Origin: Halopiger djelfimassiliensis | Lineage (GTDB): Archaea; Halobacteriota; Halobacteria; Halobacteriales; Natrialbaceae | Assembly (NCBI RefSeq): GCF_000455365.1 | Contig: NZ_HG315685.1 | Location: forward strand, 991,853-1,055,852 | Length of the DNA stretch: 64,000 nucleotides | Direction of reading: 5' to 3' | Shown here: piece after piece, positions 1 to 64,000 of the stretch | Layout: every line of letters starts with the position of its first letter | How positions within the stretch are numbered: position 1 is the stretch's first letter | The notes under the pieces: model-generated | Seen by the model: only the letters and a program-made list of their open reading frames with translations | The model's database searches: none | What the model was told of the DNA's origin: nothing | Program-made: the position numbers and the translations under genes

Positions 1-348
1 CTCGACCATGTGCCAGGCCTCGGTGACGTCGGCCTTTCCTTCGCTGATCTCCTTGCCACACTCCTTGCTGACGATCTCGCCGAGTTCCTCGTGGCGCTCG
101 CGCAGCTCGTGGTAAATATCCCACAGGTACTCCGCGCGATCGATATACGAGAGATCGCGCCACTCCTCGAACGCGTCCTCGGCCGCCTCGAGGGCGGCGT
201 CGACGTCGGCTTCGGTCCCGCGCTGGAACTCCGCCAGCGGTTCCCCCGTCGCCGGGTTCTCGCTCTCGAACGTGTCGGACCCGCTTCCGTCTCTCCACTC
301 GCCGCCGATGTAGTGGCCGTGTACTTGCTCCGTTGTTTGCCGACTCAT
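1..348 (-). CDS. Aldehyde dehydrogenase family protein, N-terminal part (cut by window edge)
   Basis: The first 116 residues are visible; the gene runs off the left edge. The start ATG is at 348. The N-terminus has the features of NAD(P)-dependent aldehyde dehydrogenases: an early YIGGEW segment, then ENPATGEPLAEF, and a helix rich in Glu with REELGEIVSKECGKEI-like spacing. The catalytic Cys and Glu lie outside the window, so activity and substrate cannot be judged. The family oxidises aldehydes to carboxylic acids in the cytoplasm. The gene is convergent with nothing and lies 66 bp from the kinase-like gene on the same strand. A second, complete aldehyde dehydrogenase lies at 11.8 kb. Confidence 0.85.
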   Translation of the reverse strand, partial: MSRQTTEQVHGHYIGGEWRDGSGSDTFESENPATGEPLAEFQRGTEADVDAALEAAEDAFEEWRDLSYIDRAEYLWDIYHELRERHEELGEIVSKECGKEISEGKADVTEAWHMVE

Positions 349-414
349 ACCGGGTCGTACGGCGAGCGGAGTGAAAAGCTCTGCTAGTCGGTCACACGAA
401 TCGACAGCGCACCG

Positions 415-1224
415 TCAGGTCTGGCCCAGATCGGCCGCCTTCTCGAGTTCGCTGCGGAGCCGCGTCGAATCGAACTCGTGATCGGGACGCAAGCGGACGA
501 AATCGAGAAAGCGACGCGCCAGAAGTAGTTCCGAAGTGTCGTAGACTACCGATGCGGCCCCGACGGCCCGACGGGGGCCGATCCGGGGCTCGAGGACGGC
601 GAGCGCACAGGCGAGATCGTAGGCGGTCGTTTCGGGGACTCGATCTTCGTGGACGCTGGTGGCGTCGATGAAATAGAGGTCGCCGTCACACAGCAGGATG
701 TTTTCGGCTCGGAGATCGCCGTGGGCGAGCCCGTGGTCGTGAAGCGTCGCCAGCATCTCGAACAGGTCGCGTGCTCGGTCGGCGACGACGGCATCGGAGA
801 CCGATCCCAAGGTTTCGAACTCGGGGAGGTACTCGAGGACGAGCACACCCAACCCGTTGACTTCGAACGCTTCGATCGGCTTCGGGGCGTTGATCCCGAT
901 CTCGCGCATGCGCTGGGTCGCCTCGTACTCGTGTTCGACCATCTCGCGGGGCGTATCGAACCGATCGAAGAACCCTTCGGTCCCCGAGGAGAACGCGCCG
1001 ACGTTCCGGCCGGTCGTCAAGATCGCGTGGACGAGGGCGTTCTGGCGCGAGACGATCTTGACGAACCACTCGTCGTCGATGACACACGGCGTCGACAGCC
1101 AGTTGTCCGCCTCGAGAAACTCCACGCGGACGACCTCGCGGTCGTGTCGGTCCGCCAGCGTGCGGATGACGCGCTCGATGCGTCCCCACTCGACGGTTCC
1201 TCGGACGAGCTGGCGGATGTCCAT
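415..1224 (-). CDS. RIO/aminoglycoside-phosphotransferase-like protein kinase
   Basis: A 269-residue soluble protein with a protein-kinase-like fold. The catalytic loop HGDLRAENILL is clear (about residues 167-177), with the Asp and Asn expected for phosphotransfer. It is followed by YFIDATSV, where IDAT stands in for the DFG metal-binding motif. This arrangement is typical of RIO, Bud32 and aminoglycoside-phosphotransferase relatives. An upstream segment (DDEWFVKIVS) supplies a candidate ATP-binding Lys. The substrate is unknown. It could be an atypical protein kinase or a small-molecule kinase; the sequence does not decide. It is monocistronic, with a 170 bp gap to the divergent membrane-protein gene. 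Confidence 0.72.
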   Translation of the reverse strand: MDIRQLVRGTVEWGRIERVIRTLADRHDREVVRVEFLEADNWLSTPCVIDDEWFVKIVSRQNALVHAILTTGRNVGAFSSGTEGFFDRFDTPREMVEHEYEATQRMREIGINAPKPIEAFEVNGLGVLVLEYLPEFETLGSVSDAVVADRARDLFEMLATLHDHGLAHGDLRAENILLCDGDLYFIDATSVHEDRVPETTAYDLACALAVLEPRIGPRRAVGAASVVYDTSELLLARRFLDFVRLRPDHEFDSTRLRSELEKAADLGQT

Positions 1225-1394
1225 ACGGATGACAGAGGGGATTCGGAGTTAAATGCGTCCCGAAGTGTCGCAGCCGGAACGTGTTCCGGTCCGAACGACC
1301 GTGTTCCCGTATCGAGCCGCTGTCTCGGGGCCGGAGTCGAATTGGAATCAGAACAGTATCATTTTCAGTATCGGAACAATAGAGCCGGATACGT

Positions 1395-2495
1395 ATGGAC
1401 GCTATCGACGATCTGAGTGACGCAATCGACGTAACGCGGGAGTTGCTGTTGCCGGTTCGAGCGGGGCTGTGGCTCAAGCTTGCCATCGTCGTCTTCTTCG
1501 TCGGCGGCGGGATGGGCAGCGGTTTCCCGTCGGGTAATCCCGGGATGACGTCCGACGGACAGCCGGTCGACGGCGGGATGGACGCGATTTCGGAGGACGT
1601 ACTGGTTGCCATCGCCGCTGTCGTCGTGGTGTTGCTTCTGATCTGGCTCGTCTTCGGACTCATCGGGGCGGTTCTGGAGTTCGTCTTTATCGAGTCGCTT
1701 CGCTCGACGACGGTACACATTCGGCGATATAGCCGAGCTAATCTCGGCCGCGGTCTGCGGCTGTTTTCCTTCCGGCTGGTCGCCGGACTCGCCCTCCTCC
1801 TTCTGGTCGGCGGCCCGGCAGTGTTCGCTTTCATGAACGCCGGAAGCTTCGAGGCTGCGCTCGGTCCGCTGCTCCTGATCGCGCTCTTTGCGATCCCGGT
1901 CTATGCCGTGTACGCGATCGCAATGCGGTTTACCTCGGAGTTCGTCGCTCCGATCATGTTGCTCGAGGAGCGAGGCGTCCTCGGCTCTTGGAGTCGGTTC
2001 TGGTCGACGCTCAAAGCGAACTGGACCGAGTACGCCGTCTACCTGCTTTTGGTCTGGCTCCTCCAGCTCGTGGTTAGCGCGGCCGTTACGTTTCTCGTTC
2101 TCATCGGTTCGATCGTCGTCGCGATCCCGTTCGTCATCGTTGGACTGCTCCTGGCGACCCTGGGCGATATCGGCGTCGTCCTCGCGGTCGGCGTCGCGAT
2201 CGTGGGTTTTCTGACGATCCTGCTTTTCGTCGCGCTCGTTCAGATGCCGATTCGGACGTACTTCCAGTACTACGCCCTGTTGTTGCTCGGGGACACGAAC
2301 GAGGAACTCGACCTCATTCCGGACCAGCGAGCGGCCGTCCGCGCGGGTGGCCCAGCCACTACGACCGACACCGACTCGCGGTCTTCCGACGAGCGGTGGG
2401 GAGGCGACGATCGGTTCGGCGACACGGAAACACGTGACGGCGACCGGGGCGACGAGTGGTCGACGGACGATTCGGACGACAGGGACGACTGGTAA
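1395..2495 (+). CDS. Multi-pass membrane protein of haloarchaeal DUF7544 type
   Basis: A 366-residue integral membrane protein with about six hydrophobic segments: LAIVVFFVGGG near residue 30, then near 75-100, 130-150, 160-180, 215-250 and 255-280. A hydrophilic tail from about residue 310 is very rich in Asp, Arg, Ser and Thr and ends in DDSDDRDDW. The first 25 residues (MDAIDDLSDAIDVTRELLLP) are a conserved opening of a haloarchaeal family usually annotated DUF7544. No enzymatic motif is seen and the function is unknown. The assignment to this family is from memory of the sequence pattern. Confidence 0.7.
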   Translation: MDAIDDLSDAIDVTRELLLPVRAGLWLKLAIVVFFVGGGMGSGFPSGNPGMTSDGQPVDGGMDAISEDVLVAIAAVVVVLLLIWLVFGLIGAVLEFVFIESLRSTTVHIRRYSRANLGRGLRLFSFRLVAGLALLLLVGGPAVFAFMNAGSFEAALGPLLLIALFAIPVYAVYAIAMRFTSEFVAPIMLLEERGVLGSWSRFWSTLKANWTEYAVYLLLVWLLQLVVSAAVTFLVLIGSIVVAIPFVIVGLLLATLGDIGVVLAVGVAIVGFLTILLFVALVQMPIRTYFQYYALLLLGDTNEELDLIPDQRAAVRAGGPATTTDTDSRSSDERWGGDDRFGDTETRDGDRGDEWSTDDSDDRDDW

Positions 2496-2606
2496 CGAAC
2501 ACCCAGTTATCCGGACGCGACCGGGAATCGCCGCCGTGTAACGATTATTTCGGGAGTCGGCAATGCTGGTATCGGTGGTCTGTGGCATAGAGTTTACGCG
2601 CTTCCT

Positions 2607-2626
2607 CCCACCCCTAAAGGGGTGGG
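2607..2626. repeat. Solo IS200/IS605-type terminal hairpin
   Basis: A perfect 8-bp stem (CCCACCCC/GGGGTGGG) with a TAAA loop. It has the same stem as the hairpins at 4121-4140 and 5501-5520 that bound the tnpB element, but no transposase gene adjoins it. It is probably a leftover end of an excised or decayed element, or a stand-alone palindromic copy. It could also act as a terminator for the gene ending at 2495. Confidence 0.6.
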
Positions 2627-2764
2627 CTTCCGCGCTGTACTGCTGTGATCGATCCGCGGGCACGTCGGTTCGGACGGCGACTCGAGATAGAACCCGGCGG
2701 GTTCTCGCCGAGCGATTTTCGGACGGAAGGTTATCCGGGTCCTCGATGAACTCGGACGGGACCC

Positions 2765-2986
2765 ATGGTTACACTCGTCGTCGGCCTCGGACTCGTCGTC
2801 TTCGGGCTTGTTGGAGTCAGCTACGCCCCGACGATCGTCAAGGCACAGCACCGACACGGAATGGAACCGTTCGAGAACGGGGATGGGATCGACGAATCCG
2901 ACCGCGTTCGAGTCACGAGAGCGACCGGCGTCGTCGCCGTGCTCGTCGGAACCGTACTCGTCGCGTCCGCGATCGGACTCGTCTGA
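2765..2986 (+). CDS. Small two-helix membrane protein
   Basis: A 73-residue protein with two predicted transmembrane segments (residues 3-25 and about 50-72). They are joined by a charged loop that includes APTIVKAQHRHGMEP and GDGIDESDRVRVTR. The loop is the conserved-looking part. No function is assigned. The ATG at 2765 is the only sensible start. It lies alone between the solo hairpin and the convergent lipoprotein gene (28 bp apart, tail to tail). Confidence 0.6.
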   Translation: MVTLVVGLGLVVFGLVGVSYAPTIVKAQHRHGMEPFENGDGIDESDRVRVTRATGVVAVLVGTVLVASAIGLV

Positions 2987-3013
2987 ACGCCGAGGCTGGC
3001 GTTGCTCGAGGGG

Positions 3014-3844
3014 TTAGCTGAGGCTGATTCCGCCGTCGTCGCCGTCGTCACTGCTGTTGGTGGAGCCATCGTCGCCGTCGGACGTGTCCTCGGATTCGCC
3101 ATCGCTTTCGGACGTGTCCTCGGTGTCGCTTCCGTCGTCGGAGCCGTCACTGCCGTCTTCGTCGGCGCTTTCGGCTCCGCTGTCGTCGCTCGAGCCGTCC
3201 CCGTCGACCGTCGGGACCACGCCTTCCATGAGAGTGAGGACGTTCGCTTCCTCTCGGGTCCGGAGGTGCCGGGGGTAGACGCCGATGGTCACGAGCAGGT
3301 CGTCGTCGGTCTCGACGGCTTCGGTGACGTGGAGGTCGACATCGACGCTCGTGCCGTTGAACTTCGCGTCGGCCGTAAACCGTGATCGAGTCGTCTCCTG
3401 TTCGAGAATAGTGACAGTCTCTTTCTCTTCGAAGTCGATGTTGCCGATGTCGTCGTAGTTGTTCGCGACGAGTTCGACGAGTTCCGTGTCGGACATCTCC
3501 TCGACGGGGTTGAAGTTCTGCCCGAGGAGGTCGACCTTCGGCGTCGACAGCACGGTAAACACGGCACCGCGCTGGCGGCCAAGCGGCCCCATATCGACCG
3601 CCTTCTCGAGTTCGGTCATGTGGTTCGTAACGACGACCGTCTCGGAAACCGGCCCGACGCCGACGTCCCGTTCGACGACGATCGGTTCGACGTTCGTCCG
3701 TTCGTACCCGGTTTCGTCGCGGGCCGCAGGGTCGACGTCCGCGGGGATCGATTCGTGTTCGGCCATGCCGACCAGTCCCAGACACCCCGACAGGCTTGCC
3801 AGTCCAGCCGCGCCGAGACCGCCGAGAAGCGTTCTGCGTTTCAT
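3014..3844 (-). CDS. DUF6517-type secreted lipoprotein
   Basis: A 276-residue protein. The N-terminus MKRRTLLGGLGAAGLASLSGC holds a twin-arginine signal and a lipobox (LSGC, Cys about residue 21), so export by Tat and lipid anchoring outside the membrane are expected. The globular part (about 30-205) matches the pattern of the haloarchaeal DUF6517 family and contains QRGAVFTVLSTPKVDLLGQNFNP. The last 65 residues are almost only Ser, Asp, Gly and Glu, a flexible acidic tail. I chose the ATG at 3844; a GTG one codon upstream is also possible. Function unknown. Confidence 0.75.
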   Translation of the reverse strand: MKRRTLLGGLGAAGLASLSGCLGLVGMAEHESIPADVDPAARDETGYERTNVEPIVVERDVGVGPVSETVVVTNHMTELEKAVDMGPLGRQRGAVFTVLSTPKVDLLGQNFNPVEEMSDTELVELVANNYDDIGNIDFEEKETVTILEQETTRSRFTADAKFNGTSVDVDLHVTEAVETDDDLLVTIGVYPRHLRTREEANVLTLMEGVVPTVDGDGSSDDSGAESADEDGSDGSDDGSDTEDTSESDGESEDTSDGDDGSTNSSDDGDDGGISLS

Positions 3845-4021
3845 CACTGGACCAATCCGATATCAGTTCATAAGTGTTTGTTGACTCCGCGAAACTCTAT
3901 TTAATTGTTAACATAATGCATTTGAAATGCGAGGATTTAAAAATATGACACGAGGTGAGTGTCGATCGAGTCGTTCCGACGGCAGTCGCTATAGTAGCCA
4001 CTGCAAGTCACTGAGTCACTG

Positions 4022-4058
4022 CACACCCGATCGCACGGTCGGCGTGCGATCGGTGTGT
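4022..4058. repeat. Inverted repeat upstream of the tnpB element
   Basis: Two arms share an 11-bp perfect core (CGTGCGATCGG at 4043-4053, its complement at 4027-4037) around a 5-nt loop, and extend with one bulge to about 15 bp each. It lies in a 389-bp stretch without genes between the lipoprotein start and tnpB. It could be a terminator or part of a longer element end. No role is shown. Confidence 0.5.
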
Positions 4059-4075
4059 CAATCGTTGCAGTTGTT

Positions 4076-4123
4076 ACAGCGGTAGCGAGGCGAAAGCCCA
4101 CAGCGGTAGCGAGGCGAAAGCCC
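4076..4123. repeat. 24-bp tandem duplication abutting the left hairpin
   Basis: Two perfect 24-bp copies in direct repeat (4076-4099 and 4100-4123). The second runs into the left terminal hairpin of the tnpB element. It may be a slippage product at the element's left end or a duplicated subterminal block. Confidence 0.75.
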
Positions 4124-4233
4124 ACCCCTTCAGGGGTGGGATGAAGCCGACAACTGGGAAGCAAACCACGGGTGTCAGCCCGCCCGATATTCCCACGTTT
4201 TAATACCATCAGGAATACATTACAGTTGTAACC

Positions 4234-5280
4234 GTGGTCACGACGACCGTCACCACGACGTTCCACAACCCATCCCGCGACCGCCGCAGGGAGTGGCAAC
4301 GCGCCACCCACTTGTACCGCGACACCAAGCAATTCTGCATCAATGGGTGGGAATCCAACAGGTTTGGGATGAGCGTGACCACGGCCAGCATCGATAATCC
4401 ACTCTACTCAGCCATCCAGAACCAGGCCATCCGCGAAGCCAAGTCTGACTACAAGAAGGACGGCATCGTGGAATACCACGCCAGCCAGCCGTTCGCGGTC
4501 AACAACCAGAACTGGGAGATTGACCGCACCGAGAACGGTTCCGTTGTCGTTGGGTTCCCCTGTATCTCGGGTTGGTGGTACACGCCTATCGACGTGTACG
4601 ACGACATAGCCGACGACGTAGCCCGGCTCGTGGACGGTGAAGCCGACAAGTCCCGATTGCAGGTGTACCGCCGAGGAGACGACTGGTTCTGTACGTTCAC
4701 CGTCGAGTACGACGCCGAGACAGGCGAGGAGACGGCAATCGGCGTGGACATCGGCCACAATCACTTGCTTGCCGCCGACGCCGAAATGGGCGAGTCGATG
4801 CTGGTGTCCGGTCGTGAGGCGAAATACGTCCGCCGCAAATATCGTTCCCTACGCGAGTCGCTTCAAGAAGCGGGTGCGCTTCGCGCACGGAACCGCGTGG
4901 GTAACAAAGAGGAGCGCCGGATTCGCGATCTCAACCACAAAGCCTCCCGTCGCCTCATCGACTGGGCCAAACAGTTCGAGAATCCCGTGGTAAAAATCGA
5001 GGACTTGGAAGGTATCAGAGAGGGAAGCGACTGGCGTGGCGTTCACTCGTGGCACTTCCATCAGTTGCAGGAGTTCATCGTCTACAAGGCCGAGCAAGCC
5101 GGGATTCGCGTCGAACAAGTTGACCCGTTCGAGACGAGTCAACGCTGTTCGGCCTGCGGTGCTGAAGGGTCGCGTGACGGCGACTACTTCTCGTGTTCCG
5201 ACTGCGACCGTGGCCGCCACGCCGACCTGAACGCCGCCGAGAACATCCGTCAACGGGAGGGAGAACCATGCACGGCGTAG
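4234..5280 (+). CDS. tnpB: RNA-guided endonuclease TnpB family protein
   Basis: A 348-residue TnpB. Known TnpB proteins are RuvC-like nucleases guided by an RNA from the element's right end. All three catalytic acids are visible: Asp172 in [11 protein letters not shown], Glu256 in VKIEDLEGI, and Asp331 in [11 protein letters not shown] four-Cys zinc ribbon (CSAC...CSDC) lies between the last two. The start is GTG at 4234, giving [14 protein letters not shown], the usual opening for haloarchaeal members. The reading frame is intact, so the protein may be active. It lies inside the hairpin-bounded element with no tnpA partner. Confidence 0.9.
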
Positions 5281-5520
5281 CACTTCGGGTGCCGCGACCC
5301 GTGCGGCCTCGTGGACTGAACACTCCACCGTCTGCTTCGCAGACGCCCGGCGTGACCGGGGAGGAAGGCCGCTTTGACCCGGCTGTACGCGCTGAAAAGC
5401 ACGTCCGGGGTCGTAACCGGACGGCGACCGCTGACGCGGGACGCGAAAGCGTACTTCACCGCCGAGGAAACGCGCAACCTGAATACCCCCTTCGGGGAAT
5501 CCCACCCCTTTAGGGGTGGG
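5281..5520 (+). ncRNA. Putative omega (re)RNA of the tnpB element
   Basis: The 240 bp between the tnpB stop and the right terminal hairpin hold no reading frame of their own and are rich in short stems (for example CTTCGGG loops). In characterised TnpB systems the guide RNA is transcribed from this place, overlaps the tnpB 3' end and ends with a guide copied from the flank beyond the element. The guide would then start just after 5520. Assigned by position, not by a folded structure. Confidence 0.4.
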
Positions 5521-5557
5521 AGGAGGTCAAGAAACCGAAAGCGAAACCGAGCCGAAG

Positions 5558-6814
5558 TCAGGGGAACGTGCCGGCTTCCTCGGCAGCGTCCGCGACTCGC
5601 TGGATCGCCACGACGTAGGCCGCAGTCCGCGGGTTCGAGAGGTCGTGCTCCTCGTAGGTCTCGACGAGTGCGTCGAAGGCATCGACGATGATCCCCTCGA
5701 GTTCCTCGTTGACCTTCTCCTCGGACCAGTAGAACCGCTGGCGGTTCTGGACCCACTCGAAGTAACTGACCGTCACCCCGCCGGCGTTGGCCAGAATGTC
5801 GGGGACGACGAAGACATCCGAGTCCTCGAGGACCCTGTCTGCCTCGGGGGTCAGCGGGCCGTTGGCGGCTTCGGAGATGACGTCCGCTTTCACGTCCTCG
5901 GCGAGGTCGCCGTCGATCGCGTTCTCGAGCGCCGCCGGAATCAGCAGGTCGACGTCCATCGTGAGGACGTCCGCGTTCGTGATCTCTTCCGTACTTTCCT
6001 CGTATCCGACGACGCTTCCCGTCTCGTTTTTGTGTGCTTTGGCTTCGACCGGATCGAACCCGTCCGGGTTGTAGATCCCGCCGCTCGAGTCGCTGGCGGC
6101 GACGACGGTCGCACCCATCTCGTCGATCAGTTTCGCGGCGATCCAGCCGGCGTTGCCGTAACCCTGGACGGCGACGGTCGCCCCGTCGAGGTCCTTCCCG
6201 AGGTAGTCAAACGCCTCACGGGCCGCGATGACCGTCGACCGACCGGTCGCCTCGACGCGGCCCGCACTGCCGCCGCTGGCGATGTTCTTCCCGGTGATGA
6301 CTCCGGGTTCGGTAGTGTTCTCGAGCGTTTCGTAGGTGTCTTTGATCCAGTTCATCTCCCGCTGGCCCGTGTTCACGTCGGGCGCGGGGATGTCCCGGTC
6401 TTCGCCGATCAGAGGCCTGAGTTCCGTCGCGAACGCGCGGGTGATCCGCTCGAGTTCGGCCGTCGAGTACTCGTCGGGATCGATGACGATGCCGCCTTTG
6501 CCGCCGCCGTAGGGAATGCCGACGGTCGCACATTTGTACACCATCCATCCGGACAGCGCTTTCACTTCGTCGCGAGTGACGCCCGGATGGTACCGGATTC
6601 CCCCTTTGTAGGGGCCGCGATCGCCGTTGAACTGCGACCGGAACGCTTTGAACCGCCCGAGGGAGCCGTCGTCGAGTTCGACCGTGAGGTTCGTCTCGAG
6701 CACCCGTTCGGGGTGTTTGAGCCGTTCGATCACGTCGTCCCCGATCTCGAGGTGAGCGGCGGCTTCGTCGATCTGTGACTGGAGACTTTCGAATGGATTC
6801 GCGCCCTCACTCAT
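5558..6814 (-). CDS. gdhA: Glutamate dehydrogenase (Glu/Leu/Phe/Val dehydrogenase family)
   Basis: A 418-residue cytoplasmic enzyme, of normal family length, that interconverts glutamate and 2-oxoglutarate plus ammonia using NAD(P). The dimerisation/substrate domain holds [14 protein letters not shown] and the Lys-rich [27 protein letters not shown] follows. The Rossmann part shows [17 protein letters not shown] and [15 protein letters not shown], and the C-terminus [13 protein letters not shown] and [12 protein letters not shown]. The start ATG at 6814 is preceded by an AT-rich stretch. A paralogue lies at 10259-11536 on the other side of the origin. The cofactor preference is not readable with certainty. 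The symbol is a family-level choice. Confidence 0.92.
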
Positions 6815-6897
6815 ACCGACTTCTTTACTCGACTGGAAAATAAACCTAGTGAATGTGTGTCATTTCACCAACTACTTTTCGGGATAGTGACGCTCGG

Positions 6898-7806
6898 TTA
6901 GCCACCGCTACCGCTTCCCTCATCACCGGATGCGCCACGGTTGTCAGCGGCGGCGGCACGCGAACGGATCCGTTCGGCCTGCGCGATCAACGGCGCGTCG
7001 ATCATCTCGCCGTCGACTTCGAAGACGCCCGCCCCCTCGGCCTCGCGTCTGGCCGCGAGAACCCTGTCGGCCCACTCGAGTTCCTCGTCCGACGGCGTGA
7101 ACGCATCGTTGATCGGGCCGACCTGTGCGGGATGGATCGCCAGTTTGCCGTCGTACCCGAGCTGGACGGAAAACGCGGCGTCCTCGCGCAGTCGAGAGTC
7201 GTCCTCGAAGTCAGTCACGAGGGTGTCGATAGCCGTGCAGTCGTGGGCTGCCGCCGCGAGGACGACGCGCTCGCGTGCGTACAGGACTTCAGTCCCGTCG
7301 GCGGTCCGGGTTGCGCCGATGTCAGCCGAGAGGTCTTCGGCCCCGAACACGAGCGCGTCCGTCGCGGGAACGGCGGCGATCTCGGGCGCGGCGAGCACGC
7401 CGGCGGCGTTCTCGATTAGCGCGAAGATCGGAAACGAGACGTCGTAGCTCCGGAGTTCGTCCGCAAGCGCCCGCACGTCTTCGGGCGAGTCGACTTTCGG
7501 CCGCATCACGCTATCGAGACGACGATCGGCGTCGGATCCGGCCGTCCTATCGCCGGCCGCGAGCAGCGCCTCGAGATCGGCTTCCAGTTCCGTCGGCGAC
7601 GCGTTGACCCGGACGCAGACTTCACAGTCCGGATCGAAATCGGGGTCGGCGAGAACGGACCGGACTGCCTCGCGCGCATCGGCCGTCCGCTGTGGCGAAA
7701 CGGCATCCTCGAGGTCGAACACGATCACGTCCGCGCCCGACTCGGTTGCCTTCCGACACATCTCGGGGCGATCACCCGGGGTGAACATGACGCTCCTGCG
7801 AACCAT
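6898..7806 (-). CDS. CitE/HpcH-like CoA-ester lyase
   Basis: A 302-residue TIM-barrel protein of the HpcH/HpaI aldolase and citrate-lyase-beta family. Typical marks are RRSVMFTPGDRPEM at the start, VIVFDLEDAVSP (metal-binding Asp and Glu), VCVRVN, the Arg-Pro-Lys segment VMRPKVDSPEDV, and ALIENAAGVLAAPEI. In haloarchaea such proteins serve as (beta-methyl)malyl-CoA lyase or malyl-CoA thioesterase in the methylaspartate/acetate assimilation route. Which of these applies cannot be told here. It is on the same strand as gdh, 83 bp upstream of it, and is the last gene before the origin region. Confidence 0.82.
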   Translation of the reverse strand: MVRRSVMFTPGDRPEMCRKATESGADVIVFDLEDAVSPQRTADAREAVRSVLADPDFDPDCEVCVRVNASPTELEADLEALLAAGDRTAGSDADRRLDSVMRPKVDSPEDVRALADELRSYDVSFPIFALIENAAGVLAAPEIAAVPATDALVFGAEDLSADIGATRTADGTEVLYARERVVLAAAAHDCTAIDTLVTDFEDDSRLREDAAFSVQLGYDGKLAIHPAQVGPINDAFTPSDEELEWADRVLAARREAEGAGVFEVDGEMIDAPLIAQAERIRSRAAAADNRGASGDEGSGSGG

Positions 7807-7901
7807 ACGCTGTGTCTTCGGCCCACGATCAAAGTGATACTGGTGTCAGTGACCGATAACGTGACCGGCCTCGCCCGCCATCGATGTGATGGTGTAACGG
7901 A

Positions 7902-7922
7902 CACCCCTCGTTCAGAGTGAAA
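7902..7922 (-). repeat. Origin recognition box 1
   Basis: Reverse-orientation copy reading TTTCACTCTGAACGAGGGGTG on the minus strand, a full match to the local consensus. Confidence 0.85.
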
Positions 7923-8092
7923 AGCGATCGATATCGTCGGTTGATCGGGCGTCGTGCCGCTCGATCGGATCGCGGATAACGAACCGGTAGAGACGTCACG
8001 GGGGAGACGGTGAAGGAACGGCGGTTGTCTCTGACGTTCCGGTTTGGCGTCGTGATCCAACCGACGACGGTGGACCACGGTTCGGTCCCCGA

Positions 8093-8113
8093 GGCCCCCC
8101 GTTCAGAGTGAAA
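8093..8113 (-). repeat. Origin recognition box 2
   Basis: Reverse-orientation copy. The TTTCACTCTGAACG half is perfect, and the G-tract half is shifted (GGGGGGCC). Confidence 0.8.
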
Positions 8114-8154
8114 GAAGCGTGAGACACCACTGTCGGTTCCACCGTCCGATCCGT

Positions 8155-8175
8155 TTTCACTCTGAACGAGGGGTG
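8155..8175 (+). repeat. Origin recognition box 3
   Basis: Forward-orientation perfect copy of the consensus; it faces box 2 across about 40 bp. Confidence 0.85.
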
Positions 8176-8231
8176 CGGTCGGAGGATACTGCCCGGAACG
8201 TACGGCCTTCGGAGGTGGTAACGAACGGAGA

Positions 8232-8252
8232 CACCCCTCGCTCAGAGTGAAA
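8232..8252 (-). repeat. Origin recognition box 4
   Basis: Reverse-orientation copy with a single change (GAGCGAGG for GAACGAGG). It is the last strong box to the left of the AT-rich tract. Confidence 0.85.
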
Positions 8253-8410
8253 ACCGTCACCGATCTGGCCGGGGAACTGGTGCTGTGATACCCTCGGCGT
8301 TCGATGCGCTGACCGCTGCTACCGACGGTGCGAGCGACGAAGTTGGCGGTTCGAATGTGTGAATCACCCCCACATTGGTCACGAGCGGCTGACCGGTCGG
8401 GGCTTGGCCA

Positions 8411-8472
8411 AGCAAGTATTTCCTAATCCATAAAATATAATACTACCATTCTAGGTGAACTAGAAGAAGAAA
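8411..8472. other. AT-rich duplex unwinding element
   Basis: About 60 bp that are strikingly AT-rich for this genome (for example ATAAAATATAATACTACC), placed between inverted boxes 4 and 5. This is the expected melting site of a haloarchaeal origin. No start codon or promoter use is evident here. Confidence 0.75.
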
Positions 8473-8576
8473 CAGACCGTTCCCGCCGTTTTTGGTCGCT
8501 CCATCGTTTGAGAGCTAGCTTTCGGAGCACGCGGACGGTTTCACTCGGCTATCGCGGGACGCGTTCCGCTCCTGCG

Positions 8577-8599
8577 TTTCACTCTGAACGAGGGGGGTG
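8577..8599 (+). repeat. Origin recognition box 5
   Basis: Forward-orientation copy with two additional Gs in the G-tract; first strong box to the right of the AT-rich tract. A weak copy (GGTTTCACTC) precedes it at 8537-8546. Confidence 0.85.
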
Positions 8600-8686
8600 G
8601 GTCCGAACGGAACCGTTGACCGCTCGGTACTGGTCGCCGGTATTCTCGAGTAAGAGCATCGGACCCGAAGACGGGCGGCACGCGGG

Positions 8687-8707
8687 ATTCAGTCTGCATC
8701 GGGGGAG
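8687..8707 (+). repeat. Degenerate origin recognition box
   Basis: ATTCAGTCTG followed by CGGGGGAG at the right spacing. It resembles the TTTCAGTCTGAACG variant at 10204-10224, with several changes. Confidence 0.5.
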
Positions 8708-8762
8708 GGCGATCGAGCGGAAACGGCTGGAACGCTGTCTATCACAACGTCTCTCCGTGCGT

Positions 8763-8818
8763 TATCAGTCTGAACTACCTTCCATAGTTTTATTAGGTCC
8801 GTCTCCAAGAACGGAGAC
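8763..8818 (+). promoter_or_regulatory. orc1 promoter with box half-site and inverted repeat
   Basis: A half-box (ATCAGTCTGAAC, 8764-8775) is followed by a TATA-like TTTTATTA at 8788-8795. That is about 25 bp before the ATG, so the mRNA is probably leaderless. A perfect 6-bp inverted repeat (GTCTCC at 8801-8806, GGAGAC at 8813-8818) ends directly at the ATG. The half-box next to the TATA suggests that Orc1 represses its own gene. Confidence 0.55.
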
Positions 8819-10102
8819 ATGGCTGAACAGGCTGGGGACCCGCTTTTCCAATCTCACGATCCGATTTTCAATCGGAAGGAACTCCTCCACGTCGGTCACG
8901 TCCCCGATGAAGATCGGATCGTCGGGCGGGACGACGAGATCCAATCGGTCGCTGCGGAAGTCGGTGCGATCACGCGCGGGGATCCGCCGAACAACGTCAT
9001 GATCTACGGCAAGACCGGAACCGGAAAGAGTCTCATCTCCAGACACGTTGCGACTCGAGCGCAGGATGCCGCGCGGAACAACGATATCGACTGTGGCGTC
9101 CTCTATGTCGACTGTTCGGAAGCGAACACGGAAACGCGAGCGACGCGCCAGTTAGCGCTCAGTCTCAAGGAACAGACCGGCTACCAGCAGAACATCCCGC
9201 TCCGGGGCGTGGGGACCATGGAGTACTATCAGCACATCTGGCGGATTCTCGAGGGGTTTTTCGACGCGATCATCGTCATCCTCGACGAGATCGACAAACT
9301 GGACAACAGCAACATCCTGATGCAACTCTCCCGGGCGCGTGAGGCCCAGAAGACGGACGCGTACATCGGCGTCATCGGCATCAGTAACAAGGTCAAGTAC
9401 CGGGAGACGCTCGACGAGCGCATCGACAGTAGTTTCGGCCACCGCGAACTGTTCTTCCATCCCTACGATGCCTCACAGCTTCGCGAGATCATGCGCAACC
9501 GAGAGGACGCCTTCCAGCCGAATGTCCTCGAGGACGGGACGATCGAGCTCTGTGCGGCGCTCGCCGCGAAGAAACACGGCGACGCCAGAAAGGCGATCGA
9601 GATCCTCAAGGAGGCCGGCGAACTCGCCCGGCGTACCGGTTCGGAGACGGTGTCGGAACAACACATCCAACAGGCTCAGGAAGTCGCGGAGATCAACCGG
9701 ATCGAGGAGCTTACCAGCGGTGCGACCGTCCACGCGAAACTCGCGCTGTACGCGCTCGCAAGCCGTATCATCACCGGGGATCGCGAGACCCACAAGACGC
9801 GGGAGATCTACGAGCGGTACGTCGGGATCTGTGAGATGGTCGCCACCGACCCGATCACCGAGAACGGGCTCTATCGACAGCTCAAAGAACAGGCGTTTCT
9901 CGGCGTGATAGAGTCGGAAAAGACCGGCGGCGGCCGTTCGCAGGGAAGCTATCTGTTACACCGGCTCGTTACCGATCCGAAACACATCATCAAGGCAGTT
10001 CGGCGGGATTCCTCGCTCGAGGACCTCCCGGCGTACGATCGACTCGCCGACGGCGGCAGCGAGACGCGAGATCGCGACGTGGAACTCTCGTCCTTTTCGT
10101 AA
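8819..10102 (+). CDS. orc1: Orc1/Cdc6 replication initiator
   Basis: A 427-residue origin-binding AAA+ ATPase that recognises origin boxes and loads the replicative helicase. Walker A is GKTGTGKS (residues 64-71), and Walker B is VILDEIDKL (Asp156, Glu157). Sensor 1 is IGISNKVKYRETLDERIDSSF, and sensor 2 lies in HGDARKAIEIL. A C-terminal winged-helix domain (about 300-395) includes TKTGGGRSQGSYLLHRL-like residues. The length is normal. It lies 220 bp right of the nearest strong origin box, and one more box follows it at 10204. Archaeal genomes often hold several orc1 paralogues; this one is likely dedicated to the adjoining origin. Confidence 0.95.
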   Translation: MAEQAGDPLFQSHDPIFNRKELLHVGHVPDEDRIVGRDDEIQSVAAEVGAITRGDPPNNVMIYGKTGTGKSLISRHVATRAQDAARNNDIDCGVLYVDCSEANTETRATRQLALSLKEQTGYQQNIPLRGVGTMEYYQHIWRILEGFFDAIIVILDEIDKLDNSNILMQLSRAREAQKTDAYIGVIGISNKVKYRETLDERIDSSFGHRELFFHPYDASQLREIMRNREDAFQPNVLEDGTIELCAALAAKKHGDARKAIEILKEAGELARRTGSETVSEQHIQQAQEVAEINRIEELTSGATVHAKLALYALASRIITGDRETHKTREIYERYVGICEMVATDPITENGLYRQLKEQAFLGVIESEKTGGGRSQGSYLLHRLVTDPKHIIKAVRRDSSLEDLPAYDRLADGGSETRDRDVELSSFS

Positions 10103-10203
10103 CACTGCGGTCCGGTTCGCTCGAACGCAGTCGCTCGGCGACGCGAGCAGTACGTTCGAAAACTGTGGATCGGTGACCCGAGACGAGGCGTGACTCACCG
10201 GCG

Positions 10204-10224
10204 TTTCAGTCTGAACGAGGGGTG
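10204..10224 (+). repeat. Origin recognition box 6, downstream of orc1
   Basis: TTTCAGTCTGAACGAGGGGTG, one base from the consensus of the upstream boxes. It lies between orc1 and the convergent glutamate dehydrogenase gene, so the box cluster spans the initiator gene. Confidence 0.8.
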
Positions 10225-10258
10225 GGACCGCCCCCAAACCCCCGACTACGGCTCCCGA

Positions 10259-11536
10259 TTACGGCCAGAGGCCGCGTGCCTCGTGGGCTTCGGCGATCCG
10301 CTCGAGCGCCACGATGTACGTCGCGTCGCGCCAGGTTACGTCCCGCATATCGTACTGTTCGCAGACGGCGTTCCAGGCGTTGAGCATCTCGGTCTCGAGT
10401 TCCTCGTTGACGCGTTCGAGACACCACGAGCGGCGGTTGATGTCCTGGAGCCACTCGAAGTAACTGACCGTCACCCCGCCGGCGTTTGCGAGAATGTCGG
10501 GGATAACCGGAATGTCGCGTTCCTCGAAGATCTGGTCGGCGGTCGACGTGGTCGGCCCGTTCGCCCCTTCGACGATCATCTCGGCGTTTACCTCCCGGGC
10601 GTTCTCGCCGGTCAGGACGTTCCCGATGGCGGCCGGAATGAGCACGTCGACGTCGAGTTCGAGGAGTTCCTCGTTCGTGAGCGACTGGGGCGCGTCGTAT
10701 CCCGAGACCATTCCCGGCGTCTCGTCGTGATCCTCGACGTCGTTCGTGTCGAGACCGTCGGGGTCGTAGATCGCGCCGTTGACGTCCGAAACGGCGACGA
10801 CGGAGGCACCGAGATCGTCGAGGTAGCGCGCCGCGTTGGCGCCGACGCTGCCGAATCCCTGGACGGCGACGGTGGTGTCCTCGACGTCCCAGTCGTAGTA
10901 GTCGATCGCTTCCCGCGTGATGATCCCGACGCTGCGGCCGGGCGCTTTTTCACGGCCGTAGGAACCGCCGACGATCGGCGGCTTGCCCGTGACGACGCCG
11001 GGTTCGGTCTCGCCTTCCTGCATCGAGTAGGCGTCCATGAACCACGCCATCGTCTGCGGGTCGGTTCCCATGTCCGGCGCGGGAATGTCCTTCATCGGGC
11101 CGATGACGGGGCGAAGCTCCTCCGCGAACCGACGGGTGAGCCGCTCTTTCTCGGTCCCGCTGAGTTCCTTGGGATCGACGACGACGCCGCCTTTCGCCCC
11201 GCCGAAGGGCAGGTCCATTACGGCACACTTCCAGGTCATCCACATCGAGAGCCCGACACACTCCTCTTCGGTCACGCCGGGGTGATACCGAAGCCCGCCC
11301 TTGTACGGACCGCGGACGCTATCGTGGTGGGCACGGTATCCCGTGAACATCTCCCGCGTTCCGTCGTCTCGCTCGAGCGGAATCGTCACCCGATAGACGC
11401 TCGTCGGATGACGCAGCCGTTCGACGATCCCCTCGTCGACATCGAGATGGGCGGCCGCGCGCTCGAGTTGGCGACGGGCTGTTTCGACGGCACTTTCCTC
11501 TTCTTTCGGTTCCGAGATGGATTCGGCTGCTGTCAT
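10259..11536 (-). CDS. gdhB: Glutamate dehydrogenase, second paralogue
   Basis: A 425-residue enzyme of the same family as the gene at 5558-6814. Marks are [47 protein letters not shown], the nucleotide-binding [46 protein letters not shown], and [20 protein letters not shown] chose the ATG at 11536 ([13 protein letters not shown]); an in-frame ATG at 11584 would add 16 residues unlike the family. It is convergent with orc1 and divergent from the aldehyde dehydrogenase at 11795. The two paralogues differ in many positions and may use different cofactors or run in opposite directions. Confidence 0.9.
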
Positions 11537-11677
11537 AGTAGGGCCGTAGTTGTCCCGCTCCGAACTGACGGGCACTGCTCCCATCCGGGACGTCGGTCCG
11601 TACAGTGACCGTCACGCGGGTACAGGTGAGGACGTTTCCGACCGACAGTCATAACCCTTGCCACTCTCCCCGGGTAC

Positions 11678-11692
11678 GTGCAATATTTGCAC
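11678..11692. promoter_or_regulatory. Inverted repeat GTGCAA-N3-TTGCAC between divergent genes
   Basis: A symmetric AT-centred site in the 258-bp gap between gdhB (minus) and the aldehyde dehydrogenase (plus). It has the look of an operator for a dimeric regulator. The central AATATT could also be part of a TATA box for one of the genes. No regulator is known. Confidence 0.4.
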
Positions 11693-11794
11693 GGTCGCCG
11701 TTCACGGTCATGACCCGTCTTTCGACGGGATGGTCGGTCGGTGTGGGTTGCCCCCCGTGGCTGTTTATGGCTCGTCGTGGTCGCTTCTCGCGTG

Positions 11795-13192
11795 ATGATC
11801 GAGAGCATCAATCCGGCGACCGACGAAGTCATCGATACCTTCGACGAGTCCTCGAGCGAGGACCGAGACGAGCACCTCGAACGAGCAGCCGAAACCGCGA
11901 CGGAGTGGCGTGAGACGTCGATCGAGACGCGCCAGCGGTTACTGGCTCGGGCGGCCGATGTCCTCCGGGAAAACAGCGGGGAGTACGCACGCCTGATGAC
12001 AAGGGAAATGGGGAAGCCGATCGATCAGGCCCGCAGCGAGGTCGAAAAGTGCGCGTGGCTCTGTGACTACTACGCCGAACACGCCGCCGACCACCTGCAG
12101 GACGAGGTCGTCGCCGGCGAGGCGAACGCCCGAACGCTGGTCACCTACCAGCCGCTCGGACCGATCCTCGCGATCATGCCGTGGAACTTCCCGTTCTGGC
12201 AGGTGTTCCGGTTTGCCGCCCCGAACCTCACCGCCGGCAACGTCGGCCTGTTGAAACACGCGTCGAACGTCCCCGGCTGCGCTCGCGCCATCGAGGACGT
12301 GTTCCGCGAAGCGGGCTATCCGGACGGCGTCTTCGCCACGCTCCTGATCGGGTCCGACGAGATCGACGCCGTGATCGAGGACGATCGCGTCGCGGGCGTG
12401 ACCCTCACCGGAAGCGACGGCGCGGGACGGGCGGTCGCCGAGACCGCCGGAAGCGAACTCAAAAAGACCGTCCTCGAACTCGGCGGGAGCGATCCGTTCG
12501 TCGTCCTCGAGGACGCGCCGATGGACGAAACCGTCGAGACGGCGGTTCGGGCCCGCCTCATCAACAACGGGCAGTCCTGTATCGCCGCCAAGCGATTCAT
12601 CGTCGTCGATGCCGTCTACGACGAGTTCGTCGATCGGTTCGTCGAGGAGATGGATGCCCAAACCGTCGGCGATCCGCTGGACGAAGACACCGACGTCGGG
12701 CCACAGGCCCGCACGGACCTGCTGGAACAGCTCCACGAGCAGGTTGCGGAGACGATCGACCGGGGTGGGGAGATCCGCCTCGGCGGTGAGCCGATGGACC
12801 GCGAGGGAGCCTTTTACCCGCCGACGGTGATCACGGACGTTCCCGAGAACGCGCCCGCGGATCGGGAGGAGCTGTTCGGCCCCGTGGCGACGGTCTTTCG
12901 CGTCCCCGACGAGGCGGCCGCGATCGAGAAGGCAAACGACACCCGGTTCGGGCTCGGCGCGAGCGTCTGGACCGACGACCTCGAGCGCGGCGAACGGATC
13001 GCCCGCGAGTTCGAATCGGGGCTTGCGTTCGTGAACGAACTCGTCAAATCCGACCCGCGGCTGCCGTTCGGCGGCGTAAAGGACTCGGGGTACGGTCGCG
13101 AACTCGCTCGCGAGGGCATTCGGGAGTTCGTGAACACGAAAACGATCTGGGTACAGCAGGACGCCGGCGAGGAGACCGAACTGGTCGAGTAA
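11795..13192 (+). CDS. NAD(P)-dependent aldehyde dehydrogenase (succinate-semialdehyde type)
   Basis: A complete 465-residue aldehyde dehydrogenase. The cofactor region has IMPWNFPFWQVFRF and GLLKHASNVPGCA. TGSDGAGRAVAETAG is followed by the catalytic Glu in LELGGSDPFVV and the catalytic Cys in NNGQSCIAAKRF. Near the end is PFGGVKDSGYGREL. The overall pattern is nearest to succinate-semialdehyde dehydrogenases (GabD/YneI type), but the substrate is inferred. I chose the ATG at 11795 (MIESINPATDEVID), which fits the family. A start at 11741 would add an unlikely basic, hydrophobic leader. Confidence 0.88.
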   Translation: MIESINPATDEVIDTFDESSSEDRDEHLERAAETATEWRETSIETRQRLLARAADVLRENSGEYARLMTREMGKPIDQARSEVEKCAWLCDYYAEHAADHLQDEVVAGEANARTLVTYQPLGPILAIMPWNFPFWQVFRFAAPNLTAGNVGLLKHASNVPGCARAIEDVFREAGYPDGVFATLLIGSDEIDAVIEDDRVAGVTLTGSDGAGRAVAETAGSELKKTVLELGGSDPFVVLEDAPMDETVETAVRARLINNGQSCIAAKRFIVVDAVYDEFVDRFVEEMDAQTVGDPLDEDTDVGPQARTDLLEQLHEQVAETIDRGGEIRLGGEPMDREGAFYPPTVITDVPENAPADREELFGPVATVFRVPDEAAAIEKANDTRFGLGASVWTDDLERGERIAREFESGLAFVNELVKSDPRLPFGGVKDSGYGRELAREGIREFVNTKTIWVQQDAGEETELVE

Positions 13193-13588
13193 CCCTAGGG
13201 AGACGTTTCCGGCGGCGTCTCCCCGCCTTCGATCCCGAGCGGATGGAGTGTTTCCGTTTCGTCGACGACGCCGATAGCACGGTGGCCGCGTGGTTCGGCG
13301 AGCGGTGCTTCGGGCACGCGTTCGGAAATCCCGAATTTGTTTATATATAATATAATTAGTTTGCCTAATAATTGCTGGAAAATAGTTCGAGGAATCCGAC
13401 TGATCGTCGTTTAACATATATTCTCGAATATTCCGTCTGTTCCGCCGAACACGGTAGCTATCGGCCTGTAATAAAAGACAGTTCAACGATACGAATACGC
13501 GATCGAGACGGAGAGAAACTGATACTCAGTTCAGAAAACACGAGAAAAATACAAACGTTATTAAATTAGAATGGGAGAGGTGTGACCG
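13193..13588. other. AT-rich intergenic region
   Basis: About 400 bp without a supported gene. It holds an AT-rich block at 13335-13375 (ATATATAATATAATTAG) and a TATA-like TATTAAAT near 13560, about 27 bp before the PH-domain gene ATG at 13589. That spacing suits a leaderless transcript. A 65-codon plus-strand reading frame here lacks coding character. Confidence 0.5.
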
Positions 13589-14227
13589 ATGACCGACCAG
13601 ACGACACCCCCGACTGCAGCCGACCTCGAGTGGCTCTCGCTGGACGACGGCGAGGAGATCATCTGGGCGGGTGGCCCGGATCGACGAACGCTCGTGCCGA
13701 CCGTTCTCGTCGGGCTTCCGCTCGCGATCGTCCTGATCGGGATCGTCATCATCGTCAGCGAGTACCTCCGGGTGACGAACATCGAGTACGTCGTGACGAA
13801 CCGTGGCCTCTATCGGAAAAGCGGCGTCCTCTCGCGGGACGTCAAGCGGATCGAACACGAGAAGGTCCAGGACATCTCCTACTCCCAGTCGGCCCTCGGG
13901 AACCACTTCGGCTACGGAACGGTCGAGGTCAGCACCGCGGGCGGTGCCGGCGTCGAACTGTCGTTCAAATCGGTGCCGGACCCAAGCGGCGTGCAACACC
14001 TGATAAGCGAACAGCTCAAACGCGACCGCGGTCCCGGCGGGGACGGCGACGGACGGCCGACCGACGAGGTGCTCGCGGACATCCTCGCGGAACTGCGCGC
14101 GATTCGGCAGTCGCTCGAGGAGCGGCCACAGCAACGGCGCTCCGAAGCCGGGAGTGACGGAACCGCCTTCGAATGGACGGGCGGCGACGGGAACGCGGAC
14201 GACGAACCGCGGTCGCCTCGATCATGA
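13589..14227 (+). CDS. PH domain-containing membrane protein (bPH2 type), first of pair
   Basis: A 212-residue protein. After a short soluble start (EWLSLDDGEEIIWAGGPDRR) comes one long hydrophobic segment (residues 34-58). Then follows a bacterial-type PH domain with YVVTNRGLYRKSGVLSRDVKRIEHEKVQDI and GTVEVSTAGG (PF03703-like pattern). The C-terminal 50 residues are charged and disordered. The function of these domains is unknown. Its stop overlaps the start of the next gene (ATGA), so the two are translationally coupled. Confidence 0.75.
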   Translation: MTDQTTPPTAADLEWLSLDDGEEIIWAGGPDRRTLVPTVLVGLPLAIVLIGIVIIVSEYLRVTNIEYVVTNRGLYRKSGVLSRDVKRIEHEKVQDISYSQSALGNHFGYGTVEVSTAGGAGVELSFKSVPDPSGVQHLISEQLKRDRGPGGDGDGRPTDEVLADILAELRAIRQSLEERPQQRRSEAGSDGTAFEWTGGDGNADDEPRSPRS

Positions 14228-14817
14228 CCGACGGCAACCGAACGACCGCCGATCCGGAACCCGGTTCCGAGTCGATCGAGTGGCTCTCGCTCGCCGCCGA
14301 CGAGACGGTCGACTGGCGCGGGGGACCGCGGATCCAGACCGTCTACCCGTGGGTCGGCCTGAGCATCGTCGGCACGGTCGCGGTCCTCGCCGCCGTCGCG
14401 CTCGAGGTCGTCTCGTTGCTCGCTCTCCTCTGGCTCCCGGTCTTCGTCGCGCCGGCGCTCTGGCAGTACGCTCGCGTGACGCGGACGGTGTTTCTCGTGA
14501 CGACCCATCGGGTCGCCGTCAGAAGCGGCGTGTTCGGGGTCACCGTCCGAACCGCCGGACTCGATCGTATCCAGAACACGTCGGTCGTCCAAGAGCCGAT
14601 CGGTCGGCTGGTCGGCTACGGAACCGTTACGATCGATCCGGCCGGGGGTCCGGAGTTCGAGTTCTGGAACGTCGACGATCCCGCATCGGTGCTGTCGGAA
14701 CTCGAGTCCCGCCGCGAGCACGCTAGTTCGAGCGGCGTCCCCGGCTCCGCCGACCGGTGGGAGGCGGTTCTCGAGGAGGTTCGGGGCTGGCGGCGAGCGG
14801 TCGAACGGGAGCGGTGA
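14224..14817 (+). CDS. PH domain-containing membrane protein (bPH2 type), second of pair
   Basis: A 197-residue paralogue of the preceding gene. It has the same opening (IEWLSLAADETVDWRGGPR), two adjoining hydrophobic stretches (about residues 40-80), and a PH-like core with FLVTTHRVAVRSGVFGVTVRTAGLDRIQNTSVVQEPIGRL and YGTVTIDPAGG. The start ATG at 14224 overlaps the upstream stop. The pair probably forms a membrane hetero-oligomer; this is inferred only from coupling and similarity. Confidence 0.75.
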   Translation: MTDGNRTTADPEPGSESIEWLSLAADETVDWRGGPRIQTVYPWVGLSIVGTVAVLAAVALEVVSLLALLWLPVFVAPALWQYARVTRTVFLVTTHRVAVRSGVFGVTVRTAGLDRIQNTSVVQEPIGRLVGYGTVTIDPAGGPEFEFWNVDDPASVLSELESRREHASSSGVPGSADRWEAVLEEVRGWRRAVERER

Positions 14818-14883
14818 CGTAGTATGTGGGGGTGTTTCCATCCCTCCGGTACGAATTTTGGACGGCCGCTCGAGGCGTGAGCC

Positions 14884-15460
14884 ATGGGTGATCTCGTTCC
14901 AGCGGTTATCGAGACCGACCGGCTCCGACTCGAGGCGATCGGCTCGGAGACGGTCGACGTTCGCGAACTGTACGCGATCTGTTCGGCGGACCCGGAGATC
15001 GAGACGATCACCGAGTATCTGACCTGGGCCCCCCATCGGACGCCGAAGGAGACCCTCGAGTTCGTCGACCACGTCACGGAGCAGTACGAGTCCGACGACG
15101 GCGCGTCGTACCTGATCCGCCCGCGCGACGGGGCGGGCGACAGCGACGAAATCGCCGGCGTCGCCGGCTTCGGCATCGACTGGGAGACGCGAACGATGAC
15201 GATCGGCATCTGGCTGCGCAAGCGGTTCTGGGGCCGGGGCTACTCCGGCGAGCGAGCCGCGGCGTTCGTCGAACTCGCGTTCGAACCGCGCCATCCGGAA
15301 GTACGTCGATGCCTACGGCGGCAGCCGCGACGGCCGGTTCCGAAACTGGGAGCGACAGAACGGCGAACCGGTCGACTGCTACCGGTACAGCATTTCGAAG
15401 GCCGAGTGGGAGACGGCGTCGACGGACGCGACCGTCCGGTTTCGACCGGACGAATCGTAG
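14884..15460 (+). pseudogene. GNAT acetyltransferase, frameshifted with internal deletion
   Basis: The first 130 residues read as a RimJ/RimL-type GNAT (VIETDRLRLEAIG, TITEYLTWAPHRTPKETLEFV, IGIWLRKRFWGRGYSGERAAAFVELAFE). At about 15281-15286 the frame changes, and the family's C-terminal part continues in another frame (NRAIRKYVDAYGG, RNWERQNGEPVDCYRYSISKAEWE, stop at 15458-15460). About 20 residues that normally link the two, including part of the acetyl-CoA site, are missing. A deletion with a frameshift explains this. The gene is therefore likely inactive. Confidence 0.75.
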
Positions 15461-15523
15461 TTCGTGCTCCGCCGGCGACGTCGCCGCTCGTGAGCCGCCG
15501 CCGATATGAGTCCCGAACGCCGC

Positions 15524-15874
15524 TCAACTGACCGCCGAAATCGTGGCGACGTTGAAGCAGACGGCGACCGTCCACGGAAGCGCCAATCCGAGGGGGATGA
15601 TCGGTCGACTCGCTTTAGGGAGCAACGGTCGACAGACGAGCCCGATCCCCACCGCGACCGCTTTGAGCGCGATCATTCCCGCGAGTCCGTACCCCTCGAG
15701 TGCGCCGCGAGCGACGGGGTTCGATTCGGCAAGCCCCAGCCGCAATCCCACGACTGTCGTCACGATATCGGCAACGAGTGATACTCCCACGAGCGCCCAG
15801 CCCAGCCGCTCGAGGTCCGTCGGGGTGACGTCGACGGGCAACCGTCGATACTGGTATGTACCGTTTGAACGCAT
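15524..15874 (-). CDS. Four-helix membrane protein (DUF5658-like)
   Basis: A 116-residue protein with about four transmembrane segments. Conserved-looking motifs are TDLERLGWALVGVSLVADIVTTVVGL, LAESNPVARGALEGYG, and IPLGLALPWTVAVCFN. The pattern suits the haloarchaeal DUF5658 family. The start at 15874 (MRSNGTYQYRRLPVDVTP) is preferred over a longer frame that would cross a tRNA-like sequence. Function unknown. Confidence 0.65.
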   Translation of the reverse strand: MRSNGTYQYRRLPVDVTPTDLERLGWALVGVSLVADIVTTVVGLRLGLAESNPVARGALEGYGLAGMIALKAVAVGIGLVCRPLLPKASRPIIPLGLALPWTVAVCFNVATISAVS

Positions 15875-15878
15875 AGCC

Positions 15879-15930
15879 TCCCTGCCGGAATCGAACCGGC
15901 TACGAACCACCGGGAGTGGGCCGTGCCACA
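15879..15930 (-). other. tRNA 3'-half-like remnant
   Basis: On the minus strand a perfect T-arm-like stem-loop (GCCGG-TTCGATT-CCGGC, plus coordinates about 15884-15902) is followed by a candidate acceptor 3' strand AGGGAGG. No matching 5' acceptor strand or D-arm is found within 100 bp upstream, so it is not a complete tRNA. It may be an old attachment-site copy left by an integrative element. Confidence 0.35.
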
Positions 15931-16626
15931 CGCAGCGGTTCCAGTAGTCGCAGTATTGTTATCGGCCGCACAGCCGCGGTTCCACGCCCGGTAGGCAGTG
16001 AATACGAGTTCCCGTTCGGTGAGGCCGGTGTCACTCGGTGTGTCTTCGCCGTCTCCGATCGGGAGCCGCGGAACGGACGGGCGCAATTCGCAGTCGTCGC
16101 TCGAGTCGGATCCCTCGTGGCCGATCGAATAGCGACCGCCTACGCGACGGTAACAGGTGCTTTCGCGGGGTCATGGTCGACGCACAGAGGGGAAAGAGAG
16201 AGGAAGAGAGCGGTTCGCGCCGGATCGATCACCACTGACCGTCCGAAGTCGCCACGAGCAGGCGGAGTGAGGAGGATCGCGTGTCGGGGAACTGGCGCGA
16301 ACCGTCACAGGGGATGTGTCGTTGCCTCCGTGGTCACCAGCACGGAGACAATGTATCGTGTGCGGCGGGTACACACGAACGCTCGGATTCAGTCGTTCAG
16401 CTATTATATCGCTGCCGCTGTCACCGCTCGTCGCTCGAAGTACCGCCGGCGTCGATTCGAGACGCAATCAGGCATGGATACGTTCGTCGTCCCCAAAGCA
16501 ATTGCAAGCACAATCACTATCCTCGATTTCGTCATGCCTTTCGATAGCTTCCGAACGACCCCCTGTACGTGAATATTAGCTTTAGCACGACGGGAGGGAG
16601 CGGACAACAGTACCGAAACCGATCCA
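15931..16626. other. Intergenic stretch without recognised gene
   Basis: About 700 bp in which no reading frame shows a family motif, a sensible start or haloarchaeal codon bias, on either strand. It lies between the tRNA-like remnant and the Tat-type protease-like gene. Possibly decayed DNA. Confidence 0.5.
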
Positions 16627-17799
16627 ATGGCAGGAAACAGCAACGAGGGACTGGTCCACCGGCTTGCGACCATCCGCGACCGACTCGAGGCGGGGATGGA
16701 TCGGCGCGAGTTCCTCCGGACCCTCGTTACTGGCGGGTACGCGATCGGACTCGCTCACGTGCTCGGCGTCGAGGACTTTCTCGGGGCTGACGACGGGGAG
16801 GTTCCCATCGTCACCGCCCTGGTCAGGGACGATCCGGCCGATCCGTTTTCCCTCGTGGAACGGACGCGGTACGTTCCGGCCGAGTGGTACGCCGCGATCA
16901 CGAAAGCGTTCGAGTTGAACGAGTTGCTAGCCCGGGTTGGGTTTACCGGCTATCTCGGGAGCGCGGTCGTCCCCGGCGACTACGGAAGCGAGACGGCGGC
17001 CGTCTCGATCGGGATGTCGGGCAATCGGCAGTCGGTGCGCGAGATGCTCGACCAGCTCGTCGACGGGATTTCGTTCGACGTAGAGACGATCATCGACATC
17101 GACGACGTCGAGGACGGGTTCGACTCGCTCGAGCCCCGCGTGATCGAGCGCGCCAGTTCCGGCGGCGTCCCGAGCGGCGTCGCCTGTGAGACGCCGACGA
17201 GTATGGCGACGCTGGGCCCGGCACTGTACCATCCCGACGGGGAGCGGTCGTTTTTCGTAACCGCCGAACACGCGTTCGAGGACGTCCCGAATCCGAGAGG
17301 GGCACGGCTCTCGCTGCCGGTCGAAGGTGGCGAGCCGGTCGACCTCGGGACCGTTGCAGACGTGTATCCGATCGAAGACGTCGTTGCGGTCGAACCCGAC
17401 GGTGACGTCCCCCCGACGAGCGCGATCGACGCGCCGTCACCACTCCGCGTTCGCGGCCAGTATACCAGACTGGGGCTGGCCGACCTCGCCGCACGCGACG
17501 AGGAACTCGAGAAGGTGGGTGCCATGACCGGCTACACGTCCGGGCGAATTCAGGGCGTCGACGCGGTCACGTGTTTCACCGACGACTTCTGTCGCCGGGG
17601 ACAGCTTCGATGGGGTGGGGAGATGGACCTGACCGACGGCGACAGCGGCTCGGTAAGTTTCCACCACGATCCACGCGGCGCGGACGGAGACGTGCTGATC
17701 GCGGGGTTCAACAACGCTCGTACCTGGTGGCCGGGACAGAGCTACGTCTGGGGCGTAAGCGCGTACCGATTGACCGAACGCCACGGCTATCACTTCTGA
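16627..17799 (+). CDS. Tat-exported trypsin-like serine peptidase fold protein
   Basis: A 390-residue protein. After a 24-residue lead comes a twin-arginine signal (RREFLRTLVTGGYAIGLAHVLG, Arg 26-27). The middle and end carry a chymotrypsin-type triad: His in VTAEHAFED, Asp in IEDVVAVEPDGD, and Ser in DGDSGSVSFH (the GDSGS motif). The spacing fits an S1-like fold. Activity is plausible but unproven. The long lead before the Tat motif is unusual. The substrate is unknown. A 75-residue membrane protein gene follows after 2 bp. Confidence 0.7.
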   Translation: MAGNSNEGLVHRLATIRDRLEAGMDRREFLRTLVTGGYAIGLAHVLGVEDFLGADDGEVPIVTALVRDDPADPFSLVERTRYVPAEWYAAITKAFELNELLARVGFTGYLGSAVVPGDYGSETAAVSIGMSGNRQSVREMLDQLVDGISFDVETIIDIDDVEDGFDSLEPRVIERASSGGVPSGVACETPTSMATLGPALYHPDGERSFFVTAEHAFEDVPNPRGARLSLPVEGGEPVDLGTVADVYPIEDVVAVEPDGDVPPTSAIDAPSPLRVRGQYTRLGLADLAARDEELEKVGAMTGYTSGRIQGVDAVTCFTDDFCRRGQLRWGGEMDLTDGDSGSVSFHHDPRGADGDVLIAGFNNARTWWPGQSYVWGVSAYRLTERHGYHF

Positions 17800-17801
17800 C
17801 T

Positions 17802-18029
17802 ATGACGGACGACGGTTCGACGCGGCTTGCCGGCCGGATCGCAACCGGCGCGAGCGCCGCCGTTCGCCTCGCGGTCGACCTCGTCGTTATCACGCTCTGG
17901 ACGGCGTTTCTGACGCTGCTGTTTCTCGAGACCGCGTGGCCGCGTTGGGGGTTTTACGCCCTGCTCGTCGGTGGCGTGGCGATCTACGTGACGGTGACGG
18001 CAGCGTGGATCCGGGTGGACGATGCGTAA
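17802..18029 (+). CDS. Small membrane protein with two transmembrane segments
   Basis: A 75-residue protein with hydrophobic stretches at about 24-44 and 49-68 (LAVDLVVITLWTAFLTLLFL, WGFYALLVGGVAIYVTVTAAW). It starts 2 bp after the protease-like gene and is probably co-transcribed with it. Function unknown. Confidence 0.6.
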   Translation: MTDDGSTRLAGRIATGASAAVRLAVDLVVITLWTAFLTLLFLETAWPRWGFYALLVGGVAIYVTVTAAWIRVDDA

Positions 18030-18078
18030 CAGTTGTTGCAAACACGGTTTAGTCACTCAGTAAATAATAGAAAATAAT

Positions 18079-18297
18079 TCAGAGTGATTCTCTCAATTCA
18101 TTTTCTACAAAATTCAGAATCGTACTTTTCCCAGACCCCCACGGTCCGTACACGCCGATAGTATATCCATCGGATGAGGTTCTAGATGTGATTGTCTTTG
18201 CTAACTATTCAGCGAAAAAGGAGTAACCCAATCGGTCGTTTTCTCTTGATTCCAGAGGCTGGTCTTCCCGCCACTCTAACCGGCTCTCATTCAACAT
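18079..18297 (-). pseudogene. KAP-family P-loop NTPase, N-terminal fragment with amber stop
   Basis: Seventy-two codons on the minus strand. The opening MLNESRLEWREDQPLES is followed by an in-frame TAG (18205-18207). The same frame then continues with TIGVYGPWGSGKSTILNFVENEL, the Walker A region typical of KAP NTPases, and stops at 18079. The remaining several hundred residues of the ATPase are absent. KAP NTPases are common in defence and plasmid-exclusion settings, so this is a relic of an earlier accessory gene. Confidence 0.75.
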
Positions 18298-18487
18298 AGT
18301 ATCAGAATTCATCCGGCCGCCCCTTAGTAGTAATCAGTACCACAAATCGCGCAAGTGAGAGTGCTGCCGTTCCAGTAGATGGCTGGGTAGACCGCTTACG
18401 GAGGTTCAAGCCCTCATAGGGCGAGTCGTCAAGTTCCGTTTGATTCTCGTCGGATTCGCCTTGTTGTCAATTCGATTTCTTCAGTCG

Positions 18488-18718
18488 CTATTCGTTTTCC
18501 TTGCAGACGACGTTGCGGAGTTCACCAAGGAGCTCGGGATGATTTTCTTCAAGGAGGCGAACGTCCTCAGTCAGTTCCTCATTGATCTTCCGACGGATGC
18601 GGGAGACCGCCTGATAGTAGCGGTCTGATTTCTTGTCGGAGTCTAACAACTCACGCTCGGTGTCTGTGAGCATCGCTCTTCGTCTCGCCATTTCTTGGTT
18701 GTCTGGTTCCAGCCCCAT
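18488..18718 (-). CDS. Small charged protein, possible DNA-binding regulator
   Basis: A 76-residue, highly charged, helical protein (MARRRAMLTDTERELLD, YYQAVSRIRRKINEEL, HPELLGELRNVVC). Short proteins of this pattern are frequent on haloarchaeal plasmids and islands, without assigned function. It is divergent from the five-gene operon, and three iteron-like repeats lie between the two. This makes it a candidate for the regulator that binds them; that is an inference from position. The ATG at 18718 or an internal ATG at 18691 could be used. Confidence 0.6.
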   Translation of the reverse strand: MGLEPDNQEMARRRAMLTDTERELLDSDKKSDRYYQAVSRIRRKINEELTEDVRLLEENHPELLGELRNVVCKENE

Positions 18719-18753
18719 TCCAATATATGGTAGTGTTCCCGCATTTATAAGGA

Positions 18754-18819
18754 TCCCACATTAGGCAACCATCCCATATTTGACAAAGTATTAAGTTGGT
18801 GCACTCCCATATTTGGCAA
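18754..18819. repeat. Three iteron-like repeats TCCCAYATTNGRCAA
   Basis: Three direct copies at 18754-18768, 18772-18786 and 18805-18819, with start-to-start spacing of 18 and 33 bp. They lie between the divergent small gene (start 18718) and the operon starting near 18904. They may be operator sites or remains of a plasmid-type replication/partition site. Confidence 0.6.
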
Positions 18820-18903
18820 TGAGAAGCGCGGGACACCGGTCAGAAGTTGGCCGAGGCGTGTTTGGACCACGCCCGACCGTGCTTCGCTGGAGATCAACGA
18901 AGC

Positions 18904-19119
18904 ATGTCAATGAAAACATCCGCCGGGCTTCAGAGTTCCGGCATGACGAACGAATCGGCCGGCGAACCGACTATCGAAGGTCCGATCCCCGAATTCAACA
19001 AGTACGGGAACCCGACAGGATACGACTACTTTCGGTGCACTGGCTGTGTCATCGAAGCGATGCGCCGTCGTGATCTCTGCGATGGCGGCTGCCACTGCGG
19101 CAAGGAGGGATCAGCGTGA
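18904..19119 (+). CDS. Small zinc-ribbon-like protein, first gene of the island operon
   Basis: A 71-residue protein whose C-terminus has a Cys cluster (FRCTGCVIEA...LCDGGCHCG) suited to bind zinc. The N-terminal part is Gly- and Pro-rich with GPIPEFNKYGNPTGYDY. Several starts are possible (18847, 18904, 18943); I prefer 18904. Its stop overlaps the GTG of the next gene by GTGA. No function is known. Confidence 0.55.
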   Translation: MSMKTSAGLQSSGMTNESAGEPTIEGPIPEFNKYGNPTGYDYFRCTGCVIEAMRRRDLCDGGCHCGKEGSA

Positions 19120-19426
19120 CGCTCCCAGAACCCTCCGACGTGATCGCGCCGCGGGACGATCTCCCCTATGACACCGCCGACTTCCTCGGCGAGATGTTCG
19201 CTAACGCATACCCTGACGGCGTCGTCCTAGCCTATCATGGGCTAAAACTGTACAGTCGGTGCCAGCACGAGAATGGCGTCCGCGTCTACGACGTCTACAC
19301 CGAGGACGAGACCTACATCGAGACGCTGAACCTCGAAGCGTTCCAGACGGCCACCGAGCTACAGGACACGACGAGATCGTCGCCTACGATCCAGCTGACC
19401 GCGAGGAGTGGGTGAGAAGCCGATGA
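19116..19426 (+). pseudogene. Conserved small protein, frameshifted near its 3' end
   Basis: A GTG start at 19116 overlaps the upstream stop. About 83 residues read well (APRDDLPYDTADFLGEMFANAYPDG, YHGLKLYSRC, RVYDVYTEDETYIETLN). Around 19358-19364 the frame breaks: the original frame runs on to a non-homologous tail and stops at 19415. A shift of one base gives EIVAYDPADREEWVRSR and a TGA at 19424-19426 that overlaps the next gene's ATG, as elsewhere in this operon. A one-base loss is the simplest reading; a sequencing error is possible. Function unknown. Confidence 0.55.
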
Positions 19427-20082
19427 GCAGCACACCGCTCCCCGCGACGACTTCCCGAGATCGAACACTAGAGCCCACGCCGGTCGGTGTGGACGTCGGA
19501 GTGAAGAACCTCATTGCAGCAGCTCCGGGGAATGGCGACGTGGAGGCGGCGTTGGCCATCGAGGGCAGTCACATCCGAAAGCGCCACGAGGTGCTCGTCA
19601 AGGCGATGCAGACGCTCCAGGGCGCGAAGTTCGACACCACCAATGGGCAGACTCAGCTGTTCGCGGCACTCTGGAACCAGATCCGCCCACAGGTCTACGA
19701 TGCTGCTGTCTGCGTCGTTCGCTAGGCCCAGGAGTTCCCCGCGCCGGCGCTCGTGCTCGAGGACTTGTCGTTCTGCGAGGCGACACTGTGGGAACGCCGG
19801 ACGGTTGACGACACCGGGACGTGGTTGCTCCCGGCTCTCCAGCATGCGATTGCGGTGAAAGCGCAGGAGGCCGACATCCCCGTGACATACGTCAATCCGA
19901 AGTACACGACCCAGCAATGTCACGTCTGTGGCGAGCTCGGTCGCCTCGAGAACGACACGCTAGAGTGTACCACTGAAAACTGCTCCGTCGGCACTGTGTG
20001 CCGCGATCGAAGTGCGGCTGTGAATATTGCCCAGCGAGTCGATCTCGGAGAGATAATTGAGGTGATCGGTCATCATGATTGA
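19423..20082 (+). pseudogene. RuvC/TnpB-like nuclease lacking the N-terminal half, amber-interrupted
   Basis: A 219-codon gene in one frame, with a TAG at codon 101 (19723-19725). It has the three RuvC acids of TnpB-like nucleases: Asp24 in VGVDVGVKNLI, Glu113 in LVLEDLSF, and Asp195 in CRDRSAAVNIA. The zinc ribbon (CHVC...CTTENC) lies before the last. The N-terminal domains of normal TnpB are absent, and no element ends flank it. It overlaps its neighbours (ATGA at 19423; its end overlaps the next start by 8 bp). The stop replaces what is probably a Tyr codon, a single-base change. In this state the nuclease is likely inactive. Confidence 0.75.
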
Positions 20083-20578
20083 GTTCACGCGCAATGGCGT
20101 CGAGAGCGCCGTGAGGGAACTCCTGACCGAAGACGATCCAGAGACGATGCATCGGGCGTGGCTGGACAGCAACGTCGTTTCGGCGTTCACGGAGAGCGTC
20201 TACTACCCCTACACGAGCCTGAAGTACCACACACTGCTCGTGGCGGCGCTGCTGGACAACTACCGCGACGGCCACGAGTTCGCCGACCTCCGGCTGGTCG
20301 TCGACGACGCCGACGAGATAGTCCCTCATCGGACGGTCTACGCGGGCGAGGAGTTCGCCCTGCGGATCGATGTCGACGCTCGAGGTCTGCCGTCGGCCCG
20401 ACTCGGGAGCCGTCCGTGGCGGTCGTGGGCGTCGGCGTGGAACCGCCTGGAAGCACACCCGCTGGAGACGGCACACGACAAGTACGACATGGTGCTCGAT
20501 GCAAACCTCCGGCGGATCGGTGCGTGGTCGACCGCCCTCCAGTACATCGAGGACTTCCGGGAGGTGTTCGACGAGTGA
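20075..20578 (+). CDS. Conserved protein of RAMP-associated operon, function unknown
   Basis: A 167-residue soluble, mostly helical protein with FTESVYYPYTSLKYHTLLVAALLDNYRDGHEF in the first third and RRIGAWSTALQYIEDFREVF at the end. No catalytic motif is recognised. The start overlaps the nuclease stop (ATGATTGA), and its own stop overlaps the GTG of the next gene. The position beside a RAMP-like gene suggests it is the uncharacterised conserved component of an HRAMP-like system. That is a guess from context and needs profile comparison. Confidence 0.6.
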   Translation: MIEFTRNGVESAVRELLTEDDPETMHRAWLDSNVVSAFTESVYYPYTSLKYHTLLVAALLDNYRDGHEFADLRLVVDDADEIVPHRTVYAGEEFALRIDVDARGLPSARLGSRPWRSWASAWNRLEAHPLETAHDKYDMVLDANLRRIGAWSTALQYIEDFREVFDE

Positions 20579-21507
20579 CGCGCATCCAGCAGGTTCACTG
20601 GGAGCTGGTGATGGACTACATCGGCCACTCCTACTACGTCTCGGGGAACGCCATCCTCCACGCCCTCGGCCAGCACGTCTCGCACGACGTCCACCAGCAC
20701 CTCCACGCCAGCCACGGGATGTTCGCCCCCGGCCAGTTCGGGACGTTCCCCGAAGAGCACTCCCAGAGCGGCATTCGACCGTACCTCGGGAGCGGCCTGC
20801 CGGACGTCGAGAGCTACGACGACCTGTTCCTGATGCGGCAGGCGTCACACTCGTGGCTCCTCGATTCCCGGCCGCGAGATGCGCTGAACACGCACGACAT
20901 CCGCGTCCAGAGCGGCCACCCGGCGCTGTCCCACGAAACCATCATGGGGAAGCCCGACGACGCACGGAAGCAACAGCAGACGACGAAGTGGTACATCAAC
21001 GCCTACCTACACGCCGACCGGGGCAACGTCCTTCCACTCGACGAGAGTGCCCTGGATGGCCACCAGTTCGGCGGGAAGCGAAACTACGGCTACGGCATCA
21101 CGCGGCTGAAAGACACACAGGTCGTAGACCTGGAGGCGTTGGACTATTCGCGTCTCGAAGAGGGTGAAGCGTTCATCCTCGAACTCGTGACGCCGTTCGT
21201 GCTGGAATCGGAGTACCCGAACGCCCACGATCAGGGCGTTCCGTGGTGGTGGAAGGAGGACCGCCGTAATCTCCGTGAACGCGCGGAGAAAGTGCTGGAG
21301 CAACGCGAGGTGTACAAGCTCCAGACGGTGGACCACGGGCAGGTGGTCGCTTACGAGGGCGACCGCCCGATGGAGACGGCGAAGAGCGGCATCCTCCGGG
21401 TTGGCAGTCACTCGAAGTACGGCTTCGGTGAGCTGCGAGTGAAGCCCGTCGAACCCTGGTCGGACCAGTGTCAGAACTCAGAGGAAAAGACGAAGGTCAC
21501 CGGGTGA
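20575..21507 (+). CDS. RAMP-like (Cas5/Cas7-type) protein
   Basis: A 310-residue protein starting at the GTG at 20575 that overlaps the previous stop. Two glycine-rich loops resemble those of Cas RAMP proteins: FGGKRNYGYG (residues 165-174) and VGSHSKYGFGELRV (276-289). This suggests two ferredoxin-like RNA-binding domains. The N-terminal part has many His residues (HDVHQHLHASHG). No CRISPR array is found within the window, and no Cas3, Cas8 or Cas10 gene is nearby. It is the last gene of a tightly overlapping operon with a RuvC-like nuclease. Alternative: an unrelated Gly-rich-loop protein. Confidence 0.6.
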   Translation: MTRIQQVHWELVMDYIGHSYYVSGNAILHALGQHVSHDVHQHLHASHGMFAPGQFGTFPEEHSQSGIRPYLGSGLPDVESYDDLFLMRQASHSWLLDSRPRDALNTHDIRVQSGHPALSHETIMGKPDDARKQQQTTKWYINAYLHADRGNVLPLDESALDGHQFGGKRNYGYGITRLKDTQVVDLEALDYSRLEEGEAFILELVTPFVLESEYPNAHDQGVPWWWKEDRRNLRERAEKVLEQREVYKLQTVDHGQVVAYEGDRPMETAKSGILRVGSHSKYGFGELRVKPVEPWSDQCQNSEEKTKVTG

Positions 21508-21610
21508 GATAACTCATGCGAGACGGAGGAATCGGCACGAAAAAATCACACCGCAGACTGAATAAAGAAATCGTATTTGTAACAACTGGTAAGAAACGCC
21601 GGTGGTGACG

Positions 21611-22483
21611 CTAGTCGAGTCGGTCCTCGAGTCGGTCGATCAGCTCCGCGTTGCCGACGTGAACCGGCGTCCGGTCGTGTAACTCGTCGGGCTCGAGTGC
21701 GAGCAGCGATTCCTTGCCGTCCGAGGAACGACCGCCGGCCCGCTCGACGATGTAGCCGATGGGATTGCCCTCGAACTGCAGGCGGAGTTTCCCCTCCGGT
21801 CGGGATGCCAGCCCGGGGTAGCCGAAGATCCCGCCGTAGGTGAGCACCTGATTGACGTCGGCGATCATCGCGCCGCCGTAGCGCAGTTTGAGCTCCCGCT
21901 CGATCTCGCGGGCGTAGGCCTCGAAATCGTCCGGCCAATCGGGGACGCGGCCGCCGAACCCGTAGACGACCGGATCGTCGGGGAGCGTGAGGTCCCGTTC
22001 GACGACCCGCCGCTCACCGCCGCTCATCTCGTACTCGGAGACGCCCGTTTCGGTCGCAAGGACCATCGTCGTGATCGGCCCGTAGAGGACGTAGCCCGCG
22101 GCGATCAGCGTCTCACCGCGAGCGGGCAACGCGGCGTCGTAGACGCCGAAGATCGTCCCCATCGCGTTGTTCGATTTGAGGTTCGACGAACCATCGAGCG
22201 GGTCGACGGCGACCGCGTAGGTGTCCGGTTCCGTTTCCGGATCACCGCCACAGTCGATGACGTCGGCTCGCTCCTCGCTTCCGTATTCGCCGACGCCGTC
22301 GATGTCGGCGAGCCGGTCCGCGAGCAACTCGTCGGCCCAGACGTCGGCTTCGGCCTGGGTCTCGCCGCTCGGGTTCTCCTCGTCAGCCGTTCCGCGGCGG
22401 CCGATCAGTCCCTGCCGGATCTCGGTGGCCGACCGGCTGATCGTCGCGACGACCGCCTCGACGACTGGGTCGGATACCGTCAT
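21611..22483 (-). CDS. fbp: Class 1-type fructose-1,6-bisphosphatase
   Basis: A 290-residue enzyme that removes the 1-phosphate of fructose 1,6-bisphosphate in gluconeogenesis. The metal-binding motif of the FBPase/IMPase fold is clear: VDPLDGSSNLKSN. Other marks are YGSEERADV early, LRYGGAMIADVNQVLTYGGIFGYP, and KLRLQFEGNPIGYIVERAGG. The length is close to the class 1 norm but short at the N-terminus, so fewer allosteric sites are expected. It starts 2 bp after the aldolase stop, forming an fba-fbp operon. Confidence 0.93.
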   Translation of the reverse strand: MTVSDPVVEAVVATISRSATEIRQGLIGRRGTADEENPSGETQAEADVWADELLADRLADIDGVGEYGSEERADVIDCGGDPETEPDTYAVAVDPLDGSSNLKSNNAMGTIFGVYDAALPARGETLIAAGYVLYGPITTMVLATETGVSEYEMSGGERRVVERDLTLPDDPVVYGFGGRVPDWPDDFEAYAREIERELKLRYGGAMIADVNQVLTYGGIFGYPGLASRPEGKLRLQFEGNPIGYIVERAGGRSSDGKESLLALEPDELHDRTPVHVGNAELIDRLEDRLD

Positions 22484-22485
22484 TC

Positions 22486-23280
22486 CTACTCCGTGGCCTC
22501 GAGCGCGGCGTCGGCGGTTTCTTCCTCGTAGATGACCTTCTCGAGGGCGTCGAGGATCCGGGTGGGGTTCTCGCGCTGCCAGACGTTGCGGCCGACAGCC
22601 AGCCCCGAGCAGCCGGCGTTGACGGCGGCTTCGACGGTCGAGAGGAAATCGTAGTCGGAGGTCTTCGAGCCACCGCTCATGACGACCTTCATGTCACCCG
22701 CGGCCTTGCAGGCGTGTTCCATCGCCTCCGGGCTGCCGGGGTATTTGACCTTCGCAATGTCGGCACCGAGTTCGAGGGCGATACGGGAGGCATACGAGAT
22801 AACGCCCGGCTTGGTGTCGTTTTTCAGCCCCTGGCCGCGCGGGTACGACCACATGACGACCGGCAGGTCGTGATCGCGGGCGGCCTCCTGGACATCGCGG
22901 AACTCCTCTGCCATCTCGACTTCGTGGTTCGATCCCCCATAAAGGGTAAACCCGACGGCGTCCGCGCCGATTTCGGCGGCGTAGTCGACCGACCAGTTGA
23001 CCGCCGAATCGTACTCGCCCATCCAGAGGTTCGAGGTGCCGTTTACCTTCGCCAGCAGGTTGACGTCGTCCTCGTAGCTGGGATAGTATCCCTCCGCGAC
23101 GCCCTTCTGGACGGCCATCGCCGTGACGGCATCGTGGGTCGCCGTCTCGAAGACCGTCGACGGATCGAGTTTCTCCGGAACGTCCTCGAAGTCGACGGGG
23201 CCGTGCTCGAGCCCGTGGTCCATCGCGAGAATCAGTGACTTGCCGTCGCGAACGATCGGGGAATCGTCGATCGGAATCAT
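22486..23280 (-). CDS. fba: Class I (DhnA-type) fructose-bisphosphate aldolase
   Basis: A 264-residue archaeal class I aldolase. It condenses or splits fructose 1,6-bisphosphate with a Schiff-base Lys, which lies in ADIAKVKYPGSPEAM. The opening LILAMDHGLEHGP and the phosphate-binding end VMSGGSKTSDYDF and GLAVGRNVWQ are typical of the DhnA family. It is the first gene of the operon with fbp, and together they serve gluconeogenesis. The start ATG at 23280 is preceded by an AT-rich promoter region around 23300-23345. Confidence 0.94.
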   Translation of the reverse strand: MIPIDDSPIVRDGKSLILAMDHGLEHGPVDFEDVPEKLDPSTVFETATHDAVTAMAVQKGVAEGYYPSYEDDVNLLAKVNGTSNLWMGEYDSAVNWSVDYAAEIGADAVGFTLYGGSNHEVEMAEEFRDVQEAARDHDLPVVMWSYPRGQGLKNDTKPGVISYASRIALELGADIAKVKYPGSPEAMEHACKAAGDMKVVMSGGSKTSDYDFLSTVEAAVNAGCSGLAVGRNVWQRENPTRILDALEKVIYEEETADAALEATE

Positions 23281-23465
23281 CTGTTAGAGGATCCAACAGG
23301 CCGCTATAAATCTCTGATGGTCCGGATTATTGAGATTACTAACTCGAGTAGTAACTGTGTTGGATTGGGCCAGTCGACCGTCGCCAAAGCGGCCGGGGCG
23401 ACCAGTGGGCGCTACAGCGATACCTGACGCCGCTCGTTATCGCTCGTCGGCCTCGAATACAGGTC

Positions 23466-24200
23466 CTATTCGACGAGTTCGCGGGCGTTGTGACGCCACG
23501 TCCGTACGTGGAGTACGTCCAACTCGAGCAGGGAGGCGACCTCGCTTGCGTTGATCGTCGCCAGTCGCTCCGCCGAGCGGATGCCGGCTTCGGCCAGCGT
23601 CTCGGCGTCGTCGGGGCCGACCCCGGCCACCGCCGTTACGGGCGTCGGCCGAGGCCACGGTCGTTCCGACGGTTCGTCGCGCCCGATCTCGGTCCGTCTC
23701 GAGTGCGTGTACTCGAACGCCTGCCAGTCCTCGTCGCCGCTGACGGCGATCCACTCGCGTTCGGCCTCGCCGAGTCCGCGTACCTCGGACGAGCGCCGAT
23801 CGAGGTCTCCGTCGGTCTCGAACGACCACGGCAACGAGAACCGTCTGCGAAGCGCAGCCGCGATCGGTTCGTCGACGCCCGTATCGAGTAACATCCGGTA
23901 GGAGTACTCCTTGCTCGAGATGGCGTCGGGCTCGATGTCGACCGCTTCCAGCGCGTCCCGCTCGTCGGGCCGGATGCGAGACTCCGTGTCCGGCTCGAGC
24001 ATCGCATCGGCGTCCGGCTCGAGCATCGCATCGGCGTCCGGCTCGACGTCGACCTCGACCTCGATTCCGATATCGACGGTACTGCCGGTGGCAGCTCCGC
24101 TCCCGTCGCTTTCGTCCCGGGTGTCCTCGTCGTCCCCCGTCGACTCCGTCCCCGTTTCGTTCGCTTCTCCCACGACCTGTTCCTTGCTCACGCGATTCAC
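23466..24200 (-). CDS. Acidic protein with C-terminal helix-hairpin-helix-like domain
   Basis: A 244-residue protein. The first 90 residues are acidic and low-complexity and contain a tandem octapeptide-like repeat (MLEPDADA twice, then MLEPDTES). The middle segment (SYRMLLDTGVDEPIAAALRRRFSLPW) and the end (VAGVGPDDAETLAEAGIRSAERLATI) look like helix-hairpin-helix units that bind DNA non-specifically. It starts with GTG at 24200, or another GTG three codons later. The function is unknown; a role in DNA handling is inferred from the fold. Confidence 0.6.
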   Translation of the reverse strand: MNRVSKEQVVGEANETGTESTGDDEDTRDESDGSGAATGSTVDIGIEVEVDVEPDADAMLEPDADAMLEPDTESRIRPDERDALEAVDIEPDAISSKEYSYRMLLDTGVDEPIAAALRRRFSLPWSFETDGDLDRRSSEVRGLGEAEREWIAVSGDEDWQAFEYTHSRRTEIGRDEPSERPWPRPTPVTAVAGVGPDDAETLAEAGIRSAERLATINASEVASLLELDVLHVRTWRHNARELVE

Positions 24201-24333
24201 CAGCTATCCGTAGCTCACACTGTCTAGCCTTGAAACTTGTCCTCACCCCCTCTACGTTGCGCCGGACGTGACGATCCGAATGGATGTCGATCGGAGTGAA
24301 AATTATTTGTGAGTGACTGATAACTATGACGTA

Positions 24334-25617
24334 ATGCGATCCGCTCGAATCGTCCTCGTCGTTTTCGCCCTCGTAGGGGGTATCGGTATCGGGTTCGGTG
24401 TCGCCGCCGGCGCACCCCCACCGACGCCGCTGTGCGGGATCTGTGACTCCGATATCCCCGGCACGACCGGAGCCGGAACCCTCGACATCCAGCTCGACTC
24501 GAGCGGCGATTCGCGGTGGACCGAGCGGGTCCCCGTCACCGAGTCCGCCGCCGATCGGTATCGCGAGTCCACCGGGACTCTCGAGCGAACCGTCGACAAC
24601 GGGTCGACCCGCTGGCACATCGCTGACGACGACCGAACCGACCGAACGGTCGCGCTCGAGGGCAAGGCTATCGTCGTGAGCTACACCGTCGAAGACGTCG
24701 CCCGGCCGGGCGTCGGCGACAGCTGGCTCGTCGATTACTTCGCTACCGGAACCTCGAAAACGCGGTATCAGCTCGCGGCCGAACGAGTGTCGATCCACGC
24801 CCCCGAGGACACCGTCGTCACGAACTCGCCACCCGGTGCGACCGTCGACGGCAACACCGCGACGTGGCAGTCACGCGCCGACGGCGCGTTCGAGAGCGAT
24901 TTCGACGATCAGACCTACATCACGTACGGGCCGGACGGACTCCCCGGTGTCGCAAGCAGCTACGCGACGATCGGACTCGAGATCGGTCCGACGGCGATCT
25001 CCGACGGTCTCGTCGGTGGGTTCGTTCCCGCGACGGCGCTCGTTCTCGCCGGGTTCGCGGTCGGCCGCGTTACGATCGGTCTCGACGCGTTCGACGCCGA
25101 AACGCTCGAGCGATTGCTGGTGAGTATCGGCGTCGTTGGCGCGCTCGGCATCGGCGTCGTCGGTGCGGCAACCGTCGGGATTCGGACGCCGGGTCCCAGC
25201 ACGCTTGCCATGCTCGGTGTGGGATACGCGATACTGGGGGCGGCGGCGACTCGACTCGGACCGCGGCTCGAGACTCGAGGACTGCTCGGACTCGCGGCGC
25301 TCGTGACGGTCCTCGTCGGCCTCTTCGCCCGGCTTTTGAGCGGGTCGCCGGTCTCGTTGCTCCCGCTTTTGTTCGGACTCGTCACGGCGCTCTTTCTGCC
25401 GATCGGGTACGCCTTCGAGCGCGGACGGCGACCGCTTGCGCTCATCGGCCTGACCGGCCTCGTACCGATGCTCATCGTCGCCGCGAACGCCCCGCTTTCC
25501 ACGTTGCAATCGTTCCTCGTGGTTGTGTTCATCCTGCTCCCGTGGGTCGTCGCCGTCGCCGTGTTCGGCTACCCCCTGGCGTTGCTAGGGCGAAAAATAG
25601 CCCGCTCACCGTCGTGA
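24334..25617 (+). CDS. Membrane protein with signal peptide and extracellular domain
   Basis: A 427-residue protein. The ATG at 24334 gives a clean signal sequence (MRSARIVLVVFALVGGIGIGFGVAAGA), with a CGIC pair just after it. An extracellular domain of about 200 residues follows, then seven or eight transmembrane segments (from about residue 228 to 420). The layout recalls haloarchaeal DUF5803-like and related membrane proteins, but I do not assign a family. No catalytic motif is seen. Confidence 0.6.
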   Translation: MRSARIVLVVFALVGGIGIGFGVAAGAPPPTPLCGICDSDIPGTTGAGTLDIQLDSSGDSRWTERVPVTESAADRYRESTGTLERTVDNGSTRWHIADDDRTDRTVALEGKAIVVSYTVEDVARPGVGDSWLVDYFATGTSKTRYQLAAERVSIHAPEDTVVTNSPPGATVDGNTATWQSRADGAFESDFDDQTYITYGPDGLPGVASSYATIGLEIGPTAISDGLVGGFVPATALVLAGFAVGRVTIGLDAFDAETLERLLVSIGVVGALGIGVVGAATVGIRTPGPSTLAMLGVGYAILGAAATRLGPRLETRGLLGLAALVTVLVGLFARLLSGSPVSLLPLLFGLVTALFLPIGYAFERGRRPLALIGLTGLVPMLIVAANAPLSTLQSFLVVVFILLPWVVAVAVFGYPLALLGRKIARSPS

Positions 25618-25663
25618 ACCGACGCCAAGAACCGATCCACTGCCTCGATCCCTCGTACCGAAC

Positions 25664-26716
25664 TCACTGATGGAGCGGCTTCTCTGCCATCTCCTGTCGA
25701 AGATCCTCGAGCCGCGAGCGTGAGACGTCGTCCTCGAACTGCTGGATGAGCGCGTACACTTCCGCCCGCGGGACTTTCACGTCGCCCTCTCGGATGACGT
25801 CTTCCGGCCGTTCGCGGAGTTCGCGCATCGTCCCGACCGCAAGCAGGTACGGGATCGCCCACGCCGAAAGCCGGTTGCCGTGTCGTTCCGGAACGATCTC
25901 GAGATAGCGGTGGGCGTCGTCGACGTAGGTCTCCGCGCGGTTGGTGACCCGCTGGATGACGTTCGTGACCGCCCCGTGGTTTTCAGCTTCGGTCACCGCT
26001 TCGACGGGGACGTCTTCGTTCTCGAGCCACTCGGCGGGGAGATAGACGTTGTTCTCTTCGAGGTAATCGTTCTCGACGTCTTTGGCGATGTTGACCAGTT
26101 GCAACAGCAGGGCGAACGATCGCGCGTTGTTGCGCAACTCCTCGGCTCGATCCTCCGAGGCGCCGCGTGCGACCAGTCCGGTGATGAGGGTGCCGACCGT
26201 CCCCGCGGCGTACCAGCAGTACTCCTCGAGTTCCTCGAGCGTCTGCAATCGGAGTCCGCCTTCGTCGGCGTAGCGATCGGTAAACATCGCCATCCCGTCG
26301 ACGAGTTCGCGGACGGGATCGCGCATGATCTCGCGGGGTTCCTCGTCCAGCGATTCGAACGTTCGTAACACCCGCGGCGTCTGAGCGACGACCTCCCAAT
26401 CGTCGTTCCGGTCCTCCGGAACCCAGGGGCCGACCTCGTCCATAAACTCCTCGACCGCACGTTCGGTCTCCGTTTCGGGATCGAGCAGGCGATCGTACTC
26501 CTCGAGTAACTCCGTCTGGGTCTCCGGCGGGATATGCCCCGCGTCCTCGATCGTATCTGCGACCCGACATAAGAGATAGCCGATGCAGATGTGTCTCGCC
26601 ATCGGCTCCTCGAGCCGATCGATAGTGATCGAGAAAGTCCGCGAAACGCCGTGAACCGCGTCGTAACACCACTCCAAGTCGGCGTCAGTTGTGAATTCGG
26701 GCTGGCCCGTGGTCAT
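25664..26716 (-). CDS. Squalene/phytoene synthase family protein
   Basis: A 350-residue trans-isoprenyl diphosphate head-to-head condensing enzyme. The first Asp-rich motif is DTIED (residues 54-58), after YLLCRVA. The second is in LVNIAKDVENDYLEENNVYLP. SRTFSI near the start and YCWYAAGTVGTLITGL also fit the family. The sequence looks more like squalene synthase than CrtB phytoene synthase because of the long middle part and the YCWYAAGTVG motif, but either product (squalene for membranes or phytoene for carotenoids) is possible. It is monocistronic. Confidence 0.85.
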   Translation of the reverse strand: MTTGQPEFTTDADLEWCYDAVHGVSRTFSITIDRLEEPMARHICIGYLLCRVADTIEDAGHIPPETQTELLEEYDRLLDPETETERAVEEFMDEVGPWVPEDRNDDWEVVAQTPRVLRTFESLDEEPREIMRDPVRELVDGMAMFTDRYADEGGLRLQTLEELEEYCWYAAGTVGTLITGLVARGASEDRAEELRNNARSFALLLQLVNIAKDVENDYLEENNVYLPAEWLENEDVPVEAVTEAENHGAVTNVIQRVTNRAETYVDDAHRYLEIVPERHGNRLSAWAIPYLLAVGTMRELRERPEDVIREGDVKVPRAEVYALIQQFEDDVSRSRLEDLRQEMAEKPLHQ

Positions 26717-26925
26717 CTACTCGATGTAATTTAGATGGCATCCCGGAAAAACGCCGCGGTCCCGGCGGGACGTTCGGCGCGGTCCGAAGATGCGGCCGAT
26801 CGAAGGTCGAGCGCGTTCCTCGAACGGACGGAGACTGTTACCGACGGACGAACCGGGGTTACCACGCGAATGAACGCGTGGTTCGTGGAGCAACAATGAA
26901 GGGTCGACCGAACGATACGTCCGGT

Positions 26926-28071
26926 ATGGACTTTGCACTCTCCGCGGAACAGCAACAGATCCGGGATATGGTGTCCGAGTTCGTCGACGAAGAGGTCGTT
27001 CCCGTCGCCGACGAGATCGATCACACCGACGAGTTCCCCCGCGATCTCGTCGACGAGATGGCCGAGTTGGGGCTGATGGGGATGCCCTTCCCCGAGGAGT
27101 ACGGCGGTGCCGGGCTGGATTATCACTCCTACGCGATCGGACTCGAGGAGATCTCGCGTGGCTCCGGGGGATTGGGTACCGTCGTCGCCGCCCACACCTC
27201 GCTGGCGGGGAACATGCTCTACGAGTTCGGCGACGAGTCCCAGAAAGAGACCTACCTCACGCCGCTGGCCGAAGGGAGCGATATCGGTGCGTTCGCACTG
27301 TCGGAAGCGGGTGCCGGCAGCGACGTGCCGGCAATGGAGACGACCGCGGAGAAAGACGGCGACGAGTACGTGATCAACGGCGGGAAGCTCTGGATCTCCA
27401 ACGGCTCCGTGGCCGAGACCGTCACGGTGTTCGCCAAGACCGATCCCGAGGCGGGCAACAAGGGGATCTCGTCGTTCGTCGTTCGTCCCGAGGAGGACGA
27501 CGGGTTCATCGTCGAGAACACGGAAGAGAAACTCGGCGACAAGGGCTGTCCGACCGCCGAACTCCGGTTCGACGACCTTCGGGTTCCCGAGGACCGCCTG
27601 CTCGGTGCGGAAGGCGACGGGTTCGTTCAGGCGTTGAAAACGCTCAACGGCGGTCGCATCACGATCGCCGCCCGCGGGGTCGGCATCGCCCGGGCGGCCT
27701 TCGAGGAGGCCCGCGAGTACGCCACCGAACGCGAGCAGTTCGGCCAGCCCATCGGCGAGTTCCAGTCGATCAAACACAAACTCGCGGACATGGACACGAA
27801 GATACAGGCCGCTCGCATGCTGATGCACAACGCCGCCGACAAGAAGATTCGCGGCGAAAACTACATCAAAGACGCCGCGCAGGCCAAACTCTACGCCTCC
27901 GAAATCAGCCGCGAGGTCGCAAACGAGGGGATCCAGATCCACGGCGGCTACGGCTACACCAAGGACTTCGCCGCCGAGCGGTTCTACCGCGACGCCAAAC
28001 TCAACGAGATCTACGAGGGTACCAGCGAAGTGTTGCGGAACACGATCGGTGAGCAGCTGCTCGAGGGGTAA
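26926..28071 (+). CDS. Acyl-CoA dehydrogenase
   Basis: A 381-residue flavoenzyme that introduces a double bond into acyl-CoA. Family signatures are present: FALSEAGAGSDV (FAD and substrate binding), WISNGSVAETVTVFAKTD, and QIHGGYGYTKDFAAERFYRDAK. The C-terminal catalytic base is Glu in IYEGTSEVLRNTI. I chose the ATG at 26926 (MDFALSAEQQQIRDMV), the usual start. The pattern is nearest to short-chain or butyryl-CoA dehydrogenases, with the chain length uncertain. Confidence 0.92.
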   Translation: MDFALSAEQQQIRDMVSEFVDEEVVPVADEIDHTDEFPRDLVDEMAELGLMGMPFPEEYGGAGLDYHSYAIGLEEISRGSGGLGTVVAAHTSLAGNMLYEFGDESQKETYLTPLAEGSDIGAFALSEAGAGSDVPAMETTAEKDGDEYVINGGKLWISNGSVAETVTVFAKTDPEAGNKGISSFVVRPEEDDGFIVENTEEKLGDKGCPTAELRFDDLRVPEDRLLGAEGDGFVQALKTLNGGRITIAARGVGIARAAFEEAREYATEREQFGQPIGEFQSIKHKLADMDTKIQAARMLMHNAADKKIRGENYIKDAAQAKLYASEISREVANEGIQIHGGYGYTKDFAAERFYRDAKLNEIYEGTSEVLRNTIGEQLLEG

Positions 28072-28299
28072 GCGTCGACGGTACCGGCGGTCTGGCTCCT
28101 GCCGGCGATCGGCGTCGTCATCGGCGTCGGATTCCGCCGTCGGCGATGGCGTTCGGGCGTCGCGAGCGGCGGCGAAACGCTTTGCGTGCTCGCGGTCGCC
28201 ACCGGTACCTGGCTGTTTATGTTTCCCGGAGCCGTATTAGGATTCGTTCTCGCGGCGGCACCGAGAGAGCGAGACCCGGTCCCGGACGAACACCGGTAA
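28072..28299 (+). pseudogene. Membrane-protein-like frame without a start codon
   Basis: Directly after the acyl-CoA dehydrogenase stop, the same frame reads on for 75 codons and encodes two hydrophobic helices (VWLLPAIGVVIGVGF and ETLCVLAVATGTWLFMFPGAVLGFVL). It stops at 28299. No ATG, GTG or TTG lies before the first helix. It may be a remnant that lost its start, or simply open sequence. Confidence 0.3.
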
Positions 28300-28324
28300 A
28301 GCGGGGGGAAGCAAACTGACTCGG

Positions 28325-28615
28325 CTAATCACTCGTTTCGAGCCGCTCTCGCATCCACTCGTAGTGTCTGGTTACTCGTCGCTCTCCGGCGTCAGTCAAC
28401 GCGTATACGTCGTGAATGCCCGCCGTTCGTTTCTCGACGAACCCCGCGTCCTCGAGCGCCGACAGCGAGCCGTAGAACGACTTTGGCTCGATCCGGTCGT
28501 CGTAGTGGGACTCGAGGCGGGATTTGAGCCGCTGGCCGCGTAGTTCGCCGTCGTCGGCGGCGGCAAGGAGCACGCAGATATCCCGCCGGCGACCGCTTTG
28601 GAGCCACTTTGCCAT
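28325..28615 (-). CDS. PadR-like winged-helix transcriptional regulator
   Basis: A 96-residue wHTH protein. The N-terminal helix WLQSGRRRDICVLLAAADDG, the recognition part LKSRLESHYDDRIEPKSFYGSLSALEDAGFVEKRT, and the wing HDVYALTDAGERRV are typical of PadR/PhiH1-type regulators in haloarchaea. There is no effector domain. Targets are unknown; the adjacent peptidase-like membrane protein is one candidate. Confidence 0.8.
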   Translation of the reverse strand: MAKWLQSGRRRDICVLLAAADDGELRGQRLKSRLESHYDDRIEPKSFYGSLSALEDAGFVEKRTAGIHDVYALTDAGERRVTRHYEWMRERLETSD

Positions 28616-28676
28616 ACCGAATTCTCGGCGGGACGGCCGCTCGAGCGTTACGGTTTCCGGTCGTCGAGGAGTCGTC

Positions 28677-29603
28677 TCACGGACCGAACCACTCCAATCG
28701 GGTGCGGAGTTCGGCGACGACGCCCCACCCGATCCCGCCGAGGGTTGCCAGTCCGAACGCGAGCGCGTCCCCGATCTCGAGGGAGACGCTGCCGTCGGAG
28801 TAGAGTACGTGACGGAAGAGAAACCAGCGACCGTTCGGGTTCCCGAGGACCACGGTCCCCGAACCGACGGCCAGCGAGCCGAGGACGAGTCCGAGCAGGC
28901 CCGTCACGAGCACTGCTAGCGTGCCGACGGCCCCCGAGACGATCGTCGACAGGAACGCCGCGCCGGGGAGCCGATCGACCCGCCGGCCCGGTTCCGGATA
29001 GATCCCGAACCCCTGCACGTCGGCGTCCGGAAGCCCGGCGACGCGGACGCCGGACGGATACTGGAGCAACGCACCGGCCATCCAGAGGTCGCCGATCGAG
29101 CCCGCGGCGTTGGCCGCGAGCGGAACGATGAGCACCGGCGAGGGGACCGCGACCATCGCCGCGAGACCGAGCGTCGTGATCCCAACCACCGGTGCAAGCA
29201 GGATGACGAGCATCTGAGTGCGCGTGTAACTCGTCCCCTCGGTCTCGGCGTAGGCGTACGGGAGGACGAAATAGGAGACGCCGAACCCGTATCCCGGCTC
29301 ACCGCCGTAGCGGGCCATGAAAACGCCGTGAAGCGTCTCGTGAAGGACGACCACCGGTCCGACGAGCACGCACGACAGCGCGAGCCAACCGGCGACCGCC
29401 GCCGGCGACGGCGCGGCGATGACGATCGGCTCGAGCGCCCGTCCCTGAAGCGCCGCGAGGGCGTGACCGAACCCGTACGCGAAGACGAAAAACCCGACGA
29501 CGGAGACGACGAGCCACTGAAACGCGACGGGCCGGGTGCAGCGAAACTCCGCGAGCGGGGTCGACTGACGCGACGTCCCGGACTCGGGGTCCGTCCGACT
29601 CAC
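28677..29603 (-). CDS. DUF3267-type membrane metallopeptidase-like protein
   Basis: A 308-residue membrane protein with about seven helices. A zinc-binding HExxH motif is in VVVLHETLHGVFM, and a second motif, NAAGSIGDLWMAG, contains the Asp expected as third ligand in site-2-protease-like folds (M50/DUF3267). A tyrosine-rich loop (GFGVSYFVLPYAYAE) separates them. Intramembrane proteolysis is plausible but unproven. It lies on the same strand as the PadR-like gene, 61 bp upstream of it. Confidence 0.7.
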   Translation of the reverse strand: MSRTDPESGTSRQSTPLAEFRCTRPVAFQWLVVSVVGFFVFAYGFGHALAALQGRALEPIVIAAPSPAAVAGWLALSCVLVGPVVVLHETLHGVFMARYGGEPGYGFGVSYFVLPYAYAETEGTSYTRTQMLVILLAPVVGITTLGLAAMVAVPSPVLIVPLAANAAGSIGDLWMAGALLQYPSGVRVAGLPDADVQGFGIYPEPGRRVDRLPGAAFLSTIVSGAVGTLAVLVTGLLGLVLGSLAVGSGTVVLGNPNGRWFLFRHVLYSDGSVSLEIGDALAFGLATLGGIGWGVVAELRTRLEWFGP

Positions 29604-29714
29604 GTGTCGTCTTCCTCACGGGAACGAAAAAGCCGTACCGGTTCCGGATCCTCGGGGGGATCGATTCCGGTCGGAACCGATAGTTTCCCGGTGGTCGCCG
29701 CTCGAGTCTCGAGT

Positions 29715-30050
29715 ATGACGACCGACGACGATCGAACGGCCCGGGATAACGGGATCAGGGCGAGCTACGACGAAACGGAGACCGAACGGCGTCTCGAATT
29801 CGTCGTCGAGGACCGAGACGGGGAACCGGCGACTCCCGGCTCCGACAGCGATGCCGGCGGACACGCGACGGCTGCGGTCGCACAGAACCGCGAGGGGTAC
29901 GCCATGCTGAAGGTCCGTCCGTCCGTCGACGGCGACGAACTCGAACGGTACTACGGGTTCGACATGGCGCTCGATCACGTCGCGGAGTTGCTCGGCGTCT
30001 CACCCCACGACCTTCCGATCCCCGCGGCGGCCGAAGATCTGGGCATGTGA
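29715..30050 (+). CDS. Conserved haloarchaeal protein of unknown function
   Basis: A 111-residue soluble acidic protein. The second half is the conserved part: AVAQNREGYAMLKVRPSVDGDELERYYGFDMALDHVAELLGVSPHDLPIP. No signal, helix or metal motif is seen. The ATG at 29715 is the best start. It is convergent with the zinc-finger gene that follows (11 bp apart). Confidence 0.6.
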   Translation: MTTDDDRTARDNGIRASYDETETERRLEFVVEDRDGEPATPGSDSDAGGHATAAVAQNREGYAMLKVRPSVDGDELERYYGFDMALDHVAELLGVSPHDLPIPAAAEDLGM

Positions 30051-30061
30051 GCCGTGGCCCA

Positions 30062-30379
30062 TCAGGTAACGATGGCGTACACGAACAGCAGACAGAAATA
30101 CAGTAAAACGAGTGCACCCACTGCGAGCAACCGAAAGCGGCGGATCCGTACACGTTCCGCCCGGGACGTGCGTTCGAACGCGGCCCGTTCGCGCTCGGAG
30201 AGTCGATCGGGATGCTCGAGGCCACGATGGAGCGTCTCGAGCCGTCGCTCGCGAAACGGCCGGTCGCAGTACGGACAGCGGACCGGATCGGTCGGTTCGG
30301 CATCCGAACCGGCCGCCGCGAGGGCGTCGCCGCGATCTGGACCGGCCTCGGAACCGCGCTCGCGTGGCGTGTCGGACAC
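30062..30379 (-). CDS. C2H2 zinc-finger protein with C-terminal membrane anchor
   Basis: A 105-residue protein. A single C2H2-type finger is visible (CPYCDRPFRERRLETLHRGLEH), and one transmembrane helix ends the protein (LLAVGALVLLYFCLLFVYAIV). The first 30 residues are disordered. Such anchored finger proteins recur in haloarchaea. The role is unknown. It is divergent from the haem-O synthase gene across 141 bp. Confidence 0.65.
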   Translation of the reverse strand: MSDTPRERGSEAGPDRGDALAAAGSDAEPTDPVRCPYCDRPFRERRLETLHRGLEHPDRLSERERAAFERTSRAERVRIRRFRLLAVGALVLLYFCLLFVYAIVT

Positions 30380-30520
30380 GGATCGCTCGTATGCGATCCA
30401 GCTACTTGATGCTCGTCGTCCCCGTGAGCTTGCGTGGACCGAGCAGGAGCCGACGAATAACGGGGGGCAAAAACGGGAGTCCTAAATACGCGGAGACGAA
30501 CGATTGAGACGAGAATAGCC

Positions 30521-31960
30521 GTGGCAACCGAATCCGACTCCTTCCCCCGTCCGATCGGCACCCGACGACGGTTTTCCGGATTACTCACAGCGACCGCACT
30601 GGGCGTTTACCTCCTCCTGATCGTCGGTGCGACGACCTCGCTTACGGACGCGGCGGCGGCGTGCTCGACCTGGCCGACCTGCCACGCGCCGGCCGACCCC
30701 CTCAGCCAGACCCAACTCGCGATCGCCTGGGGACACCGGATCGCGGCAGTGCTGGTCGGCCTCCTCGTCGCGGCGACGGCCGTCGCCGCCGTCCGCGGAG
30801 ACGTTTCCCGACGCGTTCGATGGACGCTTCTCGCCAGCGCCGGCCTGTACGTCGTCCAGGTCGGTGTCGGCGCTGCGACCGCGACGCTCGGCCCCGCCGC
30901 GATCGTTCCGGGATTGCACCTCGGACTCGGGCTGGTCATCTTCACGGCCGTCGTCCTCGCGCTCGCCTGGGATCTGGAACTGGCGACCGGGCGCGAAAAC
31001 GACGCGATCGACTCGCCGGAGCCGCTCGAGGACACACCAGCGCCGGCCGCCGAGTGCACCCTTCCCTCGAGTCGGCTCGCTCGCGCACGGCTCACCGCGT
31101 TCGCGTACTTCAAGATGATGAAACCGCGGCTGATGTGGTTGCTTTGTCTCGTCGCCGCCGCGGGCATGGCGCTTGCTGCCGGTCCCGCGCTCGATCGCTA
31201 TACGATCGTCGCGACGCTCGGCGGCGGCGTCCTCGCGATCGGTGCCTCCGGGACGTTCAACCACGTCCTCGAGCGCGACATCGACCGCAAGATGTCACGG
31301 ACTGCCGACCGACCGCTGGCGAACGAACTGGTGCCGGTTCGCAACGCCCTCGCGTTCGGAGTCGCGTTGACGGTCGCTTCGCTCGGCGTTTTCCTGACGA
31401 TCAACCGGCTGGCGGCCGCGCTCGGGCTGGCCGCGATCATGTTTTACAGCGTCGTTTACACGCTGGTGCTCAAACCGAACACGGTTCAGAATACGGTTAT
31501 CGGCGGTCTTGCGGGCGCACTGCCGGCGCTGATCGGCTGGGCGGCCGTAACCAACGAGATCGGTGTGCCGGCGCTTGCGCTCGCGGGCGTCATCTTCCTG
31601 TGGACGCCCGCCCACTTCTATAACCTCGCGCTGGCGTACAAGGACGACTACGCCCGCGGCGGCTTCCCGATGATGCCGGTCGTTCGCGGCGAGACCGAGA
31701 CCCGCAAGCACATCATCTACTACCTCGCGGCGACGCTCGTGAGCACGGTCGCGCTCGCGTGGCTCACCGACCTCGGTGCCATCTACGCTGCGACGGTCGC
31801 GGTCTTCGGCGGGGTCTTCCTCTGGGCCGCCGTTCGGCTCCACTTCGAACAGACCGAAGCCGCCGCGTTCCGCGCGTTTCACGCCTCCAACGCCTTCCTC
31901 GGGGCCGTCCTCGTTGCGGTGTTGATCGACGCGCTCGTCGTCACCGGTTCGTTGGTCTGA
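30521..31960 (+). CDS. ctaB: Haem O synthase fused to CtaA/COX15-like domain
   Basis: A 479-residue membrane protein with two parts. Residues 1-155 form a four-helix CtaA-like half with conserved His in AWGHRIAAV and IVPGLHLGLGL. Residues 195-479 form a UbiA-type protoheme IX farnesyltransferase with NHVLERDIDRKMSRTADRPL (prenyl-diphosphate Asp motif) and YKDDYARGGFPMMPVV. It makes haem O for terminal oxidases and may couple this to haem A formation, although the CtaA half is shorter than the eight-helix enzyme. The start is GTG at 30521. CtaA-CtaB fusions are known in haloarchaea. Confidence 0.9.
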   Translation: MATESDSFPRPIGTRRRFSGLLTATALGVYLLLIVGATTSLTDAAAACSTWPTCHAPADPLSQTQLAIAWGHRIAAVLVGLLVAATAVAAVRGDVSRRVRWTLLASAGLYVVQVGVGAATATLGPAAIVPGLHLGLGLVIFTAVVLALAWDLELATGRENDAIDSPEPLEDTPAPAAECTLPSSRLARARLTAFAYFKMMKPRLMWLLCLVAAAGMALAAGPALDRYTIVATLGGGVLAIGASGTFNHVLERDIDRKMSRTADRPLANELVPVRNALAFGVALTVASLGVFLTINRLAAALGLAAIMFYSVVYTLVLKPNTVQNTVIGGLAGALPALIGWAAVTNEIGVPALALAGVIFLWTPAHFYNLALAYKDDYARGGFPMMPVVRGETETRKHIIYYLAATLVSTVALAWLTDLGAIYAATVAVFGGVFLWAAVRLHFEQTEAAAFRAFHASNAFLGAVLVAVLIDALVVTGSLV

Positions 31961-32129
31961 GAGCGGCCGTTACCGGTGGCTTTCGCTCTTGCCCGTCACA
32001 GTCGACGCGAGTCTCCCGACCCGCTTCGTCGGCTTCGATCCGAGACTCCAGAACGGCCACAGCACGGTACCGAGGGCACCCCGTCCTGTCGCCTCGCTAC
32101 GAGCCGGTAGCGTTCCATCGGGTGGCGCG

Positions 32130-33813
32130 TTACCGGGCGACCTCGATGAACCGGTTGACGGTCTCGTCGCTACCGGCGATGATGAGCGTGTCGTCTTCCC
32201 GGATCGTAAACGACGGTCCGAGGGTCGTCAGTAACTCGCCGTCCCGTTCGGCTGCGACCACCGTACACCCGTATCGTGCTCGAATGTCGGCATCGTCCAG
32301 ACTCCGTCCCGCGAGGTTCGGGGCCGTCGTGCGGATGATCTCGAACTGCGTCTCGGGCGTCAGTAGCTCCTCGTCCTCGAGCAGAACCGACGAGAGCATA
32401 CGCCCCGTCACGGTCGACAGCGCGAGGACGTACTCGGCACCCGCGCGGTAGAGCTTTCGAACGGTTTCGGTCTCGTTAGCCCGTGCGATCACTTCCGTCT
32501 CCGGGGCGATCTTCTCGAGGACGAGCGTCGCGTAGATCGCCGCCGTATCGTTGTCGATCGCGAGGACGATCGAGCGCGCGTTCTCGATGTCCGCGTCGAT
32601 CAGGGTATCGGCGTCCGTGACGTCGCCGCGGACGTCGATCTCCTCGTCGTCGCGGTCGTCGACGATCGTATACGGGACGCCGGAGGCGGCGAGCGTTTCG
32701 CTGACGGTCCGCCCGACTTCGCCGTAGCCCCCGACGATCACGCGGGAGGCGTCGTGCGACGGCGAGACCGTCCTCGTCGTCAGCGCCGTCAGCGTCTCGT
32801 GCTCACCGGCAACCAGCAGGATCGTGTTGCTATCGATGACCGTATCGGGGTCGGGTGCCGGGACGAAATCGCCGTCGATCCACGCGCCGATGACGTTGAC
32901 GCCCATCCGGTCGCGCATGTTCGACTCGGCGATCGTCCGCCCGGCGAGATCGCTCCCGCGCCCGACGCGGAGTTCGGTGATCTCGAGTTGCTCCCCGAGT
33001 TCGATCGTCTCCTGCAGCTCCGCGGTGACCGACAGTGGCTTTCCCCGCGAGACTGTGACCGAGCACCTGCCGGGGCCGAACCACGTCGTCAGCGCCGGCG
33101 TACCGGTGATACGTCGCCACCTCGCGGTCCTCCGCGACGCTGATCGTTCGGATGTCGTCGCGGAGTTCCCGTGCCGTCAGGATCACTTCGGGAGTGGCTT
33201 CGTCCGAAACGTCGGCCACGAGTGCTCGAGCGCTGTCGATGTTCGCCGCACGAAGGGTCCCCTCCTGCTCGGGATTGCCGAGCATCGCCTCGATATCGTC
33301 GTCGACCAGCGCCGTCACCGTCTCCGGGTCGTCCTCGATGAACACGTACGGCACGTCCGCGGCCTCGAGTTCGTTCCGGAGGACATCCGCCCGTTCCGTA
33401 TGCGAGCAGATGATGACGTGGTCGGTGAGGTCGGTCGACTCCGGCGGTTGGGTCTCGAGTGCCCGCTGGAACAGCGGCACGACGACGAAGGGCAGCGTGA
33501 GAAAGACCAGCAGGACGCCGCTGAGGTTCATGGCGATGACGATGAGGTTCATCGGGACGGTCGTCCAGGAGTCCGTATCGCCGCCGAATCCGGTGGTCGT
33601 CAGGATCTCGATGACGATCTGGACCGACTTGATCAGTCCTCGCTTTTCCCCTTCGAACGTCGCGATGCCCCACTGATAGACGAGCGCATAGACGAGTACG
33701 ATCCCGAAAACAGCGACGAGCGAAAGCGCGATCCGTCGCCACCACGTGTTCATTACCCCGGCATAACGACCGACCGGTATGTAATAGACCGGTTTCTCGA
33801 TGGGCGTCTGCAC
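32130..33813 (-). pseudogene. RCK-type potassium channel (TrkA domains), frameshifted
   Basis: The N-terminal frame gives two transmembrane helices and a K+ selectivity filter (TTTGFGGD), then an RCK/TrkA-N domain with HVIICSHTERADVL. At about 33031-33038 the frame shifts by one base. The downstream frame resumes at once with LSVTAELQETIELGEQLEITELRVGRGSDL (read from shorter segments) and continues through a second NAD-binding fold (VIVGGYGEVGRTV) and TrkA-C domains to 32130. The likely start is the ATG at 33753. One G insertion or a two-base loss explains the break. It could be a recent mutation or a sequencing error. Confidence 0.82.
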
Positions 33814-33900
33814 TCCGCCACCGTCCCTTCGACCAATCGATTACCATACATAAATCGCGTTCAGCGAGCACTTTACTGGCTACAGCCGGTGGTAACGATC

Positions 33901-34881
33901 ATGTATTTCGCCGGCAGCGACGACGGCGTGTACCGCCTTCCGGCCCCCGAAACCGACGCACTACCGCGCGGACCGACGAAGGTTCTCGAGTCCGGCCGCG
34001 TACTGCGACTCACCCAGTTCGACGGGATCGATGGCCTGTTTGCGGCGACGAAAACCGGCCTCTACCGATCGGTCGACGGTGAGCAGTGGACGGCGTTGGA
34101 CGTTCCGCAAGAGCACGTCTACGTGGTCGGGGCGATTCCCGACGGAAATCGGCTTTTCGCCGGCACTCGACCCGCGGCCATCTACGCGACGACGTCGATC
34201 AACGGCGACACTGCCGGGGAGACCGACTGGAGCGAACTCGAGGGATTTCAGGAACTCCCCTCACGGGACGAGTGGCGACTCCCGCGCCACGACGACCTCG
34301 CACAGGTTCGTGACGTCCACGTCGACCCCGAGGACTCGAATCGGCTCGTCGCCGGCGTCGAGGTCGGCGGCGTCCACGTCAGTCCCGACGGCGGCGAGAC
34401 GTGGTCGGAGCGAGCCGACGGCGTCCACGACGACGTACACGAACTCCACGTCGTCGACGCCGGGACGTACTTCGCCGCCACCGGCGACGGACTCTACCGG
34501 ACGCGCGATCGCGGTCGGTGCTGGACGCGATTGGATCGGTCGGTTACACAGTCGTACTTCAGGCGAGCGTTCTCGATCGGCGACTCAGTCTTCGCCTCGG
34601 CAGCGCTGTCGAACTCCTCGACGTGGAACGACCCCGACGCGGACCCCGCGCTGTTCGTCGTCCGCGGCGATTCGCTCGAGCCCCTCGAGATTCCGGCCCC
34701 GGACGAGACCGTCACCGGGATGACCGACGACGACGGTGCGCTCGTCGTCGCGACACATCGTGGACGCCTGTTCGTCAGGCGCGACGGGGACGACTGGCTC
34801 GAGGCGGGCGAGTTCCCCGTCCCCGGTCAGGTTACCGGTCGGTACACGCCGGTCACGGTGTACGACGCTGATCGCGACTGA
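33901..34881 (+). CDS. BNR/sialidase-like beta-propeller protein
   Basis: A 326-residue protein with repeated Asp-box motifs: RSVDGEQWTAL, SPDGGETWSERADG, and RTRDRGRCWTRL, each at a similar spacing, as in VPS10/sialidase-type propellers. It has no signal peptide, so it is cytoplasmic by sequence. No catalytic residues of sialidases are seen. A binding or scaffold role is likely; the ligand is unknown. The ATG at 33901 is preceded by an AT-rich promoter. Confidence 0.7.
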   Translation: MYFAGSDDGVYRLPAPETDALPRGPTKVLESGRVLRLTQFDGIDGLFAATKTGLYRSVDGEQWTALDVPQEHVYVVGAIPDGNRLFAGTRPAAIYATTSINGDTAGETDWSELEGFQELPSRDEWRLPRHDDLAQVRDVHVDPEDSNRLVAGVEVGGVHVSPDGGETWSERADGVHDDVHELHVVDAGTYFAATGDGLYRTRDRGRCWTRLDRSVTQSYFRRAFSIGDSVFASAALSNSSTWNDPDADPALFVVRGDSLEPLEIPAPDETVTGMTDDDGALVVATHRGRLFVRRDGDDWLEAGEFPVPGQVTGRYTPVTVYDADRD

Positions 34882-35022
34882 GCCACACGCGATCGGCCAG
34901 CTACCCGAACGGGTATCGAATCGGGGGCGTTCGAACGACGGCGCGAGATGGGGGCTGCTGGGCAAGCGTCGCGGAGACGAGTGGTCGACGCGAACTGTCG
35001 AGTAACGATGTCCGACAGACGG

Positions 35023-36084
35023 TCACTCGTGATACTCGATGTCTCCTGCCATCCGGTCGGCGTCGTCCGCGTGGCGATCCGCTTCGGTCTCGGACCGATC
35101 GGACGTCGTCTCTGTCTCGGATCGAAGCTGATCCTCGGGCAGTGCCGATTCTTTCTCCGGATGGGCCGGGACGTACGCCCGTCCGACGGGGCCGCCGATG
35201 AGCCACTCTCGGACCGACAGCTGTCGTTCGGAACCGTCTTTACGGGCCACCTCGAGCCGTCGTTCGGTCGTCTGGAAGTAGTTGACGACCGTTACCAGCA
35301 AGACACCCCCGAGGGTGTTCCCGAGCAACACCGGGAACACGAACTCGGTGAGCCCGACGTAGAGCTCCGCCTGCCCGTTGAAGACGAGGAACATCACCTC
35401 GGTAAACGAGACGACGACGTGGAACAGATCCGCAAACGGGATCATCAGGAAGGCCATGTAGACCAGAAAAAAGCGGGTGATCGTGTCGCGAGCGGCGAAG
35501 TCGAGCCAGACGACGCCGGCGACGATCAGCCCCGCGAAGGCACCCTTCCAGAACAGATCGGCGAAGGGCGTCCCCATCCCTTTCATGGCGATATTGGTCG
35601 CCGCGACCGCCGTGTCGTCGGCGAACACGCCCGTTCGGGCGAGCACGAGCGCGCCCAACGAGCCGCCGATGAAGTTGCCGAGCAGGACGATCGTCCAGAC
35701 CCGAAACAGGGCGGGGAAACTCGCCAGCCGCTCGAGGACGAGCGCGACCGGCGGGAGCGTGTTCTCGGTGTAGAGTTGGTACCCTCCGAGGATAATGTAG
35801 ACGAAGCCGATCGGATACATGAAGCCGCTGAGGACCGGATCGCCGTCGTACTTGGCGTACATCGTGGCGTAGACGAGAAAGGTCAACGTGATCGCGAAGC
35901 CGGCCGCGAGGCTGCTGAAGAACAGTTCGCGAAGGCCGGTATCGATCTCGTCGTCCGCGGCCGCGATGATCCGCTGGAACACCTCGTTGCTCTCGAACCG
36001 GTCGCGGACCACCGCGCCGACCGCTGGCGCGCCGTGTCGCGACCGTTCGACGCTTTCTCGGAGATTTCGATCGGAGTCCGGCAT
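35023..36084 (-). CDS. Formate/nitrite transporter (FNT) family channel
   Basis: A 353-residue membrane protein with six helices in the FNT pattern (SSLAAGFAITLTFLVY, LLGNFIGGSLGALVLA, KGAFAGLIVAGVVWLDFAARD, LGNTLGGVLLVTVVNYF). A charged C-terminal tail of about 70 residues follows. The family conducts small monovalent anions such as formate or nitrite. I chose the ATG at 36084 (MPDSDRNLRESVER). The substrate cannot be told. Confidence 0.85.
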   Translation of the reverse strand: MPDSDRNLRESVERSRHGAPAVGAVVRDRFESNEVFQRIIAAADDEIDTGLRELFFSSLAAGFAITLTFLVYATMYAKYDGDPVLSGFMYPIGFVYIILGGYQLYTENTLPPVALVLERLASFPALFRVWTIVLLGNFIGGSLGALVLARTGVFADDTAVAATNIAMKGMGTPFADLFWKGAFAGLIVAGVVWLDFAARDTITRFFLVYMAFLMIPFADLFHVVVSFTEVMFLVFNGQAELYVGLTEFVFPVLLGNTLGGVLLVTVVNYFQTTERRLEVARKDGSERQLSVREWLIGGPVGRAYVPAHPEKESALPEDQLRSETETTSDRSETEADRHADDADRMAGDIEYHE

Positions 36085-36239
36085 TACCGGGTGTCGGCAG
36101 GCCCCGGTGAAAACCCCTCTCATTCGATTGAGGGATCGTCACGAGTCACCGGTCGGGACGTGAAACGCAATCGACAGGTCGGCGTCCGTTCCCCTCGTGG
36201 CGTACAAGACCGACGGGACCGGCCACACGACACAGCGAG

Positions 36240-37193
36240 CTAAAACGACGGTAGCACGTCCGCCTCGTAGAATTCGATCGCCTTCTCCTGCTCCGGGCCG
36301 ATCTGGTGGAAGTAGACGTGATCGTAGCCGGCGTCGACCGCCTGTTCGATGCTGTCGATGTGGGCCTGTGGGTCCGGGTCGGTGGTCGTGCCGGCCTCGG
36401 CGATGTCCTCCTTCTCGACCATCTCCGCGGCCTGTTCGAAGTGGGCCGGCGTCGGCAGTTCCTGCCCGAGTTCGCCCGGAATCGAGCCGTTTGGCCACTG
36501 TTCGTGGATCGTTTCGATCGCTTCCGCCTCGCTGTCGGCGTAGCAGCCGTGCAGTTGCGTGTATTTGGGGCCGTCGCCGCCGGCGTCCTCGTAGGCCGCG
36601 ACGGGCTCGTCTTTCGGCCCGGAACACCAGAGGCCGTCGGCGTTGTCGGCGGTCCAGCGGGCCGTCTGCGGGCCGAAGGCGCTGGCGATCGTCGTCGGCT
36701 GCTCGTCGGGACAGGTGTAGAGGCGCGCGTTCTCGACCGTGTAATGTTCGCCGTGGTGGCTCGTCGTCTCGCCGGTCCACAGGTGGCGCATCACGTCCAT
36801 CGCTTCGTCCAACATCTCGAGACGGACGTCGTGTTCGGGCCAGCGCTCCCCGGTGACGTGTTCGTTCAGGTTCTCGCCGGTGCCGACGCCGAAGGTAAAG
36901 CGGTCGCCGAACAGTTCGTCGACGGTGGCGACGGCGTGGGCGACGTTGATCGGATGGATGCGGATCGTCGGACAGGTGACGCCGACGCCGACCTCGATGT
37001 CGTCGGTCGCCTCGGCGATCGCACCGAGGGTCGACCAGACGAACGGCGATTCGCCCTGTGCCGAGACCCACGGGTGGAAGTGATCCGAAATCGAGAGGAA
37101 ATCGAACCCGGCGTCCTCGGCGCGGCGGGCGATGTCGACGAGAGTCCCGGGACCGTGCTCCTCGCTCGAGAGGGTGTATCCGAGTCGGGGCAT
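36240..37193 (-). CDS. F420-dependent LLM-class oxidoreductase (TIGR03557-like)
   Basis: A 317-residue luciferase-like TIM-barrel enzyme. MPRLGYTLSSEEHGP, DHFHPWVSAQGESPFVW, GVGVTCPTIRIHP, FGVGTGENLNEHV and SAFGPQTARWTADNADGLW are typical of the F420-dependent glucose-6-phosphate-dehydrogenase-like group. It uses deazaflavin F420 to oxidise an unidentified substrate. It is monocistronic and ends 156 bp before the FNT gene start. Confidence 0.85.
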   Translation of the reverse strand: MPRLGYTLSSEEHGPGTLVDIARRAEDAGFDFLSISDHFHPWVSAQGESPFVWSTLGAIAEATDDIEVGVGVTCPTIRIHPINVAHAVATVDELFGDRFTFGVGTGENLNEHVTGERWPEHDVRLEMLDEAMDVMRHLWTGETTSHHGEHYTVENARLYTCPDEQPTTIASAFGPQTARWTADNADGLWCSGPKDEPVAAYEDAGGDGPKYTQLHGCYADSEAEAIETIHEQWPNGSIPGELGQELPTPAHFEQAAEMVEKEDIAEAGTTTDPDPQAHIDSIEQAVDAGYDHVYFHQIGPEQEKAIEFYEADVLPSF

Positions 37194-37309
37194 TCCCCGG
37201 GCGGTACCACGAATCCGCGGGTAACGGTTGTCCCTGCGAGGGCAAGAACGCGCCGTCCCGAGCGGCTCTGCGTCGGGGGCTGGATCCGACGATCGACCGT
37301 CGAGAGCGG

Positions 37310-37879
37310 CTAGTCGCGAAGCTGGAACCGCTCGCTTCTGTACCGGTCGTTCGACGCCTCCGTCGGCACGTACCCGATCCCGTAGTGGTTGTCGTCCGGA
37401 TACACGTGCAGCGACCGCGTCCGGACCGGGCTGTAGACCGCGTGGATGTCCGTCCCGGTCCGTGGATCGACGACCCCCGCCTCACCCGGGCCACAGACGG
37501 TGCCGTCGATGACGTCCAGCTCGTACTCGTTTCCGGAAACATTTTCCGCCTCCATGTCCGCGAGGAAGAGTTGTCCATCGACGAGGACCTCGAAGCAGGG
37601 GCGGCCGTGGTGTTCGTGGGGCATGAGCGTATACTCCGGGGGCCACTCCATAAACCGGATCACCGGGCCGTCGGATTCGCGGTGAACCAGCCGCCTCGTG
37701 TAGGATTCCTCGGCGTGTTCGGTCTCGACGCCGTCGAAGAACGCTTCGTCCTCGATCGCGTCCTGCAGGATCGACGGTCCCTCCTCGATGAAGGCGTCGT
37801 CGCCTTGCTCGAGAAGGGCCGCGAGTCGGTCGTACGTGTCGCGAACGCGTTCGTTCGGCGCGGTTCTGGACGTCGCCAT
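37310..37879 (-). CDS. Cupin protein, cysteine-dioxygenase-like
   Basis: A 189-residue cupin. Metal ligands are visible in LMPHEHHGRPCFEVLVDGQ (His-x-His and a candidate Glu/Cys) and TDIHAVYSP (third His). The overall pattern resembles thiol dioxygenases such as cysteine dioxygenase. The exact thiol is not readable. It starts close to the divergent ABC transporter operon (about 130 bp), with an AT-rich promoter at 37884-37920. Confidence 0.7.
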   Translation of the reverse strand: MATSRTAPNERVRDTYDRLAALLEQGDDAFIEEGPSILQDAIEDEAFFDGVETEHAEESYTRRLVHRESDGPVIRFMEWPPEYTLMPHEHHGRPCFEVLVDGQLFLADMEAENVSGNEYELDVIDGTVCGPGEAGVVDPRTGTDIHAVYSPVRTRSLHVYPDDNHYGIGYVPTEASNDRYRSERFQLRD

Positions 37880-38011
37880 ACGCCTTCATATGTATTCTAT
37901 CTTAGGTATAAATGTTACCCTTACCTATGACGAATGGCTATCGAACGGTCGCCGACCCCCGCGAGTCCAAAAACCGAACCCCTTACCCCCGACGCGTGGG
38001 AACCCGCGAGT

Positions 38012-38977
38012 ATGGAAGCCGTAGTCGAAGCGACGGATCTCGAGAAGGCCTACGGCGAGACGGTCGCGCTCTCGGGGGCGTCCCTGTCGGTCGAGCGCGG
38101 CGAGGTCTTCGGATTGATCGGTCCGAACGGGGCCGGAAAGACGACGCTCGTCCGCGCGCTGACCGGAACGACGGAGCCGGACGCGGGGACGGCACGGGTG
38201 ATGGGGGAGCCGCCGGCGACCGTCGACCGTGATCGGCTCGGCGTCTTGCCACAGGATTTCTCGCCGCCGGCCCGGCTCACGGCCCGCGAACTGCTTGCGT
38301 ACTACGCGGGACTGTACGCCACGTCCCGCGATCCCGACGACGTACTCGCAGACGTCGGGCTAGTCGATTCGAGCGACGTCTGGTACGAGAACCTCTCGGG
38401 CGGCCAACAACGCCGGGTGTGTGTCGGCGCTGCGCTGGTCAACGACCCCGACGTGCTCTTTCTCGATGAACCCACGACGGGAATCGACCCCGCGGGCCGA
38501 CGGACCGTGTGGCGGCTGATCGAGGACCTCGCCGCCGGCGGGACGACCGTCGTGCTCACGACCCACGACATGGCCGAGGCCGAACGGCTGGCCGACCGCG
38601 TCGGCCTGCTCGCCGACGGCTCGCTCGTCGCACGGGGCTCGCCAGCGGCGCTCGTCCGCGAATACGGCGGTTCGAGCCGGCTCACGATCGAGACGAGCGC
38701 CGGCCCCGACGCGTTCGCGGACCTCGAGTATCCCGTCGACCGGCCGGACCGCGGACGGAACCCGAACGGCACGGTTGTCGTCCGGGATATCGACCCCGCC
38801 GAGATCGGACCCGTCGTCGACTATCTCGAGGGTCGAGACATCGCGTACACCGGCCTGACGTGGGCCGAGCCGGATCTCGAGGACGTGTACCTCGCGCTGG
38901 CCGACGACGCCGAACTCGAGCGGACCGACCGCGTCGGCGACGACGCCGGCCTCGCACGCGCGGGTGAGACGGCATGA
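38012..38977 (+). CDS. ABC transporter ATP-binding protein
   Basis: A 321-residue ATPase of the DrrA/NatA type. Walker A is GPNGAGKTTLVRAL, the signature LSGGQQRRVCVGAAL, and Walker B VLFLDEPTTGID, followed by TTHDMAEAERLADRV. The C-terminal 90 residues are a family-typical extension. I prefer the ATG at 38012 (MEAVVEATDLEKAYGE); an upstream ATG at 37934 would add a Pro-rich leader. Its stop overlaps the permease ATG (ATGA). It probably powers export of drugs or lipids. Confidence 0.9.
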   Translation: MEAVVEATDLEKAYGETVALSGASLSVERGEVFGLIGPNGAGKTTLVRALTGTTEPDAGTARVMGEPPATVDRDRLGVLPQDFSPPARLTARELLAYYAGLYATSRDPDDVLADVGLVDSSDVWYENLSGGQQRRVCVGAALVNDPDVLFLDEPTTGIDPAGRRTVWRLIEDLAAGGTTVVLTTHDMAEAERLADRVGLLADGSLVARGSPAALVREYGGSSRLTIETSAGPDAFADLEYPVDRPDRGRNPNGTVVVRDIDPAEIGPVVDYLEGRDIAYTGLTWAEPDLEDVYLALADDAELERTDRVGDDAGLARAGETA

Positions 38978-39747
38978 GCCGGCTCGGCCGCGTACGGGCG
39001 GAGACGAGCGCCGGCTGGCGGTCGTTCGTGCGCCGGCGCACGGCGGTGTTTTTTACGTTCTTCTTCCCGGCGATTCTGATCGTCATCTTCGGCGCGCTCG
39101 TTCGAACGGACCCGACCGGCGAGGGGCTGTTCACGGAACCGGCGGCGTACTACGTGCCGGGCTATCTCGCGGTCGTCGTGCTCTTTACGCCGCTGTCCCG
39201 GCTCGGTAGCGAGGTCGCGCGCCACCGCGATGGGAGCCGATTCGAGAAACTCGCGACGACGCCGCTGACCCGCGGTGAGTGGCTCGTCGCCCAGACGGTC
39301 GTCAACGCGGCCATCATCGGCCTGGCGAGCCTGCTTATTCTCGTGCTCGTGGTCGTCCTCACCGGCGCTGAGATCGTCGCCTCCCCGCTTTTGCTCCCGT
39401 ACGTCCTCGTCGGCGTCGTCTGTTTCTGTGGTATCGGGGCGATGCTCGGAAGCTACACCGATTCACAGGACGGGGCGGTCGCCGCGAGCAACGCGATCGG
39501 ACTGCCCCTGCTCTTTCTCTCGGAGACGTTCGTCTCGCTCGCACAGTTGCCCGGCTGGTTCGAACCGCTCGTGAACCTCTCGCCGCTGACGTACTTCGCC
39601 CGCGGCGTGCGGGCGGCGACCTACCCCGACGCCGGAACGGCCGCGATCGCCGGCCTCGATCCGGCGGTTGCGAACCTCGCGATCCTCGCGGTTCTCGCGG
39701 TCGTCGCGTTCGCACTGGGCGCTCGCTCGATTCCACGGACGGATTGA
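38974..39747 (+). CDS. ABC-2 type transporter permease
   Basis: A 257-residue permease with six helices, starting at an ATG that overlaps the ATPase stop by 4 bp. Family marks are FFTFFFPAILIVIFGALV, GSRFEKLATTPLTRGEWLVAQTVVN, and LPLLFLSETFVSLAQLPGWFEPLVNLSPLTYF. With the preceding ATPase it forms a two-gene exporter. The substrate is unknown. Confidence 0.88.
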   Translation: MSRLGRVRAETSAGWRSFVRRRTAVFFTFFFPAILIVIFGALVRTDPTGEGLFTEPAAYYVPGYLAVVVLFTPLSRLGSEVARHRDGSRFEKLATTPLTRGEWLVAQTVVNAAIIGLASLLILVLVVVLTGAEIVASPLLLPYVLVGVVCFCGIGAMLGSYTDSQDGAVAASNAIGLPLLFLSETFVSLAQLPGWFEPLVNLSPLTYFARGVRAATYPDAGTAAIAGLDPAVANLAILAVLAVVAFALGARSIPRTD

Positions 39748-39757
39748 GCTGAATCCG

Positions 39758-41014
39758 TTACGATTCGTTGTCGGCGATGGTGATCAACCCGGAGCCGAGC
39801 AGACCGCCGATTCCCGAACCGACGAACGCGGGCGTATACGTCCCGGCGAGATCGTACGTGAGCCCGGCGGCCCACGGCGCTAGCAGTCCCGAGATCGCAA
39901 AGGAAAGCGAGACGAGTCCGAATATCGCGTTCGGGTTCGCCGGACCGAACAGATCGACCGTAAGCGGCGAGAGCAAGGCCCCGTTGCCGCCGTAGGCGAT
40001 CCCGAACACGAGGGCGAAGGCGTACAGCGCCGCCGCGGACTCGGCGAGCGGGAGACACAGCGTCGAGACGCTCATGGCGATCGAACACGCGACAAAGGTC
40101 CGGATTCGGCCGAATCGGTCCGCGAGTCCACCGATCCCGATCCGGGCGACGGCGGTCGTCGCTCCGATGATCGCGATCACGGTCGCTCCGGTTCCCTCGC
40201 CGAGTCCGATACTGCTCGCGTGGGGAATCACGTGGACGAGGACGGCGTACAGCGTTCCGTAGACGAAGACCCACCCGGAAAACACCAGCAGAAAGGGCCC
40301 CGACCACACGACCGACGCGACTTCCTGACGGTACATCGCCCACGCCCGCGGTTCCCGATCCGGGACGCCCTCGGGAAACTCCGAGTCGGGCGCGGCTCGA
40401 TCGCTCGAGGCGGGATCGGCGGCGAACAACGGCGTCGTGACCGCGACGGCGACGGCGGCGGCGAGGACGAGGAGCAAGATCGCGAGCCGCCAGCCAAGCG
40501 CGGTCACGAGGGCGCTTGCGGCGGGTGCGAGCGCGACCATGCCGACGCCGAGACCGGCGGTCGCGACGCCGGTTGCGAGCCCCCGACGGCGCTGGAACCA
40601 CCGGGGAACAGTCGCGTAGGAGACGACGTATATCGCCCCGAGTCCGACCGCCGTACAGACGCCGTAGCCGAGCAGGAGCGAGCCGTAGGTTTCGGCTCGG
40701 CTCGTCCAGAGCCCGCCGACCGCGAGGACGACCGAACCGGCGGCCAGCAGCCGCCGCACGCCGAGTCGGTCGGCGAGTACGCCGAGGATCGCCGCCGCGA
40801 GGTAGATCACGACCGTTTGCAGTGAGAAGACGAACGACACGCCAGAACGGGAGAGCCCGAGCTCCCGCTGGATAGGCTCGAGGAAGACCCCGAACGCGTA
40901 CGAGAGGCCGAAGACGACGAACGCGCCGACGAACCCGCCCGCCACGACGTACCAGCCGCGATAGATCCCGCCGTCGCTCGTTCCGTCGCCGTCCGTTTCG
41001 GTGCCGCCGGCCAT
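39758..41014 (-). CDS. MFS transporter (oxalate/formate antiporter-like)
   Basis: A 418-residue protein with 12 predicted helices. The loop 2-3 motif is GVLADRLGVRRLL, and RGWYVVAGGFVGAFVVFGLSYAFGVFLEPIQRELG starts the protein. PRWFQRRRGLATGVATAGLGVGM and a second-half GLADRFGRIRTF complete the OFA-family look. The substrate may be a monocarboxylate, but this is unproven. It is convergent with the ABC operon and divergent from the AtoE-like gene. Confidence 0.85.
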   Translation of the reverse strand: MAGGTETDGDGTSDGGIYRGWYVVAGGFVGAFVVFGLSYAFGVFLEPIQRELGLSRSGVSFVFSLQTVVIYLAAAILGVLADRLGVRRLLAAGSVVLAVGGLWTSRAETYGSLLLGYGVCTAVGLGAIYVVSYATVPRWFQRRRGLATGVATAGLGVGMVALAPAASALVTALGWRLAILLLVLAAAVAVAVTTPLFAADPASSDRAAPDSEFPEGVPDREPRAWAMYRQEVASVVWSGPFLLVFSGWVFVYGTLYAVLVHVIPHASSIGLGEGTGATVIAIIGATTAVARIGIGGLADRFGRIRTFVACSIAMSVSTLCLPLAESAAALYAFALVFGIAYGGNGALLSPLTVDLFGPANPNAIFGLVSLSFAISGLLAPWAAGLTYDLAGTYTPAFVGSGIGGLLGSGLITIADNES

Positions 41015-41077
41015 TCGGTTCGAATCCCCACGCCGACGGCTGTAATATTTATCACGGTGTTTGGTATCATATCACTC

Positions 41078-42532
41078 ATGTCCTCGACGGAGGGGCAGCC
41101 GTCACGAGGCAACGTCATCGAACGAGCGGGGGAAGGGATCGCCGACGTGGTCGAACGGTGGATGCCGAGTCCGTTCCTGTTCGCGATCATCCTAACGTAC
41201 ATCGTGTTCCTCGTCGGTATCGTCGTCGAGGGGCAGGGACCGACGGAGATGGTGTTTTTCTGGTACGACGGGTTCTGGGACTTCCTGACGTTCGGGATGC
41301 AGATGGTCCTGATTATCATGACCGGGTTCGTGATCGCGTACCACCCCCGGGTCAACGACGCGTTACAGCGGCTTGCCGCGCTCCCGAACGAGAGCGGACA
41401 GGCGGTCGTCCTCGTCGGCGTCGTCTCGATGACGTTGGCCTGGGTTCACTGGGGGTTGAGTCTGGTCGTCGGTGCGATCTTCGCTCGGGAGATGGGCAAA
41501 GCCGCGTACCGAAACGACATTCCGATCCACTATCCGTTGCTCTGTGTGGCCGGCTACATGGGACTCGGACTCACCTGGCACTGGGGGCTATCCGGCTCGG
41601 CCCCGCTGTTGCTTGCGACGCCGGGAAACGAGTTCGTCGAACTCGGCGTCATCGACGCACCGCTGGGGACGTCGGCGACGATATTCAGCACCTACGCGCT
41701 CGCGCTTACCGCCTCGTCGATCGTCTTCGCAGCGATCGTGTTGTACCTGCTGTCGCCGTCGCCCGACCGCTCGCGGCCCATCACCGAATACATCCCCGAG
41801 GAGGACCTGTTCGAGACGGCCTCCGACGGCAACGCTGACGATCTTTCGGCGGACGACACTCCGGTCGAGGACGAGTCGGCCGAACACTCCCGAGAAGAAC
41901 CCGTTCCGGCGGACCTGATCGACAACAGCCGGCTCCTCGGGGGACTCATCGCGCTGACCGGCGTCGGGGTCATCGTCTGGGAGTTCGCGACGCAGGGACT
42001 CGACGCTCTGAACCTGAACGTGTTGAACTTCGCGTTCCTGTTCGTCGGTGTGGCGATTTATACCCGTCCGGCGGTCTATCGCGAGCGCTTCGGCGAGGCC
42101 TCGAGCGCGGCCGCGGGGATCATCCTGCTGTTTCCCTTCTTCGCGGGCATTCAGGGGATGATGGCCGGCTCCGGACTCGCCGAAACGATGGCGGAAGGGC
42201 TGTTGGCGGTGTCGACGACCGAGACGTTTCCCGTGATCGCGTGGCTGACCGCCGCGCTCGTCAACCTCTTCGTGCCGTCGGGGGGCGGCGAGTGGATCGT
42301 CCTCGGCCCGTCGGTGCTCGAGGCGGCCCACGAACTCGGGATCGAGACGGGTCACGCGACGATGGCCTACGCCGTCGGCGACGCCCATACGAACCTGTTG
42401 AACCCGTTCTGGGCGATCCCGTTGCTCGCGATCACCCGGATCAGGGCCCGCGAGATGTTCGGCTACGCGATCTCGATGTTGCTCGCGCTCGTGCCGTTTC
42501 TGGCGGTTGCGCTGTACGTCATCCCGTACTGA
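41078..42532 (+). CDS. Short-chain fatty acid transporter (AtoE/TIGR00366-like)
   Basis: A 484-residue membrane protein with about 12 helices. VERWMPSPFLFAIILTYIVFL, HPRVNDALQRLA, WVHWGLSLVVGAIFARE, GLTWHWGLSGSAPLL, FVPSGGGEWIVLGPSVLEAA and GDAHTNLLNPFWAIPLL are family hallmarks. A hydrophilic insert of about 60 acidic residues sits in the middle (near residues 245-290). It probably takes up short-chain fatty acids. I chose the ATG at 41078. It overlaps the convergent DUF420 gene by 14 bp. Confidence 0.87.
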   Translation: MSSTEGQPSRGNVIERAGEGIADVVERWMPSPFLFAIILTYIVFLVGIVVEGQGPTEMVFFWYDGFWDFLTFGMQMVLIIMTGFVIAYHPRVNDALQRLAALPNESGQAVVLVGVVSMTLAWVHWGLSLVVGAIFAREMGKAAYRNDIPIHYPLLCVAGYMGLGLTWHWGLSGSAPLLLATPGNEFVELGVIDAPLGTSATIFSTYALALTASSIVFAAIVLYLLSPSPDRSRPITEYIPEEDLFETASDGNADDLSADDTPVEDESAEHSREEPVPADLIDNSRLLGGLIALTGVGVIVWEFATQGLDALNLNVLNFAFLFVGVAIYTRPAVYRERFGEASSAAAGIILLFPFFAGIQGMMAGSGLAETMAEGLLAVSTTETFPVIAWLTAALVNLFVPSGGGEWIVLGPSVLEAAHELGIETGHATMAYAVGDAHTNLLNPFWAIPLLAITRIRAREMFGYAISMLLALVPFLAVALYVIPY

Positions 42533-43127
42533 TCGGCACGACCATCGCCGCGAACTCGTAGCCGTAAACGTGGTTGAGAAGCACGTACGTGACGACGCCC
42601 AACACGAGACTCAGGATCCACGAGGCGGCCGCGATCCGGCCGACTCTCGCGTGAGACGTGTTCCGAAGCTCCGCGGGAGTGTGGGTCAGTCCGAGAATCA
42701 GGGCATAGAGCACGACCGGGACGGAGACGATCGAGAGGAGAATGTGGATCGCCAGCATGGTGAGGTACGCATACCGGACGAATCCCGTCCCGGCAAAGTA
42801 CTTCTCGCCGCCGCCGCCAACGCGGACGAGATAGACGACGAGAAACAGCATGATCAACGCGAACGCCCCCGTCATCGCAAGGCGGTGTTTCTCGATCTCG
42901 CCGGCACGGATCCAGTACCAGCCGGCCACGAGCAGTATCGTCGCCGCGGTATTGATCACCGCGATCGCGTGCGTAAGGAGATTGATCTGTGCGGTCGTCA
43001 GGTCCGGATAAAGCGGCACATCGAGAACGAACGTCCCGATAACGAGCGCGTAGCCGACGATCGTCAGGAAGATCGTCGCGCCGATCGGCCGTTCTCGAAG
43101 TCGCCGTCTCGCATCCGCGGTTGCCAT
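42519..43127 (-). CDS. DUF420 family membrane protein
   Basis: A 202-residue protein with five transmembrane helices. LPLYPDL-like VPLYPDLTTAQINLLTHAI, AGEIEKHRLAMTGAF, and LAIHILLSIVSVPVVLYAL are typical of DUF420, a family linked in bacteria to cytochrome oxidase assembly (CtaM). Conserved His residues (LLTHAI, KHRLAM, AIHILL) could bind metal or haem. Oxidase assembly is inferred from the family only. Its 3' end overlaps the AtoE-like gene. Confidence 0.85.
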   Translation of the reverse strand: MATADARRRLRERPIGATIFLTIVGYALVIGTFVLDVPLYPDLTTAQINLLTHAIAVINTAATILLVAGWYWIRAGEIEKHRLAMTGAFALIMLFLVVYLVRVGGGGEKYFAGTGFVRYAYLTMLAIHILLSIVSVPVVLYALILGLTHTPAELRNTSHARVGRIAAASWILSLVLGVVTYVLLNHVYGYEFAAMVVPISTG

Positions 43128-43197
43128 TATCGGGCGTTCGAAGTACCGGCGTATCTGTCTTGCTGTTCCGGAACCGGCCGCTCCTGTCGACAGGGCC

Positions 43198-43503
43198 TCA
43201 ACCGGCGTCGTCGGCTCCGGACGGGTCGCCGTCCTCGAGCGTTACCGACCCGGCTTCGTCGACGGTCACGTCGTAGCCACAGAACTGAAAGCACACGTCA
43301 CCGCCGGGTCTCGGCTGGCCGTTGGACCGATCCGCAAAGAGGCGATCCAGCGCCTGCGGGTCGACGACCGCGTGCAGCGGTTCGTACTCCGGCGGCCGGA
43401 GCTCGGCCGGCGGAACCCCTTCCGCAGCGGCCACGGTCTCGACGACCGCCTGACTCGGTAGTTTCCTGACGTACTCGCCGCTCCGGTTACCGCCACCCGC
43501 CAT
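43198..43503 (-). CDS. HalOD1 output-domain protein
   Basis: A 101-residue protein that is nearly all one HalOD1 domain: VVETVAAAEGVPPAELRPPEYEPLHAVVDPQALDRLF, then FQFCGYDVTVDEAGSVTLED. The domain is common in haloarchaeal signalling proteins and also occurs alone. The function is unknown. Confidence 0.8.
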   Translation of the reverse strand: MAGGGNRSGEYVRKLPSQAVVETVAAAEGVPPAELRPPEYEPLHAVVDPQALDRLFADRSNGQPRPGGDVCFQFCGYDVTVDEAGSVTLEDGDPSGADDAG

Positions 43504-43694
43504 CCTATCTCTCCACTTCCGAACCCGTTCGAATAAAACTGTCTATCCGTGATCTCGATTCTGACAGATCCCGTCGCCCCGCCTTCGATATCGAAGGTGA
43601 ACCGTGTGGATTCGGGTTAGCAGGGCAGATATCCGCACCGGTTGAACAATAACGTACGATTCAGCCTCGTGATCGAATTCGGATACATCGGGAG

Positions 43695-46388
43695 CTACCG
43701 GATCCTGATAGCTGGTTTTCCGGGTCGTGCGTTCGTTGCCAACCCGTCGTCGTCGGTCGCCTTGCGGACGGTCACGTCGGCGTCGAACTCGTCGGCGAGG
43801 AGCCAGACTGCCCGCTCGAGAACCGTCCGTTCGCTTTCCGGTCCCAGTCGCCGATCGGTTCCCGTCCGGTCGGTTCGACCGGTCAGTTCGCCGATGAAGG
43901 CCGCGACCGTTTCGCGATCAGCATCGATATCGTCGTCGCCGTCGAGGAGGGACTCCACGAGCGATTCGGCTCCGTCGGGATCGGTGTCCCGCCCACCCTC
44001 CCGTTCGAGTCCGTCGAGCCGATTTGCCACCCGGTGCTTCCAGTCCTGAGCGACGACCAGTTCGATCCGTTCCGGGTCGTCGATTCCGGCGACATCGACG
44101 ATATCCCGGACGTCCGCGAGCGTCGTTTCGACGAGCCGGCGCTCGAGTCGGTAGTCGGCGACGGAACCCGCGGGCTCGGGCCAGTCGGCCTCGACGACCA
44201 GCCCGTCGCCACGGAGTTTGTTCCACACTTCCTCGCCGAGATGCGGGGCCATCGGGGCGATCAGCGCAGCCAGCGTCAGCAAACCCCGCCGATAGGCGTC
44301 CCGGTGTGGACGATCGTACGACCGGTACCGACGCAACAACTGGGTGAGTTCTCGCAGTTCGGTCGCGACGCGGTGAAAGCGAAAGCGGTCGTATTCCGCC
44401 GTAACGGCGGCGATCGTTCGGTCGATCTCCCGCTCGAGGTAGTCGTCGTGGCGTCGCCGCTCGATTCGGGTGTCCCCGTCCTCGACGAACTCGTCCGCCA
44501 TGCCATAGAGGGTCTGCTGGAGTTCATACGCCCCGCGAACGTTGTTCGCGGTCCACTCGAAGTCCTGTTCCGGATGGGCCGCCGAGAGAACGAACAGCCG
44601 CGTCGTCTCCGCGCCGTACTCCTCGGGGGTGACGACGTTGCCCTTCGAACTGGACATCTTTTCGCCCTCGTACAGCACCGTGCCCTGACTGCGCAGTTCC
44701 TCGACCGGCTCCCGGTGCTCGAGCAGGCCGAGGTCGGCCAGCGCCCGGGTCACGAACCGGATGTACAGCAGGTGCAAGGCCGCGTGTTCCTCCCCGCCGA
44801 CGTAGACGTCGATCGGCAGCCACTCGTCGGCACGCTCGGCGTCGAACGGGGCGTCCTCGAGGTCGGGCGAGAGAAACCGCAGGAAGTACCACGAGGAGTC
44901 GACGAAGGTATCCATCGTATCGGTTTCGCGGCGCGCGTCCCCGCCACAGTCCGGACACTCGGTCTCGACGAACGACTCGCGTTCCGCCAGCGGGTTCCCG
45001 GTGGTCCGGACGAACGACGGCAGTTCCACGGGGAGGGACTCGTCGGGGACGAGGACGGGCCCGCAGTCGTCACAGTGAACGACGGGGATCGGCGTCCCCC
45101 AGTAGCGCTGGCGCGAGATGAGCCAGTCCCGGAGTCGGTAGGTGACGTCGGCCTCGATCGCGTCGTGGGCCGCCGGAAGCCGTTCCCGGACGGTCGTGCT
45201 CTCTTGGCCGTCGTACTCGCCGCTCCCGACGAGACGGCCGTCTCCGGTGTACGGCGTTCGCTCGACGTTTTCCTCGAGCGGCTCCCCGTCCTCGTCGGCG
45301 GGAACGATCACCCGCTCGATCGGCAGGTCGTGCTCGAGCGCGAAACCGTGATCGCGCTCGTTGTGTCCGGGAACCCCCATCACGGCCCCGGTGCCGACGT
45401 CCTCGAGGACGTAGCCGGCGACGTACACCGGCAGTTCGTCACCGGTCAGCGGATGGATCGCCGTCGCATCCGTTTCGACGCCCGAGAGACCAACCTCGTC
45501 GGGGGGCCGCTCCCGGACTGACTCGACGTACTCGGCGATCTCGCCCCCGTCGTCCGTATCGGCGAGCGCCCGTGCGAGGTCGTGACCGGGCGAGACCGCG
45601 AGGTACGTCGCGCCGTAGACCGTCTCCGGACGGGTACTGAACACCTCGACCTCGCCGAACCCGGCGACTTCGAACGTAATCCCCGCGCCTTCCTGTCGGC
45701 CGATCCAGTTGCGCTGGATCTCCCGGACGCCATCGGGCCAGCCCTCGAGATCGTCGAGACCGTCCAGCAGTTCGTCGGCGTAGTCGGTGATCGTGAAAAA
45801 CCACTGATCGAGTTCACGATGCTGTACGGGAGTCTCACAGCGCCAGCAGACCCGGCCACTGCCGTCCTCCGGATCGTCGACCTGTGCGTCCGCAAGCACC
45901 GTCTCGCAGTCCGGACACCAGTTGACCCTCGCCGCTTCGTACTCGACGAGTCCCGCCTCGAAGAGCCGCTTGAACAGCCACTGGTTCCACCGGTAGTACT
46001 CCGGCTCGCAGGTGGTGATCTCGCGGGACCAGTCGTAGCCAAACCCCATCGTCTCGAGTTCCTCGCGCATCCGCCGGATGCACGCCTGCGTCCAGGATTC
46101 GGGATCGGTCGCCCGCTCGTGGGCGGCGTTTTCCGCCGGAAGCCCGAAGGCATCCCACCCCATCGGGTGGAGCACGTCGTCGCCCTGCATCCGCCGGTAT
46201 CGGGCGTAGGCGTCCGTGATCGCGTAGTTGCGGACGTGTCCCATATGGAGGGTGCCCGACGTGTACGGAAACATCCCGAGGACGTAGGTCGGATCGTCGG
46301 CGTCGTCCGGGAGTTCGTAGACGCCGTCGCGCTCCCAGACGTACTGCCAGAACTCCTGTACCTGTGCGTGATCGTAATGGCTCGTCAT
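43695..46388 (-). CDS. leuS: Leucyl-tRNA synthetase
   Basis: An 897-residue class I synthetase that charges tRNA-Leu. The HIGH-type motif is HMGH (residues 48-51, in SGTLHMGHVRNYAIT), and the KMSKS-type motif is KMSSSKGNVVTPEEYG. A zinc module has CPDC...CWRC, with a second Cys cluster before TDTMDTFVDSSWYFLRF. The CP1 editing domain shows YGATYLAVSPGHDLA. The anticodon-binding domain follows. I chose the ATG at 46388 (MTSHYDHAQVQEFWQYVW). It is of the bacterial-like LeuS form found in many haloarchaea. Confidence 0.95.
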   Translation of the reverse strand: MTSHYDHAQVQEFWQYVWERDGVYELPDDADDPTYVLGMFPYTSGTLHMGHVRNYAITDAYARYRRMQGDDVLHPMGWDAFGLPAENAAHERATDPESWTQACIRRMREELETMGFGYDWSREITTCEPEYYRWNQWLFKRLFEAGLVEYEAARVNWCPDCETVLADAQVDDPEDGSGRVCWRCETPVQHRELDQWFFTITDYADELLDGLDDLEGWPDGVREIQRNWIGRQEGAGITFEVAGFGEVEVFSTRPETVYGATYLAVSPGHDLARALADTDDGGEIAEYVESVRERPPDEVGLSGVETDATAIHPLTGDELPVYVAGYVLEDVGTGAVMGVPGHNERDHGFALEHDLPIERVIVPADEDGEPLEENVERTPYTGDGRLVGSGEYDGQESTTVRERLPAAHDAIEADVTYRLRDWLISRQRYWGTPIPVVHCDDCGPVLVPDESLPVELPSFVRTTGNPLAERESFVETECPDCGGDARRETDTMDTFVDSSWYFLRFLSPDLEDAPFDAERADEWLPIDVYVGGEEHAALHLLYIRFVTRALADLGLLEHREPVEELRSQGTVLYEGEKMSSSKGNVVTPEEYGAETTRLFVLSAAHPEQDFEWTANNVRGAYELQQTLYGMADEFVEDGDTRIERRRHDDYLEREIDRTIAAVTAEYDRFRFHRVATELRELTQLLRRYRSYDRPHRDAYRRGLLTLAALIAPMAPHLGEEVWNKLRGDGLVVEADWPEPAGSVADYRLERRLVETTLADVRDIVDVAGIDDPERIELVVAQDWKHRVANRLDGLEREGGRDTDPDGAESLVESLLDGDDDIDADRETVAAFIGELTGRTDRTGTDRRLGPESERTVLERAVWLLADEFDADVTVRKATDDDGLATNARPGKPAIRIR

Positions 46389-46534
46389 TGGCGAGGTCCG
46401 TTGCCGGCTACTGGGCGTGCCGGCTATTTGATTGTTCGCCCGGCCCCGCCCTCGCCGAGACGACGGGGAACTCCGAGTCGGGCTGTGGGCAGGGATTAAC
46501 AAAGCCGCCGAGCGCAGTACGGCTCCACGGTCGA

Positions 46535-47194
46535 ATGTCCCGATCCCACCAGAAGCCGGCTCCACAACCCACGTCGCGTGCGCTTTTCGCCACCGTCGCG
46601 ATCGTCCTCGTCACCTTCGCGTCGCTGGCGTTCGTCTTCGGTCCCGGCCTGCTGCCAGAGCGAGCGGGTCCCGGGGCCGAGGACGAACCGGTCGAAAACG
46701 CCTCGAGCAACGGGACGGTCACCGATACCGAATCAGCCGCCGACGGCGGACCGAGCGCCGAATCAGCGCCTTCGACGGACGCCGACGAGTCCACGGCCGG
46801 CGGCGCTGACGAAGCCGACCGGGAGGCGGTCGACCCCGACGGCGCTGACACCGCCGATCGGGGGGCCGACGAACCCGACGACTCAGGACCAGCGACCGAC
46901 TCTGAAGGGACAACCGGGGACGAGAACGACGGGTCGGACGACGGCCCCGGCGTTCCCGACGATATCGAGCTGCCGTTCGATGACGACGACGTCCCCGGTG
47001 ACGTCGATCCACCGTCGGTTCCCGACCGGCCGGAGGCCCCGGATAGTGATCCGTTCGATGAGGTCCCGATCGACGAGCCGCCGTTCGACGACGTGCCCAT
47101 CGGAGAGGATCCGCTCGACGATCTGCCAGACGATTTCGAGTCGCCGCTCGAGACCGTCGACGGTGGCGACGGAGACGACGGCCCCGGCGCGTAG
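46535..47194 (+). CDS. Membrane-anchored acidic low-complexity protein
   Basis: A 219-residue protein. One N-terminal helix (LFATVAIVLVTFASLAFVFGPGLL) anchors it. The remainder is extremely rich in Asp, Glu, Pro, Gly and Ser, with FDEVPIDEPPFDDVPIGEDPLDDLP repeats towards the end. It has no recognised domain and is probably an exposed disordered stalk. It is divergent from leuS. Confidence 0.5.
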   Translation: MSRSHQKPAPQPTSRALFATVAIVLVTFASLAFVFGPGLLPERAGPGAEDEPVENASSNGTVTDTESAADGGPSAESAPSTDADESTAGGADEADREAVDPDGADTADRGADEPDDSGPATDSEGTTGDENDGSDDGPGVPDDIELPFDDDDVPGDVDPPSVPDRPEAPDSDPFDEVPIDEPPFDDVPIGEDPLDDLPDDFESPLETVDGGDGDDGPGA

Positions 47195-47283
47195 CCAGTG
47201 TGGCCCGACGACACCGGAGCGCCCGATGCGAGCACCGAGGTCACGGTCGGGTATCATAGCCGTCGGCGTCGTCGATTCCCGTA

Positions 47284-48272
47284 TGGCACCGACTGCCCTC
47301 GTGACCGGCTGTTCGTCCGGCATCGGCCACGCAACTGCCCGCGCGTTTCTCACGGAACCCGGCTGGCGGGTGTACGCCACCGCACGGGAACGCGATCGGG
47401 ACGGTCTCGAGACGCTCGCCGACCGCGGGGCCGACGTCGTCGCGCTCGATCTGACCGATCCGACGGCCGTCGACCGCGTCGTCGGCCGCGTTCGCGAGGA
47501 AGCCGGCGGGGTCGACTGTCTCGTCAACAACGCCGGCTACGGCCAGTTCGGCCCCGTCGAAGACGTTCCGACGGACCTGCTCGAGCGACAGTTCGCCGTC
47601 CACTGCTTCGGGCCGCATCGACTGATCCGCGCAGTTTTGCCCGGGATGCGCGAGCGCGGAGCGGGCCGTATCGTCAACGTCACGAGCGCCGCCGATCGAC
47701 TCGCGGTCGCGGGTATCGGCGGCTACAACGCCTCGAAGTGGGCGCTCGCCGCGCTGAGCGACGCGCTTCGACAGGAACTCGCGGATACGAACGTCGAGGT
47801 CGTCGTCGTCCAGCCCGGCATCGTCGCGACGCCGTTTTACAGCCGTGCCGTCGCCGAAGTCGACGCCGCCGCGGCCGCCGGTCCGACGACCGACCGGTCG
47901 GACTCGCGGACGGCTCGGACCCGCGAGCGGTCGCCGTACGTCGATCTCTATCGCGTGCTTCGTCGCGTTCGTGCGGTCGAAGTCGGCGGCCCCTTGATCA
48001 ACGATCCGGATCGAGTCGGACGGACGGTTCTCGAGGCTGCGACGAATCCGGCCCCCGAAACGCACTACCGCGTCGGGCCGGTTCCGCTGCTCGGCTCGCT
48101 GTACGGGACGCTCGTTCCCGGCGCGATCCGGGATCGACTGTCGCGGCTCGGGCTCCGACTCGCAGCGAGTGGGCCCGTTCTCGACCTCCTCGAGCGGCGT
48201 CTGCACCGATCGTCAGGCTCGAAGCCGGTCGACAGCGATGGAGAACGCCTCGGCGACCGTCGACCCCGGTAA
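47284..48272 (+). CDS. Short-chain dehydrogenase/reductase (SDR)
   Basis: A 329-residue NAD(P)-dependent oxidoreductase. The classical SDR marks are TGCSSGIGHA (cofactor), LVNNAGYGQFG, and the catalytic Tyr-x3-Lys in GYNASKWAL, with VTSAADRLA supplying Ser. VQPGIVATPFYSRA follows the active site. The C-terminal 100 residues extend beyond the normal SDR. The substrate is unknown. The ATG at 47284 gives the standard start, MAPTALVTGCSSG. Confidence 0.88.
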
Positions 48273-48310
48273 CGGGGCGATCCGCTCGAGACCCGCTTCG
48301 GGGTGGTTCG

Positions 48311-48775
48311 TTACGTCCCGGCCGGCGCACCGGTACGAACGGCTCGGCCCGCGGCGTAGGCGATGTAGGCCGCGAGCACTGCCGCGATGAGCCCGGACAC
48401 GACGTTGCTCCAGACGAGCCCCTGAGCGGCGACCTCGAGGCCCTCCATGGCGATCCGCCCCGCGATCGCGAACGGCGACACCAGAGTCCACAGCGCGAGC
48501 AAAGCGACGAGCGACATCACGGCAGTACTGGTCGGGTGCGCGGTGATGATCCGGTAGTAGTTGTACCCGGCAAGCAGGAAGACCGCCCCACCGACGAGCA
48601 GGTTGTTCCACGTGATCGACATGGCCGTCTCGTAAACGAACGGCGACACCGCGATCCAGAGCCCGATCACGGACACGATCCCGCTGAGCCACTTCTGTCC
48701 CTCCGGCTCACCCTGCCCGCGTCGCTCGGTTCCCGGTTCTCCGGCCGACGGCTCGTTGGTCGTAGACTCGCTCAT
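48311..48775 (-). CDS. SPW repeat protein
   Basis: A 154-residue membrane protein with four helices in two repeats, each with a W and SPF (IGLWIAVSPFVYE and LLALWTLVSPFAIAG). WNNLLVGGAVFLLAGYNYYRI and WSNVVSGLIAAVLAAYIAY are the second helices. This is the SPW-repeat pattern. The first 35 residues are disordered. I chose the ATG at 48775. Function unknown. Confidence 0.8.
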   Translation of the reverse strand: MSESTTNEPSAGEPGTERRGQGEPEGQKWLSGIVSVIGLWIAVSPFVYETAMSITWNNLLVGGAVFLLAGYNYYRIITAHPTSTAVMSLVALLALWTLVSPFAIAGRIAMEGLEVAAQGLVWSNVVSGLIAAVLAAYIAYAAGRAVRTGAPAGT

Positions 48776-49192
48776 ACTGATCCCAGCCGAGCGTTGGCCG
48801 AGCGGGCGCAAAAAGGATCACGACCGTTACACTTGCTCCACCGAAACGAGGGCGACACCCGATCGAGTGCCTTCAACGCTCGAAACGACCTTCACTATCC
48901 AAGTGTCGGTTTACCTCCGGCCAATCGACTACTGAGCGGGGACGTCTCGGACCGGTAATCCGACATTACTGACGCTCGAGGTCCCCAGAGCCTCGACACG
49001 GAAGCCGGAAACGTACGTTCGTGTCGCTGGCGCTCTGGGCGCTCTGAGCGATATCGGCTAGCAGGTCCCGTTCGCTATCGACGTGCCGGTCATCGACGGC
49101 AAGAATATATTGATATCACGACGTAACTCGGCACTCGCATCCGGTAGTGTATTATTGATCCGGGTGGTACTCGAGTGCTATCGTCGAAACCG
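48776..49192. other. Intergenic stretch without recognised gene
   Basis: About 415 bp without a supported gene on either strand. It contains a short repeat of GGCGCTCTGGGCGCTCTG (49029-49046) and an AT-rich tract at 49103-49116 (AAGAATATATTGAT) that may be the promoter of the next gene. Confidence 0.5.
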
Positions 49193-49663
49193 ATGCTCAG
49201 AGGCACACAGAAGGACGTCGACCGGCTGACGAAAGTCCGCCGGCGCGCCTATCCGGTCCTCCACAGAATCGCACAGCGTGTCGGCGGCTACGTCGAATGT
49301 ACGACGGATCCGGCGGAATACGTCGGCACCGTCGAACACACGCTGGGACGCTTCCGAACCGAACTCCGCTCGATGGGGTTTCGACGCGAACCCATCGCGG
49401 CGCTGAAACACCACCGGGACGGCCGGATGTCGGCCGGAAGCTGGGTTTTTCGACGGTCGCCCCTCGCCGACGAACAACTCCACGTGACCGTCTTCCGAAA
49501 CGGACTCGATCGCATCGACACGTACGCCCACTGGGAGGACTCCTGGATCAGACACCCGCTGGATCACTACTGGTGTCACGGCTGGGATACCGACCGCGGC
49601 GTCGCGACGATGCGCTCGCTGCTCCGGAAACACGATATCACGTTTCGGATCGACCGTCCGTAG
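49193..49663 (+). CDS. Conserved hypothetical protein
   Basis: A 156-residue basic, soluble protein. Distinct stretches are HTLGRFRTELRSMGFRREPIAALKHHRDGRMSAGSWVFR, QLHVTVFRNGLDRIDTYAHWEDSWIRHPLDHY, and ATMRSLLRKHDI. These look like a small conserved haloarchaeal family without a known role. The ATG at 49193 is preferred over a GTG at 49175. No membrane segment. Confidence 0.55.
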   Translation: MLRGTQKDVDRLTKVRRRAYPVLHRIAQRVGGYVECTTDPAEYVGTVEHTLGRFRTELRSMGFRREPIAALKHHRDGRMSAGSWVFRRSPLADEQLHVTVFRNGLDRIDTYAHWEDSWIRHPLDHYWCHGWDTDRGVATMRSLLRKHDITFRIDRP

Positions 49664-49733
49664 CCGTCACCCGGATCCATCCGTTCCCGATACCATCTCC
49701 TTTCACGTCGACGCTCCGGGCGCGTTCTCGCTC

Positions 49734-50111
49734 ATGGGCCGAATGGATCGCCCGGAACTGTCCGAGCAAGATCGGATCGTCGCTGCAGTGGAGGACGATC
49801 GCATCGTCGGTGTCCAACCCGTTACGATCGATCGTCCGTTCTATGTGGCCCCGCTCGAGCGAACGATCGACCTCGACGGCGCATACTTCTGGGGACTGTA
49901 CGTCCTTCCCGAGTGGCGGCGACGGGGCATCGCGACGGCACTCGTCACGCGAGCGCTCTCGTTCGTTGCGGAGGAGACAACACAGACGTGCGTCCAGACA
50001 CTCATCGGCATCGATAACGTCCCATCTAAGCGCGTTCTAACCGGTGTGGGATTCGAACGGAAACGTGCGCGATCGTACTATCGACTGTTCGGCCTTCAAC
50101 ACAGGGGGTAG
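49734..50111 (+). CDS. GNAT acetyltransferase, probably N-terminally truncated
   Basis: A 125-residue protein with the core acetyl-CoA motif LYVLPEWRRRGIATALVTRALSFV and the C-terminal VLTGVGFERKRARSYYRLFGL. Family members are longer. The same frame stays open upstream of the ATG at 49734 and encodes matching sequence (TISFHVDAPGAFSL) but has no start codon before a stop, so the first part seems lost. It is followed after 7 bp by the broken CDP-alcohol transferase gene. Confidence 0.6.
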   Translation: MGRMDRPELSEQDRIVAAVEDDRIVGVQPVTIDRPFYVAPLERTIDLDGAYFWGLYVLPEWRRRGIATALVTRALSFVAEETTQTCVQTLIGIDNVPSKRVLTGVGFERKRARSYYRLFGLQHRG

Positions 50112-50118
50112 GTGGAAC

Positions 50119-50355
50119 GTGCTCCGTCGACTCGCTGCCGCGGATTACGCCACGCTCATCGGACTGGGCTGGACAGCAGTCACCCTCTTCCTGCAGGCCC
50201 GTCCTGACGCGGCCACGTTGACGATCCTTCTCGCATTCCTGTTCGACAAGGCCGACGGCTGTTTGGCTCGACGTGGCCATGGGTCCCCGTTCGGACACCA
50301 GGGCCAGACTATCAGCTATCTTCTCCCTGCGCATCAAAGACGTACGGTTCGGTGA
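50119..50355 (+). pseudogene. CDP-alcohol phosphatidyltransferase, truncated by insertion
   Basis: About 62 residues of a CDP-alcohol phosphatidyltransferase read from a GTG at 50119: RRLAAADYATLIGLGW and LLAFLFDKADGCLARRGHGSPFGHQ, including the first half of the catalytic Asp-Gly-x2-Ala-Arg motif. At about 50303 the match ends inside the motif (the following Asp is lost), and the sequence turns into an integrase in another frame. The old frame runs on to a TGA at 50355. The enzyme, which makes phospholipid head groups, is inactive. Confidence 0.75.
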
Positions 50356-50993
50356 GGGGCCAGGCAACAGTACCCTCGTTCGCTTCAACGAGGAGGCAAA
50401 GGGATTGAAAGGCGCGGAGAACCACGAAGTCATCGTCAAGCCCTCAGAGGCGTTCTTACAGAACTACATCACCCGCGAACACCCAGACCCTGACCAACCC
50501 TGAGGCCCCTTTCTTCACCGTCACACGCGACCACTACGAGGAAGGTGAAGATAACTCGCTTATCCCCTCGTTCTTCCGCCGCCGGCTCCGCCGACTCGTC
50601 GCCGACTCAGACATCCCAGAAGAAAAGGTCAACCCCCACAACTTCCGCCACTCCCGAGTAACACAAATGCGGCTTGAAGGGTACTCTGACCGGCAGATTG
50701 CAGACCACATGAACTGGGGACCAAACAGCGAGCAGTTCGACATCTACGACCATACAGAAGACGAGGACCGTCACGCGGAGATGGCCGAGATGATGGGCCT
50801 CGATGTGGAAGACGCTGACATCCGGGAGCCGATGTTGGACGAGTGCCCCCGCTGCAGCTACACTATCGACGACTGGCTGAACTGGAGCCAGTGCCCCCGG
50901 TGCCAAGCCCAACTGAAGCTCTACCGCGAGCCCGAATGGTTCGAGGCGTACATGGACGTAATGGGCGAGGACAGAGATGACTCTCTGTCCTGA
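50294..50993 (+). pseudogene. Tyrosine integrase, N-terminally deleted and frameshifted, with zinc ribbon
   Basis: The first part (ARLSAIFSLRIKDVRF, catalytic Arg) reads in one frame up to a TGA at 50501-50503. One base off, the frame continues from NPEAPFFTVTRDHY through NPHNFRHSRVTQMRLEGYSDRQIADHMNW (His-x2-Arg) to EQFDIYDH (nucleophile Tyr). A C-terminal zinc ribbon (CPRCSYTI...CPRCQAQL) follows. The N-terminal DNA-binding domain is missing at the junction at about 50303. The single-base shift is at about 50490-50499. It marks the left edge of an integrated element. Confidence 0.85.
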
Positions 50994-51022
50994 CACAACA
51001 ATTCCGGGAACAGAATACGGAC

Positions 51023-51166
51023 ATGGAAAGTCTGGATGAAGACGTTGAATATGTATATCGGTGGATGGGGCCCGCTGAACGGTATATGAAGGCAACGCGC
51101 TACATCTTTGAGGAGATGAACGTGGACTTCGACGCTGCACTAGAGGAAGTAGATGACGATGAGTAA
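51023..51166 (+). CDS. Small acidic protein of the element
   Basis: A 47-residue reading frame (MESLDEDVEYVYRWMGPAERY to DAALEEVDDDE) just downstream of the integrase. It is acidic with natural-looking codon use and is separated from the convergent nuclease gene by 37 bp. No family is recognised. Confidence 0.45.
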   Translation: MESLDEDVEYVYRWMGPAERYMKATRYIFEEMNVDFDAALEEVDDDE

Positions 51167-51203
51167 TTACAAAATAGGGGCTGCTGGAAGCGGAGGTCTC
51201 CGG

Positions 51204-52082
51204 TTAGACTACGTCGGAGATGCGCGAGTAGTCGATAGCCTGTGTCCGTAGCTCAATACCGTCGTCATACGCGTTGTAGATGTTCTTGTCTATCTTCCCG
51301 CCGTCTCGGCTATCATAGTGCATTTCGTGCCACCAGATGTGCTTCAAGCACTGTTCATCGTTGAGGTCGCCGATACCAGTCGTGACCTCAAACAAGACCT
51401 CGGCGAAGTGGAGGTCATCCAACGCCGGCATCTCCGGGTCTGGATTATCCGGCGACGGATATTCGTTCGGGAAAACGACCACATCAGGAATGACGCGACC
51501 GTTCTCCGTACGGGCACCCGCTGGCGGGTCGCGGATAATCATGTACCGCGGGTCCTCATCCTGATTTAGTCCCCATCGCACTGCTCGGTTGATTACTTCG
51601 TTCAGCCGGGATGCAGGGGACTTGGTGTTTCGAGCGTTCCGCTCGCTCCACAGCATCAGGGTATCGGTATTAGTTGGAACCAGCAGGTGACCGATACTTT
51701 GCCCTTCACCACCCTTCACGTCCATCGCAAAGACCTCTCCAGTATCTTTGAGCCGACCTTTGAAGTCGATACGTTCACTCCCACGCTGGTCGGTGAACGA
51801 GAGGTATCCTTGCTCTTCGGCGGGTTCCAGGAAGACCTCGCGGACAATGTCCTCGTTGTCCGCGCCGTGGGACTGCCGGAAGGTCCCACCGAGTGAGAAG
51901 ACCGCATCCTTGAGTTCGCGTTGGTAGTCGCCGGCGTCGATGTCCCAATCCTCGAATATCTCTGGGTGTTCATTGCCGAGCGACTTGATGAGCTCCTTCA
52001 CCTCGTCCAAAGTCTGTTCGCGTTCGTCGGTACCCAAATCGGTAAACCCGAGTGTATCGGTCCAGGGGTTCTTGTCAGACAC
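51204..52082 (-). CDS. PD-(D/E)XK restriction-endonuclease-like protein
   Basis: A 292-residue soluble protein. A PD-(D/E)XK nuclease core is visible: GTFRQSHGADNE, then RIDFKG (Asp106), and MDVKGG (Asp121, Lys123), followed by a Gln/Ser-rich helix. It is paired with DNA methyltransferase genes on the same strand. The most likely role is restriction endonuclease of a type II system; the recognised site is unknown. A 16-bp palindrome lies 46 bp upstream of its start. The GC content is lower than in the surrounding core genes. Confidence 0.72.
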   Translation of the reverse strand: MSDKNPWTDTLGFTDLGTDEREQTLDEVKELIKSLGNEHPEIFEDWDIDAGDYQRELKDAVFSLGGTFRQSHGADNEDIVREVFLEPAEEQGYLSFTDQRGSERIDFKGRLKDTGEVFAMDVKGGEGQSIGHLLVPTNTDTLMLWSERNARNTKSPASRLNEVINRAVRWGLNQDEDPRYMIIRDPPAGARTENGRVIPDVVVFPNEYPSPDNPDPEMPALDDLHFAEVLFEVTTGIGDLNDEQCLKHIWWHEMHYDSRDGGKIDKNIYNAYDDGIELRTQAIDYSRISDVV

Positions 52083-52127
52083 ATAGAAACCCCTATACTG
52101 CGGCGCGATAATCTATGAATCCGCAAT

Positions 52128-52143
52128 CGCCTATGCATAGGCG
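52128..52143. promoter_or_regulatory. Palindromic operator, copy in front of the nuclease gene
   Basis: A perfect 16-bp palindrome CGCCTATGCATAGGCG, 46 bp upstream of the nuclease ATG. Its 14-bp core recurs exactly at 53766-53779. A shared site in front of the nuclease and the methyltransferase operon suggests one regulator. Confidence 0.75.
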
Positions 52144-52234
52144 TTTAGCTACGTATACAGGGAGCCGTAACGACTTTTCGTAGAAAACCTCCGAATCCTT
52201 TTGGACTGTGCTATCGGGTTGAAAGGGCCGAGCG

Positions 52235-53017
52235 TCAGAACTCAGTTAACGAGCGTTGCTGTAAGGACGCGAGCCGCTCAGAGATAACGTCTCGGAACTC
52301 CTCGTTCAGCTCGTAGCCAATACATCGGCGGTCAAGTTCGAGAGCAGAAGCCGCGGTTGTCCCGCTTCCGAAGAACGGGTCAAGCACTGTATCGCCGGGG
52401 TCCGTCGAGACCTCAACGATGCGGTCGATGAGCGATGTCGGGTAAGGGGCCTTATGGAGTACGTTCTGGCCGACAGTCCCTCGCTTCACCGGGTGCCGCC
52501 ACAGATTACCGAGACGGTGTTCTTCCGCGACAGCAGGGTCTTCGAGGCCATTCTGCCCCTCTTCTTCGCGGAATTTGTGGTCCTTCGACTTGGAGAGGTA
52601 GACAACGTACTCCTTCTTATTCACCACGTTGCGGTCGGTCATGCCGGCGATGGCAGTAGGCTTGTACCAGGTGACCATATCTTGGAGGACGAAACCAACA
52701 TCCTCGGCCCGTTCAGCGATGTGGTACGGAAGGAGTTGGAGGTCGCCACGCTCCATGACGGTATCAATGACCACCCACATCGTTCCGTCATCGCGTAGTA
52801 CATCGTAGCACTCGCTCCAGACGGCCTCCATTCGGTCGTGGTAGTGTTCGTACGACTCGTCGGCCGTCCCGATTTGGTTCTCGTGTCCGTAGTCCTTGAG
52901 GTCCCAGTAGGGTGGTGAGGTGATAACCGACTGTACAGTGCCATCCTCGACCTCAGTCATCTCTTCGCTCGTACTCCAGTGGACTTCGAGCCCGTCGATT
53001 GTATCAAGCTCAACCAT
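52235..53017 (-). CDS. DNA methyltransferase, N4-cytosine type (beta class)
   Basis: A 260-residue SAM-dependent enzyme. The catalytic motif TSPPYW is at residues 33-38, and the SAM-binding motif DPFFGSGTT at 213-221. That order defines the beta class, and SPPY favours N4-cytosine methylation. LWRHPVKRGTV lies between. The size is small but complete for this class. Its ATG directly follows the stop of the upstream methyltransferase-like gene with no gap. With the nuclease it forms a restriction-modification set. Confidence 0.87.
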   Translation of the reverse strand: MVELDTIDGLEVHWSTSEEMTEVEDGTVQSVITSPPYWDLKDYGHENQIGTADESYEHYHDRMEAVWSECYDVLRDDGTMWVVIDTVMERGDLQLLPYHIAERAEDVGFVLQDMVTWYKPTAIAGMTDRNVVNKKEYVVYLSKSKDHKFREEEGQNGLEDPAVAEEHRLGNLWRHPVKRGTVGQNVLHKAPYPTSLIDRIVEVSTDPGDTVLDPFFGSGTTAASALELDRRCIGYELNEEFRDVISERLASLQQRSLTEF

Positions 53018-53749
53018 CTATTCGCTCACCTCCTCACGTAGCGCAGTCGCATCAAGTGACTCAGCGACGCGTTCTTCCTCGGAGATAACATCTTCAATAT
53101 CATCTACCCAGAGTGTATAGACAGTTTCGCCCTCACCGGAACCAACGAGAACGCATCGGCGGAGCGCCTCGCGGAGTGGTATTGCCTCCACCTCGTCGAC
53201 CTCCTGATTATCGGTCTGCGTGCGGTCTTCATCTAGCCAGACGTTGCCCGGGTCCTTGCCGTCTGGGTTGTATCGGCGGACCTTGGTGTCGTGGTAGGCG
53301 CTGTTACCTTCCTCGCGTTCGCCACCCCACTCGTTGCCCTCGTATACGTGCGCCACGCGAATATCGTCCTTGTGGAACTGATACTCCCGTTTGTCTTTTA
53401 CGAAGAACAGGATTTCGTCATATGCTGATTCCATATCGCCGCCACGGTCTTCCCACCGGTGGACTGTTATCGTATTCTTCAGGGTGAGCCCCGATTCTTC
53501 TCTAGCGTAATCAGCTACTGCCATTGCAACAGGCCACATACGCCCATCTCGGTACGCGTTCGGTGCGACGACCCACAGCGTCTCGGTTGGGTCCATACGC
53601 TCGTAGATAGCGTTCCAAACCCCTTCCGTCGCATTGAGGACATCTTCCTGGGTGTCGGCATCCGACACTACCCTTCCAAGGTCAACGAGGTACATCTGAT
53701 TGCTCTCTCGTTTACGACTTGGGGAACTTGACTGTTGCACCATCTTCAT
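53018..53749 (-). CDS. Methyltransferase-like partner lacking catalytic motifs
   Basis: A 243-residue protein that has the general look of the beta-class methyltransferases (LWVVAPNAYRDGRMWPVAMAVADYAREESGLTLKNTITVHRWE, then EILFFVKDKREYQFHKDDIRV, and NVWLDE). It shows neither a clear SPPY nor an FxGxG motif. It may be a catalytically inactive subunit that completes target recognition for the adjoining enzyme. Its stop abuts the ATG of the active gene. The start at 53749 lies 17 bp from the palindrome. Confidence 0.65.
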   Translation of the reverse strand: MKMVQQSSSPSRKRESNQMYLVDLGRVVSDADTQEDVLNATEGVWNAIYERMDPTETLWVVAPNAYRDGRMWPVAMAVADYAREESGLTLKNTITVHRWEDRGGDMESAYDEILFFVKDKREYQFHKDDIRVAHVYEGNEWGGEREEGNSAYHDTKVRRYNPDGKDPGNVWLDEDRTQTDNQEVDEVEAIPLREALRRCVLVGSGEGETVYTLWVDDIEDVISEEERVAESLDATALREEVSE

Positions 53750-53765
53750 CGATAGGTAGGTGTTC

Positions 53766-53779
53766 GCCTATGCATAGGC
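53766..53779. promoter_or_regulatory. Palindromic operator, copy between methyltransferase operon and regulator
   Basis: A perfect 14-bp palindrome GCCTATGCATAGGC, 17 bp upstream of the methyltransferase operon start and 50 bp upstream of the divergent wHTH gene. A further half-copy (GGTATGCATCGC) follows at 53785-53796. It probably controls both directions. Confidence 0.75.
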
Positions 53780-53828
53780 ATTCGGGTATGCATCGCTTAT
53801 CAACGACCCATGCAAACCCCAGGACGAG

Positions 53829-54065
53829 ATGGGGCTAACGCTGACTGATGCGAAGCGCAGGATACTCGCTCTACTTGAGGAAGAGCCCCGCCACGGCTAC
53901 GCACTCGCCAAAGACCTCGGGAAACAAGGTCCTACGGTGTACGAACATCTACAGGAACTAGAAGAGGCAGGGTATGTCGAAGGCGAGCAGGATGGCCGGC
54001 GGAAGGTGTACTCGCTCACCGAGCGCGGCAGGCTCACTCTACAAGCCGAACGCGCCGGTGAGTGA
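53829..54065 (+). CDS. PadR-like winged-helix regulator of the restriction element
   Basis: A 78-residue wHTH protein: LTDAKRRILALLEEEPRHGYALAKDLGKQGPTVYEHLQELEEAGYVEGEQDGRRKVYSLTERG (each helix in order). It is divergent from the methyltransferase operon with the palindrome between them. This suggests a controller protein that times methyltransferase and nuclease expression, as C proteins do in bacterial systems. Confidence 0.8.
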   Translation: MGLTLTDAKRRILALLEEEPRHGYALAKDLGKQGPTVYEHLQELEEAGYVEGEQDGRRKVYSLTERGRLTLQAERAGE

Positions 54066-54117
54066 ACCAATTATCCGAGACGGCAGATACTACTGAAAGA
54101 CGGAGAATATCTAAGCA

Positions 54118-55101
54118 ATGGGTGTTGAGCTTGCGTATCTGGAGAAGGATGTGTCGCCGCCGGAGCTGGACGAAGCTGGCCTCCAGATACGCAATATCTC
54201 TGCGACTGTGGACATAGAAGGAGAGTTCGACCGAGCGGCTCTGGCGGCAGACCTACCTAATAGTGAGTACGACCCAGAAAGGCACCGTAGCTTGGTTTAC
54301 CGGTCTCCTCATATCGAAGGATTTGTCGTTCTTCTCCCTCCATCGGGCCGCGCTAGCCTTGCTGGTGCGCAGTCCCGAGAAGACATCACCGAGGGAGTGG
54401 AAGATTTCATGTCGGAGCTATCTGCGATTGGGATTGAACGGGAATACGGAGATATTGAGGTCGAGAACATCGTTGCTACAGCCGACCTCGGCCACACTCT
54501 CAATTTATCCCAAGCAACCGTAACACTGGGGCTGGAATCAACTGAATACGAGCCCGAGCAGTTCCCCGGACTCATATATCGGTCTCCTAATGGGTCAGTG
54601 AATCTGCTCTACTCAACTGGGAAGGTAGTCATCACCAAGACGCGAACGTATAGTGAGGTACTGGCTGCATATGAGGACCTTCAGAACGAGATGGATATAG
54701 TCCCGGGCGGATTCGAACCGCGGTCACTCCGCTTCGCTTCGTTCCCTGATTCGAATCCGCTGGACATATTTGCCGCTCGCGGTGTTGCTCGCGGCAGAAG
54801 TAGTCCCGGGCGGATTCGAACCGCCGTCATGGGCTCCAAAGGCCCATATGATTGGCCACTACACCACGGGACTCCTCGTTTCACCCGTCCCATGTACCTC
54901 GCAAATCCTGCGGATTTGCTCACCACTACGGACCGCGTTCGATCGATAGAGCGTCACCGCACAATAGTGTTACTTTTCGTCTCGAGGCGACGGCGCGGTT
55001 TTGCTTTCCGGGTGGCGATTCGAACGGACTCCGAGCCCGCTACTCCGTTCGCGGGTCGTCCCGCAATTCGAAGAGGCGCGTTCCCTCGTGAACGAACGTG
55101 A
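54118..55101 (+). CDS. TATA-box binding protein, C-terminal end altered by attachment site
   Basis: Residues 20-195 are a TBP with both repeats: LQIRNISATVDIEGEFD to LAGAQSREDITEGVEDFM, and VENIVATADLGHTLNL, EYEPEQFPGLIYRSPNGSVNLLYSTGKVVITKTRTYSEV. It is an extra, divergent TBP. The native end appears to be near residue 194 (about 54699). Beyond this the frame runs through the duplicated tRNA end and antisense across the tRNA-Gln gene to 55101, an unnatural tail of about 130 residues. The gene is carried by the element. Confidence 0.75.
   Translation: MGVELAYLEKDVSPPELDEAGLQIRNISATVDIEGEFDRAALAADLPNSEYDPERHRSLVYRSPHIEGFVVLLPPSGRASLAGAQSREDITEGVEDFMSELSAIGIEREYGDIEVENIVATADLGHTLNLSQATVTLGLESTEYEPEQFPGLIYRSPNGSVNLLYSTGKVVITKTRTYSEVLAAYEDLQNEMDIVPGGFEPRSLRFASFPDSNPLDIFAARGVARGRSSPGRIRTAVMGSKGPYDWPLHHGTPRFTRPMYLANPADLLTTTDRVRSIERHRTIVLLFVSRRRRGFAFRVAIRTDSEPATPFAGRPAIRRGAFPRERT
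54698..54721. repeat. Duplicate of tRNA-Gln 3' end (attachment site)
   Basis: A perfect 24-bp copy of 54801-54824, the 3' end of tRNA-Gln with its T-arm; with one mismatch the match extends to 29 bp. It lies in the same orientation, 103 bp from the tRNA. It is the trace of site-specific integration into the tRNA gene. Confidence 0.8.
54801..54873 (-). tRNA. tRNA-Gln (anticodon TTG)
   Basis: A complete cloverleaf on the minus strand. The acceptor stem is AGTCCCG/CGGGACT with discriminator A. The anticodon arm is TGGGC-CTTTGGA-GCCCA, giving anticodon TTG. The T-arm is GGCGG-TTCGAAT-CCGCC. No CCA is encoded. It is intact despite the adjoining integration. Confidence 0.95.
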
Positions 55102-55384
55102 TGCGACCGGCCACCCCGAGTACTTCGAGCCGGTTGTAGACGCTGTTTCTCAAGCAGCCGGTCCAATCGATGAGTCGCTCTTCGTGACACGTTCGTCTCG
55201 AGTATCCGGCACACAGGGAGCAAGACGGTGGTTCGGATCGAACGAGTCCCGTATCCTCTGTGTGAACGAAAGAGCGTGCGTATCCTCCATGCTATCCGTT
55301 CGAACACCGTTGTTCCAAACTCCCACTCGGAAACATAATTAATTAGGTATTAAAAATAAATAATACTGCTTTATCTGATTAATC
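54874..55384. other. Intergenic region with a decayed wHTH-like fragment
   Basis: About 510 bp. On the minus strand, from about 55200 to a TAG at 55040-55042, one frame reads NSVYNRLEVLGVAGRITFVHEGTRLFELRDD, which resembles the end of a haloarchaeal winged-helix protein. No intact start is found. The last 55 bp (55330-55384) are very AT-rich (TTAATTAGGTATTAAAAATAA) and form the probable promoter of the toxin-like gene. Confidence 0.4.
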
Positions 55385-58300
55385 ATGAGTTCTGGCAAGT
55401 CGAAAGCGATTGCGATACTGTTCGCCGTACTGCTGGCGACATCGACGGTCGCCATGCCGGTACTGGCGAGCGGCCCGGCTCGGAACACGAGTCACACAGC
55501 GGAGTTTCCGGAGGGAACCGACGGCGTTCCTCCGAACTCTGATGGGACTGCAACCATCGCTGGCGAGCAAAACGACACGAGGTATACGCCACCAGACTTC
55601 GGGAACGACACGACGATCGAGCGCATACTGAACGCGACCGAACGCTTCGGCGACCTCGAGATCGAAAACGACACCGCCGCCATCGCCACCGTAAACGAGA
55701 CCCTCGAAGCGATCAACGTCTCCCTGCGGAACTACCGGCAACTCGACTACGCGGATTCCCAGGCCGTGCTCGATCACCAGGCCGAAGCACAGCGATCGCT
55801 CGCGGAACTGAAAGCCGAAGTCGACGGTGACGACGAGGCGATCGTCGACGAGATCAGCCGCGAATTGTACGCGGCGAGTAATATGACCGCGAACTTCGCC
55901 GTCGCCGACGCCGCCGGGATGGTCCTCGCCAACAACGAGGCCCTGCGAGCGGAGGAACGGCGCGCGAAAGCGGTCGCCGAACTGACGATGGCGTACCGCG
56001 AACTCGATCGGGCCAACGCCACCGTCTCGAACGGATCAGTCGGTCCGACGGACCGCGCTACGGCAGTCGAATACCTCGAAAGCGCCTGGATACACGCTCA
56101 AGGGACGCTCGACGAGGTCGAAGCCACGATCGAACCGACGCTGTCGCTGTCGCACGGCCAACCGTTTGAACGAAACGGGACCGTCCGGGTGCCGATCGAG
56201 GCGACGCTCTCTGACCTCCGCCCGTACGCGTATGAGAACGCGACGGTGACCGTCGACGGTGGCGGGACCGCCACGCTGTCGTTCGTCTCCGAGGAGTGGG
56301 CAAACTCCTCGGCGACCGGCATGACGCCCGTCGATCTCGGGCCTGACACGGAGAACGCGACCGTCACCGTGACCGCGACGCCCGAACACGACGCCGACCG
56401 GACCGTCACGGCGACTCACGAGGTCGCTATCACTGAGGGGGACGTCCACTGGGAGCGGCCCGCTCCCGACGAGTACCGCGAGGTCGAGGTCACGGACAAC
56501 TCCTCGGGCGTCTCGGTCAACACCGGAGGGAACGGCCTCCACGAAACCGACGTCTCGATCACCGACGAGACGCCGACGACCGACGACGACTACCGCGCCG
56601 GCCCGATGGTCCGCGTCGAGAACTCGACGCCGATCGACGAGGCGACCATCGAGATTCCCCTCGACGAGGACGCCCTCGAGCGCGAGGGCAACCTCTCGAT
56701 CGTGACCTGGGATCCCCGGAGCGACGAGCCCTGGACGCCGGTCGACACCGAGATCGACCGCGAGGCCGGCACGGCGACCGCCGAGGTCGACCACTTCTCC
56801 TTTTTCTCGGTGTTCTGGATCGAGGACTGGGAGGACCAGTACAGCGAGACGATCACGCTCGAGGACGACGAGATCGGCGGCGACAACGGCACCGAGATCG
56901 AGCTTGCGGACTTCGTGTTCGTGATCGACGAGAGCGGCAGCATGAGCGGGTCGCCGAGCCACTACGCCGAACTGGCGGCCAAGCGCTTCGTCGGCGCGCT
57001 CACCGACGACGAACGCGCCGGACTCGTCGGCTACTCTTCGGGCGCGAGCCTCGATCACTCCCTGACGACCGATCACGACGCGCTCAACAGCAGCCTCTCG
57101 GGACTGTCCGCCGACGGGGGAACCGACACCGAATCCGGGCTTCAGGTCGGCCTCGATCACCTCGAGTCCGAAAGCTGGGAGAACCGCTCGAAGGTGATGC
57201 TCCTGCTGTCGGACGGCAAGTCAAACGACGACTCGCATCCGCGATCGGTCGCCGAGGACGCCGCCGACGCGGGCGTCGAGATCAGCACGATCGGCCTCGG
57301 CAACGACATCGACGAGGACGAACTCCGGGACATCGCCGGAACGACCGGCGGCGATTTCTATCACGTCGAGAACGAGGAGGACCTCCCGGACGCCTTCGAG
57401 CGGGTGGCCGAGAACCAAACCGGGGTCGATCTGACCGACACGAACGGCGACGGCATCCCCGACCGGGTCGCCGAGATGGACCTGCGGATGCCGACCGGCG
57501 GTCCCGGCGTCGTCGGCGAGCCGCTGAACCTCGACCCGATCGCGCTCGACACCAGCGGCGACGGCATCCGCGACAACGAAACCGTCGACATCACCTACCG
57601 CGTCTTCGAGGACAACAACGAGACGAAACTTCAGGCGTCGGTCACGCACGCTGCCCACCACCCCGCTCGGATCGACACGACCGGCGACGGGTTGACCGAC
57701 GCCGAACAGCAGACCGGATGGGAGATCGAGATCGTCGACGATCCACACGAGGCCCAGGATCTCGAGGAGGTAGTCACCGATCCGGACGTCGACGGGGATC
57801 CGGCGACGTACTTTTCGTCACGAAGCGTCGCCGCCAACCCGCTGGTCGACGACACGGACGGGGACGACCTCACCGATCTCGAGGAACGGAACCTCGGCAC
57901 CGATCCCGACAAGCGGGATACCACCGGCGATGCCATTACCGACGCCGAAGCGTTCGACGACCCCGAGGAGGATCCGACCGTCTTCTCGACGAGTCCCCCG
58001 GACGTAACGCTCGTAGACTACCGGCGCTGGTCCGAGCCCCCAGACATCGACGTGGACCTCAGTCGGGATCCCGTCGACATCGAGGGTCCCTCCTGGAACT
58101 TCCAGTATCAAGTCTCGATCCACGATCCGGGCGGCGTCGCCGCATACGAACTCACCCGCGGGGACAGGACGGTCGGCAAAGAGACGCTGGAACACGAGCC
58201 GACCACAGTCGCGCGCACCGAAACCCTCGAGTCGATCACCGAAGGCGTGTTCACCACCTGGCGGGGCTCACAGACCTCGGCCGAAGCGACCGACGCCTAC

Positions 58301-59704
58301 GGAAACAGCGGCGGCGAACGCATCCACAGCGAATCCTCGTTCTACGGCGAGGTGATCGGCACGAACGTCGACCCCTACTCCGGCGGCGTCCTCTCCGGGT
58401 TCACCCACAGCGCCGCCGAACTGCCCGAACTGCTCGTGACGATCGGCAGAGCTCTCTGGGACGATCCCAAATCGGCCGGCGAGACGTTCGTCGGCTTCGT
58501 CGACGAGATCGATCAGGAAACCCTCGAGCAGGCGCTGCCGATGATCATCGAGTCGACCAAGGAACAACAGCGACTCGACAACCCTCACACGGAGGGAACC
58601 GACGACTACGAGCAGTACGCTCAGGGCTGGTACGAAGGGTATACGTTGCACTTCCTTGCGTCGATGGCCTACGGCGGCACGGTCACCAAGGGAGCCACCA
58701 AAGGCGCAAACGTCGGCAAGCGCGTCGGCAAAGTCGTCGACGACGTCCCGGCCTCCCGGGCGCTGCGGGCCGACGGGAGCGGACTGCGTTCGGCGCTGAT
58801 TTCCCATCGACTTGCCGAAGGGATCGACGACATCGGTGCAAAGTTCCGGACCGCCGGAAGAAATGCACAGGCGGCACGCATCAGCAATATCGACGGTCGC
58901 ATCCTTGACTCACTCAGTTCGTCGCAAAAGGACCAACTCTCGCGGTATCTGGCCGAAGGCGGTGAGGATGCAGTTACGACAGTCAATCGTCTCGAAAAGA
59001 ATGAGGTGATAAAATTAGTTAATATTGCAGAAGATACCTCCGCTCGAGAGGTCGGGGATTTCCTCAACTACCCACGTAACCATCGACTCGTATCTGATCT
59101 TAACGGCGAATTGACCCACGTTATGCAACTCCCGCGGGCAGAACAGAGAGCATTGCACACTCTCGCTTACGAGAGTGATCGCCTCCGTCATATTGACGAT
59201 CTATCCACAAAGGAAGTCGTGCAACTCTCCGAAAACGGAGCGACGCTCCGCGAGATACAGGTGATTGCAAAAAGTCCTGCACATGACGGTTCTATCCGTT
59301 GGATGGAACGGAGTGACAGGCAACATGCCTTCCAACGCCACGTCCGTGGAGAGGAGATCGGGAGTAAGGACCAGACGACACTCTTTCCGGCAGGTCAGAC
59401 CGTTGATTCACCTATCGGATCGGCCACGATGCCCCCACGTATGACCGATAATAGCGTCGCCTTGCGCTCAGAGATCGAAGATATCGCGTACACAGCGGTC
59501 AAACACAGCGATGTTGATGATGGCTCGAAAATCATCTCGAGCCGGATTTCACGGCACGGAATCGAGAGTGTTGAAATTAATATCCAAGGTGGGAAGATGG
59601 AAAGCGTCTATCCACAGTCAGGACAAGCGGTACGTAAGTTTAAAAACGGCCAGTGGTGGCGATGGGACCCCGAAACGAACGATTTCGTAAGCTGGGAACC
59701 CTAA
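55385..59704 (+). CDS. Secreted VWA-domain protein with C-terminal toxin-like tip
   Basis: A 1439-residue protein. A Sec-type signal (residues 1-30) is followed by an N-terminal helical/Ig-like part. A VWA domain spans about 508-690 with the metal site DESGS (about 514-518). Several Asp-rich calcium-binding repeats follow (DTNGDGIPD, DTSGDGIRD, DTTGDGLTD, DTDGDDLTD), to about residue 870. A linker and a hydrophobic stretch (YTLHFLASMAYGGTVTKGATKG) come near 1085. From about residue 1158 the DNA is clearly more AT-rich. The tip contains HAFQRH (about 1313-1318) and ISRHGIESVEINIQGGK. It is most likely a polymorphic toxin whose tip is an RNase or similar; the activity is not shown. Confidence 0.72.
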   Translation: MSSGKSKAIAILFAVLLATSTVAMPVLASGPARNTSHTAEFPEGTDGVPPNSDGTATIAGEQNDTRYTPPDFGNDTTIERILNATERFGDLEIENDTAAIATVNETLEAINVSLRNYRQLDYADSQAVLDHQAEAQRSLAELKAEVDGDDEAIVDEISRELYAASNMTANFAVADAAGMVLANNEALRAEERRAKAVAELTMAYRELDRANATVSNGSVGPTDRATAVEYLESAWIHAQGTLDEVEATIEPTLSLSHGQPFERNGTVRVPIEATLSDLRPYAYENATVTVDGGGTATLSFVSEEWANSSATGMTPVDLGPDTENATVTVTATPEHDADRTVTATHEVAITEGDVHWERPAPDEYREVEVTDNSSGVSVNTGGNGLHETDVSITDETPTTDDDYRAGPMVRVENSTPIDEATIEIPLDEDALEREGNLSIVTWDPRSDEPWTPVDTEIDREAGTATAEVDHFSFFSVFWIEDWEDQYSETITLEDDEIGGDNGTEIELADFVFVIDESGSMSGSPSHYAELAAKRFVGALTDDERAGLVGYSSGASLDHSLTTDHDALNSSLSGLSADGGTDTESGLQVGLDHLESESWENRSKVMLLLSDGKSNDDSHPRSVAEDAADAGVEISTIGLGNDIDEDELRDIAGTTGGDFYHVENEEDLPDAFERVAENQTGVDLTDTNGDGIPDRVAEMDLRMPTGGPGVVGEPLNLDPIALDTSGDGIRDNETVDITYRVFEDNNETKLQASVTHAAHHPARIDTTGDGLTDAEQQTGWEIEIVDDPHEAQDLEEVVTDPDVDGDPATYFSSRSVAANPLVDDTDGDDLTDLEERNLGTDPDKRDTTGDAITDAEAFDDPEEDPTVFSTSPPDVTLVDYRRWSEPPDIDVDLSRDPVDIEGPSWNFQYQVSIHDPGGVAAYELTRGDRTVGKETLEHEPTTVARTETLESITEGVFTTWRGSQTSAEATDAYGNSGGERIHSESSFYGEVIGTNVDPYSGGVLSGFTHSAAELPELLVTIGRALWDDPKSAGETFVGFVDEIDQETLEQALPMIIESTKEQQRLDNPHTEGTDDYEQYAQGWYEGYTLHFLASMAYGGTVTKGATKGANVGKRVGKVVDDVPASRALRADGSGLRSALISHRLAEGIDDIGAKFRTAGRNAQAARISNIDGRILDSLSSSQKDQLSRYLAEGGEDAVTTVNRLEKNEVIKLVNIAEDTSAREVGDFLNYPRNHRLVSDLNGELTHVMQLPRAEQRALHTLAYESDRLRHIDDLSTKEVVQLSENGATLREIQVIAKSPAHDGSIRWMERSDRQHAFQRHVRGEEIGSKDQTTLFPAGQTVDSPIGSATMPPRMTDNSVALRSEIEDIAYTAVKHSDVDDGSKIISSRISRHGIESVEINIQGGKMESVYPQSGQAVRKFKNGQWWRWDPETNDFVSWEP

Positions 59705-59737
59705 GTCACACGGATCTCCAAAACAAAATTCCGACTC

Positions 59738-60928
59738 ATGAGTAACGAAATGTGGCGAACGGAGATAACGACCGGCTTTACTGATCTAGACGCAGACAAG
59801 GCCGCCGACGGCCAAGAACTGTGGCCAGTGGTAAGCCTCCGGCTGACTGATCCGGCAACCGAACGCGAACTCGAGTTCAAGTTCGATCGTCCGATGAGCA
59901 CGATTCTCGAAGAGACGGCAGGAGCGATCCTCGACGCGACCGATGGGACAGTCGCGAGGTCGGTGCCGATACTGTGGTATTATCGCCGCCGTGGAGACCA
60001 ACTCGAGCGAGGGGAAAGCACGCCGATGTATCACCCCGTTCCGGATCGTGATGGGGTCGTCGAAATCGATCTCGTTCAGTCCCCAATGGAGCACACCCCT
60101 GATCTGGGGCCGAGACGGTTCGTTGATGCAGTCGACCTCGAGTCGGAACTCCCGGTTGATCCCGTCTCGGTTTCGGTGACTGAACAGCTATCCGGGCTGA
60201 CAGCGGCTGGCCGACAGACACTTGCGTTCTACCGTGACCACGGCACGGACCCCTCGACAGTCCGTGGCTCACTGCCAGCGCTCGTCGACGAGATCGAAAC
60301 CGCCCTCGAGTCGGCACGGGAGGGAGCGCCGGTGTTCGATACCTCGTTCGACCGTCTCGAGGCGTTGATCGATCCGAACGCCGGCGACGACATCGGCCCG
60401 ATCGAGTCCGACTGGCTCCGGGCGCACATCCTCGAGGAGGAGTTGATCGACCCGCTGATCCGTGACCACATCTCGAAGCAGCTGCCTGAGCGGGCAGAAC
60501 GGCTGTACGTGAGCTTGATAGCGCGCGGAGACGAGACGTACGTGGATCAAGCGCTGACGACGTTGCAAGCCCATCCCGACGAGAAGGCGTTGCGAGCGCT
60601 CGTCCTCTGCCTGCTATACGACGACCCTGATTTAGTGCCGGACGCGGTCGCGGTTCTCGGCGCGCTCCTCGAGACAAAAGTCGAATTCGACGAAAGTACG
60701 CAAGAATACGATCAACACAACGCGATCGAAGACCTCCGTGAGTGCATCCGATCGTCCGACCACGCAGTCAATAAAATCGCTGCGATCGAAACCCTGGCGG
60801 ACCTCGAGCCGGCCGATCCGTCGCTGGTCGATCGCGACCACCTCATCGAGACGATCGAATCAGCGCTCGACGACCCCGACGAGGACGTTCGGCAAGCCGC
60901 CGAAGACGCAGTGACCCGACTTGAGTAA
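59738..60928 (+). CDS. HEAT-repeat protein, candidate immunity protein
   Basis: A 396-residue soluble acidic protein that starts 33 bp after the toxin-like gene. The N-terminal domain has RLTDPATERELEFKFDRPMSTILEE. The C-terminal half consists of HEAT-like helical repeats (VDQALTTLQAHPDEKALRALVLCLL, ADLEPADPSLVDRDHLIETIESALDDPDEDVRQAAEDAV). It has no signal peptide, as expected for a protein guarding the cytoplasm. The partial gene at the right edge has a related N-terminus. Immunity is inferred from position. Confidence 0.65.
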   Translation: MSNEMWRTEITTGFTDLDADKAADGQELWPVVSLRLTDPATERELEFKFDRPMSTILEETAGAILDATDGTVARSVPILWYYRRRGDQLERGESTPMYHPVPDRDGVVEIDLVQSPMEHTPDLGPRRFVDAVDLESELPVDPVSVSVTEQLSGLTAAGRQTLAFYRDHGTDPSTVRGSLPALVDEIETALESAREGAPVFDTSFDRLEALIDPNAGDDIGPIESDWLRAHILEEELIDPLIRDHISKQLPERAERLYVSLIARGDETYVDQALTTLQAHPDEKALRALVLCLLYDDPDLVPDAVAVLGALLETKVEFDESTQEYDQHNAIEDLRECIRSSDHAVNKIAAIETLADLEPADPSLVDRDHLIETIESALDDPDEDVRQAAEDAVTRLE

Positions 60929-61549
60929 CGTTCCTACAGGAAGGTCCCTATCGAAGAGAGTGAACAATATATGGACAATATCGAAACACCCCACAATCAA
61001 ACAGCTATTGAACGTATTGATCTGAAATCAAATGAACTACATAGAGGATGATGGATTCGGAATCAAAGTGAATTGTGGCGTTGACGGCGAGTTCGATATC
61101 ATGTTGGAATAGGTGAAAGGTCAAACGATCGATTAGGACGGCTAAGCGTTCGAAATACGATGTCCAACCCAGAAACCATCCGAGTTGCATATCTTTATAA
61201 CGGAACAGTTGATCAACGGATCGCCGAGAACGTAATTGCGTCGCTAGAGCGCCAAAGCGGTCGTGGGAGGTTCGACGGTGCGTATCATTTCGGGTACTGA
61301 GATGAGAACGACGAGTTATGCGGCGAGACCGGTGGTCGAACCCGGACAGCTGAGCTGCTATCGTCGTATTTTCCTTTCTCGACGAGGTCCACTGGCTGGA
61401 TACGGGCAGACAGACGAATCTCAAATCGATAACAGACGAAATCAAACAACGGTAAACGAGCTACAGAACACGCCGGACGTACGGCTATAAACAGAGAATA
61501 TCCGTGTTGTGGAAACTGATGAAACGACGGAAACCGTTTCGATCGGATC
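60929..61549. other. AT-rich stretch with small relic frames
   Basis: About 620 bp without an intact gene of normal size. Short plus-strand frames at 61032-61112 (MNYIEDDGFGIKVNCG) and 61160-61300 (MSNPETIRVAYLYNGTVDQR) look like pieces of proteins. They may be remnants of replaced immunity genes or toxin tips. A minus-strand frame over the same DNA lacks coding character. Confidence 0.4.
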
Positions 61550-62293
61550 ATGAATAGTAAGCAGCAAAACCACGTGGCAATCTCTACTGCAAGCGGTGTC
61601 GCCTGGCACTACATCATTCCATCCGCTGCAACTACGTGTGCCGAACAAGCCACTGAGATAACCGAGTTGTGTTCGCAGCTATTTGATATCTTTGGTGGTT
61701 TCATCACACCAATCGAAATCAAATACGGGATTGCCGTGTATGCCGAGGATCAACGTCCGCCGTACGATGATAATACCGGTGAGAAGGTAAGGACAATAAT
61801 ACGAGATGTTCGTGACGAATCCGGGATAACGAACTCCGACTTCGTCACCTCCACTCAAGTGGCTTATCCCGGTGCGCGGTGGATTCCGAGAGTTCCATTC
61901 GACCACAATCGATTACAGCTCCACTTTCCCGATGGTGATCAGTTCATCGAACGATCGGACTGTGTCGCATATTCGAAAGGCGATCCTGTAAATCGGAAGC
62001 CGACATGGGAACCGATCGAAATCGTCGTAAAATACACTAAAAATAGAGAATATAAGAATATAGAGACGGATTACGTGTTCAGAATCGACGTGAGGCTCTT
62101 TAGCGATGTTTGGTTCTCAGAAACAGAATCTGGTCAAAGAAATCGAGCCTCCCTCTCGGAATTCCTCGCGCAACTTGCAGACACCGTTCGGGCCGAACAA
62201 ATACAACGAGAAGTAGACTCCCTATCGGATATGTGGATCGACCTCGAGCTTCAGGAATATTCCGAAACGTTCGATCCCTCGGACATATACTAA
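61550..62293 (+). CDS. Immunity-like protein, first of two paralogues
   Basis: A 247-residue soluble protein of unknown fold (HVAISTASGVAWHYIIPSAATT, FITPIEIKYGIAVYAED, RWIPRVPFDHNRLQLHF, SDMWIDLELQEYSETFDPSDIY). It is clearly related along its whole length to the protein at 62773-63516. It is AT-richer than the core genes. Two such genes downstream of a toxin-like gene fit an immunity array. Confidence 0.6.
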   Translation: MNSKQQNHVAISTASGVAWHYIIPSAATTCAEQATEITELCSQLFDIFGGFITPIEIKYGIAVYAEDQRPPYDDNTGEKVRTIIRDVRDESGITNSDFVTSTQVAYPGARWIPRVPFDHNRLQLHFPDGDQFIERSDCVAYSKGDPVNRKPTWEPIEIVVKYTKNREYKNIETDYVFRIDVRLFSDVWFSETESGQRNRASLSEFLAQLADTVRAEQIQREVDSLSDMWIDLELQEYSETFDPSDIY

Positions 62294-62665
62294 GACCCGA
62301 TAGCATGAATCATCTGCGAGCATCACAAAATGGCAACGTGGATCGTTAGGAGTGGTCGTTACTGCCGGATCGGGGAACCATTACATCCGCTTACAGTCCG
62401 ATTGCTACACGCATCCTTTGCTATCGAAGGTCGATCAACCGAATTCATGTACTGTCTTCGGTACAATCTCACAGCGATATCTGGTTGGAGAACACCGATA
62501 TCGGCCAAGTGAACAAACAACGTCTCGTTGGTTTCTTTGACCGGATCCAAATGTACCTCCCGATTGAGATGATTGGTAGACGATTCGGACAGTATTCTAT
62601 CAACCGATTAGGGTCAATTCATTAATATAATAATATATTAATTAAGAAGAGTAAAGCGCAGCAAT
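62294..62665. other. Interval with a decayed frame
   Basis: About 370 bp. A plus-strand frame near 62351-62540 (HYIRLQSDCYTHPLLSKVD, TISQRYLVGEHRY) stops and is followed one frame off by a further open stretch at about 62512-62625 (VNKQRLVGFFDRIQMYLPIEMIG). Together they resemble a frameshifted relic of one gene. An AT-rich promoter-like tract lies at 62624-62650. Confidence 0.4.
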
Positions 62666-62776
62666 ATGGTTCTTGTTCGGCTCAAAAGCGAGATGCATTC
62701 CCTAAGCGGAACATCTCCAGCCATTCGGCTCATTGGCGCAGACGGAACAACGAAATACATCAACGTCAATCCATGA
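62666..62776 (+). CDS. Short frame coupled to the second immunity-like gene
   Basis: A 36-residue frame (MVLVRLKSEMHSLSGTSPAIR, GADGTTKYINVNP) whose TGA overlaps the ATG of the following gene. It may be a leader peptide, a small protein, or the last part of a displaced toxin tip. The overlap favours translation of some kind. Confidence 0.35.
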   Translation: MVLVRLKSEMHSLSGTSPAIRLIGADGTTKYINVNP

Positions 62777-63516
62777 TCGACAACGAACGAGGTCACGTCG
62801 CAATCGCCACCGAGTATGGCGTCGATTGGGACTTCATCGTCCCTTCAGAGGCGGTTACATATTCTGAACAAGCGAACGAAATGGCGACACTCTGTACGAC
62901 GATTTTTGATTCGTTTGACGACTTTCTGACACCGATTGAGCTGACATACACCATCCAACTCTATCAGGAGAATCGAAACGTCTCCGCGATGGATACACGA
63001 ACCGAACCCGGAGAAACGCTGGAACGATCTCTTCGAAACGAATCTGGAATCACCGCTCACGAGTTCGTTGCCTCAACTCAAGTCGATCGTGCTACCATAC
63101 GAAGCATCCCGCGTGTCCCTTTTGATCACAATCGAGTCAAACTTCACTGCAACGACAGTGAACGGAGTATTGACCGAACGGATTGTGTAGTATATCGGAA
63201 AGGCGAACCAGTGAACTGGGAACCAACATGGGATCCGCTCGATGTTCGAATCGCTTTCGCTCCAAACCGCCACCATCCAGCGGTCGGCTCCGAGTATATG
63301 TATCACATTTCCGTTGGGCTCATGAGCGATGTCTGGATCAAGCAAACGAAGGCAGGTACCCGTAATAGAACCACTCTATCACGTTTTCTCGAACGACTTT
63401 CCGATTCGCTCCCTAGTGAACAGGTCGTTCGTGATGTCTATCACACGTCGGATTTCTGGATCGATCTCGATCTGCAACGGCATGCTGGGGATTTTGACCC
63501 AAAGAACATATATTAA
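62773..63516 (+). CDS. Immunity-like protein, second paralogue
   Basis: A 247-residue protein of the same length as its paralogue at 61550-62293, with many identical blocks (HVAIATEYGVDWDFIVPSEAVTYSEQANEM, FLTPIELTYTIQLYQE, IPRVPFDHNRVKLHC, DFWIDLDLQRHAGDFDPKNIY). It has no signal peptide or known motif. Gene duplication followed by divergence is typical of immunity arrays next to polymorphic toxins. Confidence 0.6.
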   Translation: MIDNERGHVAIATEYGVDWDFIVPSEAVTYSEQANEMATLCTTIFDSFDDFLTPIELTYTIQLYQENRNVSAMDTRTEPGETLERSLRNESGITAHEFVASTQVDRATIRSIPRVPFDHNRVKLHCNDSERSIDRTDCVVYRKGEPVNWEPTWDPLDVRIAFAPNRHHPAVGSEYMYHISVGLMSDVWIKQTKAGTRNRTTLSRFLERLSDSLPSEQVVRDVYHTSDFWIDLDLQRHAGDFDPKNIY

Positions 63517-63717
63517 TACAATCTATTTATAATATATTGCAATATATAAGAGTGAAATCGCCTCGAGTATAACGATACCACATATCCAACAAGGGTACAG
63601 TAGTAGTGACCGTCCCAGCATCCTAACCGCGTAACAAAATCTCATTCCTGTACAGATATTTAAAATTGAAATCGGAAAGCAAAAATAACTGAGAAAAAGC
63701 TCCTAGGAGAAGGTTCC

Positions 63718-64000
63718 ATGATCCGAACAGACGTCACTGATTTCGGCGATTCACTGCCTTGGGCGACGACACTGTCGATGTCGTTCGGCGAGAGAGACGA
63801 ACGCGACGTCGCAGAGGGTGCACAGCTAACGTCAGGGGTGCGTTGGCGATTCCGAGATCCCGAGGACACGGACGAACTCGAGTTTCGGATCGAAGAGACG
63901 GTCCAAGCTCTCATCAGTTACGTCGCGAAATCTGCAATTCACGCGAGCGAAGGCGATCGATCTCTGGTGCGGACTGCACGGTGGGAGTTCACACGTAATG
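63718..64000 (+). CDS. N-terminal part of a protein related to the HEAT-repeat gene
   Basis: The first 94 residues are visible; the gene continues beyond the right edge. The segment WRFRDPEDTDELEFRIEETVQALISYVAKSAIHAS, followed by an Arg/Trp stretch, aligns with LRLTDPATERELEFKFDRPM of the protein at 59738-60928. The start ATG is at 63718, preceded by an AT-rich promoter region. It is probably another immunity-like gene of the locus. Confidence 0.55.
   Translation, partial: MIRTDVTDFGDSLPWATTLSMSFGERDERDVAEGAQLTSGVRWRFRDPEDTDELEFRIEETVQALISYVAKSAIHASEGDRSLVRTARWEFTRN

Follow-up and report, generated by a model that had tools for sequence, protein, structure and literature searches.

The window, meaning the whole 64-kb stretch of DNA that was analyzed, contains a restriction-modification (R-M) module of four genes. 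R, M2, and M1 lie on the minus strand and a small winged helix-turn-helix (wHTH) gene lies on the plus strand, the same layout of open reading frames that the original prediction had described. The genes are as follows.

51204-52082, minus strand: R, probable restriction endonuclease, with the PD-(D/E)XK-like motif ERIDFKG-x-FAMDVKGGEGQS
52235-53017, minus strand: M2, amino-methyltransferase (PF01555, 2e-48), with the motifs TSPPYW and DPFFGSGTT
53018-53749, minus strand: M1, degenerate beta-class methyltransferase subunit or pseudo-methyltransferase (PF01555, 6.7e-10; alignment to M2)
53829-54065, plus strand: putative wHTH controller gene, 78 amino acids, an open reading frame divergent from M1-M2-R (PF03551)

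The product of the wHTH gene scored 52.7 bits against the PadR family (PF03551), above the curated cut-off of 27, and it also exceeded the Pfam cut-offs of TrmB and ArsR (HTH_5). NCBIfam matches were likewise to PadR/TrmB/ArsR-type winged helices, and an AlphaFold2 model (pLDDT 90), which comprised a winged helix followed by a short C-terminal helix at residues 65 to 77, matched MarR/ArsR folds. PadR is the best Pfam name for the protein, and to that extent its earlier description as PadR-like stands, but the label is loosened by the fact that this is a single wHTH of only 78 residues, with one short C-terminal helix where PadR proteins have a dimerization region, that passes the TrmB and ArsR cut-offs too. 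The window protein contains no cysteine. Comparison with close relatives gave a dN/dS of 0.07 to 0.21 for the wHTH gene, and the other module genes gave 0.04 to 0.12 (about 0.1 for M1). On these sequence comparisons, we conclude that the wHTH gene is under purifying selection.

Alignment of the two methyltransferase-like proteins indicated that M1 is without the TSPPY and DPFxGSGTT motifs that are present in M2. Because M1 is a degenerate relative of M2 without these motifs, the pair resembles a heterodimer in which only one subunit is catalytic. In the 14 homologues of R, the ERIDFKG...FAMDVKGGEGQSIG stretch was invariant or nearly invariant, and the invariant residues D106 and D121-x-K123 were in a PD-(D/E)XK-like arrangement. 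A Pfam search with R gave no match, and comparison of its sequence with solved structures gave nothing significant. The best structural neighbors of the AlphaFold model of R (pLDDT 73) were weak, namely, BsmI (Z 6.2), N.BspD6I (Z 5.5), and FokI (Z 4.8), with the highest of these values below the level that the structure-comparison tool treats as clear and with unrelated folds mixed among the neighbors. Foldseek returned no match to the model at an E value of ≤0.001, and PD-(D/E)XK nucleases made up most of its top ten. We conclude that R is a probable nuclease.

A rare palindrome and an array of three boxes

A palindrome had been reported twice in the module, once as a 16-bp version in front of the nuclease gene, and both copies were found. 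The 14-bp form, GCCTATGCATAGGC, was present in exactly two exact copies in the 3.78-Mb genome, both of them inside the R-M module, with no copy at one mismatch and a single further place at two mismatches; the palindrome is not common elsewhere, which was the outcome of the genome-wide count proposed with the original prediction. When up to two mismatches were allowed within the window, only the same two sites were recovered (52129-52142, which extends to the 16-bp CGCCTATGCATAGGCG at 52128-52143, and 53766-53779), whereas shuffled windows averaged 0.03 matches and none of 100 shuffles gave two. The 12-bp core, CCTATGCATAGG, had no other site within one mismatch genome-wide. Moreover, exact copies of the core occurred nine times in 13 module-bearing and 2 outgroup genomes, and all nine were in the module. 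Repeat noise was rejected as the source of the palindrome on the basis of the window shuffles, the genome counts, and the core count in the 15 genomes.

Alignment of the promoters on the palindrome revealed further copies exactly 18 bp to either side, at both promoters. The idea of a palindrome shared by the two gaps holds, but the palindrome is only the strongest of three boxes per promoter. The boxes and the predicted promoter elements are as follows.

52107-52115, minus strand: predicted R TATA, about -33 to -25 relative to the start codon, in a conserved column block
52112-52123, no strand: third box, over the predicted R BRE/TATA, 18 bp downstream of the strong box
52130-52141, no strand: strong box CCTATGCATAGG in the M2/R gap, centered 53 bp upstream of the R start
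52148-52159, no strand: weak box of the R promoter, 18 bp upstream of the strong box
53749-53760, no strand: weak box toward M1, extending as far as the M1 start codon, at an 18-bp step from the strong box
53767-53778, no strand: strong box CCTATGCATAGG in the wHTH/M1 gap, centered 56 bp upstream of the wHTH start and 23 bp upstream of the M1 start
53785-53796, no strand: third box (GGTATGCATCGC) on the wHTH side, over the predicted wHTH BRE, 18 bp from the strong box
53796-53803, plus strand: predicted wHTH TATA (CTTATCAA), -33 to -26 relative to the start codon, in a conserved TTaTCA column block

Conservation of the module and its boxes

Of 392 genomes of the order, 14 contained R, and the six genomes in which a phylum-wide sample contained it were all of that same order; among 391 Halobacteria searched, 16 genomes had M1 relatives. 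Viral contigs contained no R homologues, and the only plasmid to contain one was PL100 of Haloquadratum walsbyi C23. The four-gene module was present in identical order and arrangement at 14 haloarchaeal loci (the window included) from many genera. Conservation of the palindrome in related systems had been named as a check on the original prediction, and when the check was run, every homologous system that retained the wHTH gene also retained boxes in both the wHTH/M1 and the M2/R gap (14 of 14). Matches to the box were 10 to 12 of 12 positions in the wHTH/M1 gap and 8 to 12 of 12 in the M2/R gap, where the strong boxes of three loci (L024, L026, and L028) reached only 8 to 9. Box sequences varied between loci and also within loci. 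Close homologues of the wHTH protein were restricted to genomes with the module or its remains, and they formed one clade (100/99). A decayed module was observed in L038 (6811-7714), with stops in M1, a split wHTH gene, only the end of R, and a retained box matching at 10 of 12 positions.

Four tests of the box spacing were run on 8 diverged representatives, each with 34 offsets and 3,000 shuffles. At 18 bp, the boxes matched on average at 5.5 to 7.0 of 12 positions compared with an expectation of about 3.0, 18 bp was the best of the 34 offsets each time, and none of the 3,000 shuffles reached such a match at any offset in any of the four tests. An artifact of close relatedness was rejected as the explanation of box conservation, as the representatives in the spacing test were diverged.

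The position of the array relative to the genes was also conserved. In 11 of the 14 loci, 53 bp separated the center of the strong box from the R start codon; on the wHTH side, the distance to the start was 50 to 56 bp. Conserved TTATC-type elements were located at about -33 to -25 relative to the start codons of both wHTH and R, and because of their position, both genes look leaderless. At both genes, the strong box ended about 8 to 11 bp upstream of the predicted BRE and the third box lay over it; as the third box overlaps the predicted BRE/TATA, promoter constraint could explain part of its similarity to the other boxes. On the opposite side of the wHTH/M1 gap, the strong box was centered 22 to 26 bp upstream of the M1 start in most loci, which is where the TATA element of a leaderless gene would be.

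Loss of the boxes together with the wHTH gene

One locus, L069 (4559-7638), was found through R alone. Here R (66% identical to that of the window) is divergent from a fusion of M1 and M2 in a single 499-amino-acid open reading frame (54% and 70% identity, respectively). No wHTH gene of group A was found in the L069 genome, the best match being a generic wHTH at an E value of 4e-8. A scan of 14 kb at this locus detected no box above 9 of 12 positions, and none of the sites at 9 of 12 was in the R/M gap. L069 appears to be a natural knockout in which the wHTH gene and the boxes were lost together. In L037, a relative with the methyltransferase only, the wHTH gene, R, and the palindrome were all absent. 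Given L069 and L037, the boxes accompany the wHTH gene and not the methyltransferase or the nuclease.

These loci bear on two other roles for the boxes. The palindrome could be a site that the methyltransferase of the system recognizes or methylates, and the enzyme would then regulate the promoter by methylation or binding; the box is palindromic, and such autoregulation is known in bacteria (PMC3874152; PMC4824078). However, L069 has R, M1, and M2 and neither boxes nor wHTH gene. In addition, the box sequence differs from locus to locus and among the copies of a single locus, and, unlike a restriction site, the boxes are grouped in threes at 18-bp spacing. The palindrome as a methylation site was rejected on the evidence of L069, and we consider the wider explanation highly improbable. 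The second possibility is that the wHTH gene is a passenger and that the boxes are used by a host regulator or in replication or transfer. Such a role is at odds with the absence of other exact cores in 15 genomes and with the retention of wHTH gene and boxes together in 14 loci and their joint loss in one, and we think that there is very little chance of it. The sequence itself shows the genes and the array of boxes, and it shows that the array is conserved, confined to the module, and lost with the wHTH gene. We conclude that the confinement of the boxes to the module, their conservation, and the co-loss support the original proposal of an R-M set run by the wHTH protein through a shared palindrome.

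Predicted control of the three promoters

Archaeal regulator sites located upstream of BRE/TATA activate transcription, and sites located over or downstream of BRE/TATA repress it (PMC4158304; PMC5512572). OxsR, a haloarchaeal single wHTH protein, activates through a motif at -50 to -74 (PMC9426492), a position matched by the boxes of the R promoter, which are centered at -53 and -71. Because of the box positions and the archaeal position rule, we predict that wHTH and R are activated and that M is repressed.

We infer DNA binding by the wHTH protein, its dimerization, the direction and timing of control, and the enzymatic activities of R and M, and we propose the following scheme. A wHTH dimer would bind the palindromic CCTATGCATAGG in the wHTH/M1 and M2/R gaps, together with the weaker copies that flank it at 18 bp. 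At its own gene and at R, the protein would sit upstream of BRE/TATA and activate transcription, and as the same boxes cover the putative M1M2 promoter, binding would also repress the methyltransferase genes. As the controller accumulated, it would turn on R and damp M, and at high levels of wHTH, the BRE-proximal third box would possibly cap the expression of wHTH and R. The predicted outcome is methylation before cutting.

The main rival to activation is that wHTH simply represses all three promoters, its own included, and that the system stays quiet until derepressed, for example on infection or through dilution after transfer, much like RptR or WYL-domain repressors. Bacteria have defense-linked repressors of such a type (PMC12255303). 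In the module, the third box lies across the predicted BRE/TATA of wHTH and R, the boxes cover the putative promoter of M1, and boxes upstream of a BRE could still repress. The strongest box, however, ends about 8 to 11 bp upstream of the predicted BRE at both wHTH and R, a position usual for archaeal activators, and if M were repressed along with R, there would be no protection against premature R; we regard simple autorepression as unlikely. We conclude, with somewhat better than even confidence, that the locus is a mobile four-gene R-M cassette with a dedicated wHTH controller predicted to activate wHTH and R and to repress M1M2.

Relation to known regulators

The helix-turn-helix fold of bacterial C proteins is Xre/lambda-repressor-like, unlike the winged helix found here. 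C proteins activate their own and the R promoters, repress at higher levels, and sometimes repress M (PMC12707154; PMC4824078). Like C proteins of Type II systems, such as C.PvuII and C.Csp231I (PMC12707154; PMC4824078), the wHTH protein is a small dedicated regulator in an R-M locus, and the promoters of the controller and of R are preceded by palindromic boxes that are repeated and differ in strength. The predicted activation of itself and of R is also shared, as is the predicted repression of M with some C proteins, and the wHTH message, like that of many C genes, is putatively leaderless. Whereas C genes adjoin R and are cotranscribed with it, the wHTH gene is divergent from M1 in all 14 loci. 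Moreover, unlike in C systems, the wHTH gene is 1.7 kb from R and R has its own operator copy behind M2, an arrangement that follows from the divergence and the distance, and the operator consists of three boxes at 18-bp steps at archaeal TBP/TFB promoters.

Similarity to archaeal regulators is found in OxsR and other single-domain TrmB/wHTH proteins (PMC9426492; PMC4158304), which likewise consist of a single wHTH without a ligand domain; as with OxsR, the predicted activation would act through a motif that lies upstream of BRE/TATA, at about -50 to -74. OxsR is, however, a genome-wide regulator of oxidative stress with a functional cysteine, whereas the wHTH protein of the window contains no cysteine and the exact sites of the module regulator are confined to its own module. 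RptR, described in 2025 from bacterial Type I R-M islands (PMC12255303), is also a small regulator linked to R-M; near its promoter is a short palindrome repeated three times, and these copies are conserved along with it. It differs in being all-alpha, in having 6-bp sites that form part of 9-bp direct repeats covering the -10 box, in acting by repression only, and in its Type I system. We conclude that RptR is the nearest recent analogue and that it is different in fold, site, and logic.

A PadR or archaeal controller linked to R-M was provisionally without precedent in open papers. A survey of R-M genes in Halobacteria makes no mention of controllers (PMC6471742), and reviews on C proteins describe them in bacteria. 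The wHTH protein probably represents a new controller family, with predicted C-protein-like logic on another fold. How self-killing is avoided when an R-M system enters a new archaeal cell has hardly been studied, and if our reading is true, haloarchaea would have arrived at a convergent solution in the form of a wHTH controller whose operator at TBP/TFB promoters is conserved. The model is compact in that one factor would use the same box array to activate two promoters and repress a third, and the system is directly testable in genetically tractable haloarchaea.

The wider wHTH family and SacI-type systems

A profile search with the wHTH family returned a second group, at E values of 1e-31 to 1e-19, seven members of which form one clade (100/97) that is sister to the wHTH clade of the module. 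Six of the seven genes directly follow a D12-class methyltransferase gene and a SacI-type restriction endonuclease gene (L066, L102, L105, L108, L113, and L114; PF09566 at 1.4e-48 in L066, operon 4949-7334), and at the seventh locus, L106, the endonuclease is only partly retained. The SacI-type operons contain inverted repeats of related sequence in the M-R and R-wHTH gaps (for example, TATCGCATTTTTGCGATA and TGTCGGCTTTAGCCGATA in L114); the repeats common to both gaps are suggestive; taken singly, they were significant in some loci and weak in three of the six. The SacI-type operon is a likely second wHTH-controlled R-M system.

Related wHTH genes also occur in other surroundings. In L067 (5823-7321), L107, L109, and L115, the gene adjoins a nuclease weakly similar to the C-terminal domain of NucS. 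In L068 (7019-8282) and L098 to L101, from several genera, near-identical wHTH genes are found beside a TFB gene and a HalOD1/DUF7504 gene, suggesting a common mobile element. Since other members adjoin NucS-like nucleases or TFB genes, the family overall, as judged from gene neighborhoods, is not exclusive to R-M, and two of its clades are R-M linked throughout. We see about an even chance that haloarchaea evolved a family of single-domain wHTH controllers dedicated to R-M without descent from bacterial C proteins, in at least two unrelated systems (M1/M2/R and the D12 methyltransferase with the SacI-type endonuclease), and that, in the one described here, a three-box operator activates the controller and the nuclease and blocks the M promoter.

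Genomic setting

A 29-bp direct repeat with one mismatch (54698-54726 and 54801-54829) corresponds to the 3′ end of a tRNA-Gln gene (54800-54873), and a C-terminal fragment of an integrase, judged by eye, is located at 50500-50993. Because of the tRNA-Gln 3′-end repeat and the apparent integrase fragment, the R-M module is probably in an integrated element. An extra TATA-binding protein (TBP) gene follows the wHTH gene (54118-54710), and its frame runs into the duplicated end of tRNA-Gln. A TBP gene is also found in L069, directly beyond the end of R, and its product is 54% identical to the TBP of the window. Farther downstream in the window, an open reading frame of 1,439 amino acids (55385-59704) appears by eye to contain a von Willebrand type A region, and its C-terminal tail looks distinct.
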